Positions 1 through 64,000 of a stretch of 64,000 nucleotides of DNA are shown piece by piece. The notes under the pieces are model-generated. The model did no database searches. It saw only the letters and a program-made list of their open reading frames with translations, and was not told where the DNA came from. The first letter of the stretch is position 1. Each line of letters opens with the position of its first letter. The position numbers were made by a program, and so were the translations under genes. The stretch lies in the NCBI GenBank assembly GCA_937922675.1, contig CALAJN010000004.1, forward strand, positions 248,001 through 312,000. Reading direction: 5' to 3'. The stretch is from an uncultured Granulosicoccaceae bacterium. Its GTDB lineage: Bacteria; Pseudomonadota; Gammaproteobacteria; Granulosicoccales; Granulosicoccaceae.

Positions 1-1462
1 CTGGCTGGCGCTCGACTTCCCTGCCCTGCCACTGGATCGCCAAGCGGTATCCCGTGATGCAGCGGGTATGTCATCGCAGGCAGCACCGGGCGCGGTGGAG
101 GGCGCTCCAGTGGATGAGGACACAGGCCGTGCGGTCATTGTGCAAACCGGGTCGTCCCGCCAGATCCTCGCCTGTAACGATGCCGCTCGTGATGCCGGTG
201 TGCGAGCAGGCCTTGCCCTGAATACGGCCTGGGCCTTGATGCCAAGTCTTGTTGTGAGCGAATTCGATGAGACAGCTCAGGCAGAGCATCTGGAGCAACT
301 GACTCTGCTGGCGCTCACCTGGTCATCGCGCATAACCCCCAAACCGCCATCATCGATTGTTCTCGAGATTGGTGCGAGCTTGAGACTCTTTGGCGGCCTG
401 GATGCATTGATGGCAAGGATTCGCGCAGAGCTTGCAGCGCAAGGCGTGTCGGTTGTATGCGCCGTAGCGCCTCTACCCTCAGCCGCCTTGTTGTTTGCAC
501 GTGGTGGTATCAACGCGATCGTGCGTGAGCCTGCTCAACTCGAGGCTGCCTTCGCACCTGTTGCATTGTCCTGTTTGAGGCTCGATGAGCAAGTCACCAA
601 GGGTTTACAGCGTTCCGGGGTTCGTACGCTGGGCGCTCTGCGCGCACTGCCTGTCAAGCCACTGGCACGTCGGTTTGGCCGTGCATTGACAGACTGGCTA
701 TATCGACTGGACGGGCGCCTGCCTGATCCGCAGTCTGCCTGGCATCGGCCAGAAACATTCCGCCAGGGACTGGACCTTCCATTGGAAGCGCCGGATACAG
801 CGGCACTGTTATTCCCCTTGAACCGGTTGTTTGCGGCGCTGGGCGGCTTTCTGGTGGCAGGAGATCTCGGGGTGCGCTCGCTCGATGTGTGCTTGTATCA
901 CCACCGCCTGAAGCCCACTGTGCTGACGCTGCGCTTCATCGATCCGACAGCCGATACGGCGCACCTTGTGAAGGTGGCCCGCGAGAAGCTCGATGGCACG
1001 CGTTTGCCGAGGCCTGTCATCAGGGTTGTGCTCGCAGCAATGGAGCTTGCCGAGGTGGAGCGTGCCGGTAGTGATCTGTTTGATCGCGGGCGCGCCCGTG
1101 ACGGGGGTATCGAGCAGGTGCTTGATCGTCTGCGCGCGCGGCTTGGCAGAGAAGCCTTGTACACCGCACAGACAGGCGATGACCATCGACCGGAAAAGGC
1201 CTGGCTGTGCACGCTGCTTGGCAAGTCAGCTCAGCTGGACGCATGGCCTGCCCGCCCGCTTTGGCTATACCGTGAGCCGGTTCTCGCAACAGAGGCCCTG
1301 CAATTGATGACACCCCCTGAGCGCATCGAGAACGGTTGGTGGGACGAAGTGGATGTGCGACGTGACTATTACATCGCACGTGATTCACAAGGCAGTCATT
1401 TCTGGGTGTATCGCAATCGACAAAGATCGGAGCACTTGTGGGTGCACGGAGTGTTTGCCTGA
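1..1462 (+). CDS. imuB: ImuB, inactive Y-family polymerase homologue (5' end outside window)
   Basis: Accessory protein of the SOS mutasome. ImuB links ImuA and the sliding clamp to the error-prone polymerase DnaE2 during translesion synthesis. The reading frame is open from base 2, where it already reads LALDFPALPLD, the family's N-terminal motif, so only a few codons are missing. About 486 residues are visible. The Y-family palm is recognisable, but the usual SxDE catalytic motif is replaced by LEIGASLRLFGG, as in ImuB. The tail ending LWVHGVFA is characteristic of the family. imuA would be expected just upstream, outside the window. The usual partner dnaE2 lies far away at 26.0 kb. Confidence 0.93.
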   Translation, partial: WLALDFPALPLDRQAVSRDAAGMSSQAAPGAVEGAPVDEDTGRAVIVQTGSSRQILACNDAARDAGVRAGLALNTAWALMPSLVVSEFDETAQAEHLEQLTLLALTWSSRITPKPPSSIVLEIGASLRLFGGLDALMARIRAELAAQGVSVVCAVAPLPSAALLFARGGINAIVREPAQLEAAFAPVALSCLRLDEQVTKGLQRSGVRTLGALRALPVKPLARRFGRALTDWLYRLDGRLPDPQSAWHRPETFRQGLDLPLEAPDTAALLFPLNRLFAALGGFLVAGDLGVRSLDVCLYHHRLKPTVLTLRFIDPTADTAHLVKVAREKLDGTRLPRPVIRVVLAAMELAEVERAGSDLFDRGRARDGGIEQVLDRLRARLGREALYTAQTGDDHRPEKAWLCTLLGKSAQLDAWPARPLWLYREPVLATEALQLMTPPERIENGWWDEVDVRRDYYIARDSQGSHFWVYRNRQRSEHLWVHGVFA

Positions 1463-1555
1463 ACTCATTTTCGAGCCTGCTTTCAGGCCGCTACAAATGA
1501 TCACTTTGAGAATCAGGTCGCGTGTCATTGAACTACGTGCGCATAGGCTTGACGA

Positions 1556-2848
1556 ATGAACATACTTCTCGGTGGTATCGCAGACGACATCGCTGGCGCG
1601 ACTGAGCTTGCAAGCGTGCTGGCGCGCTCCGGTATGCCGGTACGCCTGCACCTTGGGGTGCCACAGAATATCGAGCTACACGCTACAGATCTCTCCGATG
1701 AGAGTCGCCCAGCACCGTTTGAGATCATTGCGCTGAGCTGCAGGACGTCCTGTGCCACCACGGCCGTTAGCGAGGCTACTCAGGCATGGCACTGGCTGCT
1801 TGGCCGAGGCGTACGACGCCTGTATTGGAAGTACGCTTTATCAAGCGAGGCATCAGCAAACACTGCCATTGGCCCGGTTACAGATGCTTTACTTGACGCC
1901 ATAGCGGATGCGCGAGCCGATGATGCTGTGGTGATGAGTGTGCATTACCTGGGCTCTGCTGTATCAGCGTGTGAGCAGTCGCCGCCGGCGAGCAAGCTCC
2001 TTGGCCTGTTGAGCGTTCAAACCAACCATCAGACAAGCCAATTGAGTGGCACAACGCTCACTAACGAGCAGCAACCGATCAGAGAAGAGCTCGATGAACT
2101 TGCAGCCAAGGGCACAAGACATGTTGTTGGCAATGCGGTCAGTGAGGCAGAGCTTGTGTCCCTTGTGCGCGCCACTGAGCGATTCCCATTGATCTGCGGT
2201 AGTAGTGCCCAAGCCCTTCACCTGCCAGCCTTGTTTCGTGTGCGCGGTTTTTTGTCATCTGCAGATGAGCAGGCGCCAACTGCCGCACCGTCGGGTGCCA
2301 CACTTGTTCTAAGTGGCAGCGCCTCCAAAGTCACGCTGGAACAGGTTCAAGCGTGGCCGCCACATCAGTTGTCCATAGAACTGAATCCCTTGCAGCTGAC
2401 CACCCCTGAACAGAGGGCTGCGGCCGTCGCACGAGTATTGACCTTGCTACAGCAGGCCAAGGTTGAACGGAGTGCTTTGCTTGTGCACGCTACCACCCAT
2501 CTTGATGCATGTGACTTTATTGACGACCTGTCAGCCGCTCACGTCGCGAATGAGCATGTCGATTCCGTGTTGGCCGAATGCGCGGCCCAAGGGCTTAATC
2601 ACAATGTACGCAAGTTGATCGTAGCAGGTGATCAGACAGCGCTTGCCGTGTCACATGCGCTCGATATCCACACTCTGCACGTCAGACATGAGATTACCCC
2701 TGGCGTGTCCTGGTGCCGTGCTTGCGTTTCTACCAAAGCGGATGCCAACTCGATCGACCTGGCCCTTGTCTTTAAGCCCTGCGGTGCGGGTGAAGGGCAA
2801 TTTTTCACTCAGGCACTCGATCACATCGATCCTCCCAAGCGCGATTGA
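1556..2848 (+). CDS. Four-carbon acid sugar kinase family protein (OtnK/DUF1537-like), divergent
   Basis: 430 residues, the normal length for 3-oxo-tetronate / four-carbon sugar-acid kinases. The N-terminal GGIADDIAGATELASVL is the substrate-binding motif of the family. The C-terminal part (VAGDQTALAVSHAL, then EITPGVSWCRA and KPCGAGEGQF) is the ATP-binding half. The central stretch around residues 120-165, where the family normally carries conserved proline- and glycine-rich substrate motifs, is poorly conserved here. The partner aldolase, epimerase and dehydrogenase genes of otn-type operons are absent nearby. Catalytic competence and substrate are therefore uncertain. Start chosen at the ATG directly before the motif. 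Confidence 0.8.
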   Translation: MNILLGGIADDIAGATELASVLARSGMPVRLHLGVPQNIELHATDLSDESRPAPFEIIALSCRTSCATTAVSEATQAWHWLLGRGVRRLYWKYALSSEASANTAIGPVTDALLDAIADARADDAVVMSVHYLGSAVSACEQSPPASKLLGLLSVQTNHQTSQLSGTTLTNEQQPIREELDELAAKGTRHVVGNAVSEAELVSLVRATERFPLICGSSAQALHLPALFRVRGFLSSADEQAPTAAPSGATLVLSGSASKVTLEQVQAWPPHQLSIELNPLQLTTPEQRAAAVARVLTLLQQAKVERSALLVHATTHLDACDFIDDLSAAHVANEHVDSVLAECAAQGLNHNVRKLIVAGDQTALAVSHALDIHTLHVRHEITPGVSWCRACVSTKADANSIDLALVFKPCGAGEGQFFTQALDHIDPPKRD

Positions 2849-2894
2849 TGCCAGCGCCGCCTGTGCGAGCAGCGCAACAAACACACAACCTGGC

Positions 2895-3383
2895 CTATGG
2901 ATTTACCGAGGTAGCAAAGCCTTGTGTACGTTCAGCCTCGCTCGGCTCACGCACTGCCACAATGGAGATCTCGAAGTGCAGGACCTGCCCTGCCAGAGGA
3001 TGATTGGCATCCAGGCGGACGGTCTCTTCGTTCACCTCGATAACTGTCACAAGCTGTGAGGTATCGTCATTGCCAAGCGCTTGAAGTCGTTGGCCGACGA
3101 TCAGTGGCACACCGTCTGGCAGCCGTTCGCGCACTGCGTCCATGGGCCAGTCCTGAATCAGTGACTCATCACTGTAGCCGTAGCCATCTTCAGGGTAGAT
3201 GGTGACCGCCAGAGCCTCACCTGCCCTGTGGCCGGTGAGCTCGCGTTCGAGGCTGGGTAGCAGCGCGTTGGTATTGTGCATGTAGACCATCGGCAGCTCT
3301 CCCTGAGATCCGTCGATCAGTTCACCGAAGCCGTTGGTCAGACGGTAATGCATGGCAACGACGCAATCATCGTCAATCAACAT
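2895..3383 (-). CDS. FKBP-type peptidyl-prolyl isomerase, SlyD-like
   Basis: Predicted cytoplasmic prolyl isomerase/chaperone. The protein (162 residues from this start) begins with the FKBP strand VVAMHYRLTNGFGELIDGS. It contains PEDGYGY and an inserted chaperone (IF) domain, then closes with the half-domain containing DANHPLAGQVLHFEI, the pattern of SlyD-like FKBPs. The His/Cys-rich metal-binding tail of E. coli SlyD is missing. I chose the ATG that gives the usual short N-terminus. A TTG at 3413 would overlap the stop of the upstream DUF1456 gene by four bases and is an alternative. The two genes form a probable minus-strand operon. Confidence 0.88.
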   Translation of the reverse strand: MLIDDDCVVAMHYRLTNGFGELIDGSQGELPMVYMHNTNALLPSLERELTGHRAGEALAVTIYPEDGYGYSDESLIQDWPMDAVRERLPDGVPLIVGQRLQALGNDDTSQLVTVIEVNEETVRLDANHPLAGQVLHFEISIVAVREPSEAERTQGFATSVNP

Positions 3384-3409
3384 CGGTTGTGCGTTATCGG
3401 TCACTGGTA

Positions 3410-3925
3410 TCAAGCGCTCGTGTCAGGTGTGTTGTTGCGCTGGCGCTCGGCAAGCCCTGTCAGGAAGCGTCGCAGCATCTGATCTCCGCACCGCCGGAAA
3501 TTGCGCGCATCCGGGCGTCTCAACAAAGAGCTCACTTCACTGTTGCTGACACTCCCGCCACCGCTGACGATTAGGGCTTGCACGTCTTGCGAACGTAGCG
3601 ACAATGCTGTCTTGATGCCCTTGATGACCGCATTGTTGTCCATCGCAGCACGTGGCTTGTTGTCAACGCCTGGTTTCACGTTTGGCGCTCCATCTGACGG
3701 CCCATTGGCGGGAGGTCCGCGATGTTCCAGGATGAGTCCGCCAAGCAGCGCCGAGAGCATGATCTCCGGGCACACTTGACAATCCGGGTGATCGTCCTTC
3801 AGGCGCCAGGCCGAGATCTCATCGAGAGTGGCGTGCTCTCCACCGAGTTTGATCAGACGCAGTGCGTCTGCATCGTCCAGCTGCAGCGAATATCGCAAAC
3901 GGCGGTTGAGATCGTTGGTGTCCAT
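3410..3925 (-). CDS. DUF1456 family protein (YehS-like)
   Basis: 171 residues made of two repeats of a short helical DUF1456 unit. The first starts MDTNDLNRRLRYSLQLDD, with CPEIMLSALLGGLI. The second (NNAVIKGIKTALSLRSQD) ends RNFRRCGDQMLRRFLTGLA. This matches YehS-type proteins of unknown function. The internal ATG at 3925 was preferred because the 30 residues before it do not belong to the domain. The gene precedes the SlyD-like isomerase and probably shares its transcript. No function can be assigned beyond the family. Confidence 0.88.
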   Translation of the reverse strand: MDTNDLNRRLRYSLQLDDADALRLIKLGGEHATLDEISAWRLKDDHPDCQVCPEIMLSALLGGLILEHRGPPANGPSDGAPNVKPGVDNKPRAAMDNNAVIKGIKTALSLRSQDVQALIVSGGGSVSNSEVSSLLRRPDARNFRRCGDQMLRRFLTGLAERQRNNTPDTSA

Positions 3926-4155
3926 GGCAGATGTGTTGTGGTGGCCCGTGATGATGCCGCGAAAAGGCACGATGTTCCAGCGCACGTGGCTTGCCCGATG
4001 TCGACTGAGCGCCAACGGTCTGACCCCGCCCGACTACCCAGGCCTGCGCGGCGCTGACAGGGTGCCTCGCCAGCGTGCTGCAAAGGTGTCAATTCAGTTG
4101 AGAAGAAACCTGTTTTGGTTTTTTGTGTATCGGCGCATGGTGTTACTATTCGCGT

Positions 4156-4863
4156 ATGCGGGAAAGCGCTTTGCAGAACGAATTGCCAGGTGAGGCTGAT
4201 CCGAGTATCTGGCCATGGGTCATTGCCTGCGTCGGAGCGGTATCTCTGTTCCTCGTTTCCCGACAGGTGCTTGCTCATATTCCCGCGTCACTGGAGCGCC
4301 AGGCGCTTGCGGTACTCGCTGTAGAGCAACAGCCGGATGTCGAGATAGAGGTCTCCGGCCGGGACTTGAGCCTGACCGGCGTTCTGACAGCAGACACCGA
4401 CGTTGAGTCACTCGTGCGCCGAGTGGCGTCTATTGATGGCGTGCGCCTTGTGTCCGATTCGCTGACCGTCTTTGATCCTGCCGCCGCCGAGCGTTCTCGC
4501 AGGGCCTCATTTGGTGATGCTCTGGGGCGGCTGGACACCTCTTCGGTCGCTTTCGAGCCGGGCAGCACCACCTTCGCTGTCGGCAGTGAAGGCGCGCTCG
4601 GTCAGCTTGAGCAATTGCTCAAGACCTGGCCTGAGTTTCGTATCCGGATTGGCGGGCACACCGACAACACGGGGCGGCCCGATGTCAATCTGCGTTTGAG
4701 CCGAGAGCGCGCACGCGCGGTTGCCGATTGGCTCGTCGGGCGAGGTGTGCCGGGTGAGCAGATCATCGCTCAAGGGTACGGTGCCACGCAGCCCATAGCC
4801 GACAACACGACTGAGTCAGGTCGTTCCCGCAATCGCCGCATCGAGGTGCGTTATGTCGATTGA
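4156..4863 (+). CDS. Membrane-anchored BON-OmpA peptidoglycan-associated protein
   Basis: About 235 residues. An N-terminal membrane segment (WPWVIACVGAVSLFLVS) is followed by a BON domain (about residues 45-105, with VEIEVSGRDLSLTGVL). A C-terminal OmpA domain carries GHTDNTG and NRRIEVRYVD, with the Asp and Arg that bind diaminopimelate in peptidoglycan. It should anchor the inner membrane or periplasm to the wall. The ATG at 4156 has no Shine-Dalgarno sequence. A TACTAT hexamer ends six bases before it, so the mRNA may be nearly leaderless. The next gene starts 24 bases after the stop and is likely cotranscribed. Confidence 0.85.
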   Translation: MRESALQNELPGEADPSIWPWVIACVGAVSLFLVSRQVLAHIPASLERQALAVLAVEQQPDVEIEVSGRDLSLTGVLTADTDVESLVRRVASIDGVRLVSDSLTVFDPAAAERSRRASFGDALGRLDTSSVAFEPGSTTFAVGSEGALGQLEQLLKTWPEFRIRIGGHTDNTGRPDVNLRLSRERARAVADWLVGRGVPGEQIIAQGYGATQPIADNTTESGRSRNRRIEVRYVD

Positions 4864-4887
4864 ACGCATTTGTTGGAGGTCTACTGG

Positions 4888-6216
4888 ATGATTTACCTGA
4901 TCACGCAGATGCTGCTGTGCATCGCGCTCGCCCTGATAACAGGCGCGGCGGTGGGCTGGTTGGTTCATCGAGCGCGTTACGCCGATCGGATTACCGCGCT
5001 GCGCCACACCATCGGGCAGCAACATGCTCAAGTCCAGCAGGCGCGTACAGACGTCGCGATGATTACCCAGGACTTTGACGAGCTGAAGGCCCGGGCGCAG
5101 TCCGAGATCGACATGCTTCGTCAAGACAACAAACGGCTGCCCTCCCTCGATCAAAATCTGGAAAAGAGTCAGCTACTGGTGCGCCAGCTGATGCAAAAGC
5201 ATGAGGCACAGCTGCGTGATCTCACCCAGGAAAACGAGCAGCTCGGCATCAAACTGTCTGTCATGCAGGACCGGGAGGCCGCCTTTGCCAAGGTACGTGC
5301 GGAGCTCGAAAGTACGCGCTCAAGACTGGCTGACCTCCAGACCGGTGGTGCATCCGAAGGCCTGACAGCGGCTGCGTCGAGCGCTCAGGCTGGCGGCCCG
5401 CCTTCCTCGGCACGGAACGTTGCAGCAGACCGTGATCATTCTGTGGCGACTCAGGCGGCACCACCGTTCGTACCGCAAGAAGCGAGTGTCACCAGATCAG
5501 ACGCTGATGCGGCCACTGACGATGCGCCGCGCAAAGCGGTGCGGTCAAGTTGGGCCTCTGCGCCGGCGCCTGATCTCGATGAGAACAAGGCTGAAAGTGC
5601 CGACACCGCCCTGGCCGAGCCTGACGGCAGATCGCAGACTGCGGCTGCAAACGTCGAGCCTGCCGAGACTCAACACGAGACAGTGTCTGACTCTGCCGCG
5701 CTTATGCACAGCATGGGCCTTGACGTGGTCGACAATGAAGACGAGACGGCCGATGACTACATCGCGCATCCGAAGCCCGCTGCACGTGAATCGGCAGGTG
5801 ACCCGGGGAGTGACCTGGGGAGTGACCTCGGACCTGGCGCGTCAGCCAGTGAAACCGTAGAGGCGCCGGGCACGCCTGAACACGACCCCTTGGCCATTGG
5901 CGAGGTTGAATTCGACGAAAACTCCAGCGAAGACTTCAACGACGACACGCTGACCGAATTTGACCCGGACGTCGAGCAGTTGTTTGACACCGTAGACCAC
6001 CACGATGACCTGAAACAGATATTCGGGATTGGTCCGGTGACCGAAAAGGCGCTCAATGAGCTCGGTATCACGAGCTACTCACAACTCGCTGATCTGCAGC
6101 GCCACGACATCGAAACGATCGCCGATGCCCTGCAGATTTTCCCCGGTCGAATCGAGCGGGATGACTGGGTCGGTAACGCCAGGCGGCAGCTTGAGGACGT
6201 GCTCGAGGAGCTGTAA
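4888..6216 (+). CDS. Membrane-anchored coiled-coil protein with C-terminal helix-hairpin-helix domain
   Basis: 442 residues of unknown function. An N-terminal transmembrane helix (about residues 1-25) leads into a charged coiled coil (about 35-155). A long acidic Ala/Asp/Glu-rich linker, probably disordered, follows to about residue 375. A C-terminal helix-hairpin-helix fold (DLKQIFGIGPVTEKALNELG, then FPGRIERDDWVGNA) resembles the DNA-binding HhH modules attached to membrane or ribosomal proteins. The start is fixed by a strong GGAGG at 4875-4879, eight bases before the ATG. An in-frame TTG at 4870 is less likely. It follows the BON-OmpA gene, suggesting an envelope role. Confidence 0.8.
   Translation: MIYLITQMLLCIALALITGAAVGWLVHRARYADRITALRHTIGQQHAQVQQARTDVAMITQDFDELKARAQSEIDMLRQDNKRLPSLDQNLEKSQLLVRQLMQKHEAQLRDLTQENEQLGIKLSVMQDREAAFAKVRAELESTRSRLADLQTGGASEGLTAAASSAQAGGPPSSARNVAADRDHSVATQAAPPFVPQEASVTRSDADAATDDAPRKAVRSSWASAPAPDLDENKAESADTALAEPDGRSQTAAANVEPAETQHETVSDSAALMHSMGLDVVDNEDETADDYIAHPKPAARESAGDPGSDLGSDLGPGASASETVEAPGTPEHDPLAIGEVEFDENSSEDFNDDTLTEFDPDVEQLFDTVDHHDDLKQIFGIGPVTEKALNELGITSYSQLADLQRHDIETIADALQIFPGRIERDDWVGNARRQLEDVLEEL
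5798..5833 (+). repeat. 12-bp in-frame tandem repeat in the acidic linker
   Basis: Three consecutive copies of a GTGACCyGGGGA-like unit (the third diverged) encode the GD/SDLG-type repeats in the linker of the coiled-coil/HhH protein. Such repeats often vary in copy number between strains. Confidence 0.7.
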
Positions 6217-6363
6217 GTCGAGCGCATGCCCATGCGGTGTGGTCGCCGCTCTAGCCGAGCGACATTTTTGCCCCGAATCTGCAGAGCAGTTAACAGTTGG
6301 CCTGCGGCGCTGGCGCAGCCCTTGCTCGATGTAGAGACTCTGACAGCCACCTAGTCTCCCGCC

Positions 6364-7908
6364 TTGCGCGTCTCTTACCGCCCGCACAAGTGTCGTCCGG
6401 CATTCGGTCTGGTCATACCGGGTCTGCTGTTCGCTGTGGTGAATCTGCACGGTCAGGCGCTCGCACGTGAAGGCGATGCCGTGTCCGCGAATTCAGTGCA
6501 GTTCGAGCGCTGCACCATCGGGGACCGGAGAGCAACGCTGAAGGCACGTTGCGCGACTCTTGACGTGCCACTGAATCCTGGAGCCGCCTCGCCGAGTCAG
6601 CCAGGTCAGGACGCCACACTGAAACTCGCCATCGCAAAGATTCCGGCGCGTGGACGCAAGGCACAGGCTGATCCTGTGGTGTTCATTTCAGGCGGCCCCG
6701 GTCAGTCTGCGCAAGACACCTACCCCGCAATCGCTCGCGCGTTTCGGCACGTCAACCGGGATCGCGACATCATAATCGTGGACCAGCGCGGTACCGGTGC
6801 ATCCGAGTTGCTTGACTGTCCGTCAGGTCCGGACGGTTTTTCAGGCGAGGACAGTCGTGAGGCTCTGGCACGCGATGCGCGCGAGGCTGCATCAGAGTGC
6901 CTGGCATCGCTTGCAGCAGACCCGCGTCTTTTCACGACCAGTGTTGCAGTACAGGATCTGGATCAGGTGCGTAGCGCGCTTGGTATTGAACGCTGGAATC
7001 TGTATGGCGTGTCCTATGGCACTCGGGTCGCCCTGCACTACGCCAGGCGTTATCCGGCGCACACACGTGCATTGGTGCTGGACGCTGTCGTACCTCCGGG
7101 TATTCCTCTGGGGCCAGATATCGCTCCCTTGGCACAGCGCGCGTTGTCGTTGATTCTGCAACGCTGTACAAGTGATCAGGCTTGTAATAACGCGTTTCCT
7201 GATATCGAGAACAGAACCAGGGAATTCATAACGGATCTTGAGACCAGCGCTATCGATGTGGAGTGGGAGGATATCGCTCAGGGCTCGCTCGAGACGTCTC
7301 GTTTTACGCGTGAAGACCTCGCCGTTACCTTGCGATTGCTTGCGTACTCGTCCCATGGCGCTTCGCTGTTGCCCTCTTTGCTGGACGATGCCATAGCGCA
7401 GGGTCATCTGGCGCCACTGGCGCGTCAGGCATCCTTGCAGACGCAAGATCTTGAAGCGAGTCTGGCCACGGGCATGCACTATGCCGTGGTGTGTACCGAA
7501 GACTTGCCGTTTATGGATGCAGAGGCCGCACATGCTGCTGCCGCCGGTACCTTTCTCGGTAGTGCCCCACTGACAGCCCTTGAGGCTGCCTGTGATGCCT
7601 GGCCTGCTGGCATCATTGATGATGACTTTCATGCCCCGCTTGAAAGCGCTGTGCCCACGCTCATGTTGTCGGGGGAAGCGGACCCTGTTACACCGCCGGC
7701 CTACGCTGAACGTCTGGCACAAACGCTTGGCAACACGACCCATATCGTCAACGAAGGTCAGGGTCATATGCAGCTGCCGCTGGGTTGTGTGCCGCAACTG
7801 CTGGCAGAATTTGTCGATACAACTCTGGGCGAAAGCCTGTCTCTTGATTGCCTTGATCGCTTGCATCCGCCGCCGTTCTTTGTCGATGCCAACGGGCCGC
7901 GCCCATGA
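6364..7908 (+). CDS. Secreted alpha/beta hydrolase of the TAP (tripeptidyl/prolyl aminopeptidase-like) family
   Basis: 514 residues with an N-terminal hydrophobic export signal (FGLVIPGLLFAVVNLHGQALA). The hydrolase fold has an HG-type oxyanion segment (ISGGPGQSAQD) and a nucleophile elbow GVSYGTR. A C-terminal TAP-like part (LMLSGEADPVTPP and GQGHMQLPLGC) supplies the acid and histidine. Several cysteines fit a periplasmic enzyme. The likely substrate is a short peptide or ester. The start is a TTG without a convincing ribosome site, so the exact N-terminus is uncertain. The stop overlaps the next gene's ATG (ATGA), coupling it to the ABC exporter that follows. Confidence 0.85.
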   Translation: MRVSYRPHKCRPAFGLVIPGLLFAVVNLHGQALAREGDAVSANSVQFERCTIGDRRATLKARCATLDVPLNPGAASPSQPGQDATLKLAIAKIPARGRKAQADPVVFISGGPGQSAQDTYPAIARAFRHVNRDRDIIIVDQRGTGASELLDCPSGPDGFSGEDSREALARDAREAASECLASLAADPRLFTTSVAVQDLDQVRSALGIERWNLYGVSYGTRVALHYARRYPAHTRALVLDAVVPPGIPLGPDIAPLAQRALSLILQRCTSDQACNNAFPDIENRTREFITDLETSAIDVEWEDIAQGSLETSRFTREDLAVTLRLLAYSSHGASLLPSLLDDAIAQGHLAPLARQASLQTQDLEASLATGMHYAVVCTEDLPFMDAEAAHAAAAGTFLGSAPLTALEAACDAWPAGIIDDDFHAPLESAVPTLMLSGEADPVTPPAYAERLAQTLGNTTHIVNEGQGHMQLPLGCVPQLLAEFVDTTLGESLSLDCLDRLHPPPFFVDANGPRP

Positions 7909-8666
7909 TTCAATGCGAAGGTCTTGCCAAGGCGTTTTCTCGCCCGGGCGCGCGGCGCACAGAAACGCCAGTAGCCGCCGTTCAGGATGTCAGTTTCTCG
8001 GCCGCTGATGGTCAGATCACAGGGCTACTTGGGCCTAATGGTGCGGGTAAATCAACGAGTTTGCGAATGCTCGCTACGCTGGTTGTCCCGGACGCTGGCA
8101 ATGCCTCAATCGATGGGCACAATGTGGTTACCCAGGTCGAAGCTGCCAGGCGTAACCTTGGCTACATGCCGCACGACGCCGGTATCTACCCGAGGTTGAC
8201 CGCGCGCGAGAATATTCACTACTACGCCCGCCTGTGTGGCCTCTCCGCATCTGTGGCTCAACAACGTACCGGCGAGTTGATTGAGCAACTGGCCATGACA
8301 AGCTTTGCTGATCGTCGCGCGGCAGGCTTTAGCCAAGGCCAGAAAACCAAGGTCGCCCTTGGACGAGCTCTGGTGCACTCGCCTCGTAATCTGATGCTCG
8401 ATGAGCCGACTAACGGGCTCGACGTCATGGCAACCCGGGGCTTGCGCGAGATCGTTAGAAACCTGGCGGACCGAGGGCATTGCATCGTGTTTTCAAGTCA
8501 TGTGATGCAGGAGGTGTCAGCGCTCTGTGATCGGATCGCCATCATCGCCGAGGGTCGTATCGCACTGGCCGATAGCTTGCCGGCAATCTTGTCGCGCACC
8601 GGCCAAACCGATCTTGAGGATGCCTTCGTCTCGGCGCTGGGCTTGCAGCCGGAGCAAGACACATGA
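7905..8666 (+). CDS. ABC exporter ATP-binding subunit, NatA-like
   Basis: 253-residue ATPase with Walker A GLLGPNGAGKST, signature FSQGQKTKVALGRAL and Walker B NLMLDEPTNGLD. The close resemblance to NatA subunits and the following NatB-like permease indicate an efflux or Na+-type exporter rather than an importer. Four-base ATGA overlaps at both ends tie it to the hydrolase upstream and the permease downstream. The three genes form one operon. Similar hydrolase-NatAB groupings are known in gammaproteobacteria, but their substrate is not established. Confidence 0.92.
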   Translation: MIQCEGLAKAFSRPGARRTETPVAAVQDVSFSAADGQITGLLGPNGAGKSTSLRMLATLVVPDAGNASIDGHNVVTQVEAARRNLGYMPHDAGIYPRLTARENIHYYARLCGLSASVAQQRTGELIEQLAMTSFADRRAAGFSQGQKTKVALGRALVHSPRNLMLDEPTNGLDVMATRGLREIVRNLADRGHCIVFSSHVMQEVSALCDRIAIIAEGRIALADSLPAILSRTGQTDLEDAFVSALGLQPEQDT

Positions 8667-9838
8667 GGGTCTCCTCTGTGCTTGTGGTGATGAGCAAGGA
8701 AATCATCGACAACCTGCGGGACCGGCAGACCTTGTTCTATGCCCTGTTATTCGGTCCTGTGTTGTTGCCCCTGCTCCTCGGTGGCTCGCTTGCGATGACG
8801 TTCAAGCAACTGTCGATTGACTTTGACACCGTCGCTACGCTGCCCGTCAGGCATGCCGAGCGAGCCCCCGAGCTGGTGAAGTTTCTGGCAGGCCAGAACG
8901 TTGATGCGGTGGCAGCGCCGGATGATCCGGTCGACGCTGTTGTCTCTGGTGATGCTGAAGTTGTGCTAGAAATCGGTGAGCACTTTGGCGAGCAACTGCG
9001 CGCAGCGCGCCCTGCCAGTATCACGCTGTATCTCGATGAGAGTGACAAGGCATCGATGCGCGCGGCACGGCGAGTCGAGGCCTTGCTAGGCTTGTGGGAG
9101 CAGACAAACAACAGCCTCCGGTTGCAGCATCGTGGCCTCGATCCGACGGTGTTCGACAGTCTTGATCTGGTCACTGACGATGTCTCCAACGACGGGGCAA
9201 GTGGTCAGTTGCTTGCCTCGCTGTTGCCCTTCTTGTTCATTGTGTCGATGACGATGGGCGGTTTCTACCTCGCCATTGATACCACCGCCGGTGAGCGTGA
9301 ACGCCGCTCACTCGAGCCTCTGCTCGGGTTGCCTGTCGCACGCAGGGACATCGTCATAGGCAAGTTTGGTGCGACCCTCGCTTTTGTGGCGCTCTCCGTG
9401 CTGCTCTGTGCGTTTTCCGTGTGGGCGCTGTTCCGCGTCTTCCCTGCCGATCTGATCGGTGGTGAGGTGCGCTTTGACGCTGGCACCGTCACACGGGCGC
9501 TGCTGCTGGCACTGCCCCTGGCGCCGTTTATCGCGGCGCTGCTGGTCACGGTGTCGGCCTGGACCCGCAGCGTCAAGGAGGCACAGACCTACCTTGGCCT
9601 GTTGATGGTCATCCCCATGGCGCCCTTCTTTGCGCTGCAGTTTCTCAGCGTGCGCTCGGAGGTGGTGTTGATGCCTTTGCCGATGCTGAGCCAGTACCTG
9701 CTGCTGGAACGCTCCACCCTGGGTCTGCCGCTGGAGTCTCTGGATGTGCTCTTGTCCGTTCTCGGCACGCTGGCCGCAAGCGCTCTGTTGGTCGCACTTG
9801 CTTGCGCCCTGTATCGTCGCGAGCGGATTCTTGCCTGA
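8663..9838 (+). CDS. ABC exporter permease, NatB/ABC-2 type
   Basis: 391 residues. An N-terminal transmembrane helix (about 25-48) is followed by a large periplasmic domain of about 140 residues and five or six helices from about residue 180 onward, the ABC-2 (NatB) layout. It contains TTAGERERRSLEPLLGLPV, the conserved cytoplasmic loop of NatB-like permeases. It should pair with the upstream ATPase. Start overlaps that gene's stop by four bases. Confidence 0.9.
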   Translation: MRVSSVLVVMSKEIIDNLRDRQTLFYALLFGPVLLPLLLGGSLAMTFKQLSIDFDTVATLPVRHAERAPELVKFLAGQNVDAVAAPDDPVDAVVSGDAEVVLEIGEHFGEQLRAARPASITLYLDESDKASMRAARRVEALLGLWEQTNNSLRLQHRGLDPTVFDSLDLVTDDVSNDGASGQLLASLLPFLFIVSMTMGGFYLAIDTTAGERERRSLEPLLGLPVARRDIVIGKFGATLAFVALSVLLCAFSVWALFRVFPADLIGGEVRFDAGTVTRALLLALPLAPFIAALLVTVSAWTRSVKEAQTYLGLLMVIPMAPFFALQFLSVRSEVVLMPLPMLSQYLLLERSTLGLPLESLDVLLSVLGTLAASALLVALACALYRRERILA

Positions 9839-9989
9839 GACAGGCTCGAGACAGCCCTGATTTGCGCGATCTGCGGCACACCTGGGCTGCTACGAGCGTC
9901 GTTTTACCGGTATGGTTACGACCGGGTGCAGACCCCCGGCCGCAGCTGGCGCCCGGCCTGAAGCTGACCACACTAGAGGACGTATTCAC

Positions 9990-11120
9990 TTGACTGGCCA
10001 TGCCGCCCCTGATGCCGCCCCCCATGCCGCCCCCGAACCCATGGTGCGGTTCAAGAACGTGCAGAAGAGCTACGACGGCGAGACCCTGGTCGTCAAGGAC
10101 CTGAACGTGGATATCGCCAGCGGTGAATTCCTGACCATGCTCGGCCCCTCGGGTTCGGGCAAGACCACCAGTTTGATGATGCTCGCAGGCTTTGAGCCGG
10201 CCACCCACGGCGAGATCATTCTGAACGGACAATCGATCAATGACGTGCCGCCACACAAGCGCGGTATCGGCATGGTGTTCCAGAACTACGCATTGTTCCC
10301 GCACATGACCGTCTCGGAAAACCTGGCCTTCCCGCTGCAGGTGCGAAAGATGAGCAAGGCGGATACCGAAGCCAAGGTAAAGCGTGCGCTGGAAATGGTG
10401 GAGCTGCCCGAGTTTGGATCACGGCGCCCTGCACAGCTCTCGGGGGGGCAGCAGCAGCGAGTGGCCGTTGCGCGGGCGCTGGTGTTCGAGCCCGAGCTGG
10501 TGTTGATGGATGAGCCGTTGGGAGCGCTTGACAAGCAGTTGCGCGAGCAGATGCAATACGAAATCAAGCACATCCACGAAAGCCTCGGCGTTACGGTGGT
10601 TTATGTGACCCATGACCAGTCTGAGGCACTGACCATGTCTGACCGTATCGCGGTGTTCAACGACGGCGTGATCCAGCAGTTGTCATCACCGGATACTCTG
10701 TACGAGAAGCCCGACAATTCGTTTGTGGCGCAGTTCATCGGCGAGAACAATCGTCTCAATGGCACCATCACCGAGTCTCGCGGGCAGACCTGCAGCGTCA
10801 AGCTGGACAACGGCGAGCAGGTGGTTGCCGACCATGTCGTCGCCGGTGGTGAAGGCACGCGTACCACCCTTTCCATCCGCCCCGAGCGCATCGAGCTCGA
10901 CCCCCCTGCCGGCTCGCAAGTGGTCACCATAGACGGCAAGATCGAGGAGCTGATTTATCTGGGTGATCACATTCGTGTGCGCATGAGCGTGGCCGGCACT
11001 GACGAATTTGTGGTCAAGGTGCGCAATCACACCGGCCGCAAATCACTTGAAGCGGGTCAGCAAGCCACGGTAGGCTGGGACCCGGCGGATTGCCGGGCTC
11101 TTGATGCTCTTGCGGACTGA
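9990..11120 (+). CDS. Polyamine-type ABC importer ATP-binding protein (PotA family)
   Basis: Energises the importer encoded by the next three genes. Walker A is GPSGSGKTT, signature LSGGQQQRVAVARAL and Walker B LVLMDEPLGALD, followed by a C-terminal TOBE-type domain (SIRPERIEL). I chose the TTG at 9990, which has AGAGGA nine bases upstream. The resulting N-terminus is a short Ala/Pro/His repeat before the conserved MVRFKNVQKSYDG. The ATG at 10041 is an alternative. A longer frame from 9912 lacks a ribosome site. Length is about 376 residues, normal for PotA. Confidence 0.9.
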   Translation: MTGHAAPDAAPHAAPEPMVRFKNVQKSYDGETLVVKDLNVDIASGEFLTMLGPSGSGKTTSLMMLAGFEPATHGEIILNGQSINDVPPHKRGIGMVFQNYALFPHMTVSENLAFPLQVRKMSKADTEAKVKRALEMVELPEFGSRRPAQLSGGQQQRVAVARALVFEPELVLMDEPLGALDKQLREQMQYEIKHIHESLGVTVVYVTHDQSEALTMSDRIAVFNDGVIQQLSSPDTLYEKPDNSFVAQFIGENNRLNGTITESRGQTCSVKLDNGEQVVADHVVAGGEGTRTTLSIRPERIELDPPAGSQVVTIDGKIEELIYLGDHIRVRMSVAGTDEFVVKVRNHTGRKSLEAGQQATVGWDPADCRALDALAD

Positions 11121-11287
11121 GCACACCTGGCTCAGCGAAAACCGAGCAAGCGAGAACAGTGTCCTGTAAATCACGCCCCCAGAGTGGCTGAAGCCGCACC
11201 AAATTGCGCAACAGGGGCGATCTTGTGCGCTTCGGGGTAGGATGGGAGCCGTTGTAACTTCAACACCACTAACGGAACACGGAACAC

Positions 11288-12367
11288 ATGAAAACTCACT
11301 TACTGGTGGTCAGCGCGATTTCGGTCGCCCTGGCTGGTGGCGCGCAGGCTGCCACCGAGATCACCGTCATGTCATGGGGCGGTGCCTACGCCAAGAGTCA
11401 GGTTGAGGCTTATCACAAGCCCTGGATGGCAGCCACTGGCAACACCGTCAATTCAGTTGACGCCGACAATCCGGCAACGCCCATCAAGGCGCAGGTTGAG
11501 GCGGGTAACGTCTCCATCGACGTAGCCGACGTCGAGTACTCGGATGCGATCCGTCTCTGTGACGAAGGCCTGCTCGAGGAAATCGACACCAGCGCACTGC
11601 CAGCAGCCCCCGACGGCACGCCCGCGGCAGACGACTTCATCGAAGGCGCTCTGACGGATTGCGCGGTTGCCAATATCGTCTGGTCAACGGTCTATGCCTA
11701 CGACACCACCAAGTTCGAAGGGAATGCACCGTCCACCATCGCTGACTTCTTCGATCTGGAGGGCTTCCCTGGCAAGCGGGGTCTGCGCAAGAGCGCCAAG
11801 GCCAACCTCGAGATGGCACTGATGGCTGATGGCGTCTCTCCAGACGAGGTCTACGACATGCTCGAAAGTGATGAAGGCGTTGAGCGTGCGCTTGCCAAAC
11901 TCGACACCATCAAGGACGAAGTTGTCTGGTGGGAAGCCGGCGCACAGCCGCCACAACTGCTCGCCGACGGAGAAGTGGCAATGAGCACGGCGTACAACGG
12001 GCGGATCTTCAACGCAGCCATTGGTGAAGGCCAGCCTTTCGAAATCGTCTGGGACGGACAGATCCTCGACTTTGACCTGTTCGTCGTGCCCAAGGGCGCA
12101 CCGAACGTTGAGGCTGCCATGGACTTCATCAGCTTCGCTACAGGTACAGAGCCGCTGGCAGCTCAAGCGTCATGGATTTCCTATGGTCCGGCGCGCAAGT
12201 CTTCGGCAGACCTTGTCGGTTTGTTCAACGATGGCAAGACCGAGATGGCTCCCCACATGCCGACAGCTCCTGAAAACATGCAAGTGGCTCTGGTCAACAA
12301 CTTTGAGTTCTGGGCAGATCGTGATACAGAAATCAGCGAGCGCTTCAACGCGTGGCTGAACAACTGA
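11288..12367 (+). CDS. Polyamine-type ABC importer periplasmic binding protein (PotD family)
   Basis: 359 residues with a cleavable signal peptide (KTHLLVVSAISVALAGGAQA, cut before ATEITVMSWGG). The mature protein matches extracellular solute-binding family 1 proteins of spermidine/putrescine importers, with WSTVYAYDT, FFDLEGFPGKRGLRK and MSTAYNGR. It should deliver a polyamine or related cationic compound to the two permeases. The ligand cannot be settled from motifs alone. It is preceded by 167 bases without a gene and followed by two strong hairpins that may protect this highly needed part of the mRNA. Confidence 0.92.
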   Translation: MKTHLLVVSAISVALAGGAQAATEITVMSWGGAYAKSQVEAYHKPWMAATGNTVNSVDADNPATPIKAQVEAGNVSIDVADVEYSDAIRLCDEGLLEEIDTSALPAAPDGTPAADDFIEGALTDCAVANIVWSTVYAYDTTKFEGNAPSTIADFFDLEGFPGKRGLRKSAKANLEMALMADGVSPDEVYDMLESDEGVERALAKLDTIKDEVVWWEAGAQPPQLLADGEVAMSTAYNGRIFNAAIGEGQPFEIVWDGQILDFDLFVVPKGAPNVEAAMDFISFATGTEPLAAQASWISYGPARKSSADLVGLFNDGKTEMAPHMPTAPENMQVALVNNFEFWADRDTEISERFNAWLNN

Positions 12368-12399
12368 TCACTGTTGTTTGATCGATTCTTGAGCGCTGA

Positions 12400-12435
12400 C
12401 TGGCCGTGAGCATTGCATGATCTGCGCACGGCCAG
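12400..12435 (+). promoter_or_regulatory. Stem-loop after the binding-protein gene (first of two)
   Basis: A perfect 9-bp inverted repeat (CTGGCCGTG / CACGGCCAG) with an 18-base loop, starting 33 bases after the binding-protein stop. No T tract follows, so an mRNA-stabilising or attenuating role is more likely than full termination. Confidence 0.55.
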
Positions 12436-12454
12436 AAGGCGTCACAGTTTGTCT

Positions 12455-12486
12455 CGAAACCGGTGTCGACCCTGACACCGGTTTCG
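12455..12486 (+). promoter_or_regulatory. Strong stem-loop before the permease genes (second of two)
   Basis: A perfect 13-bp stem (CGAAACCGGTGTC and its complement) with a 6-base loop, 49 bases before the permease ATG. Binding-protein genes of importers often carry such hairpins to raise their expression over the permeases. There is no run of T after it. Confidence 0.6.
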
Positions 12487-12535
12487 CTCTCCCCGGACAA
12501 GCGAAGCGTTTACACTCCGAGGAGCCATCGCGCCT

Positions 12536-13846
12536 ATGAGTACCGTCGCGAGCGACACGTCCCCCTCCCTTCCCGTCGATTCAGGCCCGATAACCGCAGC
12601 CGACGGAACACCGCTGCACGTTGCATTGCAGCGTGCCACCCGCAAGGCGAGAATCCGTGCCTTCTTGTTGGTAGCCCCGCTACTCGCTTTCGTGATCCTT
12701 ACCTTCGTTGCACCCATCGGTCAGATGCTGTGGCGCAGTGTCGAGAACGATAGCTTCTCTGCCAACATGCCAGCGCTCACCGCCTGGTTCAAGGCCAATG
12801 AAGCGGTGCAGCCGGGGGCAGGACTCGACAGTGATGGTCTTCCGGGTGAGGACGCCTTTGCAGCACTGGCGGCGGATCTGGCGGGCGCACGCGAGAACCG
12901 CACCGCGGGCGTCGTTGGTACGCGCGTCAATTACGACTTGTCCGGCAGCCGTAGTCTGTTTACCAAGAGCGCGCGACGCGCCAACCGACTCGAGGCGCCC
13001 TACAAGGCCGCCCTGCTCGATGTTGACGAGGACTGGGGAAACCCGGAACTCTGGGGCGTCATGCGGCGCTCCTCCAGCACCTACAGCGCAGGCTTTTATC
13101 TTGCGGCGCTGGATATGCAATACGACGCTCAGGGCAATGTCGAGTCCGTCCCTGATAACCGACGCATCTATGTTCCCTTGTTTGTGCGCACCTTGTGGCT
13201 CTCCGCATTGATCTCGGTCCTGTGTCTGGTGCTCGCCTACCCGATCGCACACTTGCTTGCGCGTCTACCCCTGCGCTACTCGAACATCCTGATGATATTC
13301 GTGCTGCTGCCGTTCTGGACATCACTGTTGGTACGCACCACCTCATGGATGGTGCTCATGCAGAGTCAAGGGGTCGTCAATGACCTGCTGGTTGCCATGG
13401 GGATCGTCAGCGACGATGGACGTATCCAGATGATGTACAACCAGATCGGCACCCTGATTGCCATGACGCACATTCTGCTGCCCTTCATGGTGCTGCCTCT
13501 GTACTCGGTGATGAAGACCATTCCGCATGACTACGTGCGTGCTGCGCGGTCGCTTGGGGCAACACCGTCAACCGCATTCTGGAAGGTGTACTTCCCGCAA
13601 ACCGTTCCTGGTATTGGCGCCGGTGTTCTACTGGTCTTCATCCTGGCGGTCGGTTACTACATCACGCCGGCGCTGGTGGGCGGGTCCTCCGGACAACTGA
13701 TCTCCAACCTGATCGCCTTCCACATGCAGAAGTCGCTCAATTGGTCGCTGGCGGCAGCGCTTGCGTCGCTGTTGTTGTTTGGCGTCATTTTATTGTATTG
13801 GCTCTACGATCGCCTGATTGGCATCGACAACATGAAGTTCGGTTGA
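12536..13846 (+). CDS. Polyamine-type ABC importer permease (PotB family) with large periplasmic insert
   Basis: 436 residues, much longer than the roughly 280-300 of PotB. The first helix (about residues 43-65) is followed by about 150 extra residues predicted to be periplasmic, then the remaining helices from about residue 220. The permease loop is at RAARSLGATPSTAFWKVYFP, which contacts the ATPase. The insert is a feature of a PotB subgroup rather than a frameshift: the frame is continuous and base usage is even. It ends six bases before the second permease gene. Confidence 0.9.
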   Translation: MSTVASDTSPSLPVDSGPITAADGTPLHVALQRATRKARIRAFLLVAPLLAFVILTFVAPIGQMLWRSVENDSFSANMPALTAWFKANEAVQPGAGLDSDGLPGEDAFAALAADLAGARENRTAGVVGTRVNYDLSGSRSLFTKSARRANRLEAPYKAALLDVDEDWGNPELWGVMRRSSSTYSAGFYLAALDMQYDAQGNVESVPDNRRIYVPLFVRTLWLSALISVLCLVLAYPIAHLLARLPLRYSNILMIFVLLPFWTSLLVRTTSWMVLMQSQGVVNDLLVAMGIVSDDGRIQMMYNQIGTLIAMTHILLPFMVLPLYSVMKTIPHDYVRAARSLGATPSTAFWKVYFPQTVPGIGAGVLLVFILAVGYYITPALVGGSSGQLISNLIAFHMQKSLNWSLAAALASLLLFGVILLYWLYDRLIGIDNMKFG

Positions 13847-13852
13847 CCGCTG

Positions 13853-14773
13853 ATGAGCATGCTCAAACTCCCGGCTCATGCCTCGACAGGCGAACGCATC
13901 TGGCACTACACCTACCTGGTGATCTGTGGCCTGATCTTTTTGTTTCTCATCGCCCCGATCCTTATCGTGATTCCGCTGTCGTTCAATGCGGAGCCTTATT
14001 TCACGTTTACCCAGAAGATGCTCTCCTTGGATCCTGATGGTTACTCCCTGCGGTGGTACGACCGCATATTGACCTTCGGCATGACCGCGCCTGAGGCGAT
14101 CAGGGACAGCAATTGGTGGCGAGATGTCTGGGAGAACGCGAGCTGGATAAAGGCCGCCAAGAACTCGATCATCATCGGTATCGCGTCTACCATTCTCGCC
14201 ACAGCGCTCGGCACGCTCGCAGCGCTGGGTTTGTCACGGCCCGAGATGCCCTTTCGTCGCTTGATCATGGGCGTATTGATCTCCCCGATGATTGTGCCGT
14301 TGATCATCACCGCTACCGGGCTGTTCTTTTTCTACTCCTCAACCGGTCTTGCGCACACCTACGTTGGCATCATCATGGCGCATGCAACGCTCGGCATACC
14401 GTTTGTAATCATCACCGTGACAGCCACCCTGGTCGGTTTTGATCACTCGCTGACTCGCGCTGCACAAAATCTGGGTGCAACCCCGATTACGGTATTCCGC
14501 CAGATCATCATGCCGCTGATCCTGCCAGGGGTTATCTCCGGAGCACTATTTGCTTTTGTCACCTCCTTTGATGAAGTGGTGGTGGTGCTGTTTGTTGCCG
14601 ACTTCGATCAACAGACCATTCCACGTCAGATGTGGAACGGCATTCGCGAGCAGATCTCACCAACGATTCTCTCGGTAGCCACCATCCTGGTGATCTTCTC
14701 GATCCTGTTGCTCACGACCGTCGAGTTGCTGCGCAGACGCAGCGAGCGATTGCGTGGCCTGAGTCCTGGCTGA
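13853..14773 (+). CDS. Polyamine-type ABC importer permease (PotC family)
   Basis: 306 residues with six predicted helices and the conserved cytoplasmic loop (AAQNLGATPITVFRQIIMP) that couples to the ATPase. It completes the importer ATPase-binding protein-permease-permease operon. A short extra segment between helix 1 and 2 (SLDPDGYSLRWYDRI) is typical of PotC. No terminator hairpin with a T tract is visible before the convergent gene 50 bases further on. Confidence 0.92.
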   Translation: MSMLKLPAHASTGERIWHYTYLVICGLIFLFLIAPILIVIPLSFNAEPYFTFTQKMLSLDPDGYSLRWYDRILTFGMTAPEAIRDSNWWRDVWENASWIKAAKNSIIIGIASTILATALGTLAALGLSRPEMPFRRLIMGVLISPMIVPLIITATGLFFFYSSTGLAHTYVGIIMAHATLGIPFVIITVTATLVGFDHSLTRAAQNLGATPITVFRQIIMPLILPGVISGALFAFVTSFDEVVVVLFVADFDQQTIPRQMWNGIREQISPTILSVATILVIFSILLLTTVELLRRRSERLRGLSPG

Positions 14774-14823
14774 ATGAAGTGCGGTCCGTGGTCGAGCTGT
14801 AGCGGACTCTTCGGGACTGCGGA

Positions 14824-15462
14824 TCAGGCTGGGTCTTTCGTGCGTGGGGGAGCCTCAATCGCAAGCACGGAAGAGTCTGCGACAATGCGTGGTGCAGTAT
14901 CTGGCAACCGCTGCGCTCGGTCATCGTCAAGCTGACGTGTCTGTCGCCATCTGAGCAGGTAGCCACCGAGAGCACCGGCCGATGTGGACAGCGTGAGCAA
15001 GCCGAGCGTCAGCAACTCGGTCAGCAACATGAGCACACCCAGACCGGCGGTGGTAAAAAAGGTAAGCCCCAGCTTGAGGCTTGCACCCCGACTTACTCTG
15101 CGCTCACGTTTCTCGGCCTCTCGGCGGATCTTGTCAACGGCCTTGTCCTGCTCGCGCCGCGCTGCCACCTGTACCTTCTCACGCTCCTGCAGGGCATCTA
15201 CCTGAACCCTCTCTCGCGCCTCAACGGCCTCCACCTTGAGCTGTTCTCGCTCGCGTGCATGGGCCTCTATCAGAGCAGCGTGCCGCTGGTCAGACTGGCT
15301 TCTCGAAAGCGTCGCGAACCATAAGGCCATCACAAGCGTCACAACGGCGCAGGGGAGCCCCGCACGGACGAGCAAATCCATGGGCTCTGCGCGCGCATTC
15401 ACATGGAGCAAACCAACAGCAACGAGCTGGATCAGAATCAGTCCGGGGAGATAGCGGAGCAT
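14824..15462 (-). CDS. Three-helix membrane protein with a central coiled coil, unknown function
   Basis: About 212 residues. Two hydrophobic helices lie near the N-terminus (YLPGLILIQLVAVGLLHV and AVVTLVMALWFATL). A strongly charged Glu/Arg/Gln-rich coiled coil of about 60 residues follows, then a long hydrophobic segment (LGLTFFTTAGLGVLMLLTEL and following). The C-terminal tail is hydrophilic. No domain recognised. I took the ATG directly before the first helix. A GTG 75 bases upstream would add a 25-residue extension and overlap the opposite polB frame. It is divergent from polB. Confidence 0.65.
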   Translation of the reverse strand: MLRYLPGLILIQLVAVGLLHVNARAEPMDLLVRAGLPCAVVTLVMALWFATLSRSQSDQRHAALIEAHAREREQLKVEAVEARERVQVDALQEREKVQVAARREQDKAVDKIRREAEKRERRVSRGASLKLGLTFFTTAGLGVLMLLTELLTLGLLTLSTSAGALGGYLLRWRQTRQLDDDRAQRLPDTAPRIVADSSVLAIEAPPRTKDPA

Positions 15463-15551
15463 GGGGGCAGTCTTGATGAGAATGCCTTGAGGGTAACGCA
15501 GGAGTGGCTCAGCCGCGTCACCGTTCAACGCGGACACGCTACTCTAGAGCG

Positions 15552-17909
15552 GTGAGCGATTCCATCGACGGCTTCCTGTTGACCCGGCAATTTCGAGACA
15601 CCCGCGAGGGGCTCGAGCTTGGCTATTGGGCTGCGACAGATGGCTTGCCCTTGTGGCTGCGCTACCCACGCCAGGAGGCCGTTTGTTTCACTCCCCGCGC
15701 CGAAGCCTTGCCGACAATTGCCGGTGTCCGGCGCAAACCGTTGGAGCTTGTGTCCATGAACGGGAAGCCGGTTGATGCCATCTACGCCAGTACCTGGCGA
15801 GCACTGAGTGAACTGGCAGGCACAGGGGCAGCCTTGCTCGAATCGGATGTCAAACCGCATGACAGGTATCTGATGGAGCGCTATGTACGCGCAGGCTTCA
15901 CAGCGTCTGGCGAGGTGATACAGCATGAGGCCTACCTCGAGATGATCAATCCGCGCATCAAACCGTGGCAGGAGACACGGGTACAGCTCAGCGAGCATGT
16001 CATAGCGCAAGGTGCTGATAGTCGCCCGCGGTTGGTTTGTCTGGCGCTTGATATCGAGACGCGCGGCTCGAGTCGAGAACTCTATTCGATAGCGGGCGCT
16101 GTCGCCGGGGGTGATGCACGTGTGTTCATGGTCGGCAATGAGTCTGATCAAGTGCGCGATGGCTACCTGCTGCACTTCGGGCAGGATGAGCGCACCATTC
16201 TTGACGCGTTTTTTGCCTGGGTCGCGGAGGTGGATCCTGATGTACTGACTGGCTGGAGCGTAGTCGGTTTCGATCTTGCGTTTTTGGACAACAAATGCAA
16301 ATCTCTCGGCATTCGATTTGCGATTGGCCGAGGCCCTGAGACGGCCTCCGTTTTCAAGGGTGGCAATCAAGCTCAAGGTGATCCGCGTATCGCGCGCATT
16401 CCAGGGCGTGCAGTGCTCGACGGTATCGATCTGTTGAAGGCGGCGTTCTACAGCTTCGAGAGTTTCTCGCTGGAGAACGTCGCGCGGGAGTTTCTCGGCG
16501 TGGGCAAGCTCATTGCCCCTGAGGCCGACAAGGTGGGAGAGATCAACCGACTGTTTCGCGAGGACAAGGCACAGTTGGCGGATTACAACCTGCGCGATTG
16601 CACCTTGGTGAACGAAATTCTGGACAAGGCAGACCTTGTGTCATTTGCCATAGCCAGGGCCAGTCTGACAGGCCTGTCGCTTGATCGTCTGGCAGGTGCC
16701 ACAGCGGCATTTGACAACCTGTATCTACCCGAACTGCACCGCGCTGGCAGAGTGGCGCCTGACGTCAACATCGCCGCATCCGGTCTTGCCAGCCCCGGCG
16801 GTCATGTCATGGATTCTGTGCCAGGCTTGTATAAAAATGTGTTGGTACTTGATTTCAAAAGTCTCTACCCGAGCATCATCCGAACCTTTTTTGTTGATCC
16901 TCTGGGGCTTGCTGTCTCGTCAGAGGATCCGCAGCCGGTGCCCGGGTTTCTCGAGGCTCGTTTTCATCGAGAACAGCACATTCTTCCTGGTCTGATCACA
17001 TCGCTTTCGGCCTCACGTGATGTTGCAAAGACTCAGCGCAATACACCTCTTTCCACAGCCATAAAAATTATCATGAACTCGTTTTACGGCGTGTTGGGTA
17101 GCAGCTCCTGTCGCTTTCACGACCCACGGCTCGCCTCGAGCATCACGCGTCGTGGCCATGACATCATCACCGGTACTCGCGACTGGGTGGAAGCACGGGG
17201 GTATCAAGTCATATACGGAGATACGGACTCGGTCTTTGTTCTGTTGGGTGATCAGGTGCCGGACAACGAGACCGACGCGCTTGGAAGGACCTTGGCACAG
17301 GGGCTTGATGAACACTGGGAGCGTGAACTAAGCGAGCGTTTTGACCTTGAATCACACCTTGAGGTGGAATTTGAAACGCGGTACGCACGCTTTTTCATGC
17401 CAACGGTGCGCGGTACGTCCACGGGAAGCAAGAAGCGCTACGCAGGCTGGGTCGAACGCCCTGGACAGGCAGGCGAGCTTGTGGTCAAAGGCCTTGAAGC
17501 TGTGCGTACCGACTGGACGCCGTTAGCACGCGAATTTCAGCGCGAGTTGTTGCGATGCGTGTTCCGTGATCTGCCGGTGGAGCCGTACGTCATCGCAACG
17601 CACAAGGCGGTCTTGAGTGGTGAGTGTGACGACAAGCTGGTGTATCGCAAACGGCTCAGGCGCAGTCTTGGTGACTATCAGCGCAACGTACCGCCTCACG
17701 TACAGGCCGCCCGCAAGCTTGTGCGCCCGGGCAAGACGGTCCGCTATGTGATCACGGTGAATGGCCCGGAGCCAGTTGAAGCTCACGTCTCACCGATTGA
17801 TCATGAGCACTATATCGAGCGCCAATTGGCGCCAGCGGCAGACGGCATTCTGAAGTCCATAGGTACCAGCTTTCACGCCATGACCGATGCGCAGCTTGGT
17901 CTTTTTTAA
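15552..17909 (+). CDS. polB: DNA polymerase II (family B)
   Basis: 785 residues, as long as E. coli Pol II (783). The 3'-5' exonuclease motifs are seen at LALDIETRGS and WSVVGFDLAFLDNKC. The polymerase motifs are LDFKSLYPSIIRTFFVDP, KIIMNSFYGVLG and YGDTDSVFV, with the catalytic aspartates intact. The protein ends in QLGLF, a sliding-clamp binding motif. Pol II restarts stalled forks and bypasses lesions. The GTG at 15552 gives the expected N-terminus (GFLLTRQFRDT). No LexA box was found in the short upstream region, unlike in E. coli. Confidence 0.95.
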   Translation: MSDSIDGFLLTRQFRDTREGLELGYWAATDGLPLWLRYPRQEAVCFTPRAEALPTIAGVRRKPLELVSMNGKPVDAIYASTWRALSELAGTGAALLESDVKPHDRYLMERYVRAGFTASGEVIQHEAYLEMINPRIKPWQETRVQLSEHVIAQGADSRPRLVCLALDIETRGSSRELYSIAGAVAGGDARVFMVGNESDQVRDGYLLHFGQDERTILDAFFAWVAEVDPDVLTGWSVVGFDLAFLDNKCKSLGIRFAIGRGPETASVFKGGNQAQGDPRIARIPGRAVLDGIDLLKAAFYSFESFSLENVAREFLGVGKLIAPEADKVGEINRLFREDKAQLADYNLRDCTLVNEILDKADLVSFAIARASLTGLSLDRLAGATAAFDNLYLPELHRAGRVAPDVNIAASGLASPGGHVMDSVPGLYKNVLVLDFKSLYPSIIRTFFVDPLGLAVSSEDPQPVPGFLEARFHREQHILPGLITSLSASRDVAKTQRNTPLSTAIKIIMNSFYGVLGSSSCRFHDPRLASSITRRGHDIITGTRDWVEARGYQVIYGDTDSVFVLLGDQVPDNETDALGRTLAQGLDEHWERELSERFDLESHLEVEFETRYARFFMPTVRGTSTGSKKRYAGWVERPGQAGELVVKGLEAVRTDWTPLAREFQRELLRCVFRDLPVEPYVIATHKAVLSGECDDKLVYRKRLRRSLGDYQRNVPPHVQAARKLVRPGKTVRYVITVNGPEPVEAHVSPIDHEHYIERQLAPAADGILKSIGTSFHAMTDAQLGLF

Positions 17910-17992
17910 GCCCGCTCTGTAAGCCTTCCTGAAATACAACTGCATGACGACACAGCAGATCTGGACTTGAGTCGGTGGTTGTTTTCCCCGTC

Positions 17993-18023
17993 CGTGGCGC
18001 CCGGACACTCCACGGGCGCCACG
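17993..18023. terminator. GC-rich hairpin between convergent polB and P460 gene
   Basis: An 11-bp perfect inverted repeat (CGTGGCGCCCG / CGGGCGCCACG, 9-base loop) in the gap between two convergent genes. It lacks a T tract on either side. A bidirectional termination or 3'-end protection role is inferred from position. Confidence 0.55.
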
Positions 18024-18035
18024 CAGGAGACGTGA

Positions 18036-18539
18036 TTACTCGTTTGCAGCGAGGTATTCGACATTGGAGAAGACGAAATCCTTGGCAAACGGGATGGAGT
18101 GGCAGCCAGAGCAGAACGCACTCTCGCCCGCAGAGCTTGTGTAGCTGTCAGCCCATTGCCATGTGTCTGCACCTGCACCAGACCCGACTTTCAAGCTGAC
18201 GGTGACCGCGGCTCCGCTAGCCGAGTTGTAGGCGGCCTCGTTCTTGTACTGTTCCTTGACCACAACGGTGCCTTCGGGATACTCGTAGGGACCGTCACCG
18301 AGGATGGTGTCTCTACCGATGTCGTTGACGTACACCACTCGGTAGCCCTCGGGCCCCAGGTGCACGGCGCCCAGACCAGGTGAAGCTCCGGTGGAGGGAT
18401 TCTCGTTGACACGTGTCCAGTTCTTGTAGTCCGCCCAACGCGCGTCGGGTTCGCCACCGAGTCCGATGGCGGCGCAACCGGAAATGAGCGCCACTGCGCC
18501 TCCCGCGGCCATCGCCTTGTAGAAAAAAGATCGTGTCAT
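18036..18539 (-). CDS. Cytochrome P460-family lipoprotein
   Basis: 167 residues. The lipobox LISGC near residue 22 predicts a lipid-anchored periplasmic or outer-membrane protein. The mature part contains WADYKNWTRVNE and VYVNDIGRDTI. The C-terminal CSGCHSIPFAKDFVF provides a CxxCH haem c motif in the position used by cytochrome P460 / c'-beta proteins, which act on hydroxylamine or bind NO. The start is supported by GGAG upstream of the ATG. The gene stands alone, 149 bases downstream of malate synthase on the same strand. Its substrate is unknown. Confidence 0.8.
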   Translation of the reverse strand: MTRSFFYKAMAAGGAVALISGCAAIGLGGEPDARWADYKNWTRVNENPSTGASPGLGAVHLGPEGYRVVYVNDIGRDTILGDGPYEYPEGTVVVKEQYKNEAAYNSASGAAVTVSLKVGSGAGADTWQWADSYTSSAGESAFCSGCHSIPFAKDFVFSNVEYLAANE

Positions 18540-18688
18540 TATCAGCAACTCCGGTTGTGAGGGTTGTGGGCGTGACGAGGAAGACGCACGCCCCGAACAG
18601 TCTGGACTTGTACCTGCTTGAAAAGTTCCTGCACGACACAAGTAACGTGTGTCGAAGGACATATTAGCCTGTGGGCTGCACGCTTGTA

Positions 18689-20869
18689 TCAACCATTGGA
18701 GGCCGCTTGTTTGACCTCTCGCCTGCGAGCGGTCAACACGAATTCGGTGTAGCCATTCGGTTGCTCTCGCCCCTTGAGCACCAGGTCAAGTGCTGCCTGG
18801 AAGGCGATGCTCTGGTCGAAGTTGGGTGCCATCGGTTGATAGTCCGAATCGTCGGCATTCTGCCTGTCAACGACAATGGCCATCCGCTCCATGGTGTCGC
18901 GAACTTGTGCTTCAGAAATCAATTCATGGTGCAGCCAGTTGGCAAGAAATTGACTTGATATGCGCAGCGTCGCGCGGTCTTCCATCAGACCGACATCGTC
19001 GATGTCAGGCACCTTCGAGCACCCAACCCCCTGATTGACCCATCGAACGACATACCCAAGAATGCTCTGGGCATTGTTGTCGAGTTCACGCTCGATCTCT
19101 CTGGCTGAGAAGTTGCGACCGGGCTCCACCAGCGGGATAGTCAAAAGTGCTGATTGAGCGGCCGGCGTACGCCCTTCGAGCTCGCGCTGGCGTTCAGTGA
19201 CGTTCACATCGTGATAGTGCAAGGCATGCAATACGCCCGCTGTGGGTGATGGCACCCAGGCGGTATTGGCCCCTGATTGCGGATGGCCTTTCTTGGCCGC
19301 CAGCATGTCGGCCATGGCGTCTGGCATGGCCCACATGCCCTTGCCGATCTGCGCACGCCCCCCCAGGCCACAGGCGAGGCCCACATCCACGTTGTTGTCC
19401 TCATAGGCCGCGAGCCAGTCTGCCGATTTCATCTCGCCCTTGGGCACCATCACGCCTGCGAGCATGCTGGTATGCATTTCGTCCCCGGTTCGATCCAGAA
19501 ATCCCGTGTTGATGAAGATCACGCGCTCGCGCGCCTGCTCGATACACGCGGCAAGATTCAGAGTGGTTCGTCTTTCCTCATCCATGATGCCGATCTTGAG
19601 CGTCCCGGGTTTGATGTCCAGTAGTTGCTCGACCTTGCTGAACAACTCGCACGACAGGGCTACCTCATCGGGGCCATGTTGCTTGGGCTTGACGATATAC
19701 ATGCTTCGGGTACGTGAATTGCGAGCGTCCTTGTCCCCCTTGGCAAGATCATGCTTCGCGCACAGGCTGGTCACCATCGCGTCCAGATAGGTTTCGGTGA
19801 TTTCGTTGCCGTTAGCGTCCAGCACGGCATCGGTCATCATGTGAGCTCCCACATTACGCACCAGCAGTACGCTGCGCCCCGGCAGGCTCATTGTGGCGCC
19901 ATCCGGTGTGGTGAACTCCCGGTCAGATGCCAGTTGGCGAACCACCTCCTGGCCGCGCTTGCTGAAGCGTTCTTCGAGGTCCCCGCGCATCAGGCCGAGC
20001 CAGTTGCGGTACACGACGACTTTGTCCTCGGCATCGACGGCCGTCACTGAATCCTCGCAATCCTGAATCGTGCTCAGGGCGGCTTCGAGGACCAGATCCT
20101 TGATCCCGGCCCCGCTCTGGCGGCCGATAGGGTGCTCACGATCAATCACAATCTCGATGTGCAGACCATTGTGACGCAACAGAATCGATGAAGGTGTTGC
20201 CGCGCTGCCGGTGTACCCGACAAAGGCTGAGGCATCCTTGAGCCCGATCTCACTGCCGGAGTCCAGTGTGGCCTGCAGTTGTCCGTCGACGACCGCCAGA
20301 GCGGTAGCGTCGGCAAAGCTGCCGTGGCTCAGTGCGGTGTGTGCGTCCAGCAGATCCATGGCACGAGCGATGACACGGTTGCCCCGCACCTCGTTGTAAT
20401 CGGCTCCGATTTCGCCACCATCAGCACTCGGTATCGCATCGGTGCCGTAGAGTGCATCGTAGAGGCTGCCCCAGCGAGCATTGGCCGCATTGAGCGCGTA
20501 GCGGGCGTTGTTTACCGGAACAACCAGCTGCGGTCCCGCCAGTGTTGCAATTTCGGGGTCCACATCGGTAACAGTGACCTCGACCGACGCCGGCGCGGGG
20601 ACCAGATACCCGATGGACTCAAGGAAGGTCTTGTAGGCGGCAGCGTCGATTGGTCCTGGGTGCGCCTGGTGCCAGTTATCGATCTCTGACTGCAATTGAT
20701 CACGCTTTGCCAGCAAGGCGCTGTTGCGCGGACCAAACTCTTCCACGATGCTGGCCAGGCCTTGAAAGAACGTGTCTGCCGAGACGCCGGTGCCCGGCAA
20801 GGCCTCATCGATGATAAAGGCGTGCAAGGGGCCAGCGATCGATAGTCCAGCAGCAGATATGCGCGTCAT
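18689..20869 (-). CDS. glcB: Malate synthase G
   Basis: 726 residues, the usual size of the monomeric G isoform. It condenses glyoxylate with acetyl-CoA to malate. Diagnostic stretches are [44 protein letters not shown] and [15 protein letters not shown]. The C-terminal region (residues about 690-720, [19 protein letters not shown]) is also conserved. No isocitrate lyase or glycolate oxidase gene is in the window, so the glyoxylate source is not shown. A TAGAAT hexamer upstream could be the -10 element, but no good -35 is seen. Confidence 0.96.
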
Positions 20870-21042
20870 CGGGGGTAGTCCAGTCCAGAGCTTTCAAGCC
20901 TTGCATTCTATCGTGAATGGCCTGCGTCTCCATATAAAGCGGGCTACCGCCTGAATTCGATGCCTGGCGCCTTTTGCCCTGTCAAATCATGAGTCTGATT
21001 GAAGTCGCGGGGTACATGCCGTGAACCCAAAGGGTTAAAGAC

Positions 21043-21705
21043 CTAGCGGGCCGAGAGAATCCGCGATGCTAGCTCTTCGATAAGACTGGCTCCATGTGAT
21101 GGGCTCTCGAGCCGCATCGCCTGCCAGCCGCAAGCCTGTGCCGCCTCGACATTCTCCTGCATGTCGTCGACAAACACACAGCTCGCAGGATCCAGAGAAA
21201 ACCGATCGGTCAATGATCGATAGATTGCCGCGTCGGGCTTGGTCAATTGGACCTCACAGCTGACGATGACGCCCATGCAGTCGTCGAACACGCGGTGTTG
21301 TGCCGCCAGATGCGTCCAGCAGTGCTCTTGCATATTGCTCAGGATATAAACAGGAACACCCGCTGCCTGTGCATCCATTACTGCTTTGTGCGTGTCTGCA
21401 AAGGGCGTGAGTGACTCGGGCAGTGTTTCAAGCAGCTTGAGCAAACTGTCTACGGATACACCACCACGAGCAGCTGCACGCTCAGCTGCCTGAGCCACAG
21501 TCAACAAGCCTGCGTCGAGCTTTATCCAATCCTCGTGTTGTACAAGGGCCCGGTTGGCAAGCTCTCGTTCGTCAGCGTCGGGATAGACCTGATTCAGTAG
21601 CGCCTCGCCGTCCCAGCGACACAGTACGTTGCCGATGTCGAGTACCAGATTTGAGGGGGTCACAGAAACTTGACTGCTCGCTGTTGAATGAAAAAAGTAT
21701 GGCAA
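21043..21705 (-). CDS. HAD-family hydrolase (subfamily IA, YihX-like)
   Basis: About 220 residues. Motif I is LVLDIGNVLCRWD (nucleophilic Asp followed by I-G as in YihX-type phosphatases), motif II is YILSNMQEH, motif III Lys is in QLTKPDAAIY, and motif IV is CVFVDDMQENVEAA. Likely a phosphatase of sugar phosphates or other small metabolites. The substrate is not deducible. A GTG at 21663 would give a more typical short N-terminus and is a real alternative. The gene is divergent from the M24 peptidase with only 27 bases between the ATGs. Confidence 0.82.
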   Translation of the reverse strand: MPYFFHSTASSQVSVTPSNLVLDIGNVLCRWDGEALLNQVYPDADERELANRALVQHEDWIKLDAGLLTVAQAAERAAARGGVSVDSLLKLLETLPESLTPFADTHKAVMDAQAAGVPVYILSNMQEHCWTHLAAQHRVFDDCMGVIVSCEVQLTKPDAAIYRSLTDRFSLDPASCVFVDDMQENVEAAQACGWQAMRLESPSHGASLIEELASRILSAR

Positions 21706-21732
21706 AGTTGTGCGGCCTACGGGGGAAAGACC

Positions 21733-22818
21733 ATGAGAAAGACCGACGCTCTACGCGCGAAAATGGCTGAGGAAAGTGTAGATCTGATTGCACTTGGCCC
21801 CGGTGCCCATCTGGAATGGCTCACAGGCTTGAAGCCACATGCTGACGAGCGCCCACTTGTGTATGTGTTGAGCGCCGATCATGCCGGCGTGCTGATGCCT
21901 TCATTGGAGGCGCAGAGCGCCCGCAAGCAAACCGATCTGCCTTTTTTTGAATGGTCTGATGCAGAGGGGCCCGGTGCAGCGCTTGAAAGATTACTTGATG
22001 CATACGGAGCCAGACAGTTTCGCTCTATTGTTCTCGACGAAACCATGCGTGCGGATCATGCAGCACTGATTCAGGATCGCTTGTTCAGTGCACAGCGACA
22101 GTTCTGCGAATCGACCATTGGAGCGCTGCGTGCTCGTAAGCTGCCCGCAGAATACGAGGCGCTCAAGGCAAACGCGATGCTTGCAGATGCAGCGATGTTG
22201 GCTGCATGGGATGCGATCCGTATCGGCATGACCGAGCTGGACGTCGCCGAGGTGGTGCGAAGTACGTTCGTTGAACTCGGTGCAGAGCCGATCTTCACCA
22301 TCGTTGGCGCGGGTAGCAACGGCGCTATGCCGCATCACCACACGGGGGCCACCAAACTCAAGGCAGGCGATGTGGTCGTGATGGACATCGGTGGGCGGTG
22401 TCATGGCTTTAGTTCAGATATCACTCGGATGGCAGTGATAGCTGAGCCGCCGGCAGAGTATGGTGAGGTGCATGCCGTGGTGGAAGCAGCTGTACAAGCG
22501 GCACTGCAGATCGCACGCCCTGGAATACGTGCACACGAATTGGATGATGCCGCTCGAGGCGTGATTTCGGATGCCGGCTACGGTCAATACTTCATGCACA
22601 GACTCGGGCACGGTATGGGAGTTGAGGTGCATGAACCACCGTATTTATCAGCTTCCTCACAAACCGTTCTTGATGAGGGCATGGTCTTCTCCATCGAGCC
22701 GGGAATCTACCTGCCAGGGCGGTTCGGCTTGCGCTTGGAAGATATCGTTATCCTGCGCAGCGATGGCCCGGAGATTCTGTCAAATCTGAGTCGTGAGCCG
22801 CGTTTCATCGACGTCTGA
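21733..22818 (+). CDS. M24 family metallopeptidase (Xaa-Pro aminopeptidase-like)
   Basis: 361 residues. The N-terminal creatinase-type domain is followed by the pita-bread catalytic domain. All five metal ligands are visible: the aspartates in VVMDIGGRCHGFSSDITRM, the histidine in HRLGHGMGVEVHEPPY, and the glutamates in VFSIEPGIYLPG and GLRLEDIV. It should remove N-terminal residues before proline or act on a small dipeptide. The ATG at 21733 follows GGGGGAAAG. Nothing in the neighbourhood refines the substrate. Confidence 0.9.
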   Translation: MRKTDALRAKMAEESVDLIALGPGAHLEWLTGLKPHADERPLVYVLSADHAGVLMPSLEAQSARKQTDLPFFEWSDAEGPGAALERLLDAYGARQFRSIVLDETMRADHAALIQDRLFSAQRQFCESTIGALRARKLPAEYEALKANAMLADAAMLAAWDAIRIGMTELDVAEVVRSTFVELGAEPIFTIVGAGSNGAMPHHHTGATKLKAGDVVVMDIGGRCHGFSSDITRMAVIAEPPAEYGEVHAVVEAAVQAALQIARPGIRAHELDDAARGVISDAGYGQYFMHRLGHGMGVEVHEPPYLSASSQTVLDEGMVFSIEPGIYLPGRFGLRLEDIVILRSDGPEILSNLSREPRFIDV

Positions 22819-22877
22819 TCGAGATCCACACACTGAATGAAGGTTGTAGACTACACCGCTTGATGAGGAGTAATTCG

Positions 22878-23444
22878 GTGACGACAAACACCGGTGCAGA
22901 CGTATCTCGTACGGGGATCATCATCTGCGACCATGGCAGTCGGCGAGCGCAATCCAATGACAGTCTTCTGGACGTTGCGCAGCGGTTTGCTTCTCGTTTT
23001 GACAAGGACTGCCGCATCGTGGAGCCTGCTCATATGGAGTTGGCTATGCCGGATATAGCAGCAGCCTACGCCGCGTGCGTCGGCAGAGGGGCTACACATA
23101 TCGTGTTGTTGCCCCTGTTTTTAGCCAAGGGCAAACACTGGACCAGAGATATTCCAAGTCTTGCAAGCCAGGCAGCGGCCAAATTTCCAGGCACTCGCTA
23201 TCAAATTGCCGAGCCTTTGGGGATGGATGAGCTACTGCTCGACTTGCTGAAAAAGCGCCTTGATGCGGACGATCAACCCACACTCGCCAGCGGCGAAGCC
23301 GATCCGAGATTGGACAACGTTCCAAGCACACAACAGAGAGTTCAGTGCAGCACTTGCCCTTTCGATCTTGATACCGAGTCAGGTGAGATTGCCATCAAAC
23401 CCGATAGTGTTCTAGGGAACCTTGCCACGGTACCGTCGAATTGA
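22878..23444 (+). CDS. CbiX/SirB-like chelatase family protein
   Basis: 188 residues. The class II chelatase fold is marked by IIICDHGSRRAQSNDSLL near the N-terminus and LLPLFLAKGKHWTRDIP in the middle, carrying the two metal-binding histidines. Single-domain relatives insert cobalt, nickel or iron into sirohydrochlorin. The C-terminal extension contains CSTCPFDLD, a possible extra metal or Fe-S site. The GTG start is chosen because AGGAG lies seven bases upstream. The ATG at 22863 has no site. No cobalamin or sirohaem genes are adjacent. Confidence 0.78.
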   Translation: MTTNTGADVSRTGIIICDHGSRRAQSNDSLLDVAQRFASRFDKDCRIVEPAHMELAMPDIAAAYAACVGRGATHIVLLPLFLAKGKHWTRDIPSLASQAAAKFPGTRYQIAEPLGMDELLLDLLKKRLDADDQPTLASGEADPRLDNVPSTQQRVQCSTCPFDLDTESGEIAIKPDSVLGNLATVPSN

Positions 23445-23699
23445 TGTGTGCGGTTCATTCGCACACGTAACCCCGGGCTCATGATTTTTGTGTCCGTGAA
23501 GTCAGTCAGCCTCCGATGCAGCCGCGGGCTATTGACAAGCGACGCGGTACGCAATCAGCAACGTGGCAAAAGATCAAGTCTCGAGCCGGACAATAGGCAA
23601 AGCCATCGACGTTTTGTCAGCCATGAATCAAGTTGCATCACCTGACCAAAGCAGCATATCCTTGAGAATGGGTCTGATCAAAATTGCTTCGGAGATAAC
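23445..23699 (+). other. Intergenic region with a possible IclR-like N-terminal remnant
   Basis: No convincing gene. From a GTG at 23563 a frame reads AKDQVSSRTIGKAIDVLSAM, which resembles the first helix of IclR regulators (SxxKALDILE). The helix-turn-helix that should follow is absent, and the frame runs on into the dehydrogenase gene out of phase. It may be a decayed regulator or chance. Confidence 0.25.
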
Positions 23700-24731
23700 A
23701 TGTCTGCGCCCGCTGCTTACTACACAGGTAATAAACAGTTCTCGCTCGAGAGCGTTGAACCACAAGAGCCCGGCGAGGGAGAGGTGCAGATCGAGGTTGC
23801 GTTCTGCGGAATCTGTGGCACCGATCTGCACGTGTACCTTGGTCATATGGACGCACGAATCGGCAACCACCGCGTTATCGGCCATGAAATGTCCGGCACC
23901 GTTACAGCCGTGGGTCATGGTGTAACAACCGCCTCATTCGGTGATCGTATTGTGGTGCGTCCACTTGATCACTGTGGTGAGTGTCCGTCCTGTCAACGGG
24001 GTTTCCAGCATGTCTGTCAAAACCTCAAGTTTCTGGGTCTGGATACAGACGGTGCTTTTCAGCGCTACTGGAACGTGCCGGCACATACACTGCACTCGGT
24101 ACCTGATGGCATGCCGCTGGATCTTGCTGCCTTGATCGAGCCAACGGCTGTCGCCTGCCATGACGTGCGTCGTGGTCGGGTCGAGGCTGGTGAGGATGTG
24201 TTGGTCATTGGCGGCGGGCCGATAGGTATGTTGGTGGCACTGGTGGCGCAGCAGGCCGGGGCCAACGTCACTGTCTCTGAGGTCAACCCCGCGCGTCTTG
24301 CAATGGCTGCCGACCTGGGATGTGCAACTGTGGATCCTCGTGCTGAAAATCCTGTAGAAACCATTATGTCGATGACCGGCGGCAAGGGCGCCGATGTCGT
24401 GTTTGAAGTATCAGGTACAAAACCCGGTGTTGACCTGATGACGGCAGCAACCGCTACGCGCGGACGTATCGTCATGGTTGCCATACATGCGACCCAACCT
24501 GAAGTTGATCTGTTTCAGTTCTTCTGGAAGGAGATCGAGATGTTGGGCGCACGTGTCTACGAACCACAGGACTACGACGAGGCGATCCGACTGGTCGCCG
24601 ATGGCGCCATAGATGCGCGCAAACTCATCACCTCGATCAAACCGCTGGATGACATACAAGGTGCATTCGATGAACTGGCAGACTCTTCAGCATCGATGAA
24701 AACACTCATTCGCTGCGGCGCGGAGGCTTGA
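23700..24731 (+). CDS. Zinc-dependent alcohol/polyol dehydrogenase (MDR family)
   Basis: 343 residues of the threonine/sorbitol dehydrogenase type. The catalytic zinc site is CGICGTDLH...IGHEMSG. The structural zinc site has four cysteines in CGECPSCQRGFQHVC. The NAD-binding motif is VLVIGGGPIGMLVA. A substrate such as L-idonate, a polyol or a sugar acid is plausible because the next gene, three bases on, is a KduD-like dehydrogenase. GGAG lies six bases before the ATG. The two genes probably form an operon for a sugar-acid oxidation step. Confidence 0.9.
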   Translation: MSAPAAYYTGNKQFSLESVEPQEPGEGEVQIEVAFCGICGTDLHVYLGHMDARIGNHRVIGHEMSGTVTAVGHGVTTASFGDRIVVRPLDHCGECPSCQRGFQHVCQNLKFLGLDTDGAFQRYWNVPAHTLHSVPDGMPLDLAALIEPTAVACHDVRRGRVEAGEDVLVIGGGPIGMLVALVAQQAGANVTVSEVNPARLAMAADLGCATVDPRAENPVETIMSMTGGKGADVVFEVSGTKPGVDLMTAATATRGRIVMVAIHATQPEVDLFQFFWKEIEMLGARVYEPQDYDEAIRLVADGAIDARKLITSIKPLDDIQGAFDELADSSASMKTLIRCGAEA

Positions 24732-24734
24732 AGG

Positions 24735-25505
24735 ATGGCTGTACTCGATACTTTTGGCCTTGCTGGCAAGACGGCTCTGGTGACCGGATGCAAACGTGGC
24801 ATTGGTCGCGCCATGGCTGAAGCATTGGCAGAGGCCGGCGCCGATATCATCGGCGTCAGTGCCTCGCTGGAGGCTCAAGGCAGTGAAGTTGCCCAAGCTG
24901 TCGAGGCGCGCGGGCGACGCTTCACGGCTTATGCCTGTGATTTTTCTGACCGCGCTGCCCTGACCGCGTTTACCGGGCAACTTGAAGAACATCATCCAGT
25001 GATCGACATACTGATCAACAATGCCGGTACCATCCGACGTGCGCCAGCCGCGGAGCATCCAGATGCCTTGTGGGACGAGGTTATTGAAGTCAACCTGTCG
25101 GCCCAGTTCATCCTGACGCGTGAAGTCGGTCGTCGTATGGTGGAGCGTGGTAGTGGCAAGGTTGTGTTTACCGCATCACTGCTGACGTTCCAAGGGGGGA
25201 TCACAGTGCCAGGCTATGCTGCAAGCAAGGGAGGCGTTGGACAATTGACCATGGCATTTGCCAATGAATGGGCAAGCAAGGGAGTCAATGTCAACGCCAT
25301 AGCTCCAGGGTATATAAGCACCGATAATACGCAAGCCCTCCGTGATGACAAGCAGAGGCACGACGCTATCCTTGGCCGCATACCTGCTGGCCGATGGGGA
25401 GAGCCTCAGGACTTCGCAGGCCCTACCGTGTTTCTGGCCTCACCTGCCTCGGACTATCTCCATGGCAGTATCATCACTGTCGATGGTGGTTGGATGGGCC
25501 GCTAG
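24735..25505 (+). CDS. kduD: SDR dehydrogenase, KduD-like (2-dehydro-3-deoxy-D-gluconate / gluconate type)
   Basis: 256 residues. The cofactor motif is LVTGCKRGIGRAMAEAL and the NNAG motif is ILINNAGTIRRAP. The catalytic Ser and Tyr-x-x-x-Lys are in FTASLLTFQGG and GYAASKGG. NAIAPGYISTDNT and VDGGWMGR are signatures of KduD-type enzymes that interconvert deoxyketo-gluconates. Paired with the upstream zinc dehydrogenase. No kduI or hydrolase genes are nearby, so the physiological substrate remains inferred. Confidence 0.82.
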   Translation: MAVLDTFGLAGKTALVTGCKRGIGRAMAEALAEAGADIIGVSASLEAQGSEVAQAVEARGRRFTAYACDFSDRAALTAFTGQLEEHHPVIDILINNAGTIRRAPAAEHPDALWDEVIEVNLSAQFILTREVGRRMVERGSGKVVFTASLLTFQGGITVPGYAASKGGVGQLTMAFANEWASKGVNVNAIAPGYISTDNTQALRDDKQRHDAILGRIPAGRWGEPQDFAGPTVFLASPASDYLHGSIITVDGGWMGR

Positions 25506-25654
25506 CCGCGAGACTGACAAGTTGACCCTCTCTGACATCAACAGACACCGGGCGAAGCTACCTGTTCAAGTTCGTCTTCTACCGGAGTTGCATTACCACT
25601 GACTGAGTGATGACGGTTTGGACTGTAATCCAGTTCGATGTATTCGAGTACAGC

Positions 25655-25878
25655 CTGTCTGAGGGCAACAGAAAGTTGTTTCCGAGCGATCAATCAGCAC
25701 TGAAGGTATCTTCACACCTGTTTCGGCATTCCCTTGCAACGCACTGGTTGATAAGGGAGCCGATAGTCGCAGTACTCAGGGAATGCTCGGCCACAGCGAT
25801 GTCTATACCACTCGGATCCATACGCACGCGATAGGTCTGCATTGTGCCGGTACGCTCAGTCCGCTGGAAAATCTGTAG
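25655..25878 (+). pseudogene. Tyrosine recombinase remnant resembling an integron integrase C-terminus
   Basis: In one frame the translation reads LKVSSHLFRHSLATHW, matching the HxLRHSFATH box of tyrosine recombinases. A frameshift near 25746 leads to a second frame: VDKGADSRSTQGMLGHSDVY, then TTRIHTHAIGLHCAG and LSPLENL before a TAG at 25876. This follows the LLGHxDxxTTxIYTHV block and even the VRSPLDxL ending typical of integron integrases. The nucleophilic Tyr is replaced by His (IHTH), and the N-terminal two thirds are gone. The fragment is inactive. It marks an old integration-type element between kduD and dnaE2. Confidence 0.7.
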
Positions 25879-25991
25879 AGCGCGGCTGGCAGAGGCATTG
25901 TCTGGCGTCTACCGTATTGCGCGTCTGCGGTAGTCGGTCTCGCTGGCCCCGTACCTGCCTCACCGTTCGGCGGTAGCAAGCGCAAGCCTGA

Positions 25992-26020
25992 TTGTGATGT
26001 TATAGTTTCATTTGTATGCT
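25992..26020 (+). promoter_or_regulatory. Predicted dnaE2 promoter
   Basis: TTGTGA (25992-25997), a 17-base spacer and TATGCT (26015-26020) form a sigma70-type promoter. The predicted transcript starts near 26027, inside the LexA box, leaving a leader of only about 14 bases. Confidence 0.55.
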
Positions 26021-26034
26021 GTATATAAAAACAG
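26019..26034 (+). promoter_or_regulatory. LexA box (SOS operator) of dnaE2
   Basis: CTGTATATAAAAACAG fits the CTGT-N8-ACAG consensus exactly, including the AT-rich centre of strong E. coli boxes. It overlaps the -10 element and lies seven bases before the ATG, the expected place for repression by LexA. Confidence 0.9.
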
Positions 26035-26040
26035 CTATAG

Positions 26041-29000
26041 ATGATGTTGAATGAAAGTCACAAAAATGCGGATTCGAATACAGGGTCTGCTGCGGGCTCA
26101 ACGCGAGGCCCGAAGCGAGGCCCGAAGCGAGGCCTGAAGCCAGATACGCTCCCAGACTACGCCGAGCTCCATTGTGTCAGCAACTTCAGCTTTCTGAGGG
26201 GGGCATCACGGCCTGAGGAGTTGGTCGATACGGCCATCGAGAAGGGCTACACGGCTCTGGCCATCACGGATGAGTGCTCGCTGGCAGGCGTGGTGCGTGC
26301 CCACGGGCGTATTCGTGAGCATCGCGCTGAGGGCCACAAGGATTTGCACTTGATCATCGGTAGCGAGTTCGCCCTGGACGATGGGTTTCGTCTCGTTGTT
26401 CTTGCGCGCGATGGCAGAAGCTATTCGCGCTTGTGTCAGCTGATTACCACGTGTCGGCGGGCGGCTGACAAGGGCAGCTATGCCGTTGATACCGATGTCA
26501 TCGAGCAAGCAGGCCTTGAGGGCTGCTGTGTGTTGTTGGTGCCTCCTGCCCTGCCCTCTGAGCGTGCCAATCTGGAGAGTTGGTTTTGCTGGGTAAAGTC
26601 TCTTTCAGCGTCATCGGGCATTGCGCTTGAGCTGCACTTCGGGCTCTACGACAAGAGGCACTTGCACTGGCTGGCAGATGTGGGCTCGCGCCATGAGCTG
26701 CCTTTGGTCGCTGCAGGCGATGTTCACATGCATGCACGTCGCCGGCGTGCCTTGCAGGATGCGCTTGCCTGCATTCGGCATGGTGTCAGCCTGGACAAGG
26801 CCGGCAGGGCCTTGTTTGCCAACGGTGAGCGACACCTGAGAGACAGGCGCACGCTTGCCAGCCTGTATCCGCCTGAAGCTCTGGACAACGCAGTGGCCTT
26901 TGCGTCCTTGTGCACCTTTGATCTGGACGAGCTTGACTACCGTTACCCGCGAGAGGTAGTGCCGGATGGCATGAGTCCACCGCAACATTTATCCAACCTC
27001 ACCTACGAGGGAGCGCGCAGGCGTTGGCCAGATGGTCTGTCGAGCAAGATCAAGCGCCAGATCGAGCACGAGCTGCAACTCATCGCAGACATGCAGTACG
27101 AGTCCTACTTTCTGACCGTCCACGACATCGTGAACTTCGCGCGTGGTCGAGGAATTCTGTGCCAGGGACGAGGCTCTGCTGCCAACTCGGTTGTCTGTTT
27201 CTGTCTCGGCATTACCGAGGTGGATCCTGACAAGACGCGCTTGTTGTTCGAGCGTTTCATCTCGAAGGAGCGTAACGAGCCACCAGATATCGATATCGAC
27301 TTCGAGCACGAACGTCGTGAGGAAGTCATTCAATATCTGTATCAGCGCTATGGACGGCACAGGGCTGCATTGGCAGCCACGGTGATTACCTATCGCAAAC
27401 GCAGCGCTGTGCGTGATCTTGGCAAGACACTGGGACTTGCGGCCGAGCAGATTGATGTCTTGTCGCGCTCGCTCGCCTGGTGGGATGGTGTAGACATCAT
27501 TGGCGAGAAGCTCGCAGAGATGGGCTTTGATACCGAAAGCCCCTTGATGACACGGTTTTTGTATCTACTTGGGGAGATTCTCGGCTTCCCTCGGCATCTG
27601 TCGCAGCACGTCGGCGGTTTTGTCATTTCTGACCGTGACCTTTCCACTCTGGTGCCGGTAGAAAACGCATCAATGGCTGATCGCACCATCATCCAGTGGG
27701 ACAAGAATGATCTGGAGGAGCTGGGCTTGATGAAGGTCGATGTGCTCGCCCTTGGCATGTTGACCGCCATCTCGAAGTGTTTTGCCGCGATCAAGGGCTA
27801 CCGTGGCATCACCCACACCATGGCGACTCTACCGCAGGACGACAAGGCCACCTACGACATGATCTGCAAGGCTGACACCGTCGGTGTCTTTCAGATTGAG
27901 TCGCGTGCGCAGATGTCCATGCTGCCGCGCTTGAAGCCGCGCTGTTACTACGATCTGGTGATCGAGGTCTCCATCGTTCGTCCAGGACCGATACAAGGGG
28001 GCATGGTCAACCCCTACCTCAAGCGGCGTCAAGGAATAGAGCCTGTGGTCTACCCCAACAATGCCCTGAAAAGCGTATTGGAGAGAACGCTGGGAGTGCC
28101 AGTGTTCCAGGAACAGGTCATGGAAATCGCTATGGTCGCTGCCGGTTTCACTGCCGGTCAGGCTGATCAACTGCGCCGTTCGATGGCGGCCTGGCGTCGC
28201 AGCGGGCAGATCTCCACCTTCCATGACAAGGTGGTGGGCGGCATGATCAACAACGGCTATGAGCTGGAGTTTGCCGAGCGCATCTTCAAGCAGATCGAGG
28301 GTTTTGGTGAATATGGATTTCCGGAATCCCATGCGGCAAGCTTTGCCTTGCTGGTTTATGTGTCGTGCTGGCTCAAATGCCACGAACCAGCAGCCTTTCT
28401 GTGTGCGATGCTTAACAGTCAACCGCTCGGTTTCTACGACGTCTCCGAATTGCTGCAGGACGCAAGACGCCATGAGGTGGAGGTGCTCGCTGTCGACATC
28501 AATGCCAGCGACAGCGATCATGCGCTTGTACCTCCGGCGGCGTGTCGTGAGCGCGGTATCAGCTCAGCTGCCGCCGTGCCGCATGAGCTGCTCAAGGACA
28601 GCAAGCGCCATCAGCCGGCTGTGCAATTGGGATTGCGTCTGATCGGTGGTTTGAGTCGTGACAGCATCACTCGAATTCTCGCAGCTCGAGCAAAAGGTCC
28701 TTTCACCAGCGCTGACGATCTTGTGCGTCGCGCGGCGCTGGATACAAAAGATGCTCAGGCACTGGCAAGTTCTGGTGCACTGGTCTCTATCGCAGGTGAT
28801 CGGCATCGAGCGCAGTGGGAGCTGCTCGGTGTCGAGCGTCTGCCTGAATTGCTGCAGGATGCGGTGCGTGAGCCTGCTGCCGATACAGCCTTCGAGCTTC
28901 CGACACCGACAGAAGGTGAGGACATCGTTGCTGATTATCGAAGTCTGGGTCTGACTCTGGGTCGTCATCCTCTGGCCTTGTTACGTCCCAGGCTCAAGGC

Positions 29001-29328
29001 GCTGTCCTTGATGGACTCATTGAGCTGGGCTGAAGTGCCCGATCGTCACCCGGCAAGCCTTGCTGGTATCGTCAAGCTTCGCCAGCGACCGGGTAGTGCC
29101 AAGGGCGTGATGTTCATGACTCTTGAGGATGAGGGCGGGCCAATGAACGTGATCATCTGGACCTCGGTACTGGAGCGTCACCGCAAGCAAATCATCGGCA
29201 CCCAGCTTGTGGCGGTGCACGGGGTGACCCAGCGCGAGCAAGGCATCGCACACATCGTGGCAGAGCGTTTTGAGGATCTTTCCTGGATGCTGGGCAGTCT
29301 CACCGCCTCTGTTCGTAATTTTCATTGA
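26041..29328 (+). CDS. dnaE2: Error-prone DNA polymerase DnaE2
   Basis: 1095 residues. The PHP domain starts at YAELHCVSNFSFLRGAS. The palm carries the catalytic aspartates in EPPDIDIDFEHERREEV and LGLMKVDVLALGM. The C-terminus has an OB-fold (LAGIVKLRQRPGSAKGVMF). The order and the SFLRGAS motif are diagnostic of DnaE2 rather than replicative DnaE1. With ImuA and ImuB it performs SOS-induced translesion synthesis. The first 40 residues are an unusual basic extension with RGPK repeats. No Shine-Dalgarno sequence precedes the ATG, so a later start is possible. Confidence 0.95.
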   Translation: MMLNESHKNADSNTGSAAGSTRGPKRGPKRGLKPDTLPDYAELHCVSNFSFLRGASRPEELVDTAIEKGYTALAITDECSLAGVVRAHGRIREHRAEGHKDLHLIIGSEFALDDGFRLVVLARDGRSYSRLCQLITTCRRAADKGSYAVDTDVIEQAGLEGCCVLLVPPALPSERANLESWFCWVKSLSASSGIALELHFGLYDKRHLHWLADVGSRHELPLVAAGDVHMHARRRRALQDALACIRHGVSLDKAGRALFANGERHLRDRRTLASLYPPEALDNAVAFASLCTFDLDELDYRYPREVVPDGMSPPQHLSNLTYEGARRRWPDGLSSKIKRQIEHELQLIADMQYESYFLTVHDIVNFARGRGILCQGRGSAANSVVCFCLGITEVDPDKTRLLFERFISKERNEPPDIDIDFEHERREEVIQYLYQRYGRHRAALAATVITYRKRSAVRDLGKTLGLAAEQIDVLSRSLAWWDGVDIIGEKLAEMGFDTESPLMTRFLYLLGEILGFPRHLSQHVGGFVISDRDLSTLVPVENASMADRTIIQWDKNDLEELGLMKVDVLALGMLTAISKCFAAIKGYRGITHTMATLPQDDKATYDMICKADTVGVFQIESRAQMSMLPRLKPRCYYDLVIEVSIVRPGPIQGGMVNPYLKRRQGIEPVVYPNNALKSVLERTLGVPVFQEQVMEIAMVAAGFTAGQADQLRRSMAAWRRSGQISTFHDKVVGGMINNGYELEFAERIFKQIEGFGEYGFPESHAASFALLVYVSCWLKCHEPAAFLCAMLNSQPLGFYDVSELLQDARRHEVEVLAVDINASDSDHALVPPAACRERGISSAAAVPHELLKDSKRHQPAVQLGLRLIGGLSRDSITRILAARAKGPFTSADDLVRRAALDTKDAQALASSGALVSIAGDRHRAQWELLGVERLPELLQDAVREPAADTAFELPTPTEGEDIVADYRSLGLTLGRHPLALLRPRLKALSLMDSLSWAEVPDRHPASLAGIVKLRQRPGSAKGVMFMTLEDEGGPMNVIIWTSVLERHRKQIIGTQLVAVHGVTQREQGIAHIVAERFEDLSWMLGSLTASVRNFH
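26105..26140 (+). repeat. 12-bp tandem repeat at the 5' end of dnaE2
   Basis: Three copies of GAGGCCCGAAGC (third copy with one C-to-T change) encode the R-G-P-K repeats in the basic N-terminal extension of DnaE2, upstream of the conserved PHP domain. Confidence 0.75.
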
Positions 29329-29525
29329 CGCCTTTCGCCAATGCCTTTCCTTGAACACGACCAACAGGTAACACCGCTGCCTGTTTGAGCCGCGCTACAT
29401 CGGAGTTGACCGCCACATCAGCTGCTCCGTGTAACCCCTGTGCTATCAAGGCTTGCGATGCTGCGACGACATTGCTAGACAAGCAAGAGAAGTATTTGCA
29501 CACAAAACCTCATGGGGCACACAGC

Positions 29526-30218
29526 GTGAAGCAACTGGACGTCAGTATCGTAAAACGCTGGGTCACCGCTTCTTCGGTGCCAGTGAGCTCGCCGGAAGCC
29601 ATTGGTATTCCCTGTCCCCACTGCTCCGAGAAAGTCACATTGACGATGCGCAGCCGATCCTATGATCAGCCGCGCGGCACCTTGTCTTGCTCGGCCCGGT
29701 GCCCGGCGTGCAACAACCACGTACATTTCTGGCTGACCGATCTGGTCAGCGGGGAAGCTCAGACCAATGCACAGATCTTCATGCGGCCATCACCTGAAGA
29801 CTCATGCTTGTCGATGAAGGCGCTCGAAGGGCAAATTCCTGATCCTGTATTGCGTGCGTTGAATTCTGCTACTGATTCCTACCGTGCGGGCAATCTCGTG
29901 GCAGCCACCGTGTTGTGCAGGCGCGGCCTCGAGGACCTGATGAAATACCGTCTGCCTGCCGATAGTCGACAAGGGGATCTGATCGATGCGATCAATTCCG
30001 TGGGCGAGAGCATGGAATTTTCCAAGCCACTCACTGAGCTGGCGGCAGCCCTGTCCGGTGGCTCGGATCTTGAAAAACTCTGCAACATGGAAATCGATCC
30101 AGATGCGCAATCAGCCGCAGCACTGATCGAACTGATGCACTCGTTGATCATGTACCTCTACGTGCTACCTGAAAAGCTTGAAAACCTCGAAGCACAATTT
30201 CAGCGTTCAGCGGCTTGA
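29526..30218 (+). CDS. DUF4145 domain protein with N-terminal zinc-ribbon cysteines
   Basis: About 230 residues. Near the N-terminus two CxxC pairs (PCPHCSEK and RCPACNNH), spaced by about 30 residues, suggest a zinc ribbon. The second half (SYRAGNLVAATVLCRRGLED) is the core helix of DUF4145 domains, which often occur in defence or restriction-associated proteins and as stand-alone proteins. The GTG at 29526 is the best start. The frame is open further upstream, but those residues look non-coding. Its 3' end overlaps convergent recX by 19 bases. Function unknown. Confidence 0.7.
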   Translation: MKQLDVSIVKRWVTASSVPVSSPEAIGIPCPHCSEKVTLTMRSRSYDQPRGTLSCSARCPACNNHVHFWLTDLVSGEAQTNAQIFMRPSPEDSCLSMKALEGQIPDPVLRALNSATDSYRAGNLVAATVLCRRGLEDLMKYRLPADSRQGDLIDAINSVGESMEFSKPLTELAAALSGGSDLEKLCNMEIDPDAQSAAALIELMHSLIMYLYVLPEKLENLEAQFQRSAA

Positions 30219-30706
30219 CGCACCTGCTTTACCGCCGACAAGGCGTCCGTTGTTGAAAAGCCCCGCGTTTGCAAAAAGCGCGCAACACGCCCGCGGGTCC
30301 GATCGTCCTGCGCAAGTAAATCATCTGGTGTGAACTTGCGCTCGAGCGCCTCGGCGGCAATGTCTTGCCACTCCGTGCCCGAGCCCACGGGGGCCGCTAT
30401 CGCCACGCTGATCACGTGACTGTCGACACCACGTTCGGCCAGCTTGGCACGAATGGACAGTGGCCCATAGCCGGACGCCGCCCGCTGCTCTGCGTAGCGC
30501 GATGCAAAACGTTCATCGTCCAGATACTTCAGGGACTCGAGCTTATCCAGTGTCGCGTCACATAGCTCCGCTTCAAAGTCGCGCTTGAGCAGCTTGCGCC
30601 TGAGCTCTAGACGGGAATGATCGCGCGGACCGAGCAATTTGACAGCGGTCGCGTAGGCACGGCGTGCTTGTGCCTCGGCGTCTTCGATGTCGGCAGAGCC
30701 TTCCAT
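30200..30706 (-). CDS. recX: RecX, regulator of RecA
   Basis: 168 residues made of three-helix RecX repeats. Recognisable are ALKLL-type RDHSRLELRRKLLKRDF, LDDERFASRYAEQRA and GPLSIRAKLAERGVD. RecX binds RecA filaments and limits their extension. The ATG at 30706 is preceded by AGAGG at a good distance. It lies 77 bases downstream of recA on the same strand, the standard recA-recX arrangement, and would be SOS-induced by readthrough from the recA promoter. Confidence 0.92.
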   Translation of the reverse strand: MEGSADIEDAEAQARRAYATAVKLLGPRDHSRLELRRKLLKRDFEAELCDATLDKLESLKYLDDERFASRYAEQRAASGYGPLSIRAKLAERGVDSHVISVAIAAPVGSGTEWQDIAAEALERKFTPDDLLAQDDRTRGRVARFLQTRGFSTTDALSAVKQVRQAAER

Positions 30707-30771
30707 GCTTGACCTCTTCATGTGCGATAACGGGAACCCTGACAAGGGCAAACCACACCGCGCTTGATACC

Positions 30772-30789
30772 GCCTGACAAGCGTCAGGC
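30772..30789 (-). terminator. Short hairpin at the recA stop codon
   Basis: A 7-bp perfect stem (GCCTGAC/GTCAGGC, 4-base loop) overlaps the recA stop. Without a T tract it may only partly end transcription, which would keep RecX levels well below RecA as in other bacteria. Confidence 0.4.
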
Positions 30790-31827
30790 TTCCTCAGCCT
30801 CCAGTGCGTCCTCTTCCTCGGCCTCCTCGGCCACAGGTTTGGTCAACAGCATTGCACGCAGATTGTTGTCGATTTCATCAGCGGTATCCGGATTCTCCTT
30901 GAGCCAGGTACGCACGTTCTCCTTACCCTGCCCTATACGGTCTCCCTGATAGCTGTACCAGGCACCAGCCTTGTCGATAAGGTTGTTCTGTACGCCCAGA
31001 TCGATCAGCTCGCCCTCACGAGAACTGCCCTCCCCGTACAGAATCTCGAACTCGGTTTGACGAAATGGCGGAGCCATCTTGTTCTTGACTACCTTGACGC
31101 GCGTTTCGTTGCCGATGATCTCATCGGCACGTTTGATTGCGCCGATGCGACGGATGTCCAGACGCACCGAGGAGTAGAACTTGAGCGCGTTACCACCGGT
31201 TGTGGTCTCCGGACTGCCGAACATGACGCCGATCTTCATACGGATCTGGTTGATGAAGATCACCAGCGTATTGGTGCGCTTGATGTTGCCTGTGAGCTTG
31301 CGCAAGGCCTGGCTCATCAGGCGCGCGTGCAGACCGACGTGACTATCGCCCATGTCGCCTTCAATTTCTGCCTTGGGCGTCAAGGCGGCCACCGAGTCAA
31401 CGACGATGATATCGACAGCGCTTGAACGCACCAGCATGTCGGTGATTTCCAGTGCCTGGTCCCCGGTGTCGGGCTGGGAGATCAGAAGATCGTCCACATT
31501 GACGCCCAGCTTTTTGGCATATTCCGGGTCGAGTGCGTGCTCGGCATCGACAAAGGCCGCAGTGCCCCCTGCCTTCTGGCAGGCCGCGATTACCTGCAGT
31601 GTCATGGTGGTCTTGCCCGAGGATTCCGGGCCGTAGATCTCGCAGATGCGTCCGCGCGGCAGGCCGCCGATGCCCAGTGCGATATCCAGACCTAGACAGC
31701 CCGTCGATATGACCTCTATATCGCGCCGGGTGGTGTCATCCCCCATGCGCATGATTGCGCCCTTGCCGAATTGTTTCTCGATCTGGCCGAGTGCGGCAGA
31801 AAGCGCCTTTTTGCGATTGTCGTCCAC
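30784..31827 (-). CDS. recA: RecA recombinase
   Basis: 347 residues. The start is the GTG giving [20 protein letters not shown], the canonical N-terminus, with GGAG eight bases upstream. A longer frame adds a non-homologous extension. Walker A is GPESSGKTT. The MRMGD segment, L1 and L2 DNA-binding loops ([32 protein letters not shown]) and an acidic C-terminal tail are intact. Directs homologous recombination and LexA self-cleavage. An exact LexA box lies upstream at 31961-31976. Confidence 0.98.
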
Positions 31828-31960
31828 TGTGAGTGCTCCGTTGCGTGTTCGAAACGGTGGGGCATCCCATGCCAATTCACAACGAAGGAGCCGCTGCGAT
31901 CACCGCTGGGTGCAGTTTCTCACGCGAAGGCGAAAAAGGGGGCGAATCGATGAAAAAAGA

Positions 31961-31976
31961 CTGTAAACAGTTACAG
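31961..31976 (-). promoter_or_regulatory. LexA box (SOS operator) of recA
   Basis: CTGTAAACAGTTACAG matches CTGT-N8-ACAG exactly. It sits about 135 bases before the recA GTG. On the minus strand a TATAAC hexamer, a candidate -10, overlaps its upstream edge by one base. I could not find a convincing -35. Confidence 0.88.
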
Positions 31977-32112
31977 TTATAGCCAGGTTTGAAACAGGCA
32001 GCCTTTGAAGTACAGCGGGCTCGCCCAAGACTGCCTCAAACTTGGTCCACGTCCCGCATGGCGGGTCCGCGCACGTCGCGCCCAGGGCGTAGCCTGTGAT
32101 CCGAGCGTGTCG

Positions 32113-32496
32113 CTAGCCGCCATTGTTTTCAAGACAGCCCTCCAGGGAGCCTGCTTCCAACTGTTCGCGTTGTTCACAGAGGGTCTCAAGCTCTGCTTGC
32201 ACCTCGGCCTCGCGTGCCTGTGCTTTCTCCAACGCCTCAGTCACCGACTCGGCCTTGCGCGCTGTCAGCTCCCGGTTCTCGATCACGGTGTCCAGTGCCG
32301 CTTTTTGCTTAGCTATGTAGGCCTCAAGCTCTTCGAGCGACATTTCTGTGCTCGTATCCGACTGCGCCGCGGCGTGCGCACCGAATGCCAGCATTGCGGC
32401 ACAGGTCAGAGTACGCATCAGCGGCAGACTGCCGACGCTTCCAGTGGCAGTTCTGGCGGCGGTTTGTGGGGTGACTCGGGGGGCGGCAAGCTTCAT
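32113..32496 (-). CDS. Small exported coiled-coil protein, unknown function
   Basis: 127 residues from this start, 12 bases after pncC. A hydrophobic signal (MRTLTCAAMLAFGAHAAAQ) begins at residue 27, so the ATG at 32418 may be the true start. The mature part is a charged coiled coil (LEELEAYIAKQKAALDTVIE and following) with two cysteines near the C-terminus that could form a disulfide. No family recognised. Same strand as pncC and recA, but the LexA box and a 285-base gap separate it from recA. Confidence 0.65.
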   Translation of the reverse strand: MKLAAPRVTPQTAARTATGSVGSLPLMRTLTCAAMLAFGAHAAAQSDTSTEMSLEELEAYIAKQKAALDTVIENRELTARKAESVTEALEKAQAREAEVQAELETLCEQREQLEAGSLEGCLENNGG

Positions 32497-32507
32497 CGGG
32501 CAGGTAC

Positions 32508-33074
32508 CTAGGTAGAGGTGAGCTCCCTGAGCGTAGCAGTTAGTGCGGCAGATACCGCTTGATCTCGCACCTGCTGCCGGTCCCCTGAAAACGCATGGCG
32601 AGTGGCCTTTGCCACATTGTTGGGCGCGCACTCGGACGTGCTGCGCGACTCCGCAGTCGTGTCGTCGGCAGGCGTTGCCCCCTGCAGGCTCACGCAGATC
32701 CACACCGTACCGACCGGTTTGCCGGGCACGCCTCCGTCCGGTCCTGCGATACCGCTGATAGCGATAGCGACGTTGGCGCCAAACGCCTCGGCAGCGCCAG
32801 TGGCCATGGCAACAACGGTCTCTTCACTGACTGCGCCATGGGCATCAAGAGTGGCCTCAGGAACCGCCGTCAGCGATTGCTTGGCATGGTTGGCATAGGT
32901 CACAAAACTGCCATGGAACCAGTTGGAGCTGCCGGGTATCGCCGTCAGTGCCGCCGCAAACAATCCGCCGGTGCAGGATTCTGCCGCGGTGATTGTCCAG
33001 CCTCGTGCGAGCAGTTGCGCGCCCACCGCTGCTGCCAGGTCCTCGACAGTGTCGTGTTCGGTCTGTTGTGTCAT
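32508..33074 (-). CDS. pncC: Stand-alone CinA C-terminal domain, nicotinamide-nucleotide amidase
   Basis: 188 residues corresponding only to the CinA C-terminal domain. It contains [40 protein letters not shown] and [19 protein letters not shown]. It deamidates NMN to nicotinic acid mononucleotide in NAD recycling. The N-terminal MoCF-like domain of full CinA is absent. Linkage to recA is common. It is divergent from mutS with 69 bases between starts. Confidence 0.93.
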
Positions 33075-33143
33075 TGCCGTTTGCGTCCGCCAGTGTTGCC
33101 CGCTGTGCCCGCCACGGGCCTCAGGGTTAGTAGACTGCCCTAT

Positions 33144-35798
33144 ATGACAACGTCACACACCCCCATGATGCAGCAGTACCTCGGCATCAAGGCGGATCAT
33201 CCGGATACCCTCCTTTTTTATCGGATGGGAGACTTCTACGAGCTGTTCTACGAGGACGCGCGGCGAGCGGCCGAGCTGCTCGACATCACTCTGACCGCGC
33301 GTGGCAAGTCCGGTGGCGCACCGATTCCCATGGCCGGCATTCCCTATCACGCCGCCGACGGCTACCTTGCGCGTCTGGTCAAGCGTGGCGAGTCGGTCGC
33401 GATATGCGAGCAAACCGGTAGCACCAGCGAGAAGGGGCCGGTCAAGCGTGAGGTTGTACGGGTGGTCACCCCGGGGACCTTGACCGAGGAAAGCCTGCTT
33501 GGCGCCGGTGATGTCGCCTTGTTGGTGGCGGTTTGTGAAATGGCGGGTCGTTTTGGTATCGCATCACTGGACGCCGCCAGCGGAGATCTCGCGGTTGCCG
33601 AGCTCGATGATGCCGAGGCGCTAGCGGCCGAGATAGCCCGCCTCGCTCCGGCTGAGCTGCTCGTTCAGGATGGCAGTCAGTTGCACTCCACTCACGGTGG
33701 TCCTGACGCCGCTCGCGCGGTGCGTGCGCGAGCGCCGTGGTTGTTCGATCCGGAGTCAGCACGCCGCCTGGTGCTGGAGCACTTTGGCACGCGTAATCTT
33801 GAGGCCTTCGGTTGCGAGAACCTGCCACTGGCAACAACGGCTGCCTCGGTCGCCCTTGGCTATGCTCGCGAGACACAGGCCGGCAGACTGGATCAGGTGA
33901 CTTGCCTGCGTGTTGAGCACGCCGCAGACACGATTCAACTGGACCCGGGTACACGTCGGCATCTGGAAATCGTGGAAAGCCAGACAGGTGAGCGCGGACG
34001 AACCCTCTTCGACACCATGAACCGCACGGCCACACCGATGGGCGGTCGCCGCTTGCGGCAATGGTTGCAGAGACCCTTGCGTTCGCGTGCTGCCATTGAA
34101 GAGCGTCAGACGCGCGTAGCCGGCCTGATAGAGGATGAATTGTGTCGCAGGTTGCGAGAAACACTGGCCGGTATCAGTGATATCGAACGAATCCTGACAC
34201 GAATCAGATTGGAGTCGGTGTCACCGCGTGAGCTTGACAGGTTGCGTGCCAGTCTTGCGTTATTTCCAGAGCTGCCACAGATTGCCACAGCCGGCGATGC
34301 TGCCCTGATCGACCTGCTCTCCCCGCTCACGCTCGAGTCACCGGTACGCGCCGAGATTGCAGCGGCGATCAATGAGAATCCGCCGACGGTGTTGCGTGAT
34401 GGTGGGGTCATTGCCGCAGGCTTTGATGCAGAGCTTGACGAGCTGCGTGCCCTGGGTACTGATGCCACTGATTTTCTCGAGGCGTTCGAAGAGCGCGAGC
34501 GTCAGACCAGCGGGATCTCAAGTCTCAAGGTAGGCTACAACCGGGTACACGGATTCTACATAGAGACATCGCGTAGCCAGTCCCCTGCTCCTCACTGGAT
34601 AAGGCGTCAGACACTCAAGGGTACCGAGCGCTACATCACGCCTGAGCTCAAGGAGCATGAGGATCGTGTACTCGGTTCGCGCGAGAAGTCCCTGGCTCGC
34701 GAGCGCGCCTTGTACCTTGAGTTTGTACGTTCCCTGGCGCCTCAACTGGATACGCTTGCAAGCTTGTGCGATGCGGTAACAGAGCTCGACACGCTTGCAA
34801 GTCTTGCGTGCGCCGCCATTGATCTTGATTGGCACCGGCCCGGTTTATCGTCAAGTCCCGGGATTGCCATCGAGGAAGGTCGGCACCCGGTGATCGAAAC
34901 CTTGCTCGACGATCCCTTTGTGGCCAATCCGCTCGCGCTGGATGATCAACACCGAATGCTGCTGGTGACAGGCCCCAACATGGGCGGTAAATCCACCTTC
35001 ATGCGTCAGTGTGCGTTGATTGTATTGCTGGCCTACACCGGTAGCTGGGTCCCTGCTCAGTCGGCACTTGTTGGACCGGTGGATCGCATCTTTACCCGCA
35101 TCGGAGCCTCTGATGATCTGGCACGCGGGCAATCCACTTTCATGGTGGAGATGACAGAGGCTGCATTGATCTTGCGCAACGCAACAGAAAACAGTCTGGT
35201 GCTTATGGATGAGGTGGGACGCGGCACCAGTACCTGGGATGGACTTGCACTGGCCTGGGCCTGTGCCGATCACCTCGCTCGTATCAATCGTTCATGGTGC
35301 TTGTTCGCTACGCACTACTTCGAGCTCACACGACTTGCCGATGAGCGCGCTGGTGTAGACAACGTGCATCTTGACGCCGTAGAACATGAGGGTCGTATTG
35401 TGTTCATGCACCGCATCAAGGCGGGCTCCACAGACAGAAGCTATGGCTTGCAAGTGGCAGCACTCGCAGGCCTGCCTGCCGAGGCACTCGACACCGCGCG
35501 CCAGCGTTTGCAACTGCTCGAGGGGAGCGCTGGTGAGCTCGACGCTGATGTCGGCGGCAAACCGGGCGTCAAGGGCCGCGATGGGGTTTTGACACCTGCC
35601 ACTGGCACGTCAGGTACCCGCATTCCTGATCGAGTCGCAGACACGTCCACTACCAAAGCGTCTGTCTCTCAGCTCGATCTTTTCTCCAACCAGTTCGCAT
35701 TGGAGAAATACATCAGCGCATTGGACCCTGACAGCACCAGCCCGCGCGAGGCGCTTGATCATCTCTATGAACTGGCGCGCCTCGCCAGCGCGGGTTAA
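33144..35798 (+). CDS. mutS: DNA mismatch repair protein MutS
   Basis: 884 residues. The mismatch-reading motif is [15 protein letters not shown]. The ATPase has Walker [15 protein letters not shown] and the signature [14 protein letters not shown]. The C-terminal region includes QLDLF, a sliding-clamp motif, and the dimerisation helix ([16 protein letters not shown]). It recognises mismatches and recruits MutL. The ATG at 33144 matches the conserved N-terminus. An upstream-open frame is non-homologous. nadK follows after 17 bases. Confidence 0.97.
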
Positions 35799-35815
35799 CG
35801 TGATAACGTACTCCG

Positions 35816-36679
35816 ATGACGACGTTTTCCCGGGCCGGCCTGGTCGTAAAACCGGACGACGGCAGCGTCGCTGACACGCTGTCTGAAGTGATACGCAGAC
35901 TCGATGCCCTGGGCATCGAGGTCATTGCGGGCGAGAGTACAGGTGAGCTCGCCGGTGACCGCACGGTGATGAGTATTGATGCGCTGGGTCGCAACGTTGA
36001 TGTGGCTATCGTCATTGGCGGCGATGGCACGATGCTCAACGCAGCTCGCGCTTTGGTAGATCATCAGGTACCCATCATCGGGGTCAACCGCGGACGGCTC
36101 GGTTTTCTGGTGGATGTGTCCCCTGATGATGATGGTCTGGATGCCTTGACGGCTATCCTCCAGGGCGACAGCTACGCTGAACAGCGTTCCATGTTGAGCG
36201 CGCACATTCTGCGTGATGGTGTACGAATCGGTGGCTCGACGGCTCTGAATGACGTTGTACTCCGCGTTACCGATGTGCTGCGCTTGATGGAGTTCGACAT
36301 ACTGATTGATGGTCATCGAGTGACTCGTCAACGGGCCGATGGGCTCATCGTGGCAACACCCTCGGGGTCGACTGCATACTCGCTGTCCAACGGCGGGCCG
36401 ATTGTTGCGCCCACTGTTGATGGCTTTGTCTTGCAGCCCATCTGCCCGCACATGCTCTCGAGCAGGCCCCTGGTGGTGGATGCATCACGTCGTCTGGAAA
36501 CGCACTTGATAGATGAAGACGTCAAGAACGCGCAGCTGGTATCTGACGGGCAGGTGTACATGGACGTCACCAAGGGTGATGTCATCGTGGTGGAGCGGCA
36601 TCCACAGCAATTGACGATGCTGCATCCGGCGGACTACGACTATCACCGCCTCCTGCGAGAGAAGCTCAGCTGGGTCTAG
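35816..36679 (+). CDS. nadK: NAD kinase
   Basis: 287 residues. The GGDGT motif is VIGGDGTMLNAARAL. Conserved stretches include GVNRGRLGFLVDV, LNDVVLR and TPSGSTAYSLSNGGPIV. It phosphorylates NAD to NADP. It lies between mutS and recN. The nadK-recN pairing is a well-known gammaproteobacterial neighbourhood. No clear ribosome site precedes the ATG. Confidence 0.96.
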   Translation: MTTFSRAGLVVKPDDGSVADTLSEVIRRLDALGIEVIAGESTGELAGDRTVMSIDALGRNVDVAIVIGGDGTMLNAARALVDHQVPIIGVNRGRLGFLVDVSPDDDGLDALTAILQGDSYAEQRSMLSAHILRDGVRIGGSTALNDVVLRVTDVLRLMEFDILIDGHRVTRQRADGLIVATPSGSTAYSLSNGGPIVAPTVDGFVLQPICPHMLSSRPLVVDASRRLETHLIDEDVKNAQLVSDGQVYMDVTKGDVIVVERHPQQLTMLHPADYDYHRLLREKLSWV

Positions 36680-36689
36680 GCGGCAACTG

Positions 36690-38345
36690 ATGCTTAATCA
36701 CCTGCGCATACGGGACTTCGCCATCATCGATGATAGCGAGGTAGAACCCGGCGACGGTCTCACGGCACTCACAGGCGAGACGGGCGCGGGTAAATCAATC
36801 CTGCTCGACGCTCTGGGACTGGTACTCGGCGAGCGTGCTCAATCGGCGCAGGTGCGTGACGATGCGGCGCGTGCAGAAGTGACCGCACGCTTTGATGTAT
36901 CACCAAAGTCGGCGGCTGCGCAGTGGCTTGTCGACAATGATCTGGATGACGCTGACGGTGAGTGTGTACTGCGTCGTGTTGTCACCTCGGCGGGCAAATC
37001 CAGAGCCAGTATCAATGCCTGCGCTGTCCCGTTGGCGTCGCTGAAGAGTCTGGGCAAGCTGCTGGTGACCATTCACGGACAAAACGCGCATCAGTCCCTT
37101 TCGCAGTCGGCTGAGCAGCGTCGGCTTCTCGATGCGGTAAGCCCGCATGCCTCCATGCAGGCAACGGCCACTGCATGGAAGCACCTGCAGCAGGCCGAGA
37201 GTCGACTGGAGGCTGCGGTAGCGGCTGAGAGCTCTGCCCAACAGCGCCACGATTTGCTGTCGTTTCAACTGCAGGAATTTGACGAGGCAGAGCTTGCGGG
37301 CCTGTCGCCCGATGCGATCGAGAAAGAGCATCGCTGGCTTGCAGAGGCCGATCGCAGTCGTGCGCTCGGAGCGGCAGCTGAACATGCCCTCGATGTTGTT
37401 GCCGGTCCTGCTATTACCGACGTTTTACCCTCACTGACCGAGTTGGCTCGTTTCGATGACGAGCTGCGCGAGGCTCTGGATCTGGTTGAGTCTGCAGGGA
37501 TACAGTTGAGTGAGGCGGCACGATTGATTCATCGTCGCACCTCGACTCTCGAAAACGATGATGCCCGTCTCGCCTGGCTCGATGACAGACTTGCAGTTAT
37601 GCAGGGTCTGGCACGCAAGCATAGAGTGGATGTGAACGAGCTTGGTCGGCTCGAGGAGGAGTTGCGCGCAGAGCTTGACTCACTCAACGACCCGACAGAG
37701 TCGATCGAGGCGCTCGCGGCAGAGCGCGATGCCTTGCAAAAAAAGTGGTTGAAACAGGCCTTGTTATTGTCGCGGCATCGCAAGCGGGCGGCCAAGTCCC
37801 TGGCTGACGCGGTGACGGCAAGCATGCAACAGCTGGCGATGGAGGGTGGCCGCTTTCTGGTCGTGATCGAAACTGACGAGTCGCGCACAGGCGAACATGG
37901 AATCGACCGTGTGTCCTTCGAGGTGAGCCCCAATCCCGGAGTCAAGCCTGCTCCGCTGGGTACGGTCGCATCGGGTGGTGAGTTATCACGTATCGCATTG
38001 GCATTGCAGTTGGCACTGTTGGATCAACAGAAGGTACCCACCTTGATCTTTGACGAGGTTGATGCCGGTATCGGCGGTGCCGTTGGCGAGACGGTCGGCA
38101 GGCTACTCAGGCAGCTCGGTGATCGTTGTCAGGTGCTCTGCGTCACCCATCTTGCACAGGTGGCAGCGCAAGCCCATGGGCATCTGAAGGTGAGCAAGAG
38201 CGTCACCGAAGGTCGCACGCAGACCCGGCTGGACGCGCTGGACAGAGCGGCTACCCGCGAGGAGATCGCTCGCATGCTGAGTGGCAAGAGAATCACCGCT
38301 AAAACGCGCCAGCATGCTGATGAGTTGCTCGACAGCGTTGTCTAG
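36690..38345 (+). CDS. recN: DNA repair protein RecN
   Basis: 551 residues, an SMC-like ATPase for double-strand break repair. Walker A is LTGETGAGKSILLDALGLVL. Two coiled-coil arms flank the middle. The signature is VASGGELSRIALALQLAL, with Walker B LIFDEVDAGIGG. It starts 10 bases after nadK with AGGCGG upstream. No LexA box was found directly before it, so SOS control, if any, must come from further upstream. Confidence 0.96.
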   Translation: MLNHLRIRDFAIIDDSEVEPGDGLTALTGETGAGKSILLDALGLVLGERAQSAQVRDDAARAEVTARFDVSPKSAAAQWLVDNDLDDADGECVLRRVVTSAGKSRASINACAVPLASLKSLGKLLVTIHGQNAHQSLSQSAEQRRLLDAVSPHASMQATATAWKHLQQAESRLEAAVAAESSAQQRHDLLSFQLQEFDEAELAGLSPDAIEKEHRWLAEADRSRALGAAAEHALDVVAGPAITDVLPSLTELARFDDELREALDLVESAGIQLSEAARLIHRRTSTLENDDARLAWLDDRLAVMQGLARKHRVDVNELGRLEEELRAELDSLNDPTESIEALAAERDALQKKWLKQALLLSRHRKRAAKSLADAVTASMQQLAMEGGRFLVVIETDESRTGEHGIDRVSFEVSPNPGVKPAPLGTVASGGELSRIALALQLALLDQQKVPTLIFDEVDAGIGGAVGETVGRLLRQLGDRCQVLCVTHLAQVAAQAHGHLKVSKSVTEGRTQTRLDALDRAATREEIARMLSGKRITAKTRQHADELLDSVV

Positions 38346-38433
38346 TAGCGTGGCTAGAGCGTAGCTGTCGCCGTCAACCGCCGACTTTCCCACTGACTGC
38401 CCACTCAGGCGCAGCGTCAGCCATACTAGGCAG

Positions 38434-38871
38434 ATGCAGCAAGCAAATCGATCCAACGTCCGTGGCAGCCGATGGCGCCGCTTCAGCATGCTCCTTACCG
38501 TGGGCGCTGCCAGCCTGACGATGAGCGCCTGTGCAGGCAATCCCTGGTGGCTTCCGGCGGCGCATCAAATCACCATCCAGCAGGGCAACCTTGTGGACGA
38601 GGAACGCCTTGCAACGGTGACCAGTGGCATGCCGCGTGAGCAGGTCCGCAGCGTCCTTGGCTCGCCGATTGCCGCCTCACCCTTTGACAGTGATCGGTGG
38701 GATTACCTGTTCACGCGGGGTCCAGCGGGCGAGGCGATTCCAGCCCGGCGCGTCAGCGTGTTTTTCAGTGCCGACAGGGTCGAGCGGGTGGAGGACAATC
38801 TGGATTCAGTCAGTGGTGAGAAGCCCCCACAAAGCCGCTGGTGGGAGTTCTTCTCACGCAATCGCACCTGA
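38434..38871 (+). CDS. bamE: Outer-membrane assembly lipoprotein BamE
   Basis: 145 residues. A signal with lipobox (SLTMSAC) is followed by the SmpA/OmlA fold: QITIQQGNLVDEERLATVTSG, GMPREQVRSVLGSP and WDYLF. BamE supports the BAM beta-barrel assembly machine. The usual neighbour fur is not present. The gene follows recN as in several gammaproteobacteria. Confidence 0.92.
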   Translation: MQQANRSNVRGSRWRRFSMLLTVGAASLTMSACAGNPWWLPAAHQITIQQGNLVDEERLATVTSGMPREQVRSVLGSPIAASPFDSDRWDYLFTRGPAGEAIPARRVSVFFSADRVERVEDNLDSVSGEKPPQSRWWEFFSRNRT

Positions 38872-38885
38872 GATGCCGGTGATAG

Positions 38886-39839
38886 TCAGCTTGCCAGCCG
38901 CAGTGGCTCGATTTCGTTGAGGTTGATCTCGCCTGTCAAGGCTGCCAGAACTTCATTGCAATTCTCGGTGCTGACCTGACAGGTCCCGGCTGCGGCGTGA
39001 CCGCCACCGCCAAACTTCAGCATCAGATCCCCGACGTTGGTCTGGCAGCTGCGATCAAAGATCGACTTGCCCGTTGCGAATACGACGTTCTGCTTCTGAA
39101 ACCCCCACATCTGGTGGATCGAGATATTGCACTGCGGAAATTTGGCATAGATCGAGAAGCGACTGCCGGCGTAGATAACCTCCTCGTCGCGCAGGTCGAG
39201 GACCACGAGGTTGTCGTGTACGGTGCTGCATCGCTCCAACTGATCCTGAAATTGCTCTTTCTGGCTCTCGTACAGATCGATGCGCTCCTGAAGGTCGTCC
39301 ATGGCCAGAATCTCCTCAATCGTGTGATTACGGCACGCGTCGATCAAATTCATCATCAGCTGGTAGTTGGAGATGCGAAACTCACGAAAGCGTCCCAGCC
39401 CGGTGCGTGAGTCCATCAGCATGTTCAGAAGCTCCCACTTTTGCGGGTTCAGCACTTCCTCCATCGAGTACTGAGCTGAGTCCGCCTTGTCAACGGCGCT
39501 CATCATTTCATCCCACTCTGGCGGGAACACATCATGACCACCGTAGTGCTTCCAGACGACACGGGCAGCGGATGGCGCATCCGCGTCGATCACGTAGTTG
39601 TCTACCGAGGTGTTGTTGCGACGTGTCTCTGACTCATGATGGTCAAACACCATGAAAGCCTCGGCAACATAGGGAAGATTGGTGGTGATGTCGTTGCCAG
39701 TGATCTCGATCTTGCCATCCTGCATATCCTTCGGATGAACAAATGTGATGTCCTCAATCAGATTGAGGTGCTTGAGAAGTACGGCGCAAACAAGTCCATC
39801 GAAGTCGCTGCGTGTGACGAGGCGAAACAATTCGCTCAT
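38886..39839 (-). CDS. DHH-family phosphoesterase
   Basis: 317 residues. The N-terminal DHH domain has TRSDFDGLVCAVLLKHL and the metal-binding VFDHHES. The C-terminal DHHA1-like part ends in FGGGGHAAAGTCQV. These motifs belong to exopolyphosphatase-like or nanoRNase-like phosphoesterases. The precise substrate (oligoribonucleotides, cyclic dinucleotides or polyphosphate) is not readable. Stands alone, convergent with bamE. Confidence 0.88.
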   Translation of the reverse strand: MSELFRLVTRSDFDGLVCAVLLKHLNLIEDITFVHPKDMQDGKIEITGNDITTNLPYVAEAFMVFDHHESETRRNNTSVDNYVIDADAPSAARVVWKHYGGHDVFPPEWDEMMSAVDKADSAQYSMEEVLNPQKWELLNMLMDSRTGLGRFREFRISNYQLMMNLIDACRNHTIEEILAMDDLQERIDLYESQKEQFQDQLERCSTVHDNLVVLDLRDEEVIYAGSRFSIYAKFPQCNISIHQMWGFQKQNVVFATGKSIFDRSCQTNVGDLMLKFGGGGHAAAGTCQVSTENCNEVLAALTGEINLNEIEPLRLAS

Positions 39840-40009
39840 GAATCAGTCCAGTGTTCAGGGGCCCGGCTTGCACCGCGCCCGTTGCTGTTTGTCAGCCTCA
39901 ACTAGCGACTACAAAACGGCTGAGCTGAACCGCTGAATGAACTGCAGCGCGACCGGTTGCTCAAAACAGGCAAGGCCGAGTGAGAACCGGTTAGCGATAA
40001 GCCTGCGCC

Positions 40010-41323
40010 CTAGCCCTGCAGATCAAACTGCTCGTCAGGGAAATACTTTTTCAGGCGGATGTCAGCGGCGCGAGCGTGGCCTTCCATGCCCTCGAGCCTC
40101 GAAATGCGTGCAGTGGCTTCGGCTACGGGCTTTGAGGCATCGCGCGTTGCTCGCTGCCAGGTCACCACCTTCATGAACTTGTGCACCGAGAGCCCCCCCG
40201 AGTAGGTCGCAGCACGTGACGTCGGCAGAACATGGTTGGTGCCTGAGGCCTTGTCACCGTAGGATACCGTGGTCTCCTCACCGAGAAACAGTGAGCCGTA
40301 GCACGACAGTCGTTCAAGCCACCAGTCGAGATCCTCGGCCTGAACCGTCAAGTGCTCTGGTGCATATTCATCAGACGTAGCTGCCATGCTCTCGCGGTCC
40401 TTGCAGAGTATGACCTCGGCATAGTCACGCCAGGCCGCCTCGGCGTTGACCCGATTTGTCTCTGGTAGATCGGCAATGAGCTCCGGCACACGCGCGATTA
40501 CCCTCTCAGCCAGTGAGCGGTTGTCGGTGACCAGCCACACCGGCGAGTTGTAACCGTGCTCGGCCTGACTGACAAGGTCAACAGCGACCACTTCAGCATC
40601 GGCGCTTGCATCAGCGAGGATAAGACTGTCGGTAGGACCTGCGAACATATCGATGCCAACGCGCCCGTACAGAATTCGCTTGGCCTCAGCGACAAACTGA
40701 TTGCCGGGCCCAACAAGAATATCCGCCTTGGGCAAACCGAACAGACCAAAGGTCATGGCGGCGACGCCCTGCACGCCACCCATGGCAAGAATCGCATCCG
40801 CTCCGCACAGGTGGGCCGCATAGACGATAGCGTCGTTGACGCCCTGCCCGGCGCGTGGTGGCGAACAGGCAACGATGTGACCTACACCTGCGACCTTGGC
40901 GGTGGTCACGGTCATGATCGCGCTGGCAACATGGCTGTAGCGACCGCCCGGTACATAGCATCCAGCGGCACCACAGGGAACGCATTTTTGCCCCAGTGTG
41001 AAGCCTGGCAAGACCTGCATATCAAGGTCTGCCATGGAGGCGCGCTGTGCCTCGGCAAAGCGTTTGACATTGTCGTATGCAAACGCGATGTCCTGTTTGA
41101 GTCGTGGCGAGACTCTGTCAGCTGCAGCAGCAATTTCGTCAGCGGTCAGCAACAGATTGCCTTCGTATTGATCAAATTTCTCGGCATAGCGTCTTGCTGC
41201 TGCCTCGCCGCCTTGTTCAATGTCATTGAGAATGCCTTGCACAGTGTCATGGACATCGTCCGAATCACTGCCTGCGGTCTTGCTGGCTCGCTTGAGAAAG
41301 TCCCGATCTGATGTCTGATTCAT
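40010..41323 (-). CDS. hpsN: HpsN-like sulfopropanediol 3-dehydrogenase (histidinol dehydrogenase superfamily)
   Basis: 437 residues of the HisD superfamily. NAD- and zinc-binding motifs include GCYVPGGRYSHVASAIMTV, VGPGNQFVAEAKR and FAGPTDSLILAD. Features such as AWRDYAEVILC and SYGDKASGTNHVLPTSRAA group it with HpsN, which oxidises 2,3-dihydroxypropane-1-sulfonate to sulfolactate, rather than with biosynthetic HisD. No other his gene is nearby. The context of comD, comE and an alpha-hydroxyacid enzyme strongly supports sulfonate metabolism. Its ATG overlaps the upstream stop by four bases. Confidence 0.85.
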   Translation of the reverse strand: MNQTSDRDFLKRASKTAGSDSDDVHDTVQGILNDIEQGGEAAARRYAEKFDQYEGNLLLTADEIAAAADRVSPRLKQDIAFAYDNVKRFAEAQRASMADLDMQVLPGFTLGQKCVPCGAAGCYVPGGRYSHVASAIMTVTTAKVAGVGHIVACSPPRAGQGVNDAIVYAAHLCGADAILAMGGVQGVAAMTFGLFGLPKADILVGPGNQFVAEAKRILYGRVGIDMFAGPTDSLILADASADAEVVAVDLVSQAEHGYNSPVWLVTDNRSLAERVIARVPELIADLPETNRVNAEAAWRDYAEVILCKDRESMAATSDEYAPEHLTVQAEDLDWWLERLSCYGSLFLGEETTVSYGDKASGTNHVLPTSRAATYSGGLSVHKFMKVVTWQRATRDASKPVAEATARISRLEGMEGHARAADIRLKKYFPDEQFDLQG

Positions 41324-42486
41324 GCTGCGTTTCTCGCCGACCCACGCCTACCTGGCACAATACCTGGCGGCGCCGAGTGAAGGCTTTGGTGATTGATCTC
41401 TTCGAGGCTAGTCACGCCAAGTTGAGCAAGGGTAATACTGGTCTCTTTGACAAGTACATCGCAGAGCTCTGCAAGTCCGGACTCGCCGGCCGCGGCAATG
41501 GCAAACAGCAGTGGGCGTCCAAGAAAGACAAAATCCGCGCCCACGGCATGCGCCTTGACGATATCTTCTCCCGAGCACATCCCGCTGTCGTAGAACAAGG
41601 GGTAACCCGGCCCCAGCGCCTCGCGGATACGAGCCAGTTGCAAGATCGGCGCTGGTGCACTCTCCAGCTGTCGCCCACCGTGGCTTGACACTTGAATAGC
41701 GTCTACGCCTGCGGCTCGGAGTTGCTGTGCGTCCTCAACGTTGAGTACGCCCTTGACAATCAGCTTGCCCTGCCAGTGCTCACGCAGTCGCTTCAGTAGC
41801 GCCCAATCCGCTCCCGCCCGACTGCGTGTGCGATCGAACTCGCCATGCTCGCCACCGAAGTTGGCAAGCTCTGGTCGTCCCTTGGCAAGCGTTGCCAGCG
41901 ACCACTGCGGGTGCAGGGCAAAGTCGATGAACTGTTGTGCGCCGATGCGAAACGGCATCGTGAAGCCACGCCTGAGCTCGCGTGGGCGACGACCAACCTC
42001 AGGCACATCCACCGTCAGCACCAGCGTCTCGTAGCCTGCTGCCCCGGCACGATCAGCCAGCTGTAAAGAGCCGTGCTCATCGCCACTGAAATACAGCTGA
42101 AACCAGGCATTGCCGTTGGCGAGCTCGATCAGTTGCTCAAGTGGCGATGACGACGCGGTGGATACTCCCAGCGGGGTGTCATGTTTTGCCGCGAGGCGCG
42201 CAAGCATATGATCAGCACCTGGCCAGGCAAGATTGCACAGGCCCATGGGTGTGATACCAAAAGGCAAGCCTGTCGCTCTTTCAAACACGGTGGCGGCAGT
42301 GGATCTGTGCTCGACATCGCGAAGACTTCGCGGCTGCAATATCAGCTCTTGCAGGGCCTTGCGGTTACGCTCAACCGCAAGGCCGTTACCTGCAGCGCCA
42401 TCAATGTAGTCGAACACCAGCGCAGGCAGGCGTCGTTTGGCAAGGCGCCTTGCGTCTTCAACAGTATGCAAGCGTCTGGCAGACAT
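41320..42486 (-). CDS. FMN-dependent alpha-hydroxyacid oxidase/dehydrogenase, candidate sulfolactate dehydrogenase
   Basis: 388 residues of the lactate/glycolate oxidase family. Visible are VFDYIDGAAG, the FMN-binding TVDVPEVGRRPRELRRGF, the substrate Tyr in WFQLYFSGD, the FMN Lys in LIVKGVLNVEDA, and the catalytic His-Arg in VSSHGGRQLE. The usual SNHGGRQLD is altered to SSHGGRQLE. It sits between ComE and HpsN, exactly where sulfolactate must be oxidised to sulfopyruvate. Known enzymes for that step (ComC, SlcC, SlcD) belong to other families, so this assignment is inferred. Confidence 0.82.
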   Translation of the reverse strand: MSARRLHTVEDARRLAKRRLPALVFDYIDGAAGNGLAVERNRKALQELILQPRSLRDVEHRSTAATVFERATGLPFGITPMGLCNLAWPGADHMLARLAAKHDTPLGVSTASSSPLEQLIELANGNAWFQLYFSGDEHGSLQLADRAGAAGYETLVLTVDVPEVGRRPRELRRGFTMPFRIGAQQFIDFALHPQWSLATLAKGRPELANFGGEHGEFDRTRSRAGADWALLKRLREHWQGKLIVKGVLNVEDAQQLRAAGVDAIQVSSHGGRQLESAPAPILQLARIREALGPGYPLFYDSGMCSGEDIVKAHAVGADFVFLGRPLLFAIAAAGESGLAELCDVLVKETSITLAQLGVTSLEEINHQSLHSAPPGIVPGRRGSARNAA

Positions 42487-42498
42487 GCTCGTCTGCGA

Positions 42499-43062
42499 TC
42501 AGCCTTGCGTGGCCGCGATGGTCTTCATGAAACGATCCTTGATCACAACAGGGTCCATGGTAATCACTGGTACCTTGACGTTGCCGGATTCGCATTTGCA
42601 GACGATTACGGTGCCATGCTCCGCCGCCAGTGCTGCCTTGACAGTTTCAACAGCATCCGCAGCATCACATTCGACCACGTGCTCGCTACCGCAGGCGCGG
42701 GCAACTTCTGTCAGCGAGGTCTTGCCACCAGCGTAGGTGGGTTGGTCACCGGTTGACCCATAGCTACCGTTGTCGATGATCAACAGGATCAGGTTGGGAG
42801 TCGGGTTGTTGCCGATGGTGGCCAGAGTCCCGAGGTTGGTCAGTACCGATCCATCACCATCGATGGCGATGACTTTGCGGTTTTGTGTCAGAGCAACACC
42901 GAGCCCGATCGATGAGGCCAGACCCATCGTGCCCAGCATGTAGAAGTTGCTGGGCTGATCCAGGGTCTTGTGTAGCTCCTGGCTTGGCAAACCAATGTTG
43001 CAGACGACCAGCTGGTCACGAAGAACGGGTACAAGCAATTCAAGAATTTCTGAGCGAACCAT
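42499..43062 (-). CDS. comE: Sulfopyruvate decarboxylase beta subunit
   Basis: 187 residues, the thiamine-diphosphate-binding half. The GDGS...N motif is AIDGDGSVLTNLGTLATIGN and IIDNGSYGSTGDQPTY. MLGTMGLASSIGLGVAL is also typical. Together with ComD it decarboxylates sulfopyruvate to sulfoacetaldehyde. The gene starts three bases after comD, as expected for equimolar subunits. Phosphonopyruvate decarboxylase is related but normally one long chain, and no phosphonate genes are present. Confidence 0.88.
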   Translation of the reverse strand: MVRSEILELLVPVLRDQLVVCNIGLPSQELHKTLDQPSNFYMLGTMGLASSIGLGVALTQNRKVIAIDGDGSVLTNLGTLATIGNNPTPNLILLIIDNGSYGSTGDQPTYAGGKTSLTEVARACGSEHVVECDAADAVETVKAALAAEHGTVIVCKCESGNVKVPVITMDPVVIKDRFMKTIAATQG

Positions 43063-43065
43063 GAC

Positions 43066-43563
43066 TTAGTACCCCTTCCAGAAAGTGGCATCCGTGAGAA
43101 TGGCAACAGGCTTGTTACACATGTAGGTATGTTTCAGGATCGCGTCGAACTCGGCGGCGTCCTCTTCCTGATGGAAGTGATATGTCGGGATAAGCAGTTG
43201 ATCAAGCAGAGCCTTGGTGTGCACAGCCATCTCTACCTGGCAGGCGACAGGCTCACCCAACTCGCCGCGGTAGCTGATCAACATCGGCAGCGGCATGCGG
43301 TAATACTGTGTCAAGGTGACCAGTGTGTTGACCACAACGCCAATGGCGGTGTTCTGCATGATGATCGCTGGTCGCTTGCCGCCCATGTGCGCACCGGCGC
43401 ACAGCCCGATACCTTCGTCCTCTTTGTTGCACGGCACGTGCAGGATGCGCTCATGCTTGTCGACGGCATCGATGACGCCACCGAGCTGCTTGCACGGCAC
43501 GGTAGTGACGAATTCGACCTCGTTGTTAACGAGATCGTTGACGAGCTGGTCGTGAATGGTCAA
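43066..43563 (-). CDS. comD: Sulfopyruvate decarboxylase alpha subunit
   Basis: 165 residues, close to the 169 of the methanogen ComD. Conserved are FVTTVPCKQLGGVIDAV, the cofactor-activating Glu in CNKEDEGIGLCAG, and MLISYRGELGEPVACQV. The start is a TTG with a perfect GGAG seven bases upstream. Upstream in-frame codons to 43617 lack a site. First gene of a four-gene operon. A palindrome-rich promoter lies just upstream. Confidence 0.88.
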   Translation of the reverse strand: MTIHDQLVNDLVNNEVEFVTTVPCKQLGGVIDAVDKHERILHVPCNKEDEGIGLCAGAHMGGKRPAIIMQNTAIGVVVNTLVTLTQYYRMPLPMLISYRGELGEPVACQVEMAVHTKALLDQLLIPTYHFHQEEDAAEFDAILKHTYMCNKPVAILTDATFWKGY

Positions 43564-43625
43564 AGGCTGGCTCCAGAAGCGATAGCCGAGTATCGGTGGT
43601 GTTGGAGCTTTATGCAATCTGTCAG

Positions 43626-43663
43626 AGCTTTATTTTTTATAAAGCTAATGCTTTAGTTGTCGT
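43626..43663 (-). promoter_or_regulatory. Promoter and palindromic operator of the comDE-FMN-hpsN operon
   Basis: On the minus strand ACGACA, 16 bases and TATAAA form a promoter directly after the lysR stop. A perfect 8-bp inverted repeat (AGCTTTAT/ATAAAGCT, T5 loop, 43626-43646) overlaps the -10. A third half-site GCTTTAG lies at 43650-43656. The repeated GCTTTA arms next to a LysR gene suggest the regulator's binding sites. Confidence 0.55.
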
Positions 43664-43666
43664 TGG

Positions 43667-44557
43667 CTACTGCGAATCTCGATTCCGGCCCGCGATCACC
43701 CTGCCAACAACGCCCGCGAGGCGCGACACCAGGCGAACGGCGGCACTGTCCCGCCGACTGACGATGCCGAGGCTTCGAGGCCGGGCAGACGGCTCGAGCG
43801 GGAGCTTGCGCAGGGACGAAAAGATCGGATCAGGCACACACAGATCGGGCGCGATAGACACCCCGAGTCCGTGCGCCACCATACTCGCTACCGATTCCAG
43901 TGACTCCATCTCCATCGCGGTGTTCACACTGACGCCGTTGCTGCTCAACCACTCATCGGCCAGGTGGCCAACAGCTGCGCGCCTCGTGTGACGAATAAAC
44001 GGTTGCGTCTGCAGCAGATTGCGCACGTCATCGTCCTCGATATCGGGGTTTGCCAGGAGCACCAGAGGCTCTTCAAACAAGGGCACCCAGTCGAGCGCAC
44101 TGACCACACGTCCGGGGTCGCTCAATACAGCGGCATCCACTGCGCCGCGCTCAACCTGTTCAAGTAGATCCTGTGTCAGGCCAGGCACTACCCTGATACG
44201 CAGCCCGGGTACCTCACTCATCAGCTGCTTTGCAGACAAGGGCACAAGACCCCGAATGGTTGACGGGACCGCACCGATCACAAACTCGCCTTGCCAGCTG
44301 TCATCACCTGGCAGGTCATCGAGCAATCCATCGTAGGCCGCAGTCAGCTCACGTACGCGCGGCAGCATGGCTATGGCCCGCGGGTTGAGTTGGGCAGCGC
44401 CTGATCGGCGGTCAAACAATGCGGTGGCGAGCTCGGCTTCCAGCCGCTTCATCTGTTGGCCGACCGCTGCAGGCGATATACCCATTTGCTCTGAGGCGGC
44501 AGCAAAGCTGCCACTGTCGGCAACGATGACCAGCGTCTTGAGAAGCACAATAGACAT
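43667..44557 (-). CDS. LysR-family transcriptional regulator, probable regulator of the sulfonate operon
   Basis: 296 residues. The N-terminal winged helix-turn-helix is VIVADSGSFAAASEQMGISP, then AVGQQMKRLEAEL. The effector domain follows (GEFVIGAVPSTIRGLVP and later GLGVSIAPDL). The first ATG after a TTG-started extension was chosen. It lies directly upstream of comD in the same direction, a common layout for a regulator that controls the neighbouring catabolic operon. The effector is presumably a C3 sulfonate. Confidence 0.88.
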   Translation of the reverse strand: MSIVLLKTLVIVADSGSFAAASEQMGISPAAVGQQMKRLEAELATALFDRRSGAAQLNPRAIAMLPRVRELTAAYDGLLDDLPGDDSWQGEFVIGAVPSTIRGLVPLSAKQLMSEVPGLRIRVVPGLTQDLLEQVERGAVDAAVLSDPGRVVSALDWVPLFEEPLVLLANPDIEDDDVRNLLQTQPFIRHTRRAAVGHLADEWLSSNGVSVNTAMEMESLESVASMVAHGLGVSIAPDLCVPDPIFSSLRKLPLEPSARPRSLGIVSRRDSAAVRLVSRLAGVVGRVIAGRNRDSQ

Positions 44558-44634
44558 CCTGACAGTGTGCCAGTCAATGCCAGTCAACGCTCAGGCACAA
44601 TGCGCTAACCGCCAGCGCACGGACAGATCAGCTT

Positions 44635-45156
44635 ATGCAGTCAGTACTTGATTTCTGGTTTGATGAGATTGAACCGAGCGCCCGATTCAAACGCTCTGAT
44701 GAACGAGACAACACGATAAAGGAACGCTTTGAGGGGACCTTTCATGCCGTGCTGAGGGGTGAAACTGATGACTGGCGTGATACCGCGGAAGGGCGCCTTG
44801 CCGAGATCATTGTGCTCGACCAGTTTTCTCGCAACATGTTTCGTGGATCGGCTCAAGCCTTCAGTGGCGATGCGCTTGCCCTCGCGCTTTCTCAAGAGTT
44901 GATACGGCGCGGGTGGGACACCTCATTTGACGATGAACGTCGTTCCTTTGCCTACATGCCGTTCATGCACAGTGAGTCGGCTGTGGTCCATGTACGAGCA
45001 CTGCAGTTGTTTGCTGATCTACCCAACCTCAACTACGAGATCGCTCACAAGGAGATCATCGATCGCTTTGGACGCTACCCACACAGAAATGCAGCGCTGG
45101 GTAGAACCTCGACACCTGAGGAGATCGAATGGATGAAAAACCACAAGGGTTTCTAG
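44635..45156 (+). CDS. DUF924 family protein
   Basis: 173 residues. VLDFWFDEIEPSARFKRS, IIVLDQFSRNMFRG and AYMPFMHSES identify the tetratricopeptide-like DUF924 family, widespread in proteobacteria with no established function. It is divergent from the LysR gene with a 77-base gap, and ends seven bases before a convergent histidine kinase gene. Confidence 0.9.
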   Translation: MQSVLDFWFDEIEPSARFKRSDERDNTIKERFEGTFHAVLRGETDDWRDTAEGRLAEIIVLDQFSRNMFRGSAQAFSGDALALALSQELIRRGWDTSFDDERRSFAYMPFMHSESAVVHVRALQLFADLPNLNYEIAHKEIIDRFGRYPHRNAALGRTSTPEEIEWMKNHKGF

Positions 45157-45163
45157 CTCGGAC

Positions 45164-46984
45164 TCAGCGCGTCAGCTCGACGATGCGTTGTTTCAGTTCC
45201 ACCGGATTGCAAGGTTTGTGCAGCACTGGCAGGGCTGATGCGTTGATGTCTTGCAGGCGGTGCGCCTCGATATCGCCCGTGATCAACAGAGCAGCGATGT
45301 CCTTGTCGAGATAGTTGCGTATCGCTTTTACAACACCCGTTCCGGTCTCGTTGTCGCGCAGGCGGTAATCACTGATCACGATATCAGGGATCTCGTCGAT
45401 TTCTGCAAGCGCCTCGAGTGCTTCTGTACGGGAGCCTGCCAGCATCGCGGTAGCCCCCCACCCTTGCACCAGGCCTTCGAGCGCATCACGAGCGCTTTGC
45501 TCGTCGTCAATGATCAGAACGAACAGCCCACTGATTTGTTCTGTATCGGGAAGCTGGCTGACCGCGCGCACCGGTACCTTGGCTGCATCTCCGGGCTTGA
45601 GCTGCAAGGTAAAGGTGGTGCCTGTATTGTCCAGCCCCGTTTTGATCGAGATCTGTATATCCAGAATCGTTGCCAGTCTCTTGACGATAGACAATCCAAG
45701 TCCAACCCCCTGATGACGATCACGTTCCGGATTGCCCAGTTGTACGAATTCGTCGAATATACGCTCGTGCTCGTTGGCTGGAATACCCTTGCCGGTGTCG
45801 CTGACCTTGATGAGCACATGCCCGTCCAGATGTTGTGCGCTCAGCTCGATTCGGCCTTCAGCGGTATAGCGAATGGCATTGGCAACCAGATTGGATAGTA
45901 TTCGCGCAAGCATCGGAGGGTCTGTCTGAACCACCAACTCGTTGGCATCCTGTCGAAAGGCGAGATTCTTGACTTTGGCATTGGGCTCGAACGCCAGTGC
46001 AACATGATCGAAGATCGGTTGCAGGTGAGCGTGTTCGATCTGATTCTCGTAGGTCCCTGCATCCAGTCTGGACAAGTCCAGAATACCCTCAAAGAGTCCC
46101 TCAAGCGCTGTCACGGACTCATCCATACGCTGGATCAGTCGTTGGTCTTCTGCAGTGTCTTCTGCACTTGCCTCACTCTGGCGTGAGCTTATCCGAGAGA
46201 GCAACGTGGCTGAGAACAGACGCAGTGAGTGCAGTGGTTGTCGCAAGTCGTGGCTCGCGGAACTCAAGAACTTTGATTTGGCGGCATCGGCAAGCTCTGC
46301 ACTGACTCGTGCCTCATCGGCCAGCGCTTTTTCTTCGAGTAACTCGGCGTATTGATCCAGGTTGTCAAAGCGGGCATTGATGGAGAAGAGTACGGTGCGC
46401 GCAGTGGCACGGGATGCAGACAGCGATACCACCAGATACAGAAGGATGAGTATCCCTATGATCGTGAATTCCGAGTCGCCAAAGCTGAAGCAGCGGATGG
46501 CAGCGGGCCCCATCATCGCGAAGATATAGGAGATGTACATTGTCCTGAGGTGTGAGATAAACCCGGTGGCGCTGGCGACCAGCCCCGCGAGCACCATCAC
46601 CACCGCGAGTGTCTGCGTTGGGTGTTCCGGTGATATGGCGAGATAGCCAAACAGCCCCCAGACCGTGGCATTGGCAAAGGACAAGGCGGTGAGTTCGGCT
46701 TGTACACGCTTGATGTTGGCAGCCGTTGGCGGCTGGCGCCCGAGTCGCATCAGGTGCAGGGTTCTTGCGAGTGTGAGCAGACCGATTGCCGCTATCCAGA
46801 CCAATAATACAGGGGTGCGAAGCACGTCCCACACCGCCAGTGTCACGATCAGGCACGTCACCAGGGTTCCACCGATGATGCCTGGCAGGTTCCCGCTCAG
46901 AAGCTCTATCTGCGCAAGTTGAACTGCTTTGTGACGCTGTTCTGAACCGTGCGTTAGAGGGTGGTCAGGTGGGGAGCGAAACAC
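45164..46984 (-). CDS. Hybrid sensor histidine kinase with C-terminal receiver domain
   Basis: About 606 residues. Six predicted membrane helices occupy roughly residues 30-200. A short coiled coil leads to the H-box FLSSASHDLRQPLHSLRLFS. The N-box ILSNLVANAIRYT, G1 DTGKGIP and G2 GVGLGLSIVKRL are intact. The C-terminal receiver has LIIDDEQ, phosphoacceptor VISDYRL and LHKPCNP. No separate response regulator is adjacent, so it likely signals through a phosphorelay. The start is uncertain: GTG at 46984 is assumed, while the frame stays open to 47218. Confidence 0.85.
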   Translation of the reverse strand: MFRSPPDHPLTHGSEQRHKAVQLAQIELLSGNLPGIIGGTLVTCLIVTLAVWDVLRTPVLLVWIAAIGLLTLARTLHLMRLGRQPPTAANIKRVQAELTALSFANATVWGLFGYLAISPEHPTQTLAVVMVLAGLVASATGFISHLRTMYISYIFAMMGPAAIRCFSFGDSEFTIIGILILLYLVVSLSASRATARTVLFSINARFDNLDQYAELLEEKALADEARVSAELADAAKSKFLSSASHDLRQPLHSLRLFSATLLSRISSRQSEASAEDTAEDQRLIQRMDESVTALEGLFEGILDLSRLDAGTYENQIEHAHLQPIFDHVALAFEPNAKVKNLAFRQDANELVVQTDPPMLARILSNLVANAIRYTAEGRIELSAQHLDGHVLIKVSDTGKGIPANEHERIFDEFVQLGNPERDRHQGVGLGLSIVKRLATILDIQISIKTGLDNTGTTFTLQLKPGDAAKVPVRAVSQLPDTEQISGLFVLIIDDEQSARDALEGLVQGWGATAMLAGSRTEALEALAEIDEIPDIVISDYRLRDNETGTGVVKAIRNYLDKDIAALLITGDIEAHRLQDINASALPVLHKPCNPVELKQRIVELTR

Positions 46985-47140
46985 AGCAGTGCCATTGGTT
47001 ACGAGTGAAAGACCGGTTCTGCGCCAGAACGCGGATCCCGGCGAGAAGGCGGATGTACTATTGTGTCTCCAGCGATAACTCGCTCTGTACACTGCAATCT
47101 TGCGGATAGTGTCCACCCATTTCACAGGAATTGAAAGGTT

Positions 47141-47695
47141 ATGAAAGTCTTGCGCTCTATCGCTGTTGCTACCTGCTTGATGGTACTCGCTGGTTGTGCC
47201 ACGCAGGTCACCGAACAACCCAACCCGGTTGCACCGTCATCCAAGCGCCTTGGCACCTTCGACAAGACGGTGCTTGTACGAGCCGAAATTCTGCCGCCGT
47301 ACTCCGGTCAGGGCGCCAATGTCAAAGCAGTCAACAAGATCGACGAAGTCCTCGAGCGTGATCTTGTCCCGGCGGTCAACGCCATGCAGGTTGCGACCAT
47401 TGAGGAGGCTGATGCGATGAATCTGGCCGGTACCAATACCCTGGTTATCCGACCCAAGGTCAAGCAGATCAAGTTCATTAGCGGTGGTGCACGCTTTTTT
47501 GCCGGTGCCATAGCAGGCAGCTCGGTTGTGGTGATGGACGTGGCGTTCATTGATGGCGCCACTGGCGAGGTGCTTGCCGAGCCTGGCTACTTCCGTAAAG
47601 CCGGTGCCTTCGGGGACGGTTTTGGAATTGGTGACAATCGTATGCTCTCGGATGTGGCCACCGATGTCGTCAACTACGCCGCAGCCAATCGCTAG
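47141..47695 (+). CDS. DUF4410-like lipoprotein
   Basis: 184 residues. A signal with lipobox (LMVLAGC) is followed by a domain resembling DUF4410: TFDKTVLVRAEILPP, IRPKVKQIKFISGGARFF, AGAIAGSSVVVMDVAFID and GEVLAEPGY. It is a predicted lipid-anchored envelope protein of unknown function. AAAGG lies just upstream of the ATG. It is divergent from the histidine kinase. Confidence 0.8.
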   Translation: MKVLRSIAVATCLMVLAGCATQVTEQPNPVAPSSKRLGTFDKTVLVRAEILPPYSGQGANVKAVNKIDEVLERDLVPAVNAMQVATIEEADAMNLAGTNTLVIRPKVKQIKFISGGARFFAGAIAGSSVVVMDVAFIDGATGEVLAEPGYFRKAGAFGDGFGIGDNRMLSDVATDVVNYAAANR

Positions 47696-47777
47696 AGCAG
47701 CAGTCAAGTCGCCGCCTGTGCCAGTTCAGGAGCTGGCGAGGCTCAGGCCAGGCGTTGTCCTTTGACATGACGGGCCC

Positions 47778-47805
47778 CGAGGTATCCCGCTGAACGGATA
47801 CCTCG
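47778..47805 (+). terminator. Hairpin after the DUF4410 gene
   Basis: A perfect 10-bp stem (CGAGGTATCC/GGATACCTCG, 8-base loop) lies 83 bases after the lipoprotein stop and 59 bases before the next start. There is no T tract, so it is a weak terminator or a leader structure. Confidence 0.4.
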
Positions 47806-47840
47806 CGGGCAGCTTGCGGGCACGTCGATTGCTTGACGTT

Positions 47841-47860
47841 AGCATCCCGCATTGGATGCT
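47841..47860 (+). promoter_or_regulatory. Small hairpin directly before the PhyH gene
   Basis: AGCATCC-N6-GGATGCT ends four bases before the ATG at 47864, where a Shine-Dalgarno sequence should be. It could limit ribosome entry, or the repeat could be a regulator site. Confidence 0.35.
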
Positions 47861-47863
47861 GCC

Positions 47864-49048
47864 ATGAAGCGCTACCTTCTGACCCCGCTCTGGGTTGTTC
47901 AGTTGTTTACCCAGACCAAGTCGTTCACCAAGAATCCCCTGATCGGCAGTCGTCTGGCTAACCGACTCGGCCTGCACGTGGTACGTATGGTTGTGGCGCA
48001 CAGCATCATGGGGCTTCGCATGCGCCTTCTCGGTCGTCAGGTCGATCCGCAGTTGCGCAAGCAGTGGTACGAGGAAGGTTTCATGCTGGTCGAGAATTTT
48101 CTCGATGAGGTGAGTCTGGCCGCCCTGCGGCGCGAGGCGTCCTGCGCCGATGCTGACGTGCGGGAATGCATACAAGGCGACACCCTCACCCATCGCATCC
48201 AGCTCGACCACGCGACCCTGGAGCACATGCCTGCCTTCAAGGCAGTGCTTGATGCACCACGTCTGCAGCGGCTGTTGAAATTTGCGTCTGGCAAGCAGGT
48301 ACGACCGATCGCCTACATACAGACGATCAAGAACGGATTTGTTGACGGTCCGGTTGACCCTCAAAAGCACCTGCATTCGGACACTTTTCACCCCACGATG
48401 AAAAGCTGGTTCTTTCTTGACAATGTGGATGAGCGTAACGGCCCGTTTACCTATGTGCCCGGCTCCCATCGCCTATCCATGGCGCGCCTGAAGTGGGAGT
48501 ACACCAAAAGCATCGAAATCAGCGAGGGTGCAGACAAGTACTCTGGCAACGGTTCATTGCGGCTGACGGACAGCGATGCGCAGGACATGGGTTTCCCACC
48601 TCCCAAAGCATTTGCTGTTCCCGCCAATACGCTGGTGGTCGCCAATACGCATGGTTTTCACTGCCGAGGCAAGGCCTCTGAGAAGAGCCTGCGTACCGAG
48701 CTCTGGACCATCAGCCGCGGCAATCCGTTCAATCCCTCCCCCGGGCTGGACCTACCGTGGTTCGACAAGCTCCAGAATCACGCCCTGGTGGGTTGGCGCC
48801 GTTACCTCGACCGTCAGGCCGAGGCCAAGGGGGCGCTGTCCAGCTGGCACTTGATCGAGGCTCGCAACACGATTCAAGACAGTGTCGATCCCGTAGAACA
48901 AGACAAGCCGGTCACTGCTCCCGCAGCGCTTTACGCTGTGAATACCGATGGGCAGGACAGTGATACGCACATCACCGACGGACAGAGCGCAGACAACCAG
49001 AGCACGGATGAGCAGTCAGGCATCGACCAGCTGCGTCGCGCTGCCTGA
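47864..49048 (+). CDS. Phytanoyl-CoA dioxygenase (PhyH) family protein
   Basis: 394 residues. An Fe(II)/2-oxoglutarate dioxygenase is indicated by the iron ligands HLHSDTF (HxD) and distal THGFHCRG. Also visible are NGPFTYVPGSHRLS and the 2-oxoglutarate Arg in SLRTELWTISRG. The first 60 residues are helical and basic, and the C-terminal 50 are low-complexity and acidic. It would hydroxylate a lipid, acyl or natural-product substrate. It runs convergently into the FAAL-ACP gene with a 33-base overlap, so it may belong to that pathway. This is inference. Confidence 0.82.
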   Translation: MKRYLLTPLWVVQLFTQTKSFTKNPLIGSRLANRLGLHVVRMVVAHSIMGLRMRLLGRQVDPQLRKQWYEEGFMLVENFLDEVSLAALRREASCADADVRECIQGDTLTHRIQLDHATLEHMPAFKAVLDAPRLQRLLKFASGKQVRPIAYIQTIKNGFVDGPVDPQKHLHSDTFHPTMKSWFFLDNVDERNGPFTYVPGSHRLSMARLKWEYTKSIEISEGADKYSGNGSLRLTDSDAQDMGFPPPKAFAVPANTLVVANTHGFHCRGKASEKSLRTELWTISRGNPFNPSPGLDLPWFDKLQNHALVGWRRYLDRQAEAKGALSSWHLIEARNTIQDSVDPVEQDKPVTAPAALYAVNTDGQDSDTHITDGQSADNQSTDEQSGIDQLRRAA

Positions 49049-51112
49049 TTGCTCTGCGAGCCGTTGCTCAAGTACTGCGGTAATCTCGGTCACCGTGGGA
49101 TAGTCAAACAGGTCAGTGATATCGAGCTTCTCGGGCCAGGCGCTTTCGATGTCCGCGTGTATCTCGGCAAGCGTCAGTGAGCTGATACCGAGCTCGAACA
49201 GATTGTCGACCGCTTTCACCTCGCGATCGCTGATACGTGCGTTGCAGATGCTCAGCAGCTGGTCTGTGACAGAGGCTTGCGCGTCGGGAGGTGCGGTGTA
49301 ATCCGCGTCGTGATCATTGGCGCTCGGTGCGTCTTCTGGCAATGCGGCCAATGCGGCATCAAATTCGCCGTTGACAAGGCTCTCGACCAACGCAAAGCGC
49401 TGCACCTTGCCGCTGGTTGTTTTCGGAATACGTGGTACTGGAATAACGCGATCTGCCCGCACGCCCGTGCGTTCGGAAAGCTCACGACGTATGTCATCTC
49501 GCAGGCCTGCAAACGCCTCGGGGCCAGCGCGATGCAGCACAAATACGCACAGCTCATCCCCGTCAGTGCCAGGAGTTGCGGCCACGGCCAGCTTGCCGGC
49601 ATCCACGACCCCGGCCATCGTGAGCGTGTTCTCCAGATCATGTGGGTAGAGGTTCTGTCCATTGGCAAACAGGATGTCCTTGGCGCGCCCGGTCACATGA
49701 ATCTCGCCTTTGTAGATGACTGCCAAATCGCCTGTGTCCAGCCAGCCATCGGTATCGATGCAATGGCTGTCAAGTGTGTCCTGGGCGGTATCAGTGAGGT
49801 ACCCGGAGGTCACATTGTCACCGCGGATCAGCAGGCGACCGGTGTGCCCATCAGCGAGAGTGTGTCCCGAGTTGTCCGCAATTCTGACTTCCACGTGCGC
49901 GATGCTGGAACCGACTGAGACAAAGCTTGTAGCACCGACCGGGTCCGTGACTTCCATAACGGCCTGGCCGAGTCCCAGTTGGTCGCGATGAAAACGATGC
50001 TCTACGACCTTTCGGCCTATCGGTGGAAAGCTCACAGCCAGGCTGGCTTCAGCCAGACCGTAGACCGGGAACATCGCAGTTGGTGACAGCCCGAAAGGGG
50101 CCAGACTGGTGTTAAAACGCTGTATCAGTGCGGCCGATATCGGCTCTGCACCATTGAAGATCAATCGGACCGGAGACAGATCCATCCCCCGGGCCTTGTC
50201 GGGCTTGAACGATTTCAGATAGTGCTCATAGCCAAAATTGGGTGAACACAGCACCGTTGCACGATGCTCGCTCGCCGCCTGGAGCCACAAACCTGGTCGT
50301 CGTACAAACACGTCTGTTGGCATCAACAGATGATCTATATCTGCAGCTACCGGTGTGAGGTGAAAGCCAATCAGGCCCATGTCATGCGTCAGGGGCATCC
50401 AGGACATCATGCGGTCGTCGCTGCGCATGTCCATGCCGTGCAGGATCGCATCAAGATTGACCAGCAGATTGCGGTGAGTCAGCACCACGCCCTTGGGCGC
50501 GCTGGTAGAGCCCGAGGAGAACTGGATCAGGGCGATATCATCAGGTGATGAGCGGTGCAGAACGGCGTCGCTGGCTTGCCGCTGCCCATGCCGCTCCCCT
50601 TGCCGCTGCCCCTGTAATGGCGTCGGCTCGAGCAGGCGTTGATCAAGCTGGGTGAACGAGGGCGACAAGTCGGCATAGGCCGGGTTGTTGGCCAGAGCAG
50701 CGAGTCGCTTGCGCGTGCCTGCGTCGGTGTACAGCCACGGCCGATCAAGGCGAGTCGCAATGCGCAGCACCTTGGCCCGGTGTTCGTCGCTGGTGCCACC
50801 AGAGACCGGTACCGGGACAAGGCCTCCGAGCGTTGCTGCCCAGAAGGCCTCAAGAAAAGCGAGCCGATCCTCACACAACAGGATCAAGGCATCGCCGGCG
50901 TGCACACCACTCGTCTGCCAATCGGCCAATCGTTGCCGAGCCGCATTGAACAGGTCCGACAGGCTTGTCTGCTGTACCTCTCCTTGCGCCTGCACCAGTG
51001 ACAGCTGGCGGGGGCTATCGGCACGGAGCAGGAGCAACTCGAGCAGTGAGCGAGGCGCCGCGTCGGCGCCAGCCGCGAGCAAGGGGTGCACCGTCGATTC
51101 GAGAACTGTCAT
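49016..51112 (-). CDS. Fatty-acyl-AMP ligase fused to an acyl carrier domain
   Basis: 698 residues. The adenylation domain has P-loop IQFSSGSTSAPKGVVLTHRN, MSWMPLTHDMGLIG, YGLAEASLAV and WLDTGDLAVIYKGEIHVTGR. The pattern and an insertion before the C-terminal subdomain are those of FAALs, which load fatty acids as acyl-AMP onto carrier proteins. The carrier domain at about residues 610-690 holds the phosphopantetheine Ser in DNLFELGISSLTLAEIHADI. A Gln/Gly/Arg-rich repeat lies near residue 170. It likely starts a lipid chain in the neighbouring cluster. It follows the P450 gene by 11 bases. Confidence 0.9.
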   Translation of the reverse strand: MTVLESTVHPLLAAGADAAPRSLLELLLLRADSPRQLSLVQAQGEVQQTSLSDLFNAARQRLADWQTSGVHAGDALILLCEDRLAFLEAFWAATLGGLVPVPVSGGTSDEHRAKVLRIATRLDRPWLYTDAGTRKRLAALANNPAYADLSPSFTQLDQRLLEPTPLQGQRQGERHGQRQASDAVLHRSSPDDIALIQFSSGSTSAPKGVVLTHRNLLVNLDAILHGMDMRSDDRMMSWMPLTHDMGLIGFHLTPVAADIDHLLMPTDVFVRRPGLWLQAASEHRATVLCSPNFGYEHYLKSFKPDKARGMDLSPVRLIFNGAEPISAALIQRFNTSLAPFGLSPTAMFPVYGLAEASLAVSFPPIGRKVVEHRFHRDQLGLGQAVMEVTDPVGATSFVSVGSSIAHVEVRIADNSGHTLADGHTGRLLIRGDNVTSGYLTDTAQDTLDSHCIDTDGWLDTGDLAVIYKGEIHVTGRAKDILFANGQNLYPHDLENTLTMAGVVDAGKLAVAATPGTDGDELCVFVLHRAGPEAFAGLRDDIRRELSERTGVRADRVIPVPRIPKTTSGKVQRFALVESLVNGEFDAALAALPEDAPSANDHDADYTAPPDAQASVTDQLLSICNARISDREVKAVDNLFELGISSLTLAEIHADIESAWPEKLDITDLFDYPTVTEITAVLEQRLAEQSGSATQLVDA

Positions 51113-51123
51113 GCCGTGAAAGA

Positions 51124-52506
51124 TTAAGGTGGAGGTGGTGGGTGGCGTCTGGGCGCGCGGCGCAATGGGGACAGGGAAATATTGTGCGCTGAGCGCAGAT
51201 TGATCAGCGGTTCTACCGGTACAGGCGTGTTGCTCTCCAGTGAGAAGCGTAGTTCGCGCGCGACGAGTCCGAGGTGCAATTGCAGGTCAACCATCGAGAA
51301 GAACTCTCCGATGCAACGCCGCGACCCGAGCGAAAACGGATACCAGGCCGTGCGTTTGAGCTCGCGCGCCTCGGGGTCTGCGTAACGCTCGGGTCGAAAG
51401 TCCTCTGGGTCATGCCAATGTGCGGCATCGCGCTGCATGAGCCAGGGGCTGAGAAAAATGTCTGAGCCTGCCGCTATGGGTTGCCCACTGAGCGTGTCAT
51501 CGCCCAGTGCCTTGCGTGAGAACAGCCAAACCGGCGGGTACAGACGCAGCGCCTCCTCGGCAATCTGGCGCGCGTAGTCCAATTGCCCAAGATCGGCAAA
51601 GCTCGGCTCACCAGCCAAGGCATCGACCTCGGCGTGCAACCTCGCCTCTGCTGCGGGATGGGTGGCAAGCAGGTACCAGATCCAGTTCAAGGTGCCCGCG
51701 GTGGTTTCGTGACCGGCCACGATGATTGTCATCACCTCATCGAGTAGCCCCCGCTCGCTCATCGACTCGCCAGTGTCCTTGTCGCGCGCCTCCATCAACA
51801 TCGACAACCAATCAAAGGGCATTCGCCCTTCGGCGCGGCGCTCTTCGATCATGTGCTTTATGTGTTTTGTCAGCGCGCGAAAGCGCATCGCAAGCGCCAG
51901 ATCCCGGGTGGCGTCCTCGACCAACAGATCAAACGGATTGCCACCCTGTAGCTCGATCAGCCGATCAAGGTCCTCACTGAACAGCGAGCGCAGGATGACC
52001 TCCAGCGCGAGTTCGCTGGTGTCGCTGGTGACATCGACTGGCGTGCCGGCATCGGCGGCTGCACACCAACGCTGCAGCATGGCTCGGTTGCAGCGGATCA
52101 TGGTGTCGCTGAGCTTCTCGATCACCTGCCGATGAAAAGCGGGTTGGATCATGCGTCGTTGTGACTTCCAACGATCCCCATCACTGACAATAATGCCGTT
52201 GCCGAGCATCAAGGCGACCCGCTCGAAGCCTATGCCCTTGCTATAGTTCTTGTGGTTGGAGATCAGCACCCGTTTCACGTCACCCGGGTCGTTGACAACC
52301 CAGGCGTCCGCGTCACGGCTCGCGGCACGCACCCGGAACAAATTGCCGTGCTGCTGTTGCCAAGCGCTGAGTCGATCAAACGTGGCCTGATCTACCGTCA
52401 CGTCGAAGCGCTCTTCCGGCCCCGGCGTGGACGGGCTCTCGGGAGTTGGAGGTGGCGAGGAGGTCGGCGGCAAGTGGGTCGGCGACATCGTACGAGAATC
52501 AGGCAT
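51124..52506 (-). CDS. Cytochrome P450
   Basis: About 460 residues. The I-helix oxygen motif is IIVAGHETTAGTLNWIWYLL, the ExxR is EEALRLYPP, and the haem loop is FSLGSRRCIGEFF with the cysteine ligand. The Pro/Ser-rich N-terminus replaces a membrane anchor, suggesting a soluble enzyme of the CYP102/fatty-acid type group. No ferredoxin partner is adjacent. The start ATG shares the palindrome CATG with the divergent gene's ATG. A TTG further upstream is possible. It is cotranscribed with the FAAL gene, hence probably oxidises a FAAL-activated or carrier-bound chain. Confidence 0.9.
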   Translation of the reverse strand: MPDSRTMSPTHLPPTSSPPPTPESPSTPGPEERFDVTVDQATFDRLSAWQQQHGNLFRVRAASRDADAWVVNDPGDVKRVLISNHKNYSKGIGFERVALMLGNGIIVSDGDRWKSQRRMIQPAFHRQVIEKLSDTMIRCNRAMLQRWCAAADAGTPVDVTSDTSELALEVILRSLFSEDLDRLIELQGGNPFDLLVEDATRDLALAMRFRALTKHIKHMIEERRAEGRMPFDWLSMLMEARDKDTGESMSERGLLDEVMTIIVAGHETTAGTLNWIWYLLATHPAAEARLHAEVDALAGEPSFADLGQLDYARQIAEEALRLYPPVWLFSRKALGDDTLSGQPIAAGSDIFLSPWLMQRDAAHWHDPEDFRPERYADPEARELKRTAWYPFSLGSRRCIGEFFSMVDLQLHLGLVARELRFSLESNTPVPVEPLINLRSAHNISLSPLRRAPRRHPPPPP

Positions 52507-53689
52507 GAACGCGGAGCGTTCCGGGGACGACAAAGAGTATCATTCAGAGGCCGCAACGCCTGCGGTTTCGGCAGCGTCTGCGCCAGCGGATGGCTCAGCC
52601 AAGCCTGCGCAGAGCCGCAGACGTCAGCGCAGTGCTGTCAGGCTGTGGGCCGAAAAACGGGTACCCGGGTTTGCAAGGACGCTGATCAACCTGTTGTGGC
52701 GTACCTGTCGGGTCGACATCGAGGGCGGCGCTCGGCTGGGCTCTCTGATCGATTCCGGGCAGCCTTTCATCCCCTGTTATTGGCACGGGCGCCAGATCTT
52801 CTGTGTTCACGCCCTGCTCGCTCAACGCAAGATCTACCCCGAACTGAAACTGGGTTATCTGATCAGTCCTTCGCGTGACGGTGATGCGGCTGCCAGGGTC
52901 TTTGCAGATCTTGGTCTGCACGTCGTGCGTGGTTCCGCCACCCGTGGAGGCGCCCAGGCGCTGCGCGACATTTATCAGGCCATTCGCCGCGACGGGATCT
53001 GCCCGATAGTCACGCCGGATGGCCCGACCGGGCCGCACGAGCAGGTCAAACCCGGTGTGGTGATGCTCGCAAGCCTCGCCGGGGCACCCCTCATACCGCT
53101 CTCGTTCTCGGCCTCCGCATGCCTGCGTTTGTCCAGTTGGGACAGAACGATCTTGCCGCTACCCTTTTCTCGGGTGCGCGTGCTGATTGGCTTGCCGGTC
53201 CACGTCGATCGCAAGCTGGACGAAGCAGCGCAAGCCGAGGTGGCCAATGAACTCACCCATTCGCTCAAAGACCTCGCCTTGATCGCTCGTGACTGGGCAC
53301 CGTTTGCGGCTCTGGCTGAAACACAGCGCCCTGAGGTATTCCGGATTGAGGCGACAGAGACAGGCGTTGACATCCAGCTTGCCCTGCCCAAAACCCTTGT
53401 GTGGTTTGAAGGGCATTTTCCGGGCAACCCGGTATTGCCCGGGGTCGCGGCGGTGCATCTTGCCGTCATCGCCTCACAGGCCATGTTGATGCCGGCGCGG
53501 GTGCTTGCCTCAAGCGGGCGTCTGAAATTTCAGCAGCCGATCCTGCCCGATATGCCACTGAGGCTGTGTTTGTCAGTCAAGGGCGCGACGGTCGGGTTTG
53601 TGTTCGAGAGTGAGTCGGGTGTCTGTGTCAGTGGCAGCCTGCGCTACGCCGATCGCGGTGCCGAGCCGCATGCCGAGGCGCCCGAGTGA
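52505..53689 (+). CDS. DUF374 acyltransferase fused to an ApeI-like hotdog dehydratase
   Basis: 394 residues. The first 250 are a DUF374/lysophospholipid acyltransferase-like domain: IPCYWHGRQ, ISPSRDGDAAARVFADLGL, VVRGSATRGGAQALR and VTPDGPTGPHEQVKPG. The last 120 form a hotdog domain with WFEGHFPGNPVLPGVAAVHL. The catalytic His is present and the FabZ Glu is replaced by His, as in ApeI-type dehydratases of aryl polyene clusters. The fusion would join dehydration and acyl transfer on one chain. First gene of a five-gene plus-strand block. The next gene overlaps it or begins 26 bases later. Confidence 0.85.
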   Translation: MNAERSGDDKEYHSEAATPAVSAASAPADGSAKPAQSRRRQRSAVRLWAEKRVPGFARTLINLLWRTCRVDIEGGARLGSLIDSGQPFIPCYWHGRQIFCVHALLAQRKIYPELKLGYLISPSRDGDAAARVFADLGLHVVRGSATRGGAQALRDIYQAIRRDGICPIVTPDGPTGPHEQVKPGVVMLASLAGAPLIPLSFSASACLRLSSWDRTILPLPFSRVRVLIGLPVHVDRKLDEAAQAEVANELTHSLKDLALIARDWAPFAALAETQRPEVFRIEATETGVDIQLALPKTLVWFEGHFPGNPVLPGVAAVHLAVIASQAMLMPARVLASSGRLKFQQPILPDMPLRLCLSVKGATVGFVFESESGVCVSGSLRYADRGAEPHAEAPE

Positions 53690-53715
53690 GCGGCGTCGTC
53701 TTGCCTGAGGAACGC

Positions 53716-54453
53716 ATGCGTACCTGCCTGGTGGTACCTCACTATGAACAGATAGACGCAATCGAGCGCTTCCTGCCAGCGCTTGGCGCTATTGGGCTTG
53801 CGGTATATGTCGTTGATGATGGTAGTTCCAGGGACAGTTGTGAGCGTTGCGCATCTGCGTGTTCCATGGCGGGGGAACACGTGCATTTTCTGCAACATCC
53901 GGTCAATCGAGGCAAGGGTGCAGCCGTCTACACCGGAGCGACTGCTGCGGCGCTTGACGGGTTCACGCACCTTGTCCAGATCGATGCGGATGGACAACAC
54001 GATTTGGCTGATTTGCAGGCCATGATCAGACTTGCCTCAAAGCACCCCGCGGCCATTGTGTCGGGCTTGCCGGTATTTGGAGACGACGCCCCGCGCAGTC
54101 GTGTTCACGGGCGCAAGGTGACAACGCTGATGATCGCCATCGAGACGCTGGGAGGCGGGATCAAGGATGGCCTGTGTGGCTACCGCGTCTATCCGGTGGT
54201 GGCGCTGCAGACCTTGCAAGACCGCTTTCACATTGCACCGCGCATGGGCTTTGATACCGATGTACTGGTCAAGGCCCGGTGGTTGAACATGGACGTCTTG
54301 TTTGTACCAACAGCTATTGTCTACCCCGCCGATGGGCGCAGCCATTTTCACTATGTGACTGACAACGTGCGTCTGATACGCCTGCATCTGGGCCTGCTTG
54401 CCGGTGCGTTGATCCGGGTACCTGCGATGATCTGGAGCCGCGTCGGCCTGTGA
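53716..54453 (+). CDS. Family 2 glycosyltransferase
   Basis: 245 residues. The GT-A fold shows VVDDGSSRDS and the metal-binding DxD in VQIDADGQHDLADL. It ends in a region with VRLIRLHLGLL, and lacks the multiple membrane helices of larger GT2 enzymes. In aryl polyene clusters of enterobacteria a GT2 and an acyltransferase are joined in one protein. Here they are two adjacent genes. AGG precedes the ATG. A GTG at 53686 overlapping the previous stop (GTGA) is an alternative start. Confidence 0.88.
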   Translation: MRTCLVVPHYEQIDAIERFLPALGAIGLAVYVVDDGSSRDSCERCASACSMAGEHVHFLQHPVNRGKGAAVYTGATAAALDGFTHLVQIDADGQHDLADLQAMIRLASKHPAAIVSGLPVFGDDAPRSRVHGRKVTTLMIAIETLGGGIKDGLCGYRVYPVVALQTLQDRFHIAPRMGFDTDVLVKARWLNMDVLFVPTAIVYPADGRSHFHYVTDNVRLIRLHLGLLAGALIRVPAMIWSRVGL

Positions 54454-54499
54454 TACCTTTCAGCGCTCTGCGAACAGGGCTGAGGCTAGAATCAGCGCG

Positions 54500-55474
54500 A
54501 TGACTGACTCGCCACAGACAGTGAGTCCAGGCTACCCGCACTGGTCTTCAATACGAGAATCGGGGACCGTATTGGGTCTGCGCTTGCTCTACCGGTTACA
54601 CCGACTGGCAGGTCGCCCCGTCTTTCGCGTCATCCTGTTGCTGGTGGGCGTGTGGTATGCCCTGACCCGCCGGCTGCAGCGACACGCCTCGCAGCAGTTT
54701 CTGCAGCGCCACGCTGCCATGTATCCCGAGCACTGGAGCGGAATCGCCCCGGGTAGAGGTCCCGGCGTATGGCATGTCATCAAGCACTTTCAGGCCTTCG
54801 GCGAGGCGGTGCTGGACAAGGCCCTCGGCTGGACAGACACACCCGAAGAATCTGATTTTACGTTGCTGGACCCGGACGTTGTGCGGCGCACTCTGGATGA
54901 TCCACGTGGCCAGTTGGTGATCGGCTCGCACTTTGGCAACCTCGAGTATTGCCGTGGTTTCATGCGCGACACGCATGCCAAGACGATCAACGTGCTTGTG
55001 CATGATCGGCATTCAGCCAATTTTGTAGCGGCAATGTCTCGCTACAGCCCGGACTCAAGACTGAACGTCTTTCAAGTTGATGAGCTGGATGTTCCCTTGA
55101 TGCTGAGTCTGAAAGACCGGCTCGAGCGTGGGGAGTGGTTGTTTATCGCAGGTGATCGCGTGCCTTTGAGCGGCGAAAGCCGCACAGTCGCTGTGAATTT
55201 TCTCGGGCACCAGGCGCGTATGCCGACAGGACCTTACCTGTTGGCGCTCTCGCTCGCCTGTCCGGTCAAGCTGATGTTTGCCTGGCGCGATGGCGATCAG
55301 GTGCTGGTCGATGTACAGGAATTTGCCGACGCCATCGAGCTGCCACGAGGTGCTCGGCAGGAGGCCCTGGCAGCCTATGCCACGCGTTTCAGCGAGGCTC
55401 TGGAGGCCGCGACTGCGCGTGCGCCTTACCAGTGGTTCAACTTCTATCCCTTCTGGGGGAATTCAACGTCGTGA
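54500..55474 (+). CDS. LpxL/HtrB-like acyltransferase (aryl-polyene-associated type)
   Basis: 324 residues. An N-terminal hydrophobic segment is followed by the acyltransferase HxxxxE motif in GSHFGNLEYCRGF, then WLFIAGDRVPLSG and the C-terminal APYQWFNFYPFWG. The last is the typical ending of lipid-A-type acyltransferases. Proposed to attach the finished polyene acyl chain to its lipid or sugar anchor. The stop overlaps the next GTG (GTGA). Confidence 0.87.
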   Translation: MTDSPQTVSPGYPHWSSIRESGTVLGLRLLYRLHRLAGRPVFRVILLLVGVWYALTRRLQRHASQQFLQRHAAMYPEHWSGIAPGRGPGVWHVIKHFQAFGEAVLDKALGWTDTPEESDFTLLDPDVVRRTLDDPRGQLVIGSHFGNLEYCRGFMRDTHAKTINVLVHDRHSANFVAAMSRYSPDSRLNVFQVDELDVPLMLSLKDRLERGEWLFIAGDRVPLSGESRTVAVNFLGHQARMPTGPYLLALSLACPVKLMFAWRDGDQVLVDVQEFADAIELPRGARQEALAAYATRFSEALEAATARAPYQWFNFYPFWGNSTS

Positions 55475-55959
55475 CCGATGACACTGCAAGCCTGTCTATC
55501 TGGCTGGAACGCCTGCCGCAGCATCCCCCGATGCGACTGCTTACTGGCATACAGGCATTGAGTGTGTCCGAGGCGCGTACGCGGGTGAGCATCACCGAGG
55601 CGTCTGTATTCCATGTTCGCGGATGCGGTGTACCGGCATCAACCTCCCTGGAGTACATGGGGCAAACAGCAGCCTTGATTGGCGTGTACGCAGCGCACCA
55701 GCAAGCAGAAAGTGAGCTCGGTGCTGAAAAAGAGGTCTCACAAGACGAGGGATTTTTGCTTGCCAGTCGCTCGATGAGCTTCACCCGGCCGTGGTTCGAT
55801 GTGGGAGATGAGCTGCTTGTCTACGCTCGCCAGACTGGAGACGTAGGTGCAGGCCTTGCCACTTTCGAAGGCCGTGTCACAACGCTCGATGGAGAGCCTC
55901 TGGTGACCGGATCATTGTCAGTCTGGAGAGGCATACCGGGTCAGCAGGGCGTGGCATGA
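55471..55959 (+). CDS. ApeP-like 3-hydroxyacyl-ACP dehydratase
   Basis: 162 residues with a single hotdog fold. Recognisable are HPPMRLLTGIQAL, CGVPASTSLEYMGQTAALIG and SFTRPWFDVGDELLV, the pattern of ApeP-type dehydratases that act during polyene elongation. The GTG start is fixed by the four-base overlap with the acyltransferase. Its own stop overlaps the ketosynthase ATG (ATGA). Together with the ApeI-like domain upstream it could form the heterodimer known from aryl polyene pathways. Confidence 0.82.
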   Translation: MTDDTASLSIWLERLPQHPPMRLLTGIQALSVSEARTRVSITEASVFHVRGCGVPASTSLEYMGQTAALIGVYAAHQQAESELGAEKEVSQDEGFLLASRSMSFTRPWFDVGDELLVYARQTGDVGAGLATFEGRVTTLDGEPLVTGSLSVWRGIPGQQGVA

Positions 55960-57182
55960 GCACCCGAGTAGTGGTAACGGGTGCCGGTGTAGTCAGCGCA
56001 CTCGGTAGTGATTGGGATAGCGTTCGCACGCGCTTGCAATCCGGTAAGTGCGCGATACGCTATATGCCCGAGTGGGAGCGCTACACCACACTCGGCACTC
56101 GCCTGGCAGCGCCGGTGGATGATTTTGCACTGCCGGATTCCTACACCCGAAAACGCCGCCGCAGTATGGGGCGTGTTGCACAACTCGCTGTGGCAGCAAC
56201 TGAGCAGGCGTTATTGGGTAGCGGTTTGTTGGACGACTCTGTACTGACTTCCGGTGACACCGGTATTGCCTATGGGTCAGCCACTGGCAGTAGTTCAGCT
56301 GCGATGGAGTTCTTTGCCCTGCTGGAGCACGGCAGCGCTGAACGCATGGATACCACTACTTACCTGCGCATGATGAGTCATACAGCAGCGGTCAACATCG
56401 GCATACGCTTCGGGATTACCGGCCGTGTAGTGACAACCAGCAGCGCCTGCACAGCGGGTAGTCAGGGGCTTGGCTATGCCTTTGAGGCGATACGCGATGG
56501 CCGCCAGAAAGTGATGGTCGCTGGAGGCGCCGAGGAGTTGTGCCCGACACAGGCGGCAACCTTCGACACCATCCTGGCGGCCAGCCGCCGCAACGAGGAT
56601 CCGGCTCGCGCCTCACGGCCTTTTGATGCCGATAGGGACGGACTTGTGTTAGGTGAAGGCAGCTGCACCCTGATACTTGAATCGATTGAGCACGCGACAG
56701 CGCGTGGTGCTCCGATTCTGGGAGAAATTGTCGGTTTTGCGACCAACAGCGACGGTGCTCATGTGGTCCGGCCGCGTGTCGAGACAATTCAGCGCGTCAT
56801 GCAGGATGCGCTCAAGGTAGCCGGTTTGTCCGCGCAGGATATCGGCGCCGTCAATGCCCATGCAACAGCGACTCGACAGGGTGATGTTGTTGAGGGAGCG
56901 GCTACTGCAGCTGTCTTTGGCGCTCAAACACCCGTGATGTCACTCAAGGGCCACACTGGGCATACACTCGGCGCCTGTGGTGCTTTTGAAGCCTGGTGTA
57001 GTCTCGGGATGCTGCGTGACTGCTGGCTTGCGCCGACGCTGAATCTGACCTCGCCGGACCCGGCGTGTGGCGAGCTTGATCACGTGACAGGCTCAGGGCG
57101 CACCGAGGAAGTGCAATTCATGATGAGTAACAATTTTGCATTTGGTGGAATCAACACCTCATTGATCCTCGCGCGGGTCTGA
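55956..57182 (+). CDS. Beta-ketoacyl-ACP synthase (aryl-polyene type ketosynthase)
   Basis: 408 residues with a full Cys-His-His triad: TTSSACTAGSQGLGYAFEAI (Cys), AVNAHATATRQGD (His) and SLKGHTGHTLGACGAFEAW (His). It should elongate an ACP-bound starter with malonyl units. No separate chain-length-factor subunit or ketoreductase is visible in the window, so these are expected beyond the right edge or elsewhere. The 3' end overlaps the convergent exporter gene by 24 bases. Confidence 0.92.
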   Translation: MSTRVVVTGAGVVSALGSDWDSVRTRLQSGKCAIRYMPEWERYTTLGTRLAAPVDDFALPDSYTRKRRRSMGRVAQLAVAATEQALLGSGLLDDSVLTSGDTGIAYGSATGSSSAAMEFFALLEHGSAERMDTTTYLRMMSHTAAVNIGIRFGITGRVVTTSSACTAGSQGLGYAFEAIRDGRQKVMVAGGAEELCPTQAATFDTILAASRRNEDPARASRPFDADRDGLVLGEGSCTLILESIEHATARGAPILGEIVGFATNSDGAHVVRPRVETIQRVMQDALKVAGLSAQDIGAVNAHATATRQGDVVEGAATAAVFGAQTPVMSLKGHTGHTLGACGAFEAWCSLGMLRDCWLAPTLNLTSPDPACGELDHVTGSGRTEEVQFMMSNNFAFGGINTSLILARV

Positions 57183-59561
57183 GCGGGATGCCTCCAGGTA
57201 GGCAAGCAGTGCAAAACTCAACACCAGATTCAGCCCATTGCCGATAAAGACGGTCTGCCCAAAAAAGCGCGCTACCGGAATGCTGCTCAAGGCCAGTACG
57301 CCAAAGGAGATCAGACTGGTTGCAGCGGACAGCACAATGGCCAGTCGTGTGGCCTCCGGAGCGCCAGCGTCAAGCTCATTGAGAAAGATCGCGTAGTCCA
57401 TTCCCAGACCGAGCACGAGAAACAAGCCCACTGCATGGAACAAGGTCAGTGGAGTGCCGAGTAGCGCAAGGATCGCGAGTGTGCCAATCACAGCACCCGC
57501 TGGTACGCCGAGAATCACCAGCACGCCAACACGACGGTAGATGAGCAGCAACACCGTCGCCACGATGACAAAACCTGCTACCAGGACCATGAAACTGGCC
57601 TCGCGTTGGCGCCCCAGGGCAGCCTCGGTATCTTCAATTGTGTTCATCAGCGTCACACCATCACGCTCGTCTGCAAAGGCCGCGGCGCCAAGGTAGTCAG
57701 AGCCCTCGCTCCTGCTCGCAGCCTCTGCCCCGCCTTCCTGTGTGCGCGTGCTGAGCAAAGCCAGTGCGATGTACTGATTGTCTTGCTGTGTGAGCAAGGG
57801 GGGCAAGCCGAGCGTCTGGTTACTCAACAAGGCCACCGCATCCAGCGGATTGTCGGTATCCAGGGCAAGCGTATTCCGCATCTGCGTCAGGTATTCGCCA
57901 ATCGCGTCGCTTCCAAGCTCACGCAGCACGATGTCCGCAGGTCCTCCGTCTACGAGCAAACGAGCTGAGCGTGCCCGGTTGGCCTGTTGCTCTGCAGGCG
58001 ATGGGAGCCAGTCCATGACGCTGGTGATGGTCGTGTCCGGGCTGATGCTGTCACGCAATGCCTCAAGATTCTGGTAGATCTGGTCGAGGGTGTCTGATTC
58101 GAGTACGAGTAATTCCGAGCTGTTGATCTCGGGCCAGACCTCGGCGATGGCGCGCGCATCGCTCACAAGTGCTGGCGACAAGTCGATCAGTCGTCGGGGG
58201 TCGTCGTCGGCGCGCGCCAGCAACCCGACAACGGTTATCGCAGCTACCAGCAGGCACCAGAGCAGGACGCGCGCAGGCGAGAGCACCTGGCCTGTCCAGA
58301 GTAATGCAGGCACGACATGGCGCGCCAGGCCGGGTCGCAGCGGCGGCGCACGACGCGTGATGCGCGGCAACAAGGCCACAACGGTGAGCCATGCGCCAAT
58401 CAGTCCCCCAACAGAAAAGAGGGCCACACTGCCAAGAGCTGCTACCCCCGAAAGGCCAAGGGCGGCATACGCTGCGACACTGGTCGCAAGGCTGAGCGTC
58501 AGGGCTCGAAACAGACCCCGTGCTGCGCCTGGTGACGACGGACTGGTCCTGGCTGCAGCAGGTGCATGTGCGGATTGATGGACAAAGCCGTGCACAGAAT
58601 AATCAATCACGATGCCAATCAGACTGGCACCAAACACCAACGTCAGCACGTGTACCGCTGGCTGTGTCAGCGCAATCAGCAGCAAGCCGGTGCCAGCGCC
58701 GACGGCAATGGACAGAGCGGGCAACACCAGCGGCCAGGCCGTTTGAAACACGGGTAACAGCAATGCGGTAATCCCGATCAGTGAGCCAAGACTTATCCAG
58801 TTGACATCTGCACGCGAGCGGGCCGCTGCTTCATGTGCAAACAAGGGCACACCGGTCTGTCGCAAGCGCACCTGAGGATGCTGTTCGAGCAGCGTTGCGC
58901 GCGCCTTCAACCACTGTTCAATCACGGCATCGGCATCGGTCACCGTGTTTGCCAGTTGCGCATCGATTCGCACCCGCATGAGTTGCTCCTCGCTCGCTGT
59001 TTGTTGAGGAAGCCTCTCGACCAACCAGCGTCCGAGGATGTTGGTTGGATCACGTTGCAGCTCCAATGGGCGTGGTGCGACCGTTGGTGCAAACAGGGCG
59101 GACAAGGCCTCATCGATCATCGCGTCATCCGCTTGCTTGTCCAGATTGATCTGGTCAGCCTCGGGTAAAAGGGAGAATCGATGCGGCGTCAGGTGTTCGA
59201 CCAGCTGCGCCATATCATCAGCCGTGTTCCGGAGTTGTATTCCGTTGATTGCGTCCAGGGCTGCGTTTACGCCTTGCTCGGCAGCGGCCAGGGCATCGGC
59301 GTTCGATGATTCAAGCAGTACACTTAGCTGACGTGAGGCAAGCTCGCGCGCTTGCTCCACGCTTTGCAGGCCTCTGGCAGAAACACGGCTGTTTGTGTCC
59401 AGTGGCCCAAGGTCTGCCAATCGTGTATCCAACGCCAGATTCCCCGGACCTGCAAACCAGGCAGCGCCGAGCGCAAGTGCGAGCAGGAGCAGGATAAACG
59501 CTGCAAGTGCCGCACGTGGAGTGGCCGTTTCGCGCTTGTAGGGGGCGTGTTGCGACATCAA
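57159..59561 (-). CDS. MMPL/RND-type lipid exporter
   Basis: 800 residues in two halves, each with one helix, a periplasmic domain and five further helices. Examples are WISLGSLIGITALLLPVF, VLTLVFGASLIGIVIDYSVH and GLFLVLGLGMDYAIFLNEL. The Asp/Tyr proton-relay motif (GIVIDYS, GMDYAIF) is that of MMPL exporters of aryl polyene and xanthomonadin clusters. It would carry the lipid-linked product across the periplasm. The ATG overlaps the LolA-like gene's stop by four bases. Confidence 0.92.
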   Translation of the reverse strand: MMSQHAPYKRETATPRAALAAFILLLLALALGAAWFAGPGNLALDTRLADLGPLDTNSRVSARGLQSVEQARELASRQLSVLLESSNADALAAAEQGVNAALDAINGIQLRNTADDMAQLVEHLTPHRFSLLPEADQINLDKQADDAMIDEALSALFAPTVAPRPLELQRDPTNILGRWLVERLPQQTASEEQLMRVRIDAQLANTVTDADAVIEQWLKARATLLEQHPQVRLRQTGVPLFAHEAAARSRADVNWISLGSLIGITALLLPVFQTAWPLVLPALSIAVGAGTGLLLIALTQPAVHVLTLVFGASLIGIVIDYSVHGFVHQSAHAPAAARTSPSSPGAARGLFRALTLSLATSVAAYAALGLSGVAALGSVALFSVGGLIGAWLTVVALLPRITRRAPPLRPGLARHVVPALLWTGQVLSPARVLLWCLLVAAITVVGLLARADDDPRRLIDLSPALVSDARAIAEVWPEINSSELLVLESDTLDQIYQNLEALRDSISPDTTITSVMDWLPSPAEQQANRARSARLLVDGGPADIVLRELGSDAIGEYLTQMRNTLALDTDNPLDAVALLSNQTLGLPPLLTQQDNQYIALALLSTRTQEGGAEAASRSEGSDYLGAAAFADERDGVTLMNTIEDTEAALGRQREASFMVLVAGFVIVATVLLLIYRRVGVLVILGVPAGAVIGTLAILALLGTPLTLFHAVGLFLVLGLGMDYAIFLNELDAGAPEATRLAIVLSAATSLISFGVLALSSIPVARFFGQTVFIGNGLNLVLSFALLAYLEASRSDPREDQ

Positions 59562-60283
59562 TTGCCGCTAGCGGACTCCAGCAATTGCCGCGGTGATCGC
59601 AGCGCCGCGCAGACCTCATGCTGGTCATCGAACCAGGCGCGGCAGGCGGCCTGTGCTCCGTCATGTTCAGAAAACGCGGTCAGTTGAATACGCAGGTTTT
59701 CGCTTTGCGTCTCCAACCGCACGTGGGCCTCGGTGGCATTGCCGCCGAGGAACAGCGCGTTGATTTGCGCCTTGACCCGCGCGTCGCGTGGCTCAAGTTC
59801 AACCTCACTGTCATTGGACTCAATCAACTCGAAGTCCTGCAAGAGTGCCTTGGTGTCGCCGTCAAAAACCGATCTCAGCAGCACGCCGACGCGCCGCTCA
59901 ACCCAACCGTCCAGGGCCTTGACCGAGCCGCGACGGTTGATCAGTACGTCAGTTTGCGAGCGGGTATAAATGCGACTTTCTCGTCTGGGTGTATCTACCT
60001 GCCACACGAGTCCTTGTGTGCAGTTTTGCCAAAACCTGCCACGCGAATTGACCGCAAGATCAGACCCCGCAAGTGTGCGGGTCTGCTCGAAGCGTCCCTT
60101 GTACCGGCATGGCCAGCTTGTTTGTGCTGCCATCCAGCTACGTCCGCTGAGCAGATCATCCTGTGTTGCAGCGTCCTGCGCACGTACCTGATTGACACAC
60201 GCAATCAACAAGATGCTGAACAGCATGTACCGACCCATTACTCGTGCAGTTGATGGGGAACGCCCATCGTGGGCGGGACTCAT
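59558..60283 (-). CDS. LolA-like outer-membrane carrier protein
   Basis: 241 residues. A hydrophobic export signal (YMLFSILLIACVNQVRAQD) starts at residue 19. The LolA-type lipid-binding sheet shows YKGRFEQTRTLAGSDLAVN, SRGRFWQNCTQGLVWQVDTP and DGDTKALLQDFEL. Such cluster-specific LolA homologues accompany MMPL exporters and hand hydrophobic product to the outer membrane. The start overlaps the ACP stop (ATGA). The first 15 residues precede the signal and may be skipped. Confidence 0.87.
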   Translation of the reverse strand: MSPAHDGRSPSTARVMGRYMLFSILLIACVNQVRAQDAATQDDLLSGRSWMAAQTSWPCRYKGRFEQTRTLAGSDLAVNSRGRFWQNCTQGLVWQVDTPRRESRIYTRSQTDVLINRRGSVKALDGWVERRVGVLLRSVFDGDTKALLQDFELIESNDSEVELEPRDARVKAQINALFLGGNATEAHVRLETQSENLRIQLTAFSEHDGAQAACRAWFDDQHEVCAALRSPRQLLESASGN

Positions 60284-60579
60284 GTGCGCTTGTCGGTGCC
60301 CGTGCCAACATCCGGGTTCGCACCGCCAAGTAGTAGCTGTTCGAGGGTGTCACGCACGTCCCCAACAGTGCGGACTTCTCGAAAATGCTCTGCCGGGATA
60401 TCACGGCCTGTGCGCTTGCGTAACTCGATAATGAGGTTTACCGAATCGATGCTGTCGATGTCCAGGTCCTCGTATAATCTTGCCTCGCGTTGCAAAGCTG
60501 ACTCGTCCACCTCGAATAGCCGTTGCATGGCGTCCACCATCATGGCGTGCAACTCCTCTGGTGTGAGTTCTGTACTCAT
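60280..60579 (-). CDS. Acyl carrier protein (first of two)
   Basis: 99 residues. The phosphopantetheine Ser lies in YEDLDIDSIDSVNLIIEL, the form seen in aryl-polyene ACPs rather than housekeeping AcpP (DSLDTVE). It lies between the acyltransferase and LolA-like genes, its ATG directly adjoining the acyltransferase stop, and is translationally coupled to the latter. It carries the growing chain for the ketosynthase. Confidence 0.9.
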   Translation of the reverse strand: MSTELTPEELHAMMVDAMQRLFEVDESALQREARLYEDLDIDSIDSVNLIIELRKRTGRDIPAEHFREVRTVGDVRDTLEQLLLGGANPDVGTGTDKRT

Positions 60580-61494
60580 CTATGTGCGGCTATCCAGTGA
60601 GGAGTGTGTCGTCGGTAGTGGCGCCGCGGGTTCTACCAATGGCTGTGTCACGGTATCCAGCTGCTCTGGCACCAGCGCCTGGTGCTGATTGTGGATCGCG
60701 AATCGTTTGACCTCCTTGACATACACCTGACGCAAGCGCTGAGTCAGCCGACGCGCCGCAAGCGTCATGGGCAGGTCGGCGTCAATGCCCTCATAAGGGT
60801 CAAGTGAAGGCAGAACCCGCACAATCACGTTGGTAATCTCCCTCGGGATGGCATACCAGGCGCCACCCTTTTGCAAGGCCCTCGGGTAGAAGTCGATACT
60901 CACTGGTAACAACGGGGCATTGGCTTGCAAGGACACGTGTGCTGCGCCGCGCCTGAAGGCCAGGGTCATGTCGTCGGTATTGCGGGTACCTTCCGGGAAC
61001 AGCAACAGGTTTTCGCCTGAATTGACGACTGCGGCCGCGTCTTCGATGAGCATGGGGCTGTCGCTTCTCAGATACCCCGCTGTGCGCACCAGATACGAGG
61101 TGCATGGATTTTTATATAGAGCGGGTTTGACTACACAACACAAGTGTGGAGTGTAGGCAAGCACCAGCAAAGCGTCGATCAAGGAGGGGTGATTGGCCAC
61201 AATGATGGCCCCGCGCGTGTCAAGATCCCCGGCTCCATCGATTCGATAGGTAAACAAGCCGAGAAGGCGAAGCAATTCGATGAATACCCGTGACAGCCCT
61301 CCAATGGTTTTGTGAGCCCATCGGCGGCGGGTGACTGCGCTCGTCTGTGGAATGAGTCTCACAAACAACGCAAAAACCGCTGCGGTGGCGAGTCCGAGCA
61401 GACCGAATACGACAAAGCACAGGCCCGCAGCGACTACACGCCACGCGTGTGACAGGGCGTTGGGCCTGCCAGAAGCAGTACACAGGAACGGCAT
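60580..61494 (-). CDS. PlsC-like 1-acylglycerol-3-phosphate acyltransferase family protein
   Basis: 304 residues. An N-terminal hydrophobic region is followed by the HxxxxD motif in VANHPSLIDALLV, FPEGTRN, and a C-terminal Pro-rich tail. The enzyme class transfers acyl groups from ACP or CoA to a lipid. In aryl polyene clusters this type (ApeD-like) is thought to help make the membrane anchor. The ATG at 61494 was preferred to a TTG at 61518. First gene of the minus-strand block of four. Confidence 0.87.
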   Translation of the reverse strand: MPFLCTASGRPNALSHAWRVVAAGLCFVVFGLLGLATAAVFALFVRLIPQTSAVTRRRWAHKTIGGLSRVFIELLRLLGLFTYRIDGAGDLDTRGAIIVANHPSLIDALLVLAYTPHLCCVVKPALYKNPCTSYLVRTAGYLRSDSPMLIEDAAAVVNSGENLLLFPEGTRNTDDMTLAFRRGAAHVSLQANAPLLPVSIDFYPRALQKGGAWYAIPREITNVIVRVLPSLDPYEGIDADLPMTLAARRLTQRLRQVYVKEVKRFAIHNQHQALVPEQLDTVTQPLVEPAAPLPTTHSSLDSRT

Positions 61495-61530
61495 TCGAGC
61501 GGCTAGGAAGTACAGCAATTTGATACCTGC

Positions 61531-61540
61531 ATGCTAGCAT
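61531..61540. promoter_or_regulatory. Palindrome in the divergent ACP/acyltransferase promoter region
   Basis: ATGCTAGCAT is a perfect 10-base palindrome in the 111-base gap between two divergent blocks of the cluster. It could be an operator. No confident promoter was found around it. Confidence 0.3.
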
Positions 61541-61605
61541 CCACACTGTTGTAAAGAAGGTAATCAATCCACGCGCCGGCGGTGCGGGACACGTTGCGGA
61601 TGTGT

Positions 61606-61911
61606 ATGAGCGAAGCCAATCAAACGCCTTTTGAACTCGAAGTTGCCGGTTTGCTTGTCGAGACCCTCAATCTTGAGGACATCGAGGCCGCTGCCATACA
61701 GCCGGAAGACGGGCTCTTTGACGGGGAACTCGCGCTGGACTCTGTCGATGCACTGGAGCTGGCGCTGGCTGTCTCGCAGCGCTACTCAGTGCAACTGAAA
61801 GCGGAAGATCCTGGCACCCGGGAAGCCTTTACCTCGCTGCGTAGCCTGGCTGGATTCATCCAGACAAGCCAAGGTGCGACACAAGCCGGTTCTGCAGTCA
61901 GTAGCGGATAA
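61606..61911 (+). CDS. Acyl carrier protein (second of two)
   Basis: 101 residues. The phosphopantetheine site is GELALDSVDALELALAV, the DSVDALE form of starter-unit ACPs in aryl polyene clusters. The ATG giving MSEANQTPFELE was chosen over two earlier in-frame starts. The AMP ligase follows within ten bases, suggesting that this carrier receives the aryl or acyl starter that the ligase activates. Confidence 0.88.
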   Translation: MSEANQTPFELEVAGLLVETLNLEDIEAAAIQPEDGLFDGELALDSVDALELALAVSQRYSVQLKAEDPGTREAFTSLRSLAGFIQTSQGATQAGSAVSSG

Positions 61912-61921
61912 GTTTGCGGCA

Positions 61922-63376
61922 ATGCCCATGATCGGTGGCCAGACCGAGCTGTTTGCAAGACCGGTTGAAGATCCGCTGTTTGCCTGTGCAGCCGGCCAAT
62001 TCAGCGTGGGTGAGGCCGAAGTGCTGATTGATGCACTGATCGAGGCGCTTGCAGCGTCTCTGCCTGAGACCCGTCACGTGATGAATCTCTGCACCGAGCG
62101 GCATCACTTTCTGCTCGGTTTTGCCGCCATCATCGCCGCCGGCAAGATCAATTTGCTGCCGCCCAACCGTCAACCGGATACCCTGGCTGAACTCGCTGAA
62201 CGTTACGGCGATGTCGGGCTGGTCCACGATGGGGATGACAGTGGGGTATCTGTCGATGCGCAGGCCTTGGATATCCGCAGTATTTTCGGAACAGATATGG
62301 GGGCTAGCGTGCGTGCGCGAGTGGACGCTAACCCTGCTACCGACTGGCGACCCAGTGCCGATCGTGAAGCTGTTGCCGCTATTTCCTTCACGTCCGGATC
62401 AACCGGAATGCCGCGCGCCAATAACAAGACCTGGGGCATGCTGTGTGATGGCGCGGACATCAATGCGGTAGCGATGTTCGAGGGTGCATCACCGGGTATG
62501 TCCGTACTGGCAACCGTGCCGCCTCAGCACATGTACGGCCTTGAACTCAGCATCATGTTGCCGATGCGCATGGACCTGTGTATTCACGTTGGGCAGCCAC
62601 TCTTCCCTGCTGATGTCGTTGCAGGCCTCAAGGCGATGAGCCATCCGCGTACTCTGGTCACAACGCCGGCACACTTGCGCAGTCTGATTGCAGACGACGA
62701 CCCTTTGCCGTCGGTTGAGCGAGTGTTCAGTGCAACTGCGCCTCTGGATGAGAGCCTCGCTGTTCGTACAGAGCAAAGGTTTGGTGGTGAACTCATCGAG
62801 ATATACGGGTGTAGTGAGGTCGGCTCCATCGCCTGCAGAAGAAGTGCTCGGGAGACAAGCTGGCAGGTGTTTGATGGCTTGCAACTGGTCGAGGCTACGG
62901 CGATCGATGGCAGCTCAGGCGACTATCGGATCGCAGCTCAGCATCTGCCGGAGATCGCCGAACTGCAAGACCGGCTCGAGTTGACCGCTCCCAACCGCTT
63001 TCGGCTGCTCGGACGTCGCGAGGATCTGTTGAACATTGCGGGTAAGCGGGGCTCACTGGTGCAGGTCAACCGTCGCCTGCTGGCCATTGAAGGCGTTGTC
63101 GATGGCGTCGCTTTTCAACCCGGAGATGGCCGACTGGCCGCCTTTGTGGTCGCCCCGACGTTGCAGCGAAGCGATGTAATAAGCGCATTGCGCCAGTCTC
63201 TCGATCCTGTTTTTCTGCCGCGTCCGCTGGTGTTTGTCGAGCGTCTGCCGCGTCAGGCATCGAGCAAACTGCGCAAGCGTGACCTGCTCGCCTTGCTCGA
63301 CGTCCACCAAGCGGGCCAGGAAGGTCTGGAAGATCAGGAGGCCTTGCGCAGCGGGCTGGCTGGCAACTCATCATAA
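61922..63376 (+). CDS. AMP-dependent acyl/aryl ligase of the aryl-polyene type
   Basis: About 484 residues. The P-loop is SFTSGSTGMPRANNKTWG. Then come VPPQHMYGLELS, IEIYGCSEVGSIA and the hinge LLGRREDLLNIAGKRGSL. The lysine of the C-terminal subdomain is in QASSKLRKRDL. These features match ligases that load a hydroxybenzoate- or cinnamate-like starter on the adjacent ACP. The ATG at 61922 follows the ACP stop by ten bases. A GTG at 61874 overlapping the ACP is less likely. It overlaps the convergent halogenase gene by 43 bases. Confidence 0.85.
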   Translation: MPMIGGQTELFARPVEDPLFACAAGQFSVGEAEVLIDALIEALAASLPETRHVMNLCTERHHFLLGFAAIIAAGKINLLPPNRQPDTLAELAERYGDVGLVHDGDDSGVSVDAQALDIRSIFGTDMGASVRARVDANPATDWRPSADREAVAAISFTSGSTGMPRANNKTWGMLCDGADINAVAMFEGASPGMSVLATVPPQHMYGLELSIMLPMRMDLCIHVGQPLFPADVVAGLKAMSHPRTLVTTPAHLRSLIADDDPLPSVERVFSATAPLDESLAVRTEQRFGGELIEIYGCSEVGSIACRRSARETSWQVFDGLQLVEATAIDGSSGDYRIAAQHLPEIAELQDRLELTAPNRFRLLGRREDLLNIAGKRGSLVQVNRRLLAIEGVVDGVAFQPGDGRLAAFVVAPTLQRSDVISALRQSLDPVFLPRPLVFVERLPRQASSKLRKRDLLALLDVHQAGQEGLEDQEALRSGLAGNSS

Positions 63377-64000
63377 AGCCAGCCGGGTGGATCCTCGTGA
63401 TCACGTGCCTCGTCAAATTCTGACAAGAGCGCGCTACCGATCCGGTCAAGCTCTGCAAGCGATGAAGCAAAGGTACTACTCAAGGGGCCTGTTGCCGGTC
63501 CGGACAAGCGACCGTTGAGTTCACGCATCATGGGCATGGCGCCGTGGTCGGCAAAACGTCCCGAAGGCGTCACCACAGCCTGACGTTCAGCGGCGACTCG
63601 AAAGGCGGCTTGCACCTCTCGGTGTCGCGCTCTGGCTTGCGCCAGTGAAGCAGAGTGTTCGGCCAACAAGTGTGTATCCGTCAAGGCTTCATTGGTGTGC
63701 AGAAAGCCGAGCACACACCAGTAGTAGGCGTAGTCCCAGACCGTCTTCAGCGTCATCAGGCGGAAGTTTCCAAAGCCCGCGTACTGATTGCGGTAAAGCT
63801 CGAGCGTGCTGGCATGAATAGCCGCCAACCCGTGTTCGTGAGCGCGGCGCCGCGCGCGGGTATCCTCGCCCGACACGTCACGTTTGATCAGGTCGGTAAT
63901 GAAGGTATTGCCATAGGCAATGAAGTCCAGTCCCGGTGAGTAAAACGGGTCGACAAATTGCCCCGCCTCTCCAGTCAGGAACCAATCTCCCTTGTCACGC
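63334..64000 (-). CDS. Flavin-dependent (tryptophan-halogenase family) oxidoreductase, C-terminal part
   Basis: Only the last 222 codons are in the window. The frame runs open to the right edge and begins KGDWFLTGEAGQFVDPFYS, then PGLDFIAYGNTFITDLI. This is the conserved flavin-binding end of tryptophan-halogenase-like proteins of aryl polyene and xanthomonadin clusters. The flavin Rossmann motif and the WxWxIP halogenase motif are outside the window, so true halogenation cannot be confirmed. An internal ATG at 63876 is not the start. Confidence 0.82.
   Translation of the reverse strand, partial: RDKGDWFLTGEAGQFVDPFYSPGLDFIAYGNTFITDLIKRDVSGEDTRARRRAHEHGLAAIHASTLELYRNQYAGFGNFRLMTLKTVWDYAYYWCVLGFLHTNEALTDTHLLAEHSASLAQARARHREVQAAFRVAAERQAVVTPSGRFADHGAMPMMRELNGRLSGPATGPLSSTFASSLAELDRIGSALLSEFDEARDHEDPPGWLYDELPASPLRKAS

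Follow-up and report, generated by a model that had tools for sequence, protein, structure and literature searches.

The window, the whole 64,000-nucleotide stretch of DNA that we analysed, carries four genes on the minus strand in the order comD, comE, a gene for an FMN-dependent alpha-hydroxyacid enzyme (hereafter the FMN gene) and hpsN, running from position 43563 down to 40010. The gaps between comD and comE and between comE and the FMN gene are 3 bp and 12 bp, and the FMN gene and hpsN overlap by 4 bp, confirming the tight array proposed in a preliminary description of this DNA. The operon contains no hpsO, hpsP, hpsQ or transporter gene. A LysR-type gene lies on the same strand, 103 bp upstream of comD. 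The features are as follows.

40010..41323, minus strand: hpsN, (R)-2,3-dihydroxypropane-1-sulfonate 3-dehydrogenase (best PDB match 8WWE; GRYSH motif)
41320..42486, minus strand: FMN-dependent alpha-hydroxyacid dehydrogenase, assigned as probable SlcD (PF01070, 382.4 bits)
42499..43062, minus strand: comE, sulfopyruvate decarboxylase beta subunit (TIGR03846, 227.7 bits; cut-off 221.5)
43066..43563, minus strand: comD, sulfopyruvate decarboxylase alpha subunit (TIGR03845, 149.1 bits; cut-off 147.95)
43606..43646, no strand: AT-rich 8-mer ATAAAGCT in three copies (inverted repeats I2 and I3)
43667..44587, minus strand: LysR-type transcriptional regulator (PF00126 and PF03466)

The LysR-type protein, whose gene had not been part of the preliminary finding, reached no specific NCBIfam cut-off; it is a probable local regulator of the operon. 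Homologues 38-56% identical to it occurred within the fetched stretch of 3 out of 29 loci from kin genomes and within 4 out of 80 named loci. Between the LysR-type gene and comD lie the three ATAAAGCT repeats, two of them facing each other 5 nt apart, which constitute a candidate operator. Scans of the operon for promoters (2 found, 1.6 expected) and terminators (6 found, 3.2 expected) were uninformative. The start codon of comD is TTG, and a further TTG is present at 43617.

Both ComD and ComE scored above their curated NCBIfam cut-offs, in line with their earlier assignment as sulfopyruvate decarboxylase, with a narrow margin for ComD (149.1 vs 147.95 bits). The fourth gene had likewise been named correctly. 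HpsN passes the HisD model TIGR00069, and its best PDB match was 8WWE, the (R)-DHPS dehydrogenase HpsN of Ruegeria pomeroyi (RpHpsN; 676 bits), followed by a second solved relative, the sulfopropanediol 3-dehydrogenase 8V35 (521 bits), with the best histidinol dehydrogenase match far behind (259 bits). The window protein reads GRYSH from residue 127; GRY(A/S)H is given as the HpsN motif replacing GSAPL of HisD in PMC11382572. The catalytic Glu-His pair and the GDK-loop Asp are kept (PEHL at 322 and GDKASG at 356, respectively), and both blocks align with those of 8V35.

The FMN enzyme scored 382.4 bits against PF01070 (cut-off 24.9). RefSeq names the gene “alpha-hydroxy acid oxidase.” The closest curated models and structures were those of lactate dehydrogenase LldD and mandelate dehydrogenase, the best full-length solved match being (S)-mandelate dehydrogenase 6BFG; none of the curated NCBIfam models names SlcD. 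For residue counts, we assigned to the clade those proteins that share 58% or more identity with the window FMN protein. Tyr27, Tyr132, Asp160, Arg167, Lys245, His269 and Arg272 were each present in all 118 distinct clade members; we take the roles of these catalytic residues from mandelate dehydrogenase. The enzyme contains the block SSHGGRQLE, which as a whole had been read as consistent with a different substrate. The N-to-S replacement before the catalytic His marks the clade, being present in 113 out of 118 distinct members and in 0 out of 17 proteins outside it. The last position of the block is D in 61 and E in 53 of the 118 members, and we rejected the D-to-E part of the reading. Ser268 is a clade signature and D-to-E is not; Arg219 is also among the clade-specific residues.

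Residue 82 is a Gly, matching the membrane-bound mandelate dehydrogenase, and no gaps interrupt the alignment over residues 175-206 of that enzyme. We take Gly82 to be the equivalent of mandelate dehydrogenase Gly81 and the aligned segment to correspond to its membrane-binding region, and this suggestive resemblance points to an FMN enzyme that is probably membrane associated. By the CIP rules, (R)-sulfolactate is an L-configured acid. PF01070 enzymes act on L-2-hydroxy acids, according to PMC10153336.

Named loci were fetched using the FMN protein alone; of 574 relatives, the best 80 were retained, a sample that leans to the nearer ones. Among these best 80 of 574, the FMN gene adjoins comE in 59 loci and lies less than 8 kb from hpsN in 58, with one or the other arrangement in 66, and dctM of a TRAP uptake system is present in 38. 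In 14 out of 80 named loci, the FMN gene has no comE next to it and no hpsN up to 8 kb away; several of these loci have short flanks, but three of them (L065, L090 and L129) extend for about 10 kb on each side. In the kin genomes, with a flank of only about 1.5 kb, the FMN gene adjoins comE in 16 out of 29 loci. One homologue search supplied loci for no more than 30 matches. Records whose best FMN match held a stop or covered less than 80% of the query were excluded before counting (3 out of 80 named loci and 2 out of 30 loci of a separate set). The gene set recurs among relatives far more often than by chance, and linkage of the FMN gene to comDE and hpsN is conserved in two classes. No comE or hpsN was found within about 1.5 kb of 11 other full-length PF01070 genes in six Roseobacter genomes.

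We built a tree of 77 rows, skipping 21 listed loci as duplicates or near-copies; five of the six Ruegeria loci and two of the three named comE-adjacent loci were thinned by number. Rows in which comE or hpsN lies close to the FMN gene numbered 49, and all of them fell in one clade of 60 rows (SH-aLRT 99), and none of the 17 rows outside this clade had either gene nearby. The conserved linkage and the conserved catalytic residues support the idea, put forward in the preliminary description, of a C3-sulfonate operon whose FMN enzyme converts sulfolactate to sulfopyruvate.

Other pathway genes lie elsewhere in the genome. Xsc is encoded outside the operon at G000:C17:21059-22786 (930.7 bits; cut-off 676.4). 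An HpsP-like gene (49%) and TRAP candidates are present and unlinked to the operon, and no convincing hpsO was found in the genome (best match 41-42%). PMC11382572 uses hpsO and hpsP beside hpsN as its selection rule, and the window operon has neither. The genome also contains one unlinked Ldh_2 (ComC-family) gene at G000:C11:4039-5016 (299.7 bits), which could be ComC. The statement that the sulfolactate step is covered only by the FMN enzyme holds for the operon but is weakened by this gene for the genome.

In the proposed pathway, HpsN would first convert (R)-DHPS into (R)-sulfolactate, using NAD+ as acceptor. The FMN enzyme, acting as SlcD, would then yield 3-sulfopyruvate from (R)-sulfolactate through the customary alpha-hydroxyacid mechanism: His269 would serve as base, Arg167 and Arg272 would bind the carboxylate, and a hydride would go to FMN. 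Electrons would enter the quinone/cytochrome chain of the membrane, with neither NAD+ nor, for the most part, oxygen taking them up; we infer this acceptor, as we do the substrate and its stereochemistry. ComDE would decarboxylate sulfopyruvate to sulfoacetaldehyde, from which Xsc would form acetyl phosphate and sulfite.

The preliminary description had presented the FMN enzyme as a candidate new sulfolactate dehydrogenase. That novelty was not sustained, because SlcD had already been named for the step, reportedly by Denger et al. in 2009, a study cited in PMC4334477, and the clusters inspected here hold no candidate for it other than the FMN gene. PMC11382572 (2024) assigns SlcD to the HpsNOP-ComDE-Xsc pathway in Ruegeria sp. 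ANG-S4 and in Granulosicoccus antarcticus, and Jannaschia sp. CCS1 is a further example of the HpsNOP-SlcD-ComDE-Xsc pathway. The ANG-S4 locus (L092) reads LacI, dctPQM, hpsN, hpsO, hpsP, usp, comD, comE and FMN gene. A Pfam scan of 7 flanking ORFs in it revealed no other hydroxyacid dehydrogenase, and the FMN gene is the only SlcD candidate in this cluster. Three further loci (L079, L103 and L124) have the order hpsN-hpsO-hpsP-usp-FMN without comDE. TctC and TctA genes lie upstream of the FMN gene in L104 and L106, together with TctB in L106, an arrangement resembling the known slcHFGD. From gene context and conserved residues, we consider it very likely that the FMN enzyme is SlcD, the (R)-sulfolactate dehydrogenase, and that the operon represents the known Xsc branch in compact form. 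The FMN enzyme is almost certainly this already named enzyme and not a new one, so that the operon adds one more instance of a pathway already described.

We considered whether the experimentally studied SlcD belongs to another family, in which case the FMN clade, recognisable by Ser268 and Arg219, would be an independent, undescribed sulfolactate dehydrogenase, a new enzyme widespread in marine Alpha- and Gammaproteobacteria. The passages covered by our literature search included none giving the protein family of SlcD, and the “FMN-dependent alpha-hydroxy acid dehydrogenase” in PMC4334477 is SPO1172, not slcD. That paper gives the R. pomeroyi order as hpsN-hpsO-hpsP-hpsQ-slcD. Searching with the RpHpsN chain, we obtained best matches of 86% among 394 genomes from the family of Ruegeria conchae and 85% among 54 genomes from its genus, indicating that R. 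pomeroyi was not among the genomes searched. The FMN gene is absent from the three nearest RpHpsN loci fetched (L197-L199, 85-86%). A SuyB-type gene (PF04295/PF20629) is present in two of them, one of these also having an Ldh_2 gene. These loci neither confirm nor refute the SlcD assignment. We regard a separate enzyme as very unlikely.

A role of the FMN enzyme as lactate, glycolate or mandelate dehydrogenase, with its gene in the operon by chance, is very unlikely. Its closest curated relatives, LldD and mandelate dehydrogenase, favour such a role, and it might also serve lactate because its gene is the only full-length PF01070 gene above the cut-off in the genome. However, the protein missed all NCBIfam models of lactate, glycolate and mandelate enzymes widely (242 vs 376 and 213 vs 550 bits), its clade is separate from lactate-type paralogues in the same genomes in the 77-row tree, and a chance placement sits poorly with linkage to comDE and hpsN across two classes. 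The unlinked Ldh_2 protein is 37% identical to the Ldh_2 beside hpsNOP and the SuyB-type gene in L199, and an NAD(P)-dependent ComC-type enzyme of this kind could perform the sulfolactate step, leaving the FMN enzyme to act on a different sulfonated hydroxyacid. Ldh_2 proteins are functionally diverse, however, and in most relatives comE, encoding an enzyme for sulfopyruvate, lies immediately before the FMN gene; we judge this division of labour highly improbable. Finally, ComDE was first known from coenzyme M biosynthesis, and the operon might be biosynthetic, with a coenzyme-M-like use of ComDE and with the FMN enzyme and HpsN working in that direction. This is scarcely credible given Xsc in the genome, the TRAP uptake system in many relatives' clusters and the catabolic role of HpsN as a DHPS dehydrogenase reported in PMC11382572 and PMC11131964.

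DHPS and sulfolactate, small sulfur-containing algal acids, are major carbon and sulfur currencies exchanged between algae and marine bacteria. Linking SlcD with a single, clearly marked FMN clade would provide a marker missing from current annotation, and the SlcD-ComDE route is seen widely in Granulosicoccaceae (Gammaproteobacteria). In PMC11382572, Alphaproteobacteria are the only group reported to have the Xsc pathway, although Granulosicoccus is named there as an example.

SlcD of Roseovarius nubinhibens and R. pomeroyi (SPO0598) is membrane-bound and catalyses the same step; by gene order, and by exclusion in ANG-S4, the FMN clade would fit it, and genes of this clade are linked to hpsNOP, comDE or tripartite (TTT) transporter genes. 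R. pomeroyi slcD neighbours hpsNOP and a UspA-type hpsQ, an order matched by L079, L103 and L124, whereas the window operon lacks hpsO, hpsP and hpsQ as well as a transporter. (S)-Mandelate dehydrogenase (6BFG and 1HUV) shares the PF01070 fold family and catalytic residues, but the FMN enzyme differs in Ser268 for Asn273, in Arg219 and in genetic context. The NAD(P)-dependent sulfolactate dehydrogenases ComC and SlcC have the same substrate-product pair as SlcD, although their protein families and cofactor are unrelated to those of the FMN enzyme and neither is encoded in the operon. The proposed pathway corresponds in its enzymes to the HpsNOP-SlcD-ComDE-Xsc pathway of ANG-S4, except for the lack of a convincing hpsO, with the order comD-comE-slcD-hpsN and a LysR-type gene in the window and hpsN-O-P-usp-comD-comE-slcD and LacI in L092.

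The window's minus strand carries comD, comE, the gene for an FMN-dependent PF01070 alpha-hydroxyacid dehydrogenase (FMN enzyme) and hpsN, within a 3.63-Mb assembly. The four genes form the joined set described previously, with spacings of 3 bp (comD/comE) and 12 bp (comE/FMN gene) and a 4-bp overlap (FMN gene/hpsN).

44587-43667, minus strand (same as the operon): LysR-type gene, preceding comD
43563-43066, minus strand: comD, narrowly passing its curated cut-off
43062-42499, minus strand: comE, passing its curated cut-off
42486-41320, minus strand: FMN alpha-hydroxyacid dehydrogenase gene
41323-40010, minus strand: hpsN, with 8WWE match and GRYSH motif

On sequence grounds, we assigned the operon's HisD-like protein as HpsN because it scored 676 bits against 8WWE versus 259 bits against the best histidinol dehydrogenase and contains the GRYSH motif; 8WWE is named RpHpsN in PMC11131964. 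The short interval between the LysR gene and comD holds the 8-mer ATAAAGCT three times, with copies that face each other; these repeats are a possible operator. Downstream of the operon, a 317-aa protein (38886-39839, minus strand) had no Pfam or NCBIfam match and resembled a DHH-like phosphoesterase by eye.

We retrieved relatives using the FMN protein as the sole query. In the best 80 of 574 relatives, which formed the named set, comE was directly adjacent to the FMN gene at 59 loci and hpsN lay within 8 kb at 58, with at least one of the two at 66; some of the remaining 14 were contig ends. The gene order that the preliminary description proposed to seek in relatives recurred exactly at the kin-genome locus L017 (comD-comE-FMN-hpsN), and L027, also from a kin genome, had comE-FMN-hpsN. 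Among kin-genome loci, comE was adjacent in 16 of 29 and hpsN fell within the displayed 1.5 kb in 9 of 29, and a Ruegeria genus search gave adjacent comE in all 28 loci kept (of 30). Among the 14 named loci outside those 66, comDE lay about 3 kb upstream of the FMN gene at L104, with TctC and TctA genes in between; TctC, TctA and TctB adjoined it at L106, and hpsO and hpsP at L084. Three more of the 14, L065, L090 and L129, showed no such link in about 10 kb of flank. Eleven further full-length PF01070 genes from six Roseobacter genomes served as a control; comE and hpsN were both absent from the roughly 1.5 kb around them.

A 77-row tree was made by a quick method without bootstrap, with some long outgroup branches (program warning). 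One 60-row clade (SH-aLRT 99) took in every row that had comE or hpsN close by (49 rows); neither gene was near any of the 17 rows left outside. By tree position and neighbouring genes, the FMN protein falls in a clade associated with sulfonate genes. A sister group from kin genomes (L043-L045, L140, L141; 48-53% identity) keeps the PF01070 fold and has no comDE or hps neighbours; in L140 its neighbours are genes for a molybdenum hydroxylase, an amidohydrolase and a DUF1989 protein. An slcD-type gene with 67% identity to that of the window sits on a contig titled Acidimicrobiales MAG (L098), through either gene transfer or wrong binning. At L198 (9503-13000), hpsNOP and usp are followed by genes resembling PIG-L, RraA and PrpF by eye, with neither slcD nor comDE in that stretch. 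At L051, a 479-aa ORF just downstream of xsc (15090-16529) matched nothing in NCBIfam or Pfam at the thresholds applied.

The block SSHGGRQLE had been put forward as consistent with a different substrate. Among 118 distinct clade members (proteins at least 58% identical to the FMN protein), the residue before the catalytic His was Ser in 113, versus Asn in 17 of 17 outside, and the last residue varied (61 Asp, 53 Glu); thus, the N-to-S change is a clade signature and the D-to-E change is not. Arg219, present in 118/118 inside and 5/17 outside, may, at a guess, contact the sulfonate, given its position in the variable loop region. Tyr27, Tyr132, Asp160, Arg167, Lys245, His269 and Arg272 (numbering of the FMN protein), the equivalents of the mandelate dehydrogenase catalytic residues, each occurred in 118 of 118. 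Gly82 aligns with Gly81 of mandelate dehydrogenase, a residue associated with dehydrogenase rather than oxidase behaviour, and the enzyme aligns gap-free with that protein's membrane-attaching segment, so a membrane-associated dehydrogenase would be expected.

Under CIP rules CH2SO3 ranks above COOH, so (R)-sulfolactate shares the geometry of L-lactate. PMC11382572 gives (R)-sulfolactate as the HpsN product, and PMC10153336 gives the L hand as the one PF01070 enzymes accept. Xsc, the enzyme required to complete the pathway, is encoded elsewhere in the genome (G000:C17:21059-22786).

The window operon lacks hpsO, hpsP and a transporter. Elsewhere in the genome (G000:C11, about 73.8-79 kb; L217 7763-12952), TRAP dctPQM genes adjoin an HpsP-like gene 49% identical to Leisingera HpsP; the DctM and DctP parts are 76-77% identical to the TRAP beside hpsNOP in L058. 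This stretch, which is not linked to the operon, is a candidate locus for DHPS uptake; it also encodes a 272-aa protein without Pfam match. A genome search for HpsO gave 30 SDR matches, none of them a clear HpsO (the two most identical reached 41 and 42%), and one for Roseobacter-type DHPS DctP gave only remote matches (25% at best). An Ldh_2 gene at G000:C11:4039-5016 could encode ComC. Adjoining alcohol dehydrogenase and SDR genes at window 23700-25505 (29-31% to Leisingera HpsP, 39-42% to HpsO) probably serve another polyol pathway.

Denger et al. (2009) reportedly described SlcD, a sulfolactate dehydrogenase bound to the membrane, together with ComDE and the SlcHFG transporter. The gene order in Ruegeria sp. 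ANG-S4 (L092) is LacI, dctPQM, hpsN, hpsO, hpsP, usp, comD, comE, FMN gene; a Pfam scan of seven flanking ORFs, which include an aldehyde dehydrogenase and an aminotransferase, revealed no second hydroxyacid dehydrogenase. The one further full-length PF01070 gene of this strain (L143, 31% identical) has no comE or hpsN neighbours. A kin genome (7.78 Mb, one contig) has dctPQM-hpsN-comD-comE-FMN-hpsO-hpsP. Being linked to comDE/hpsN and the only hydroxyacid dehydrogenase in the scanned ANG-S4 cluster, the FMN clade fits the sulfolactate-to-sulfopyruvate role claimed for it. The claim of a new enzyme did not hold: PMC11382572 already lists HpsNOP, SlcD, ComDE and Xsc for Ruegeria sp. ANG-S4, Jannaschia sp. 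CCS1 and Granulosicoccus antarcticus. SlcD is labelled (R)-sulfolactate dehydrogenase in PMC11131964; the literature searched yielded no statement of its protein family. At L079, L103 and L124, hpsN-hpsO-hpsP-usp comes immediately before the FMN gene, which occupies the place that PMC4334477 tabulates for slcD in R. pomeroyi, after hpsQ. By gene context and published descriptions, the FMN enzyme is most likely SlcD. We consider it very improbable that the studied SlcD is of another family, which would make the FMN clade new; otherwise, the window operon is a well-supported member of the published pathway.
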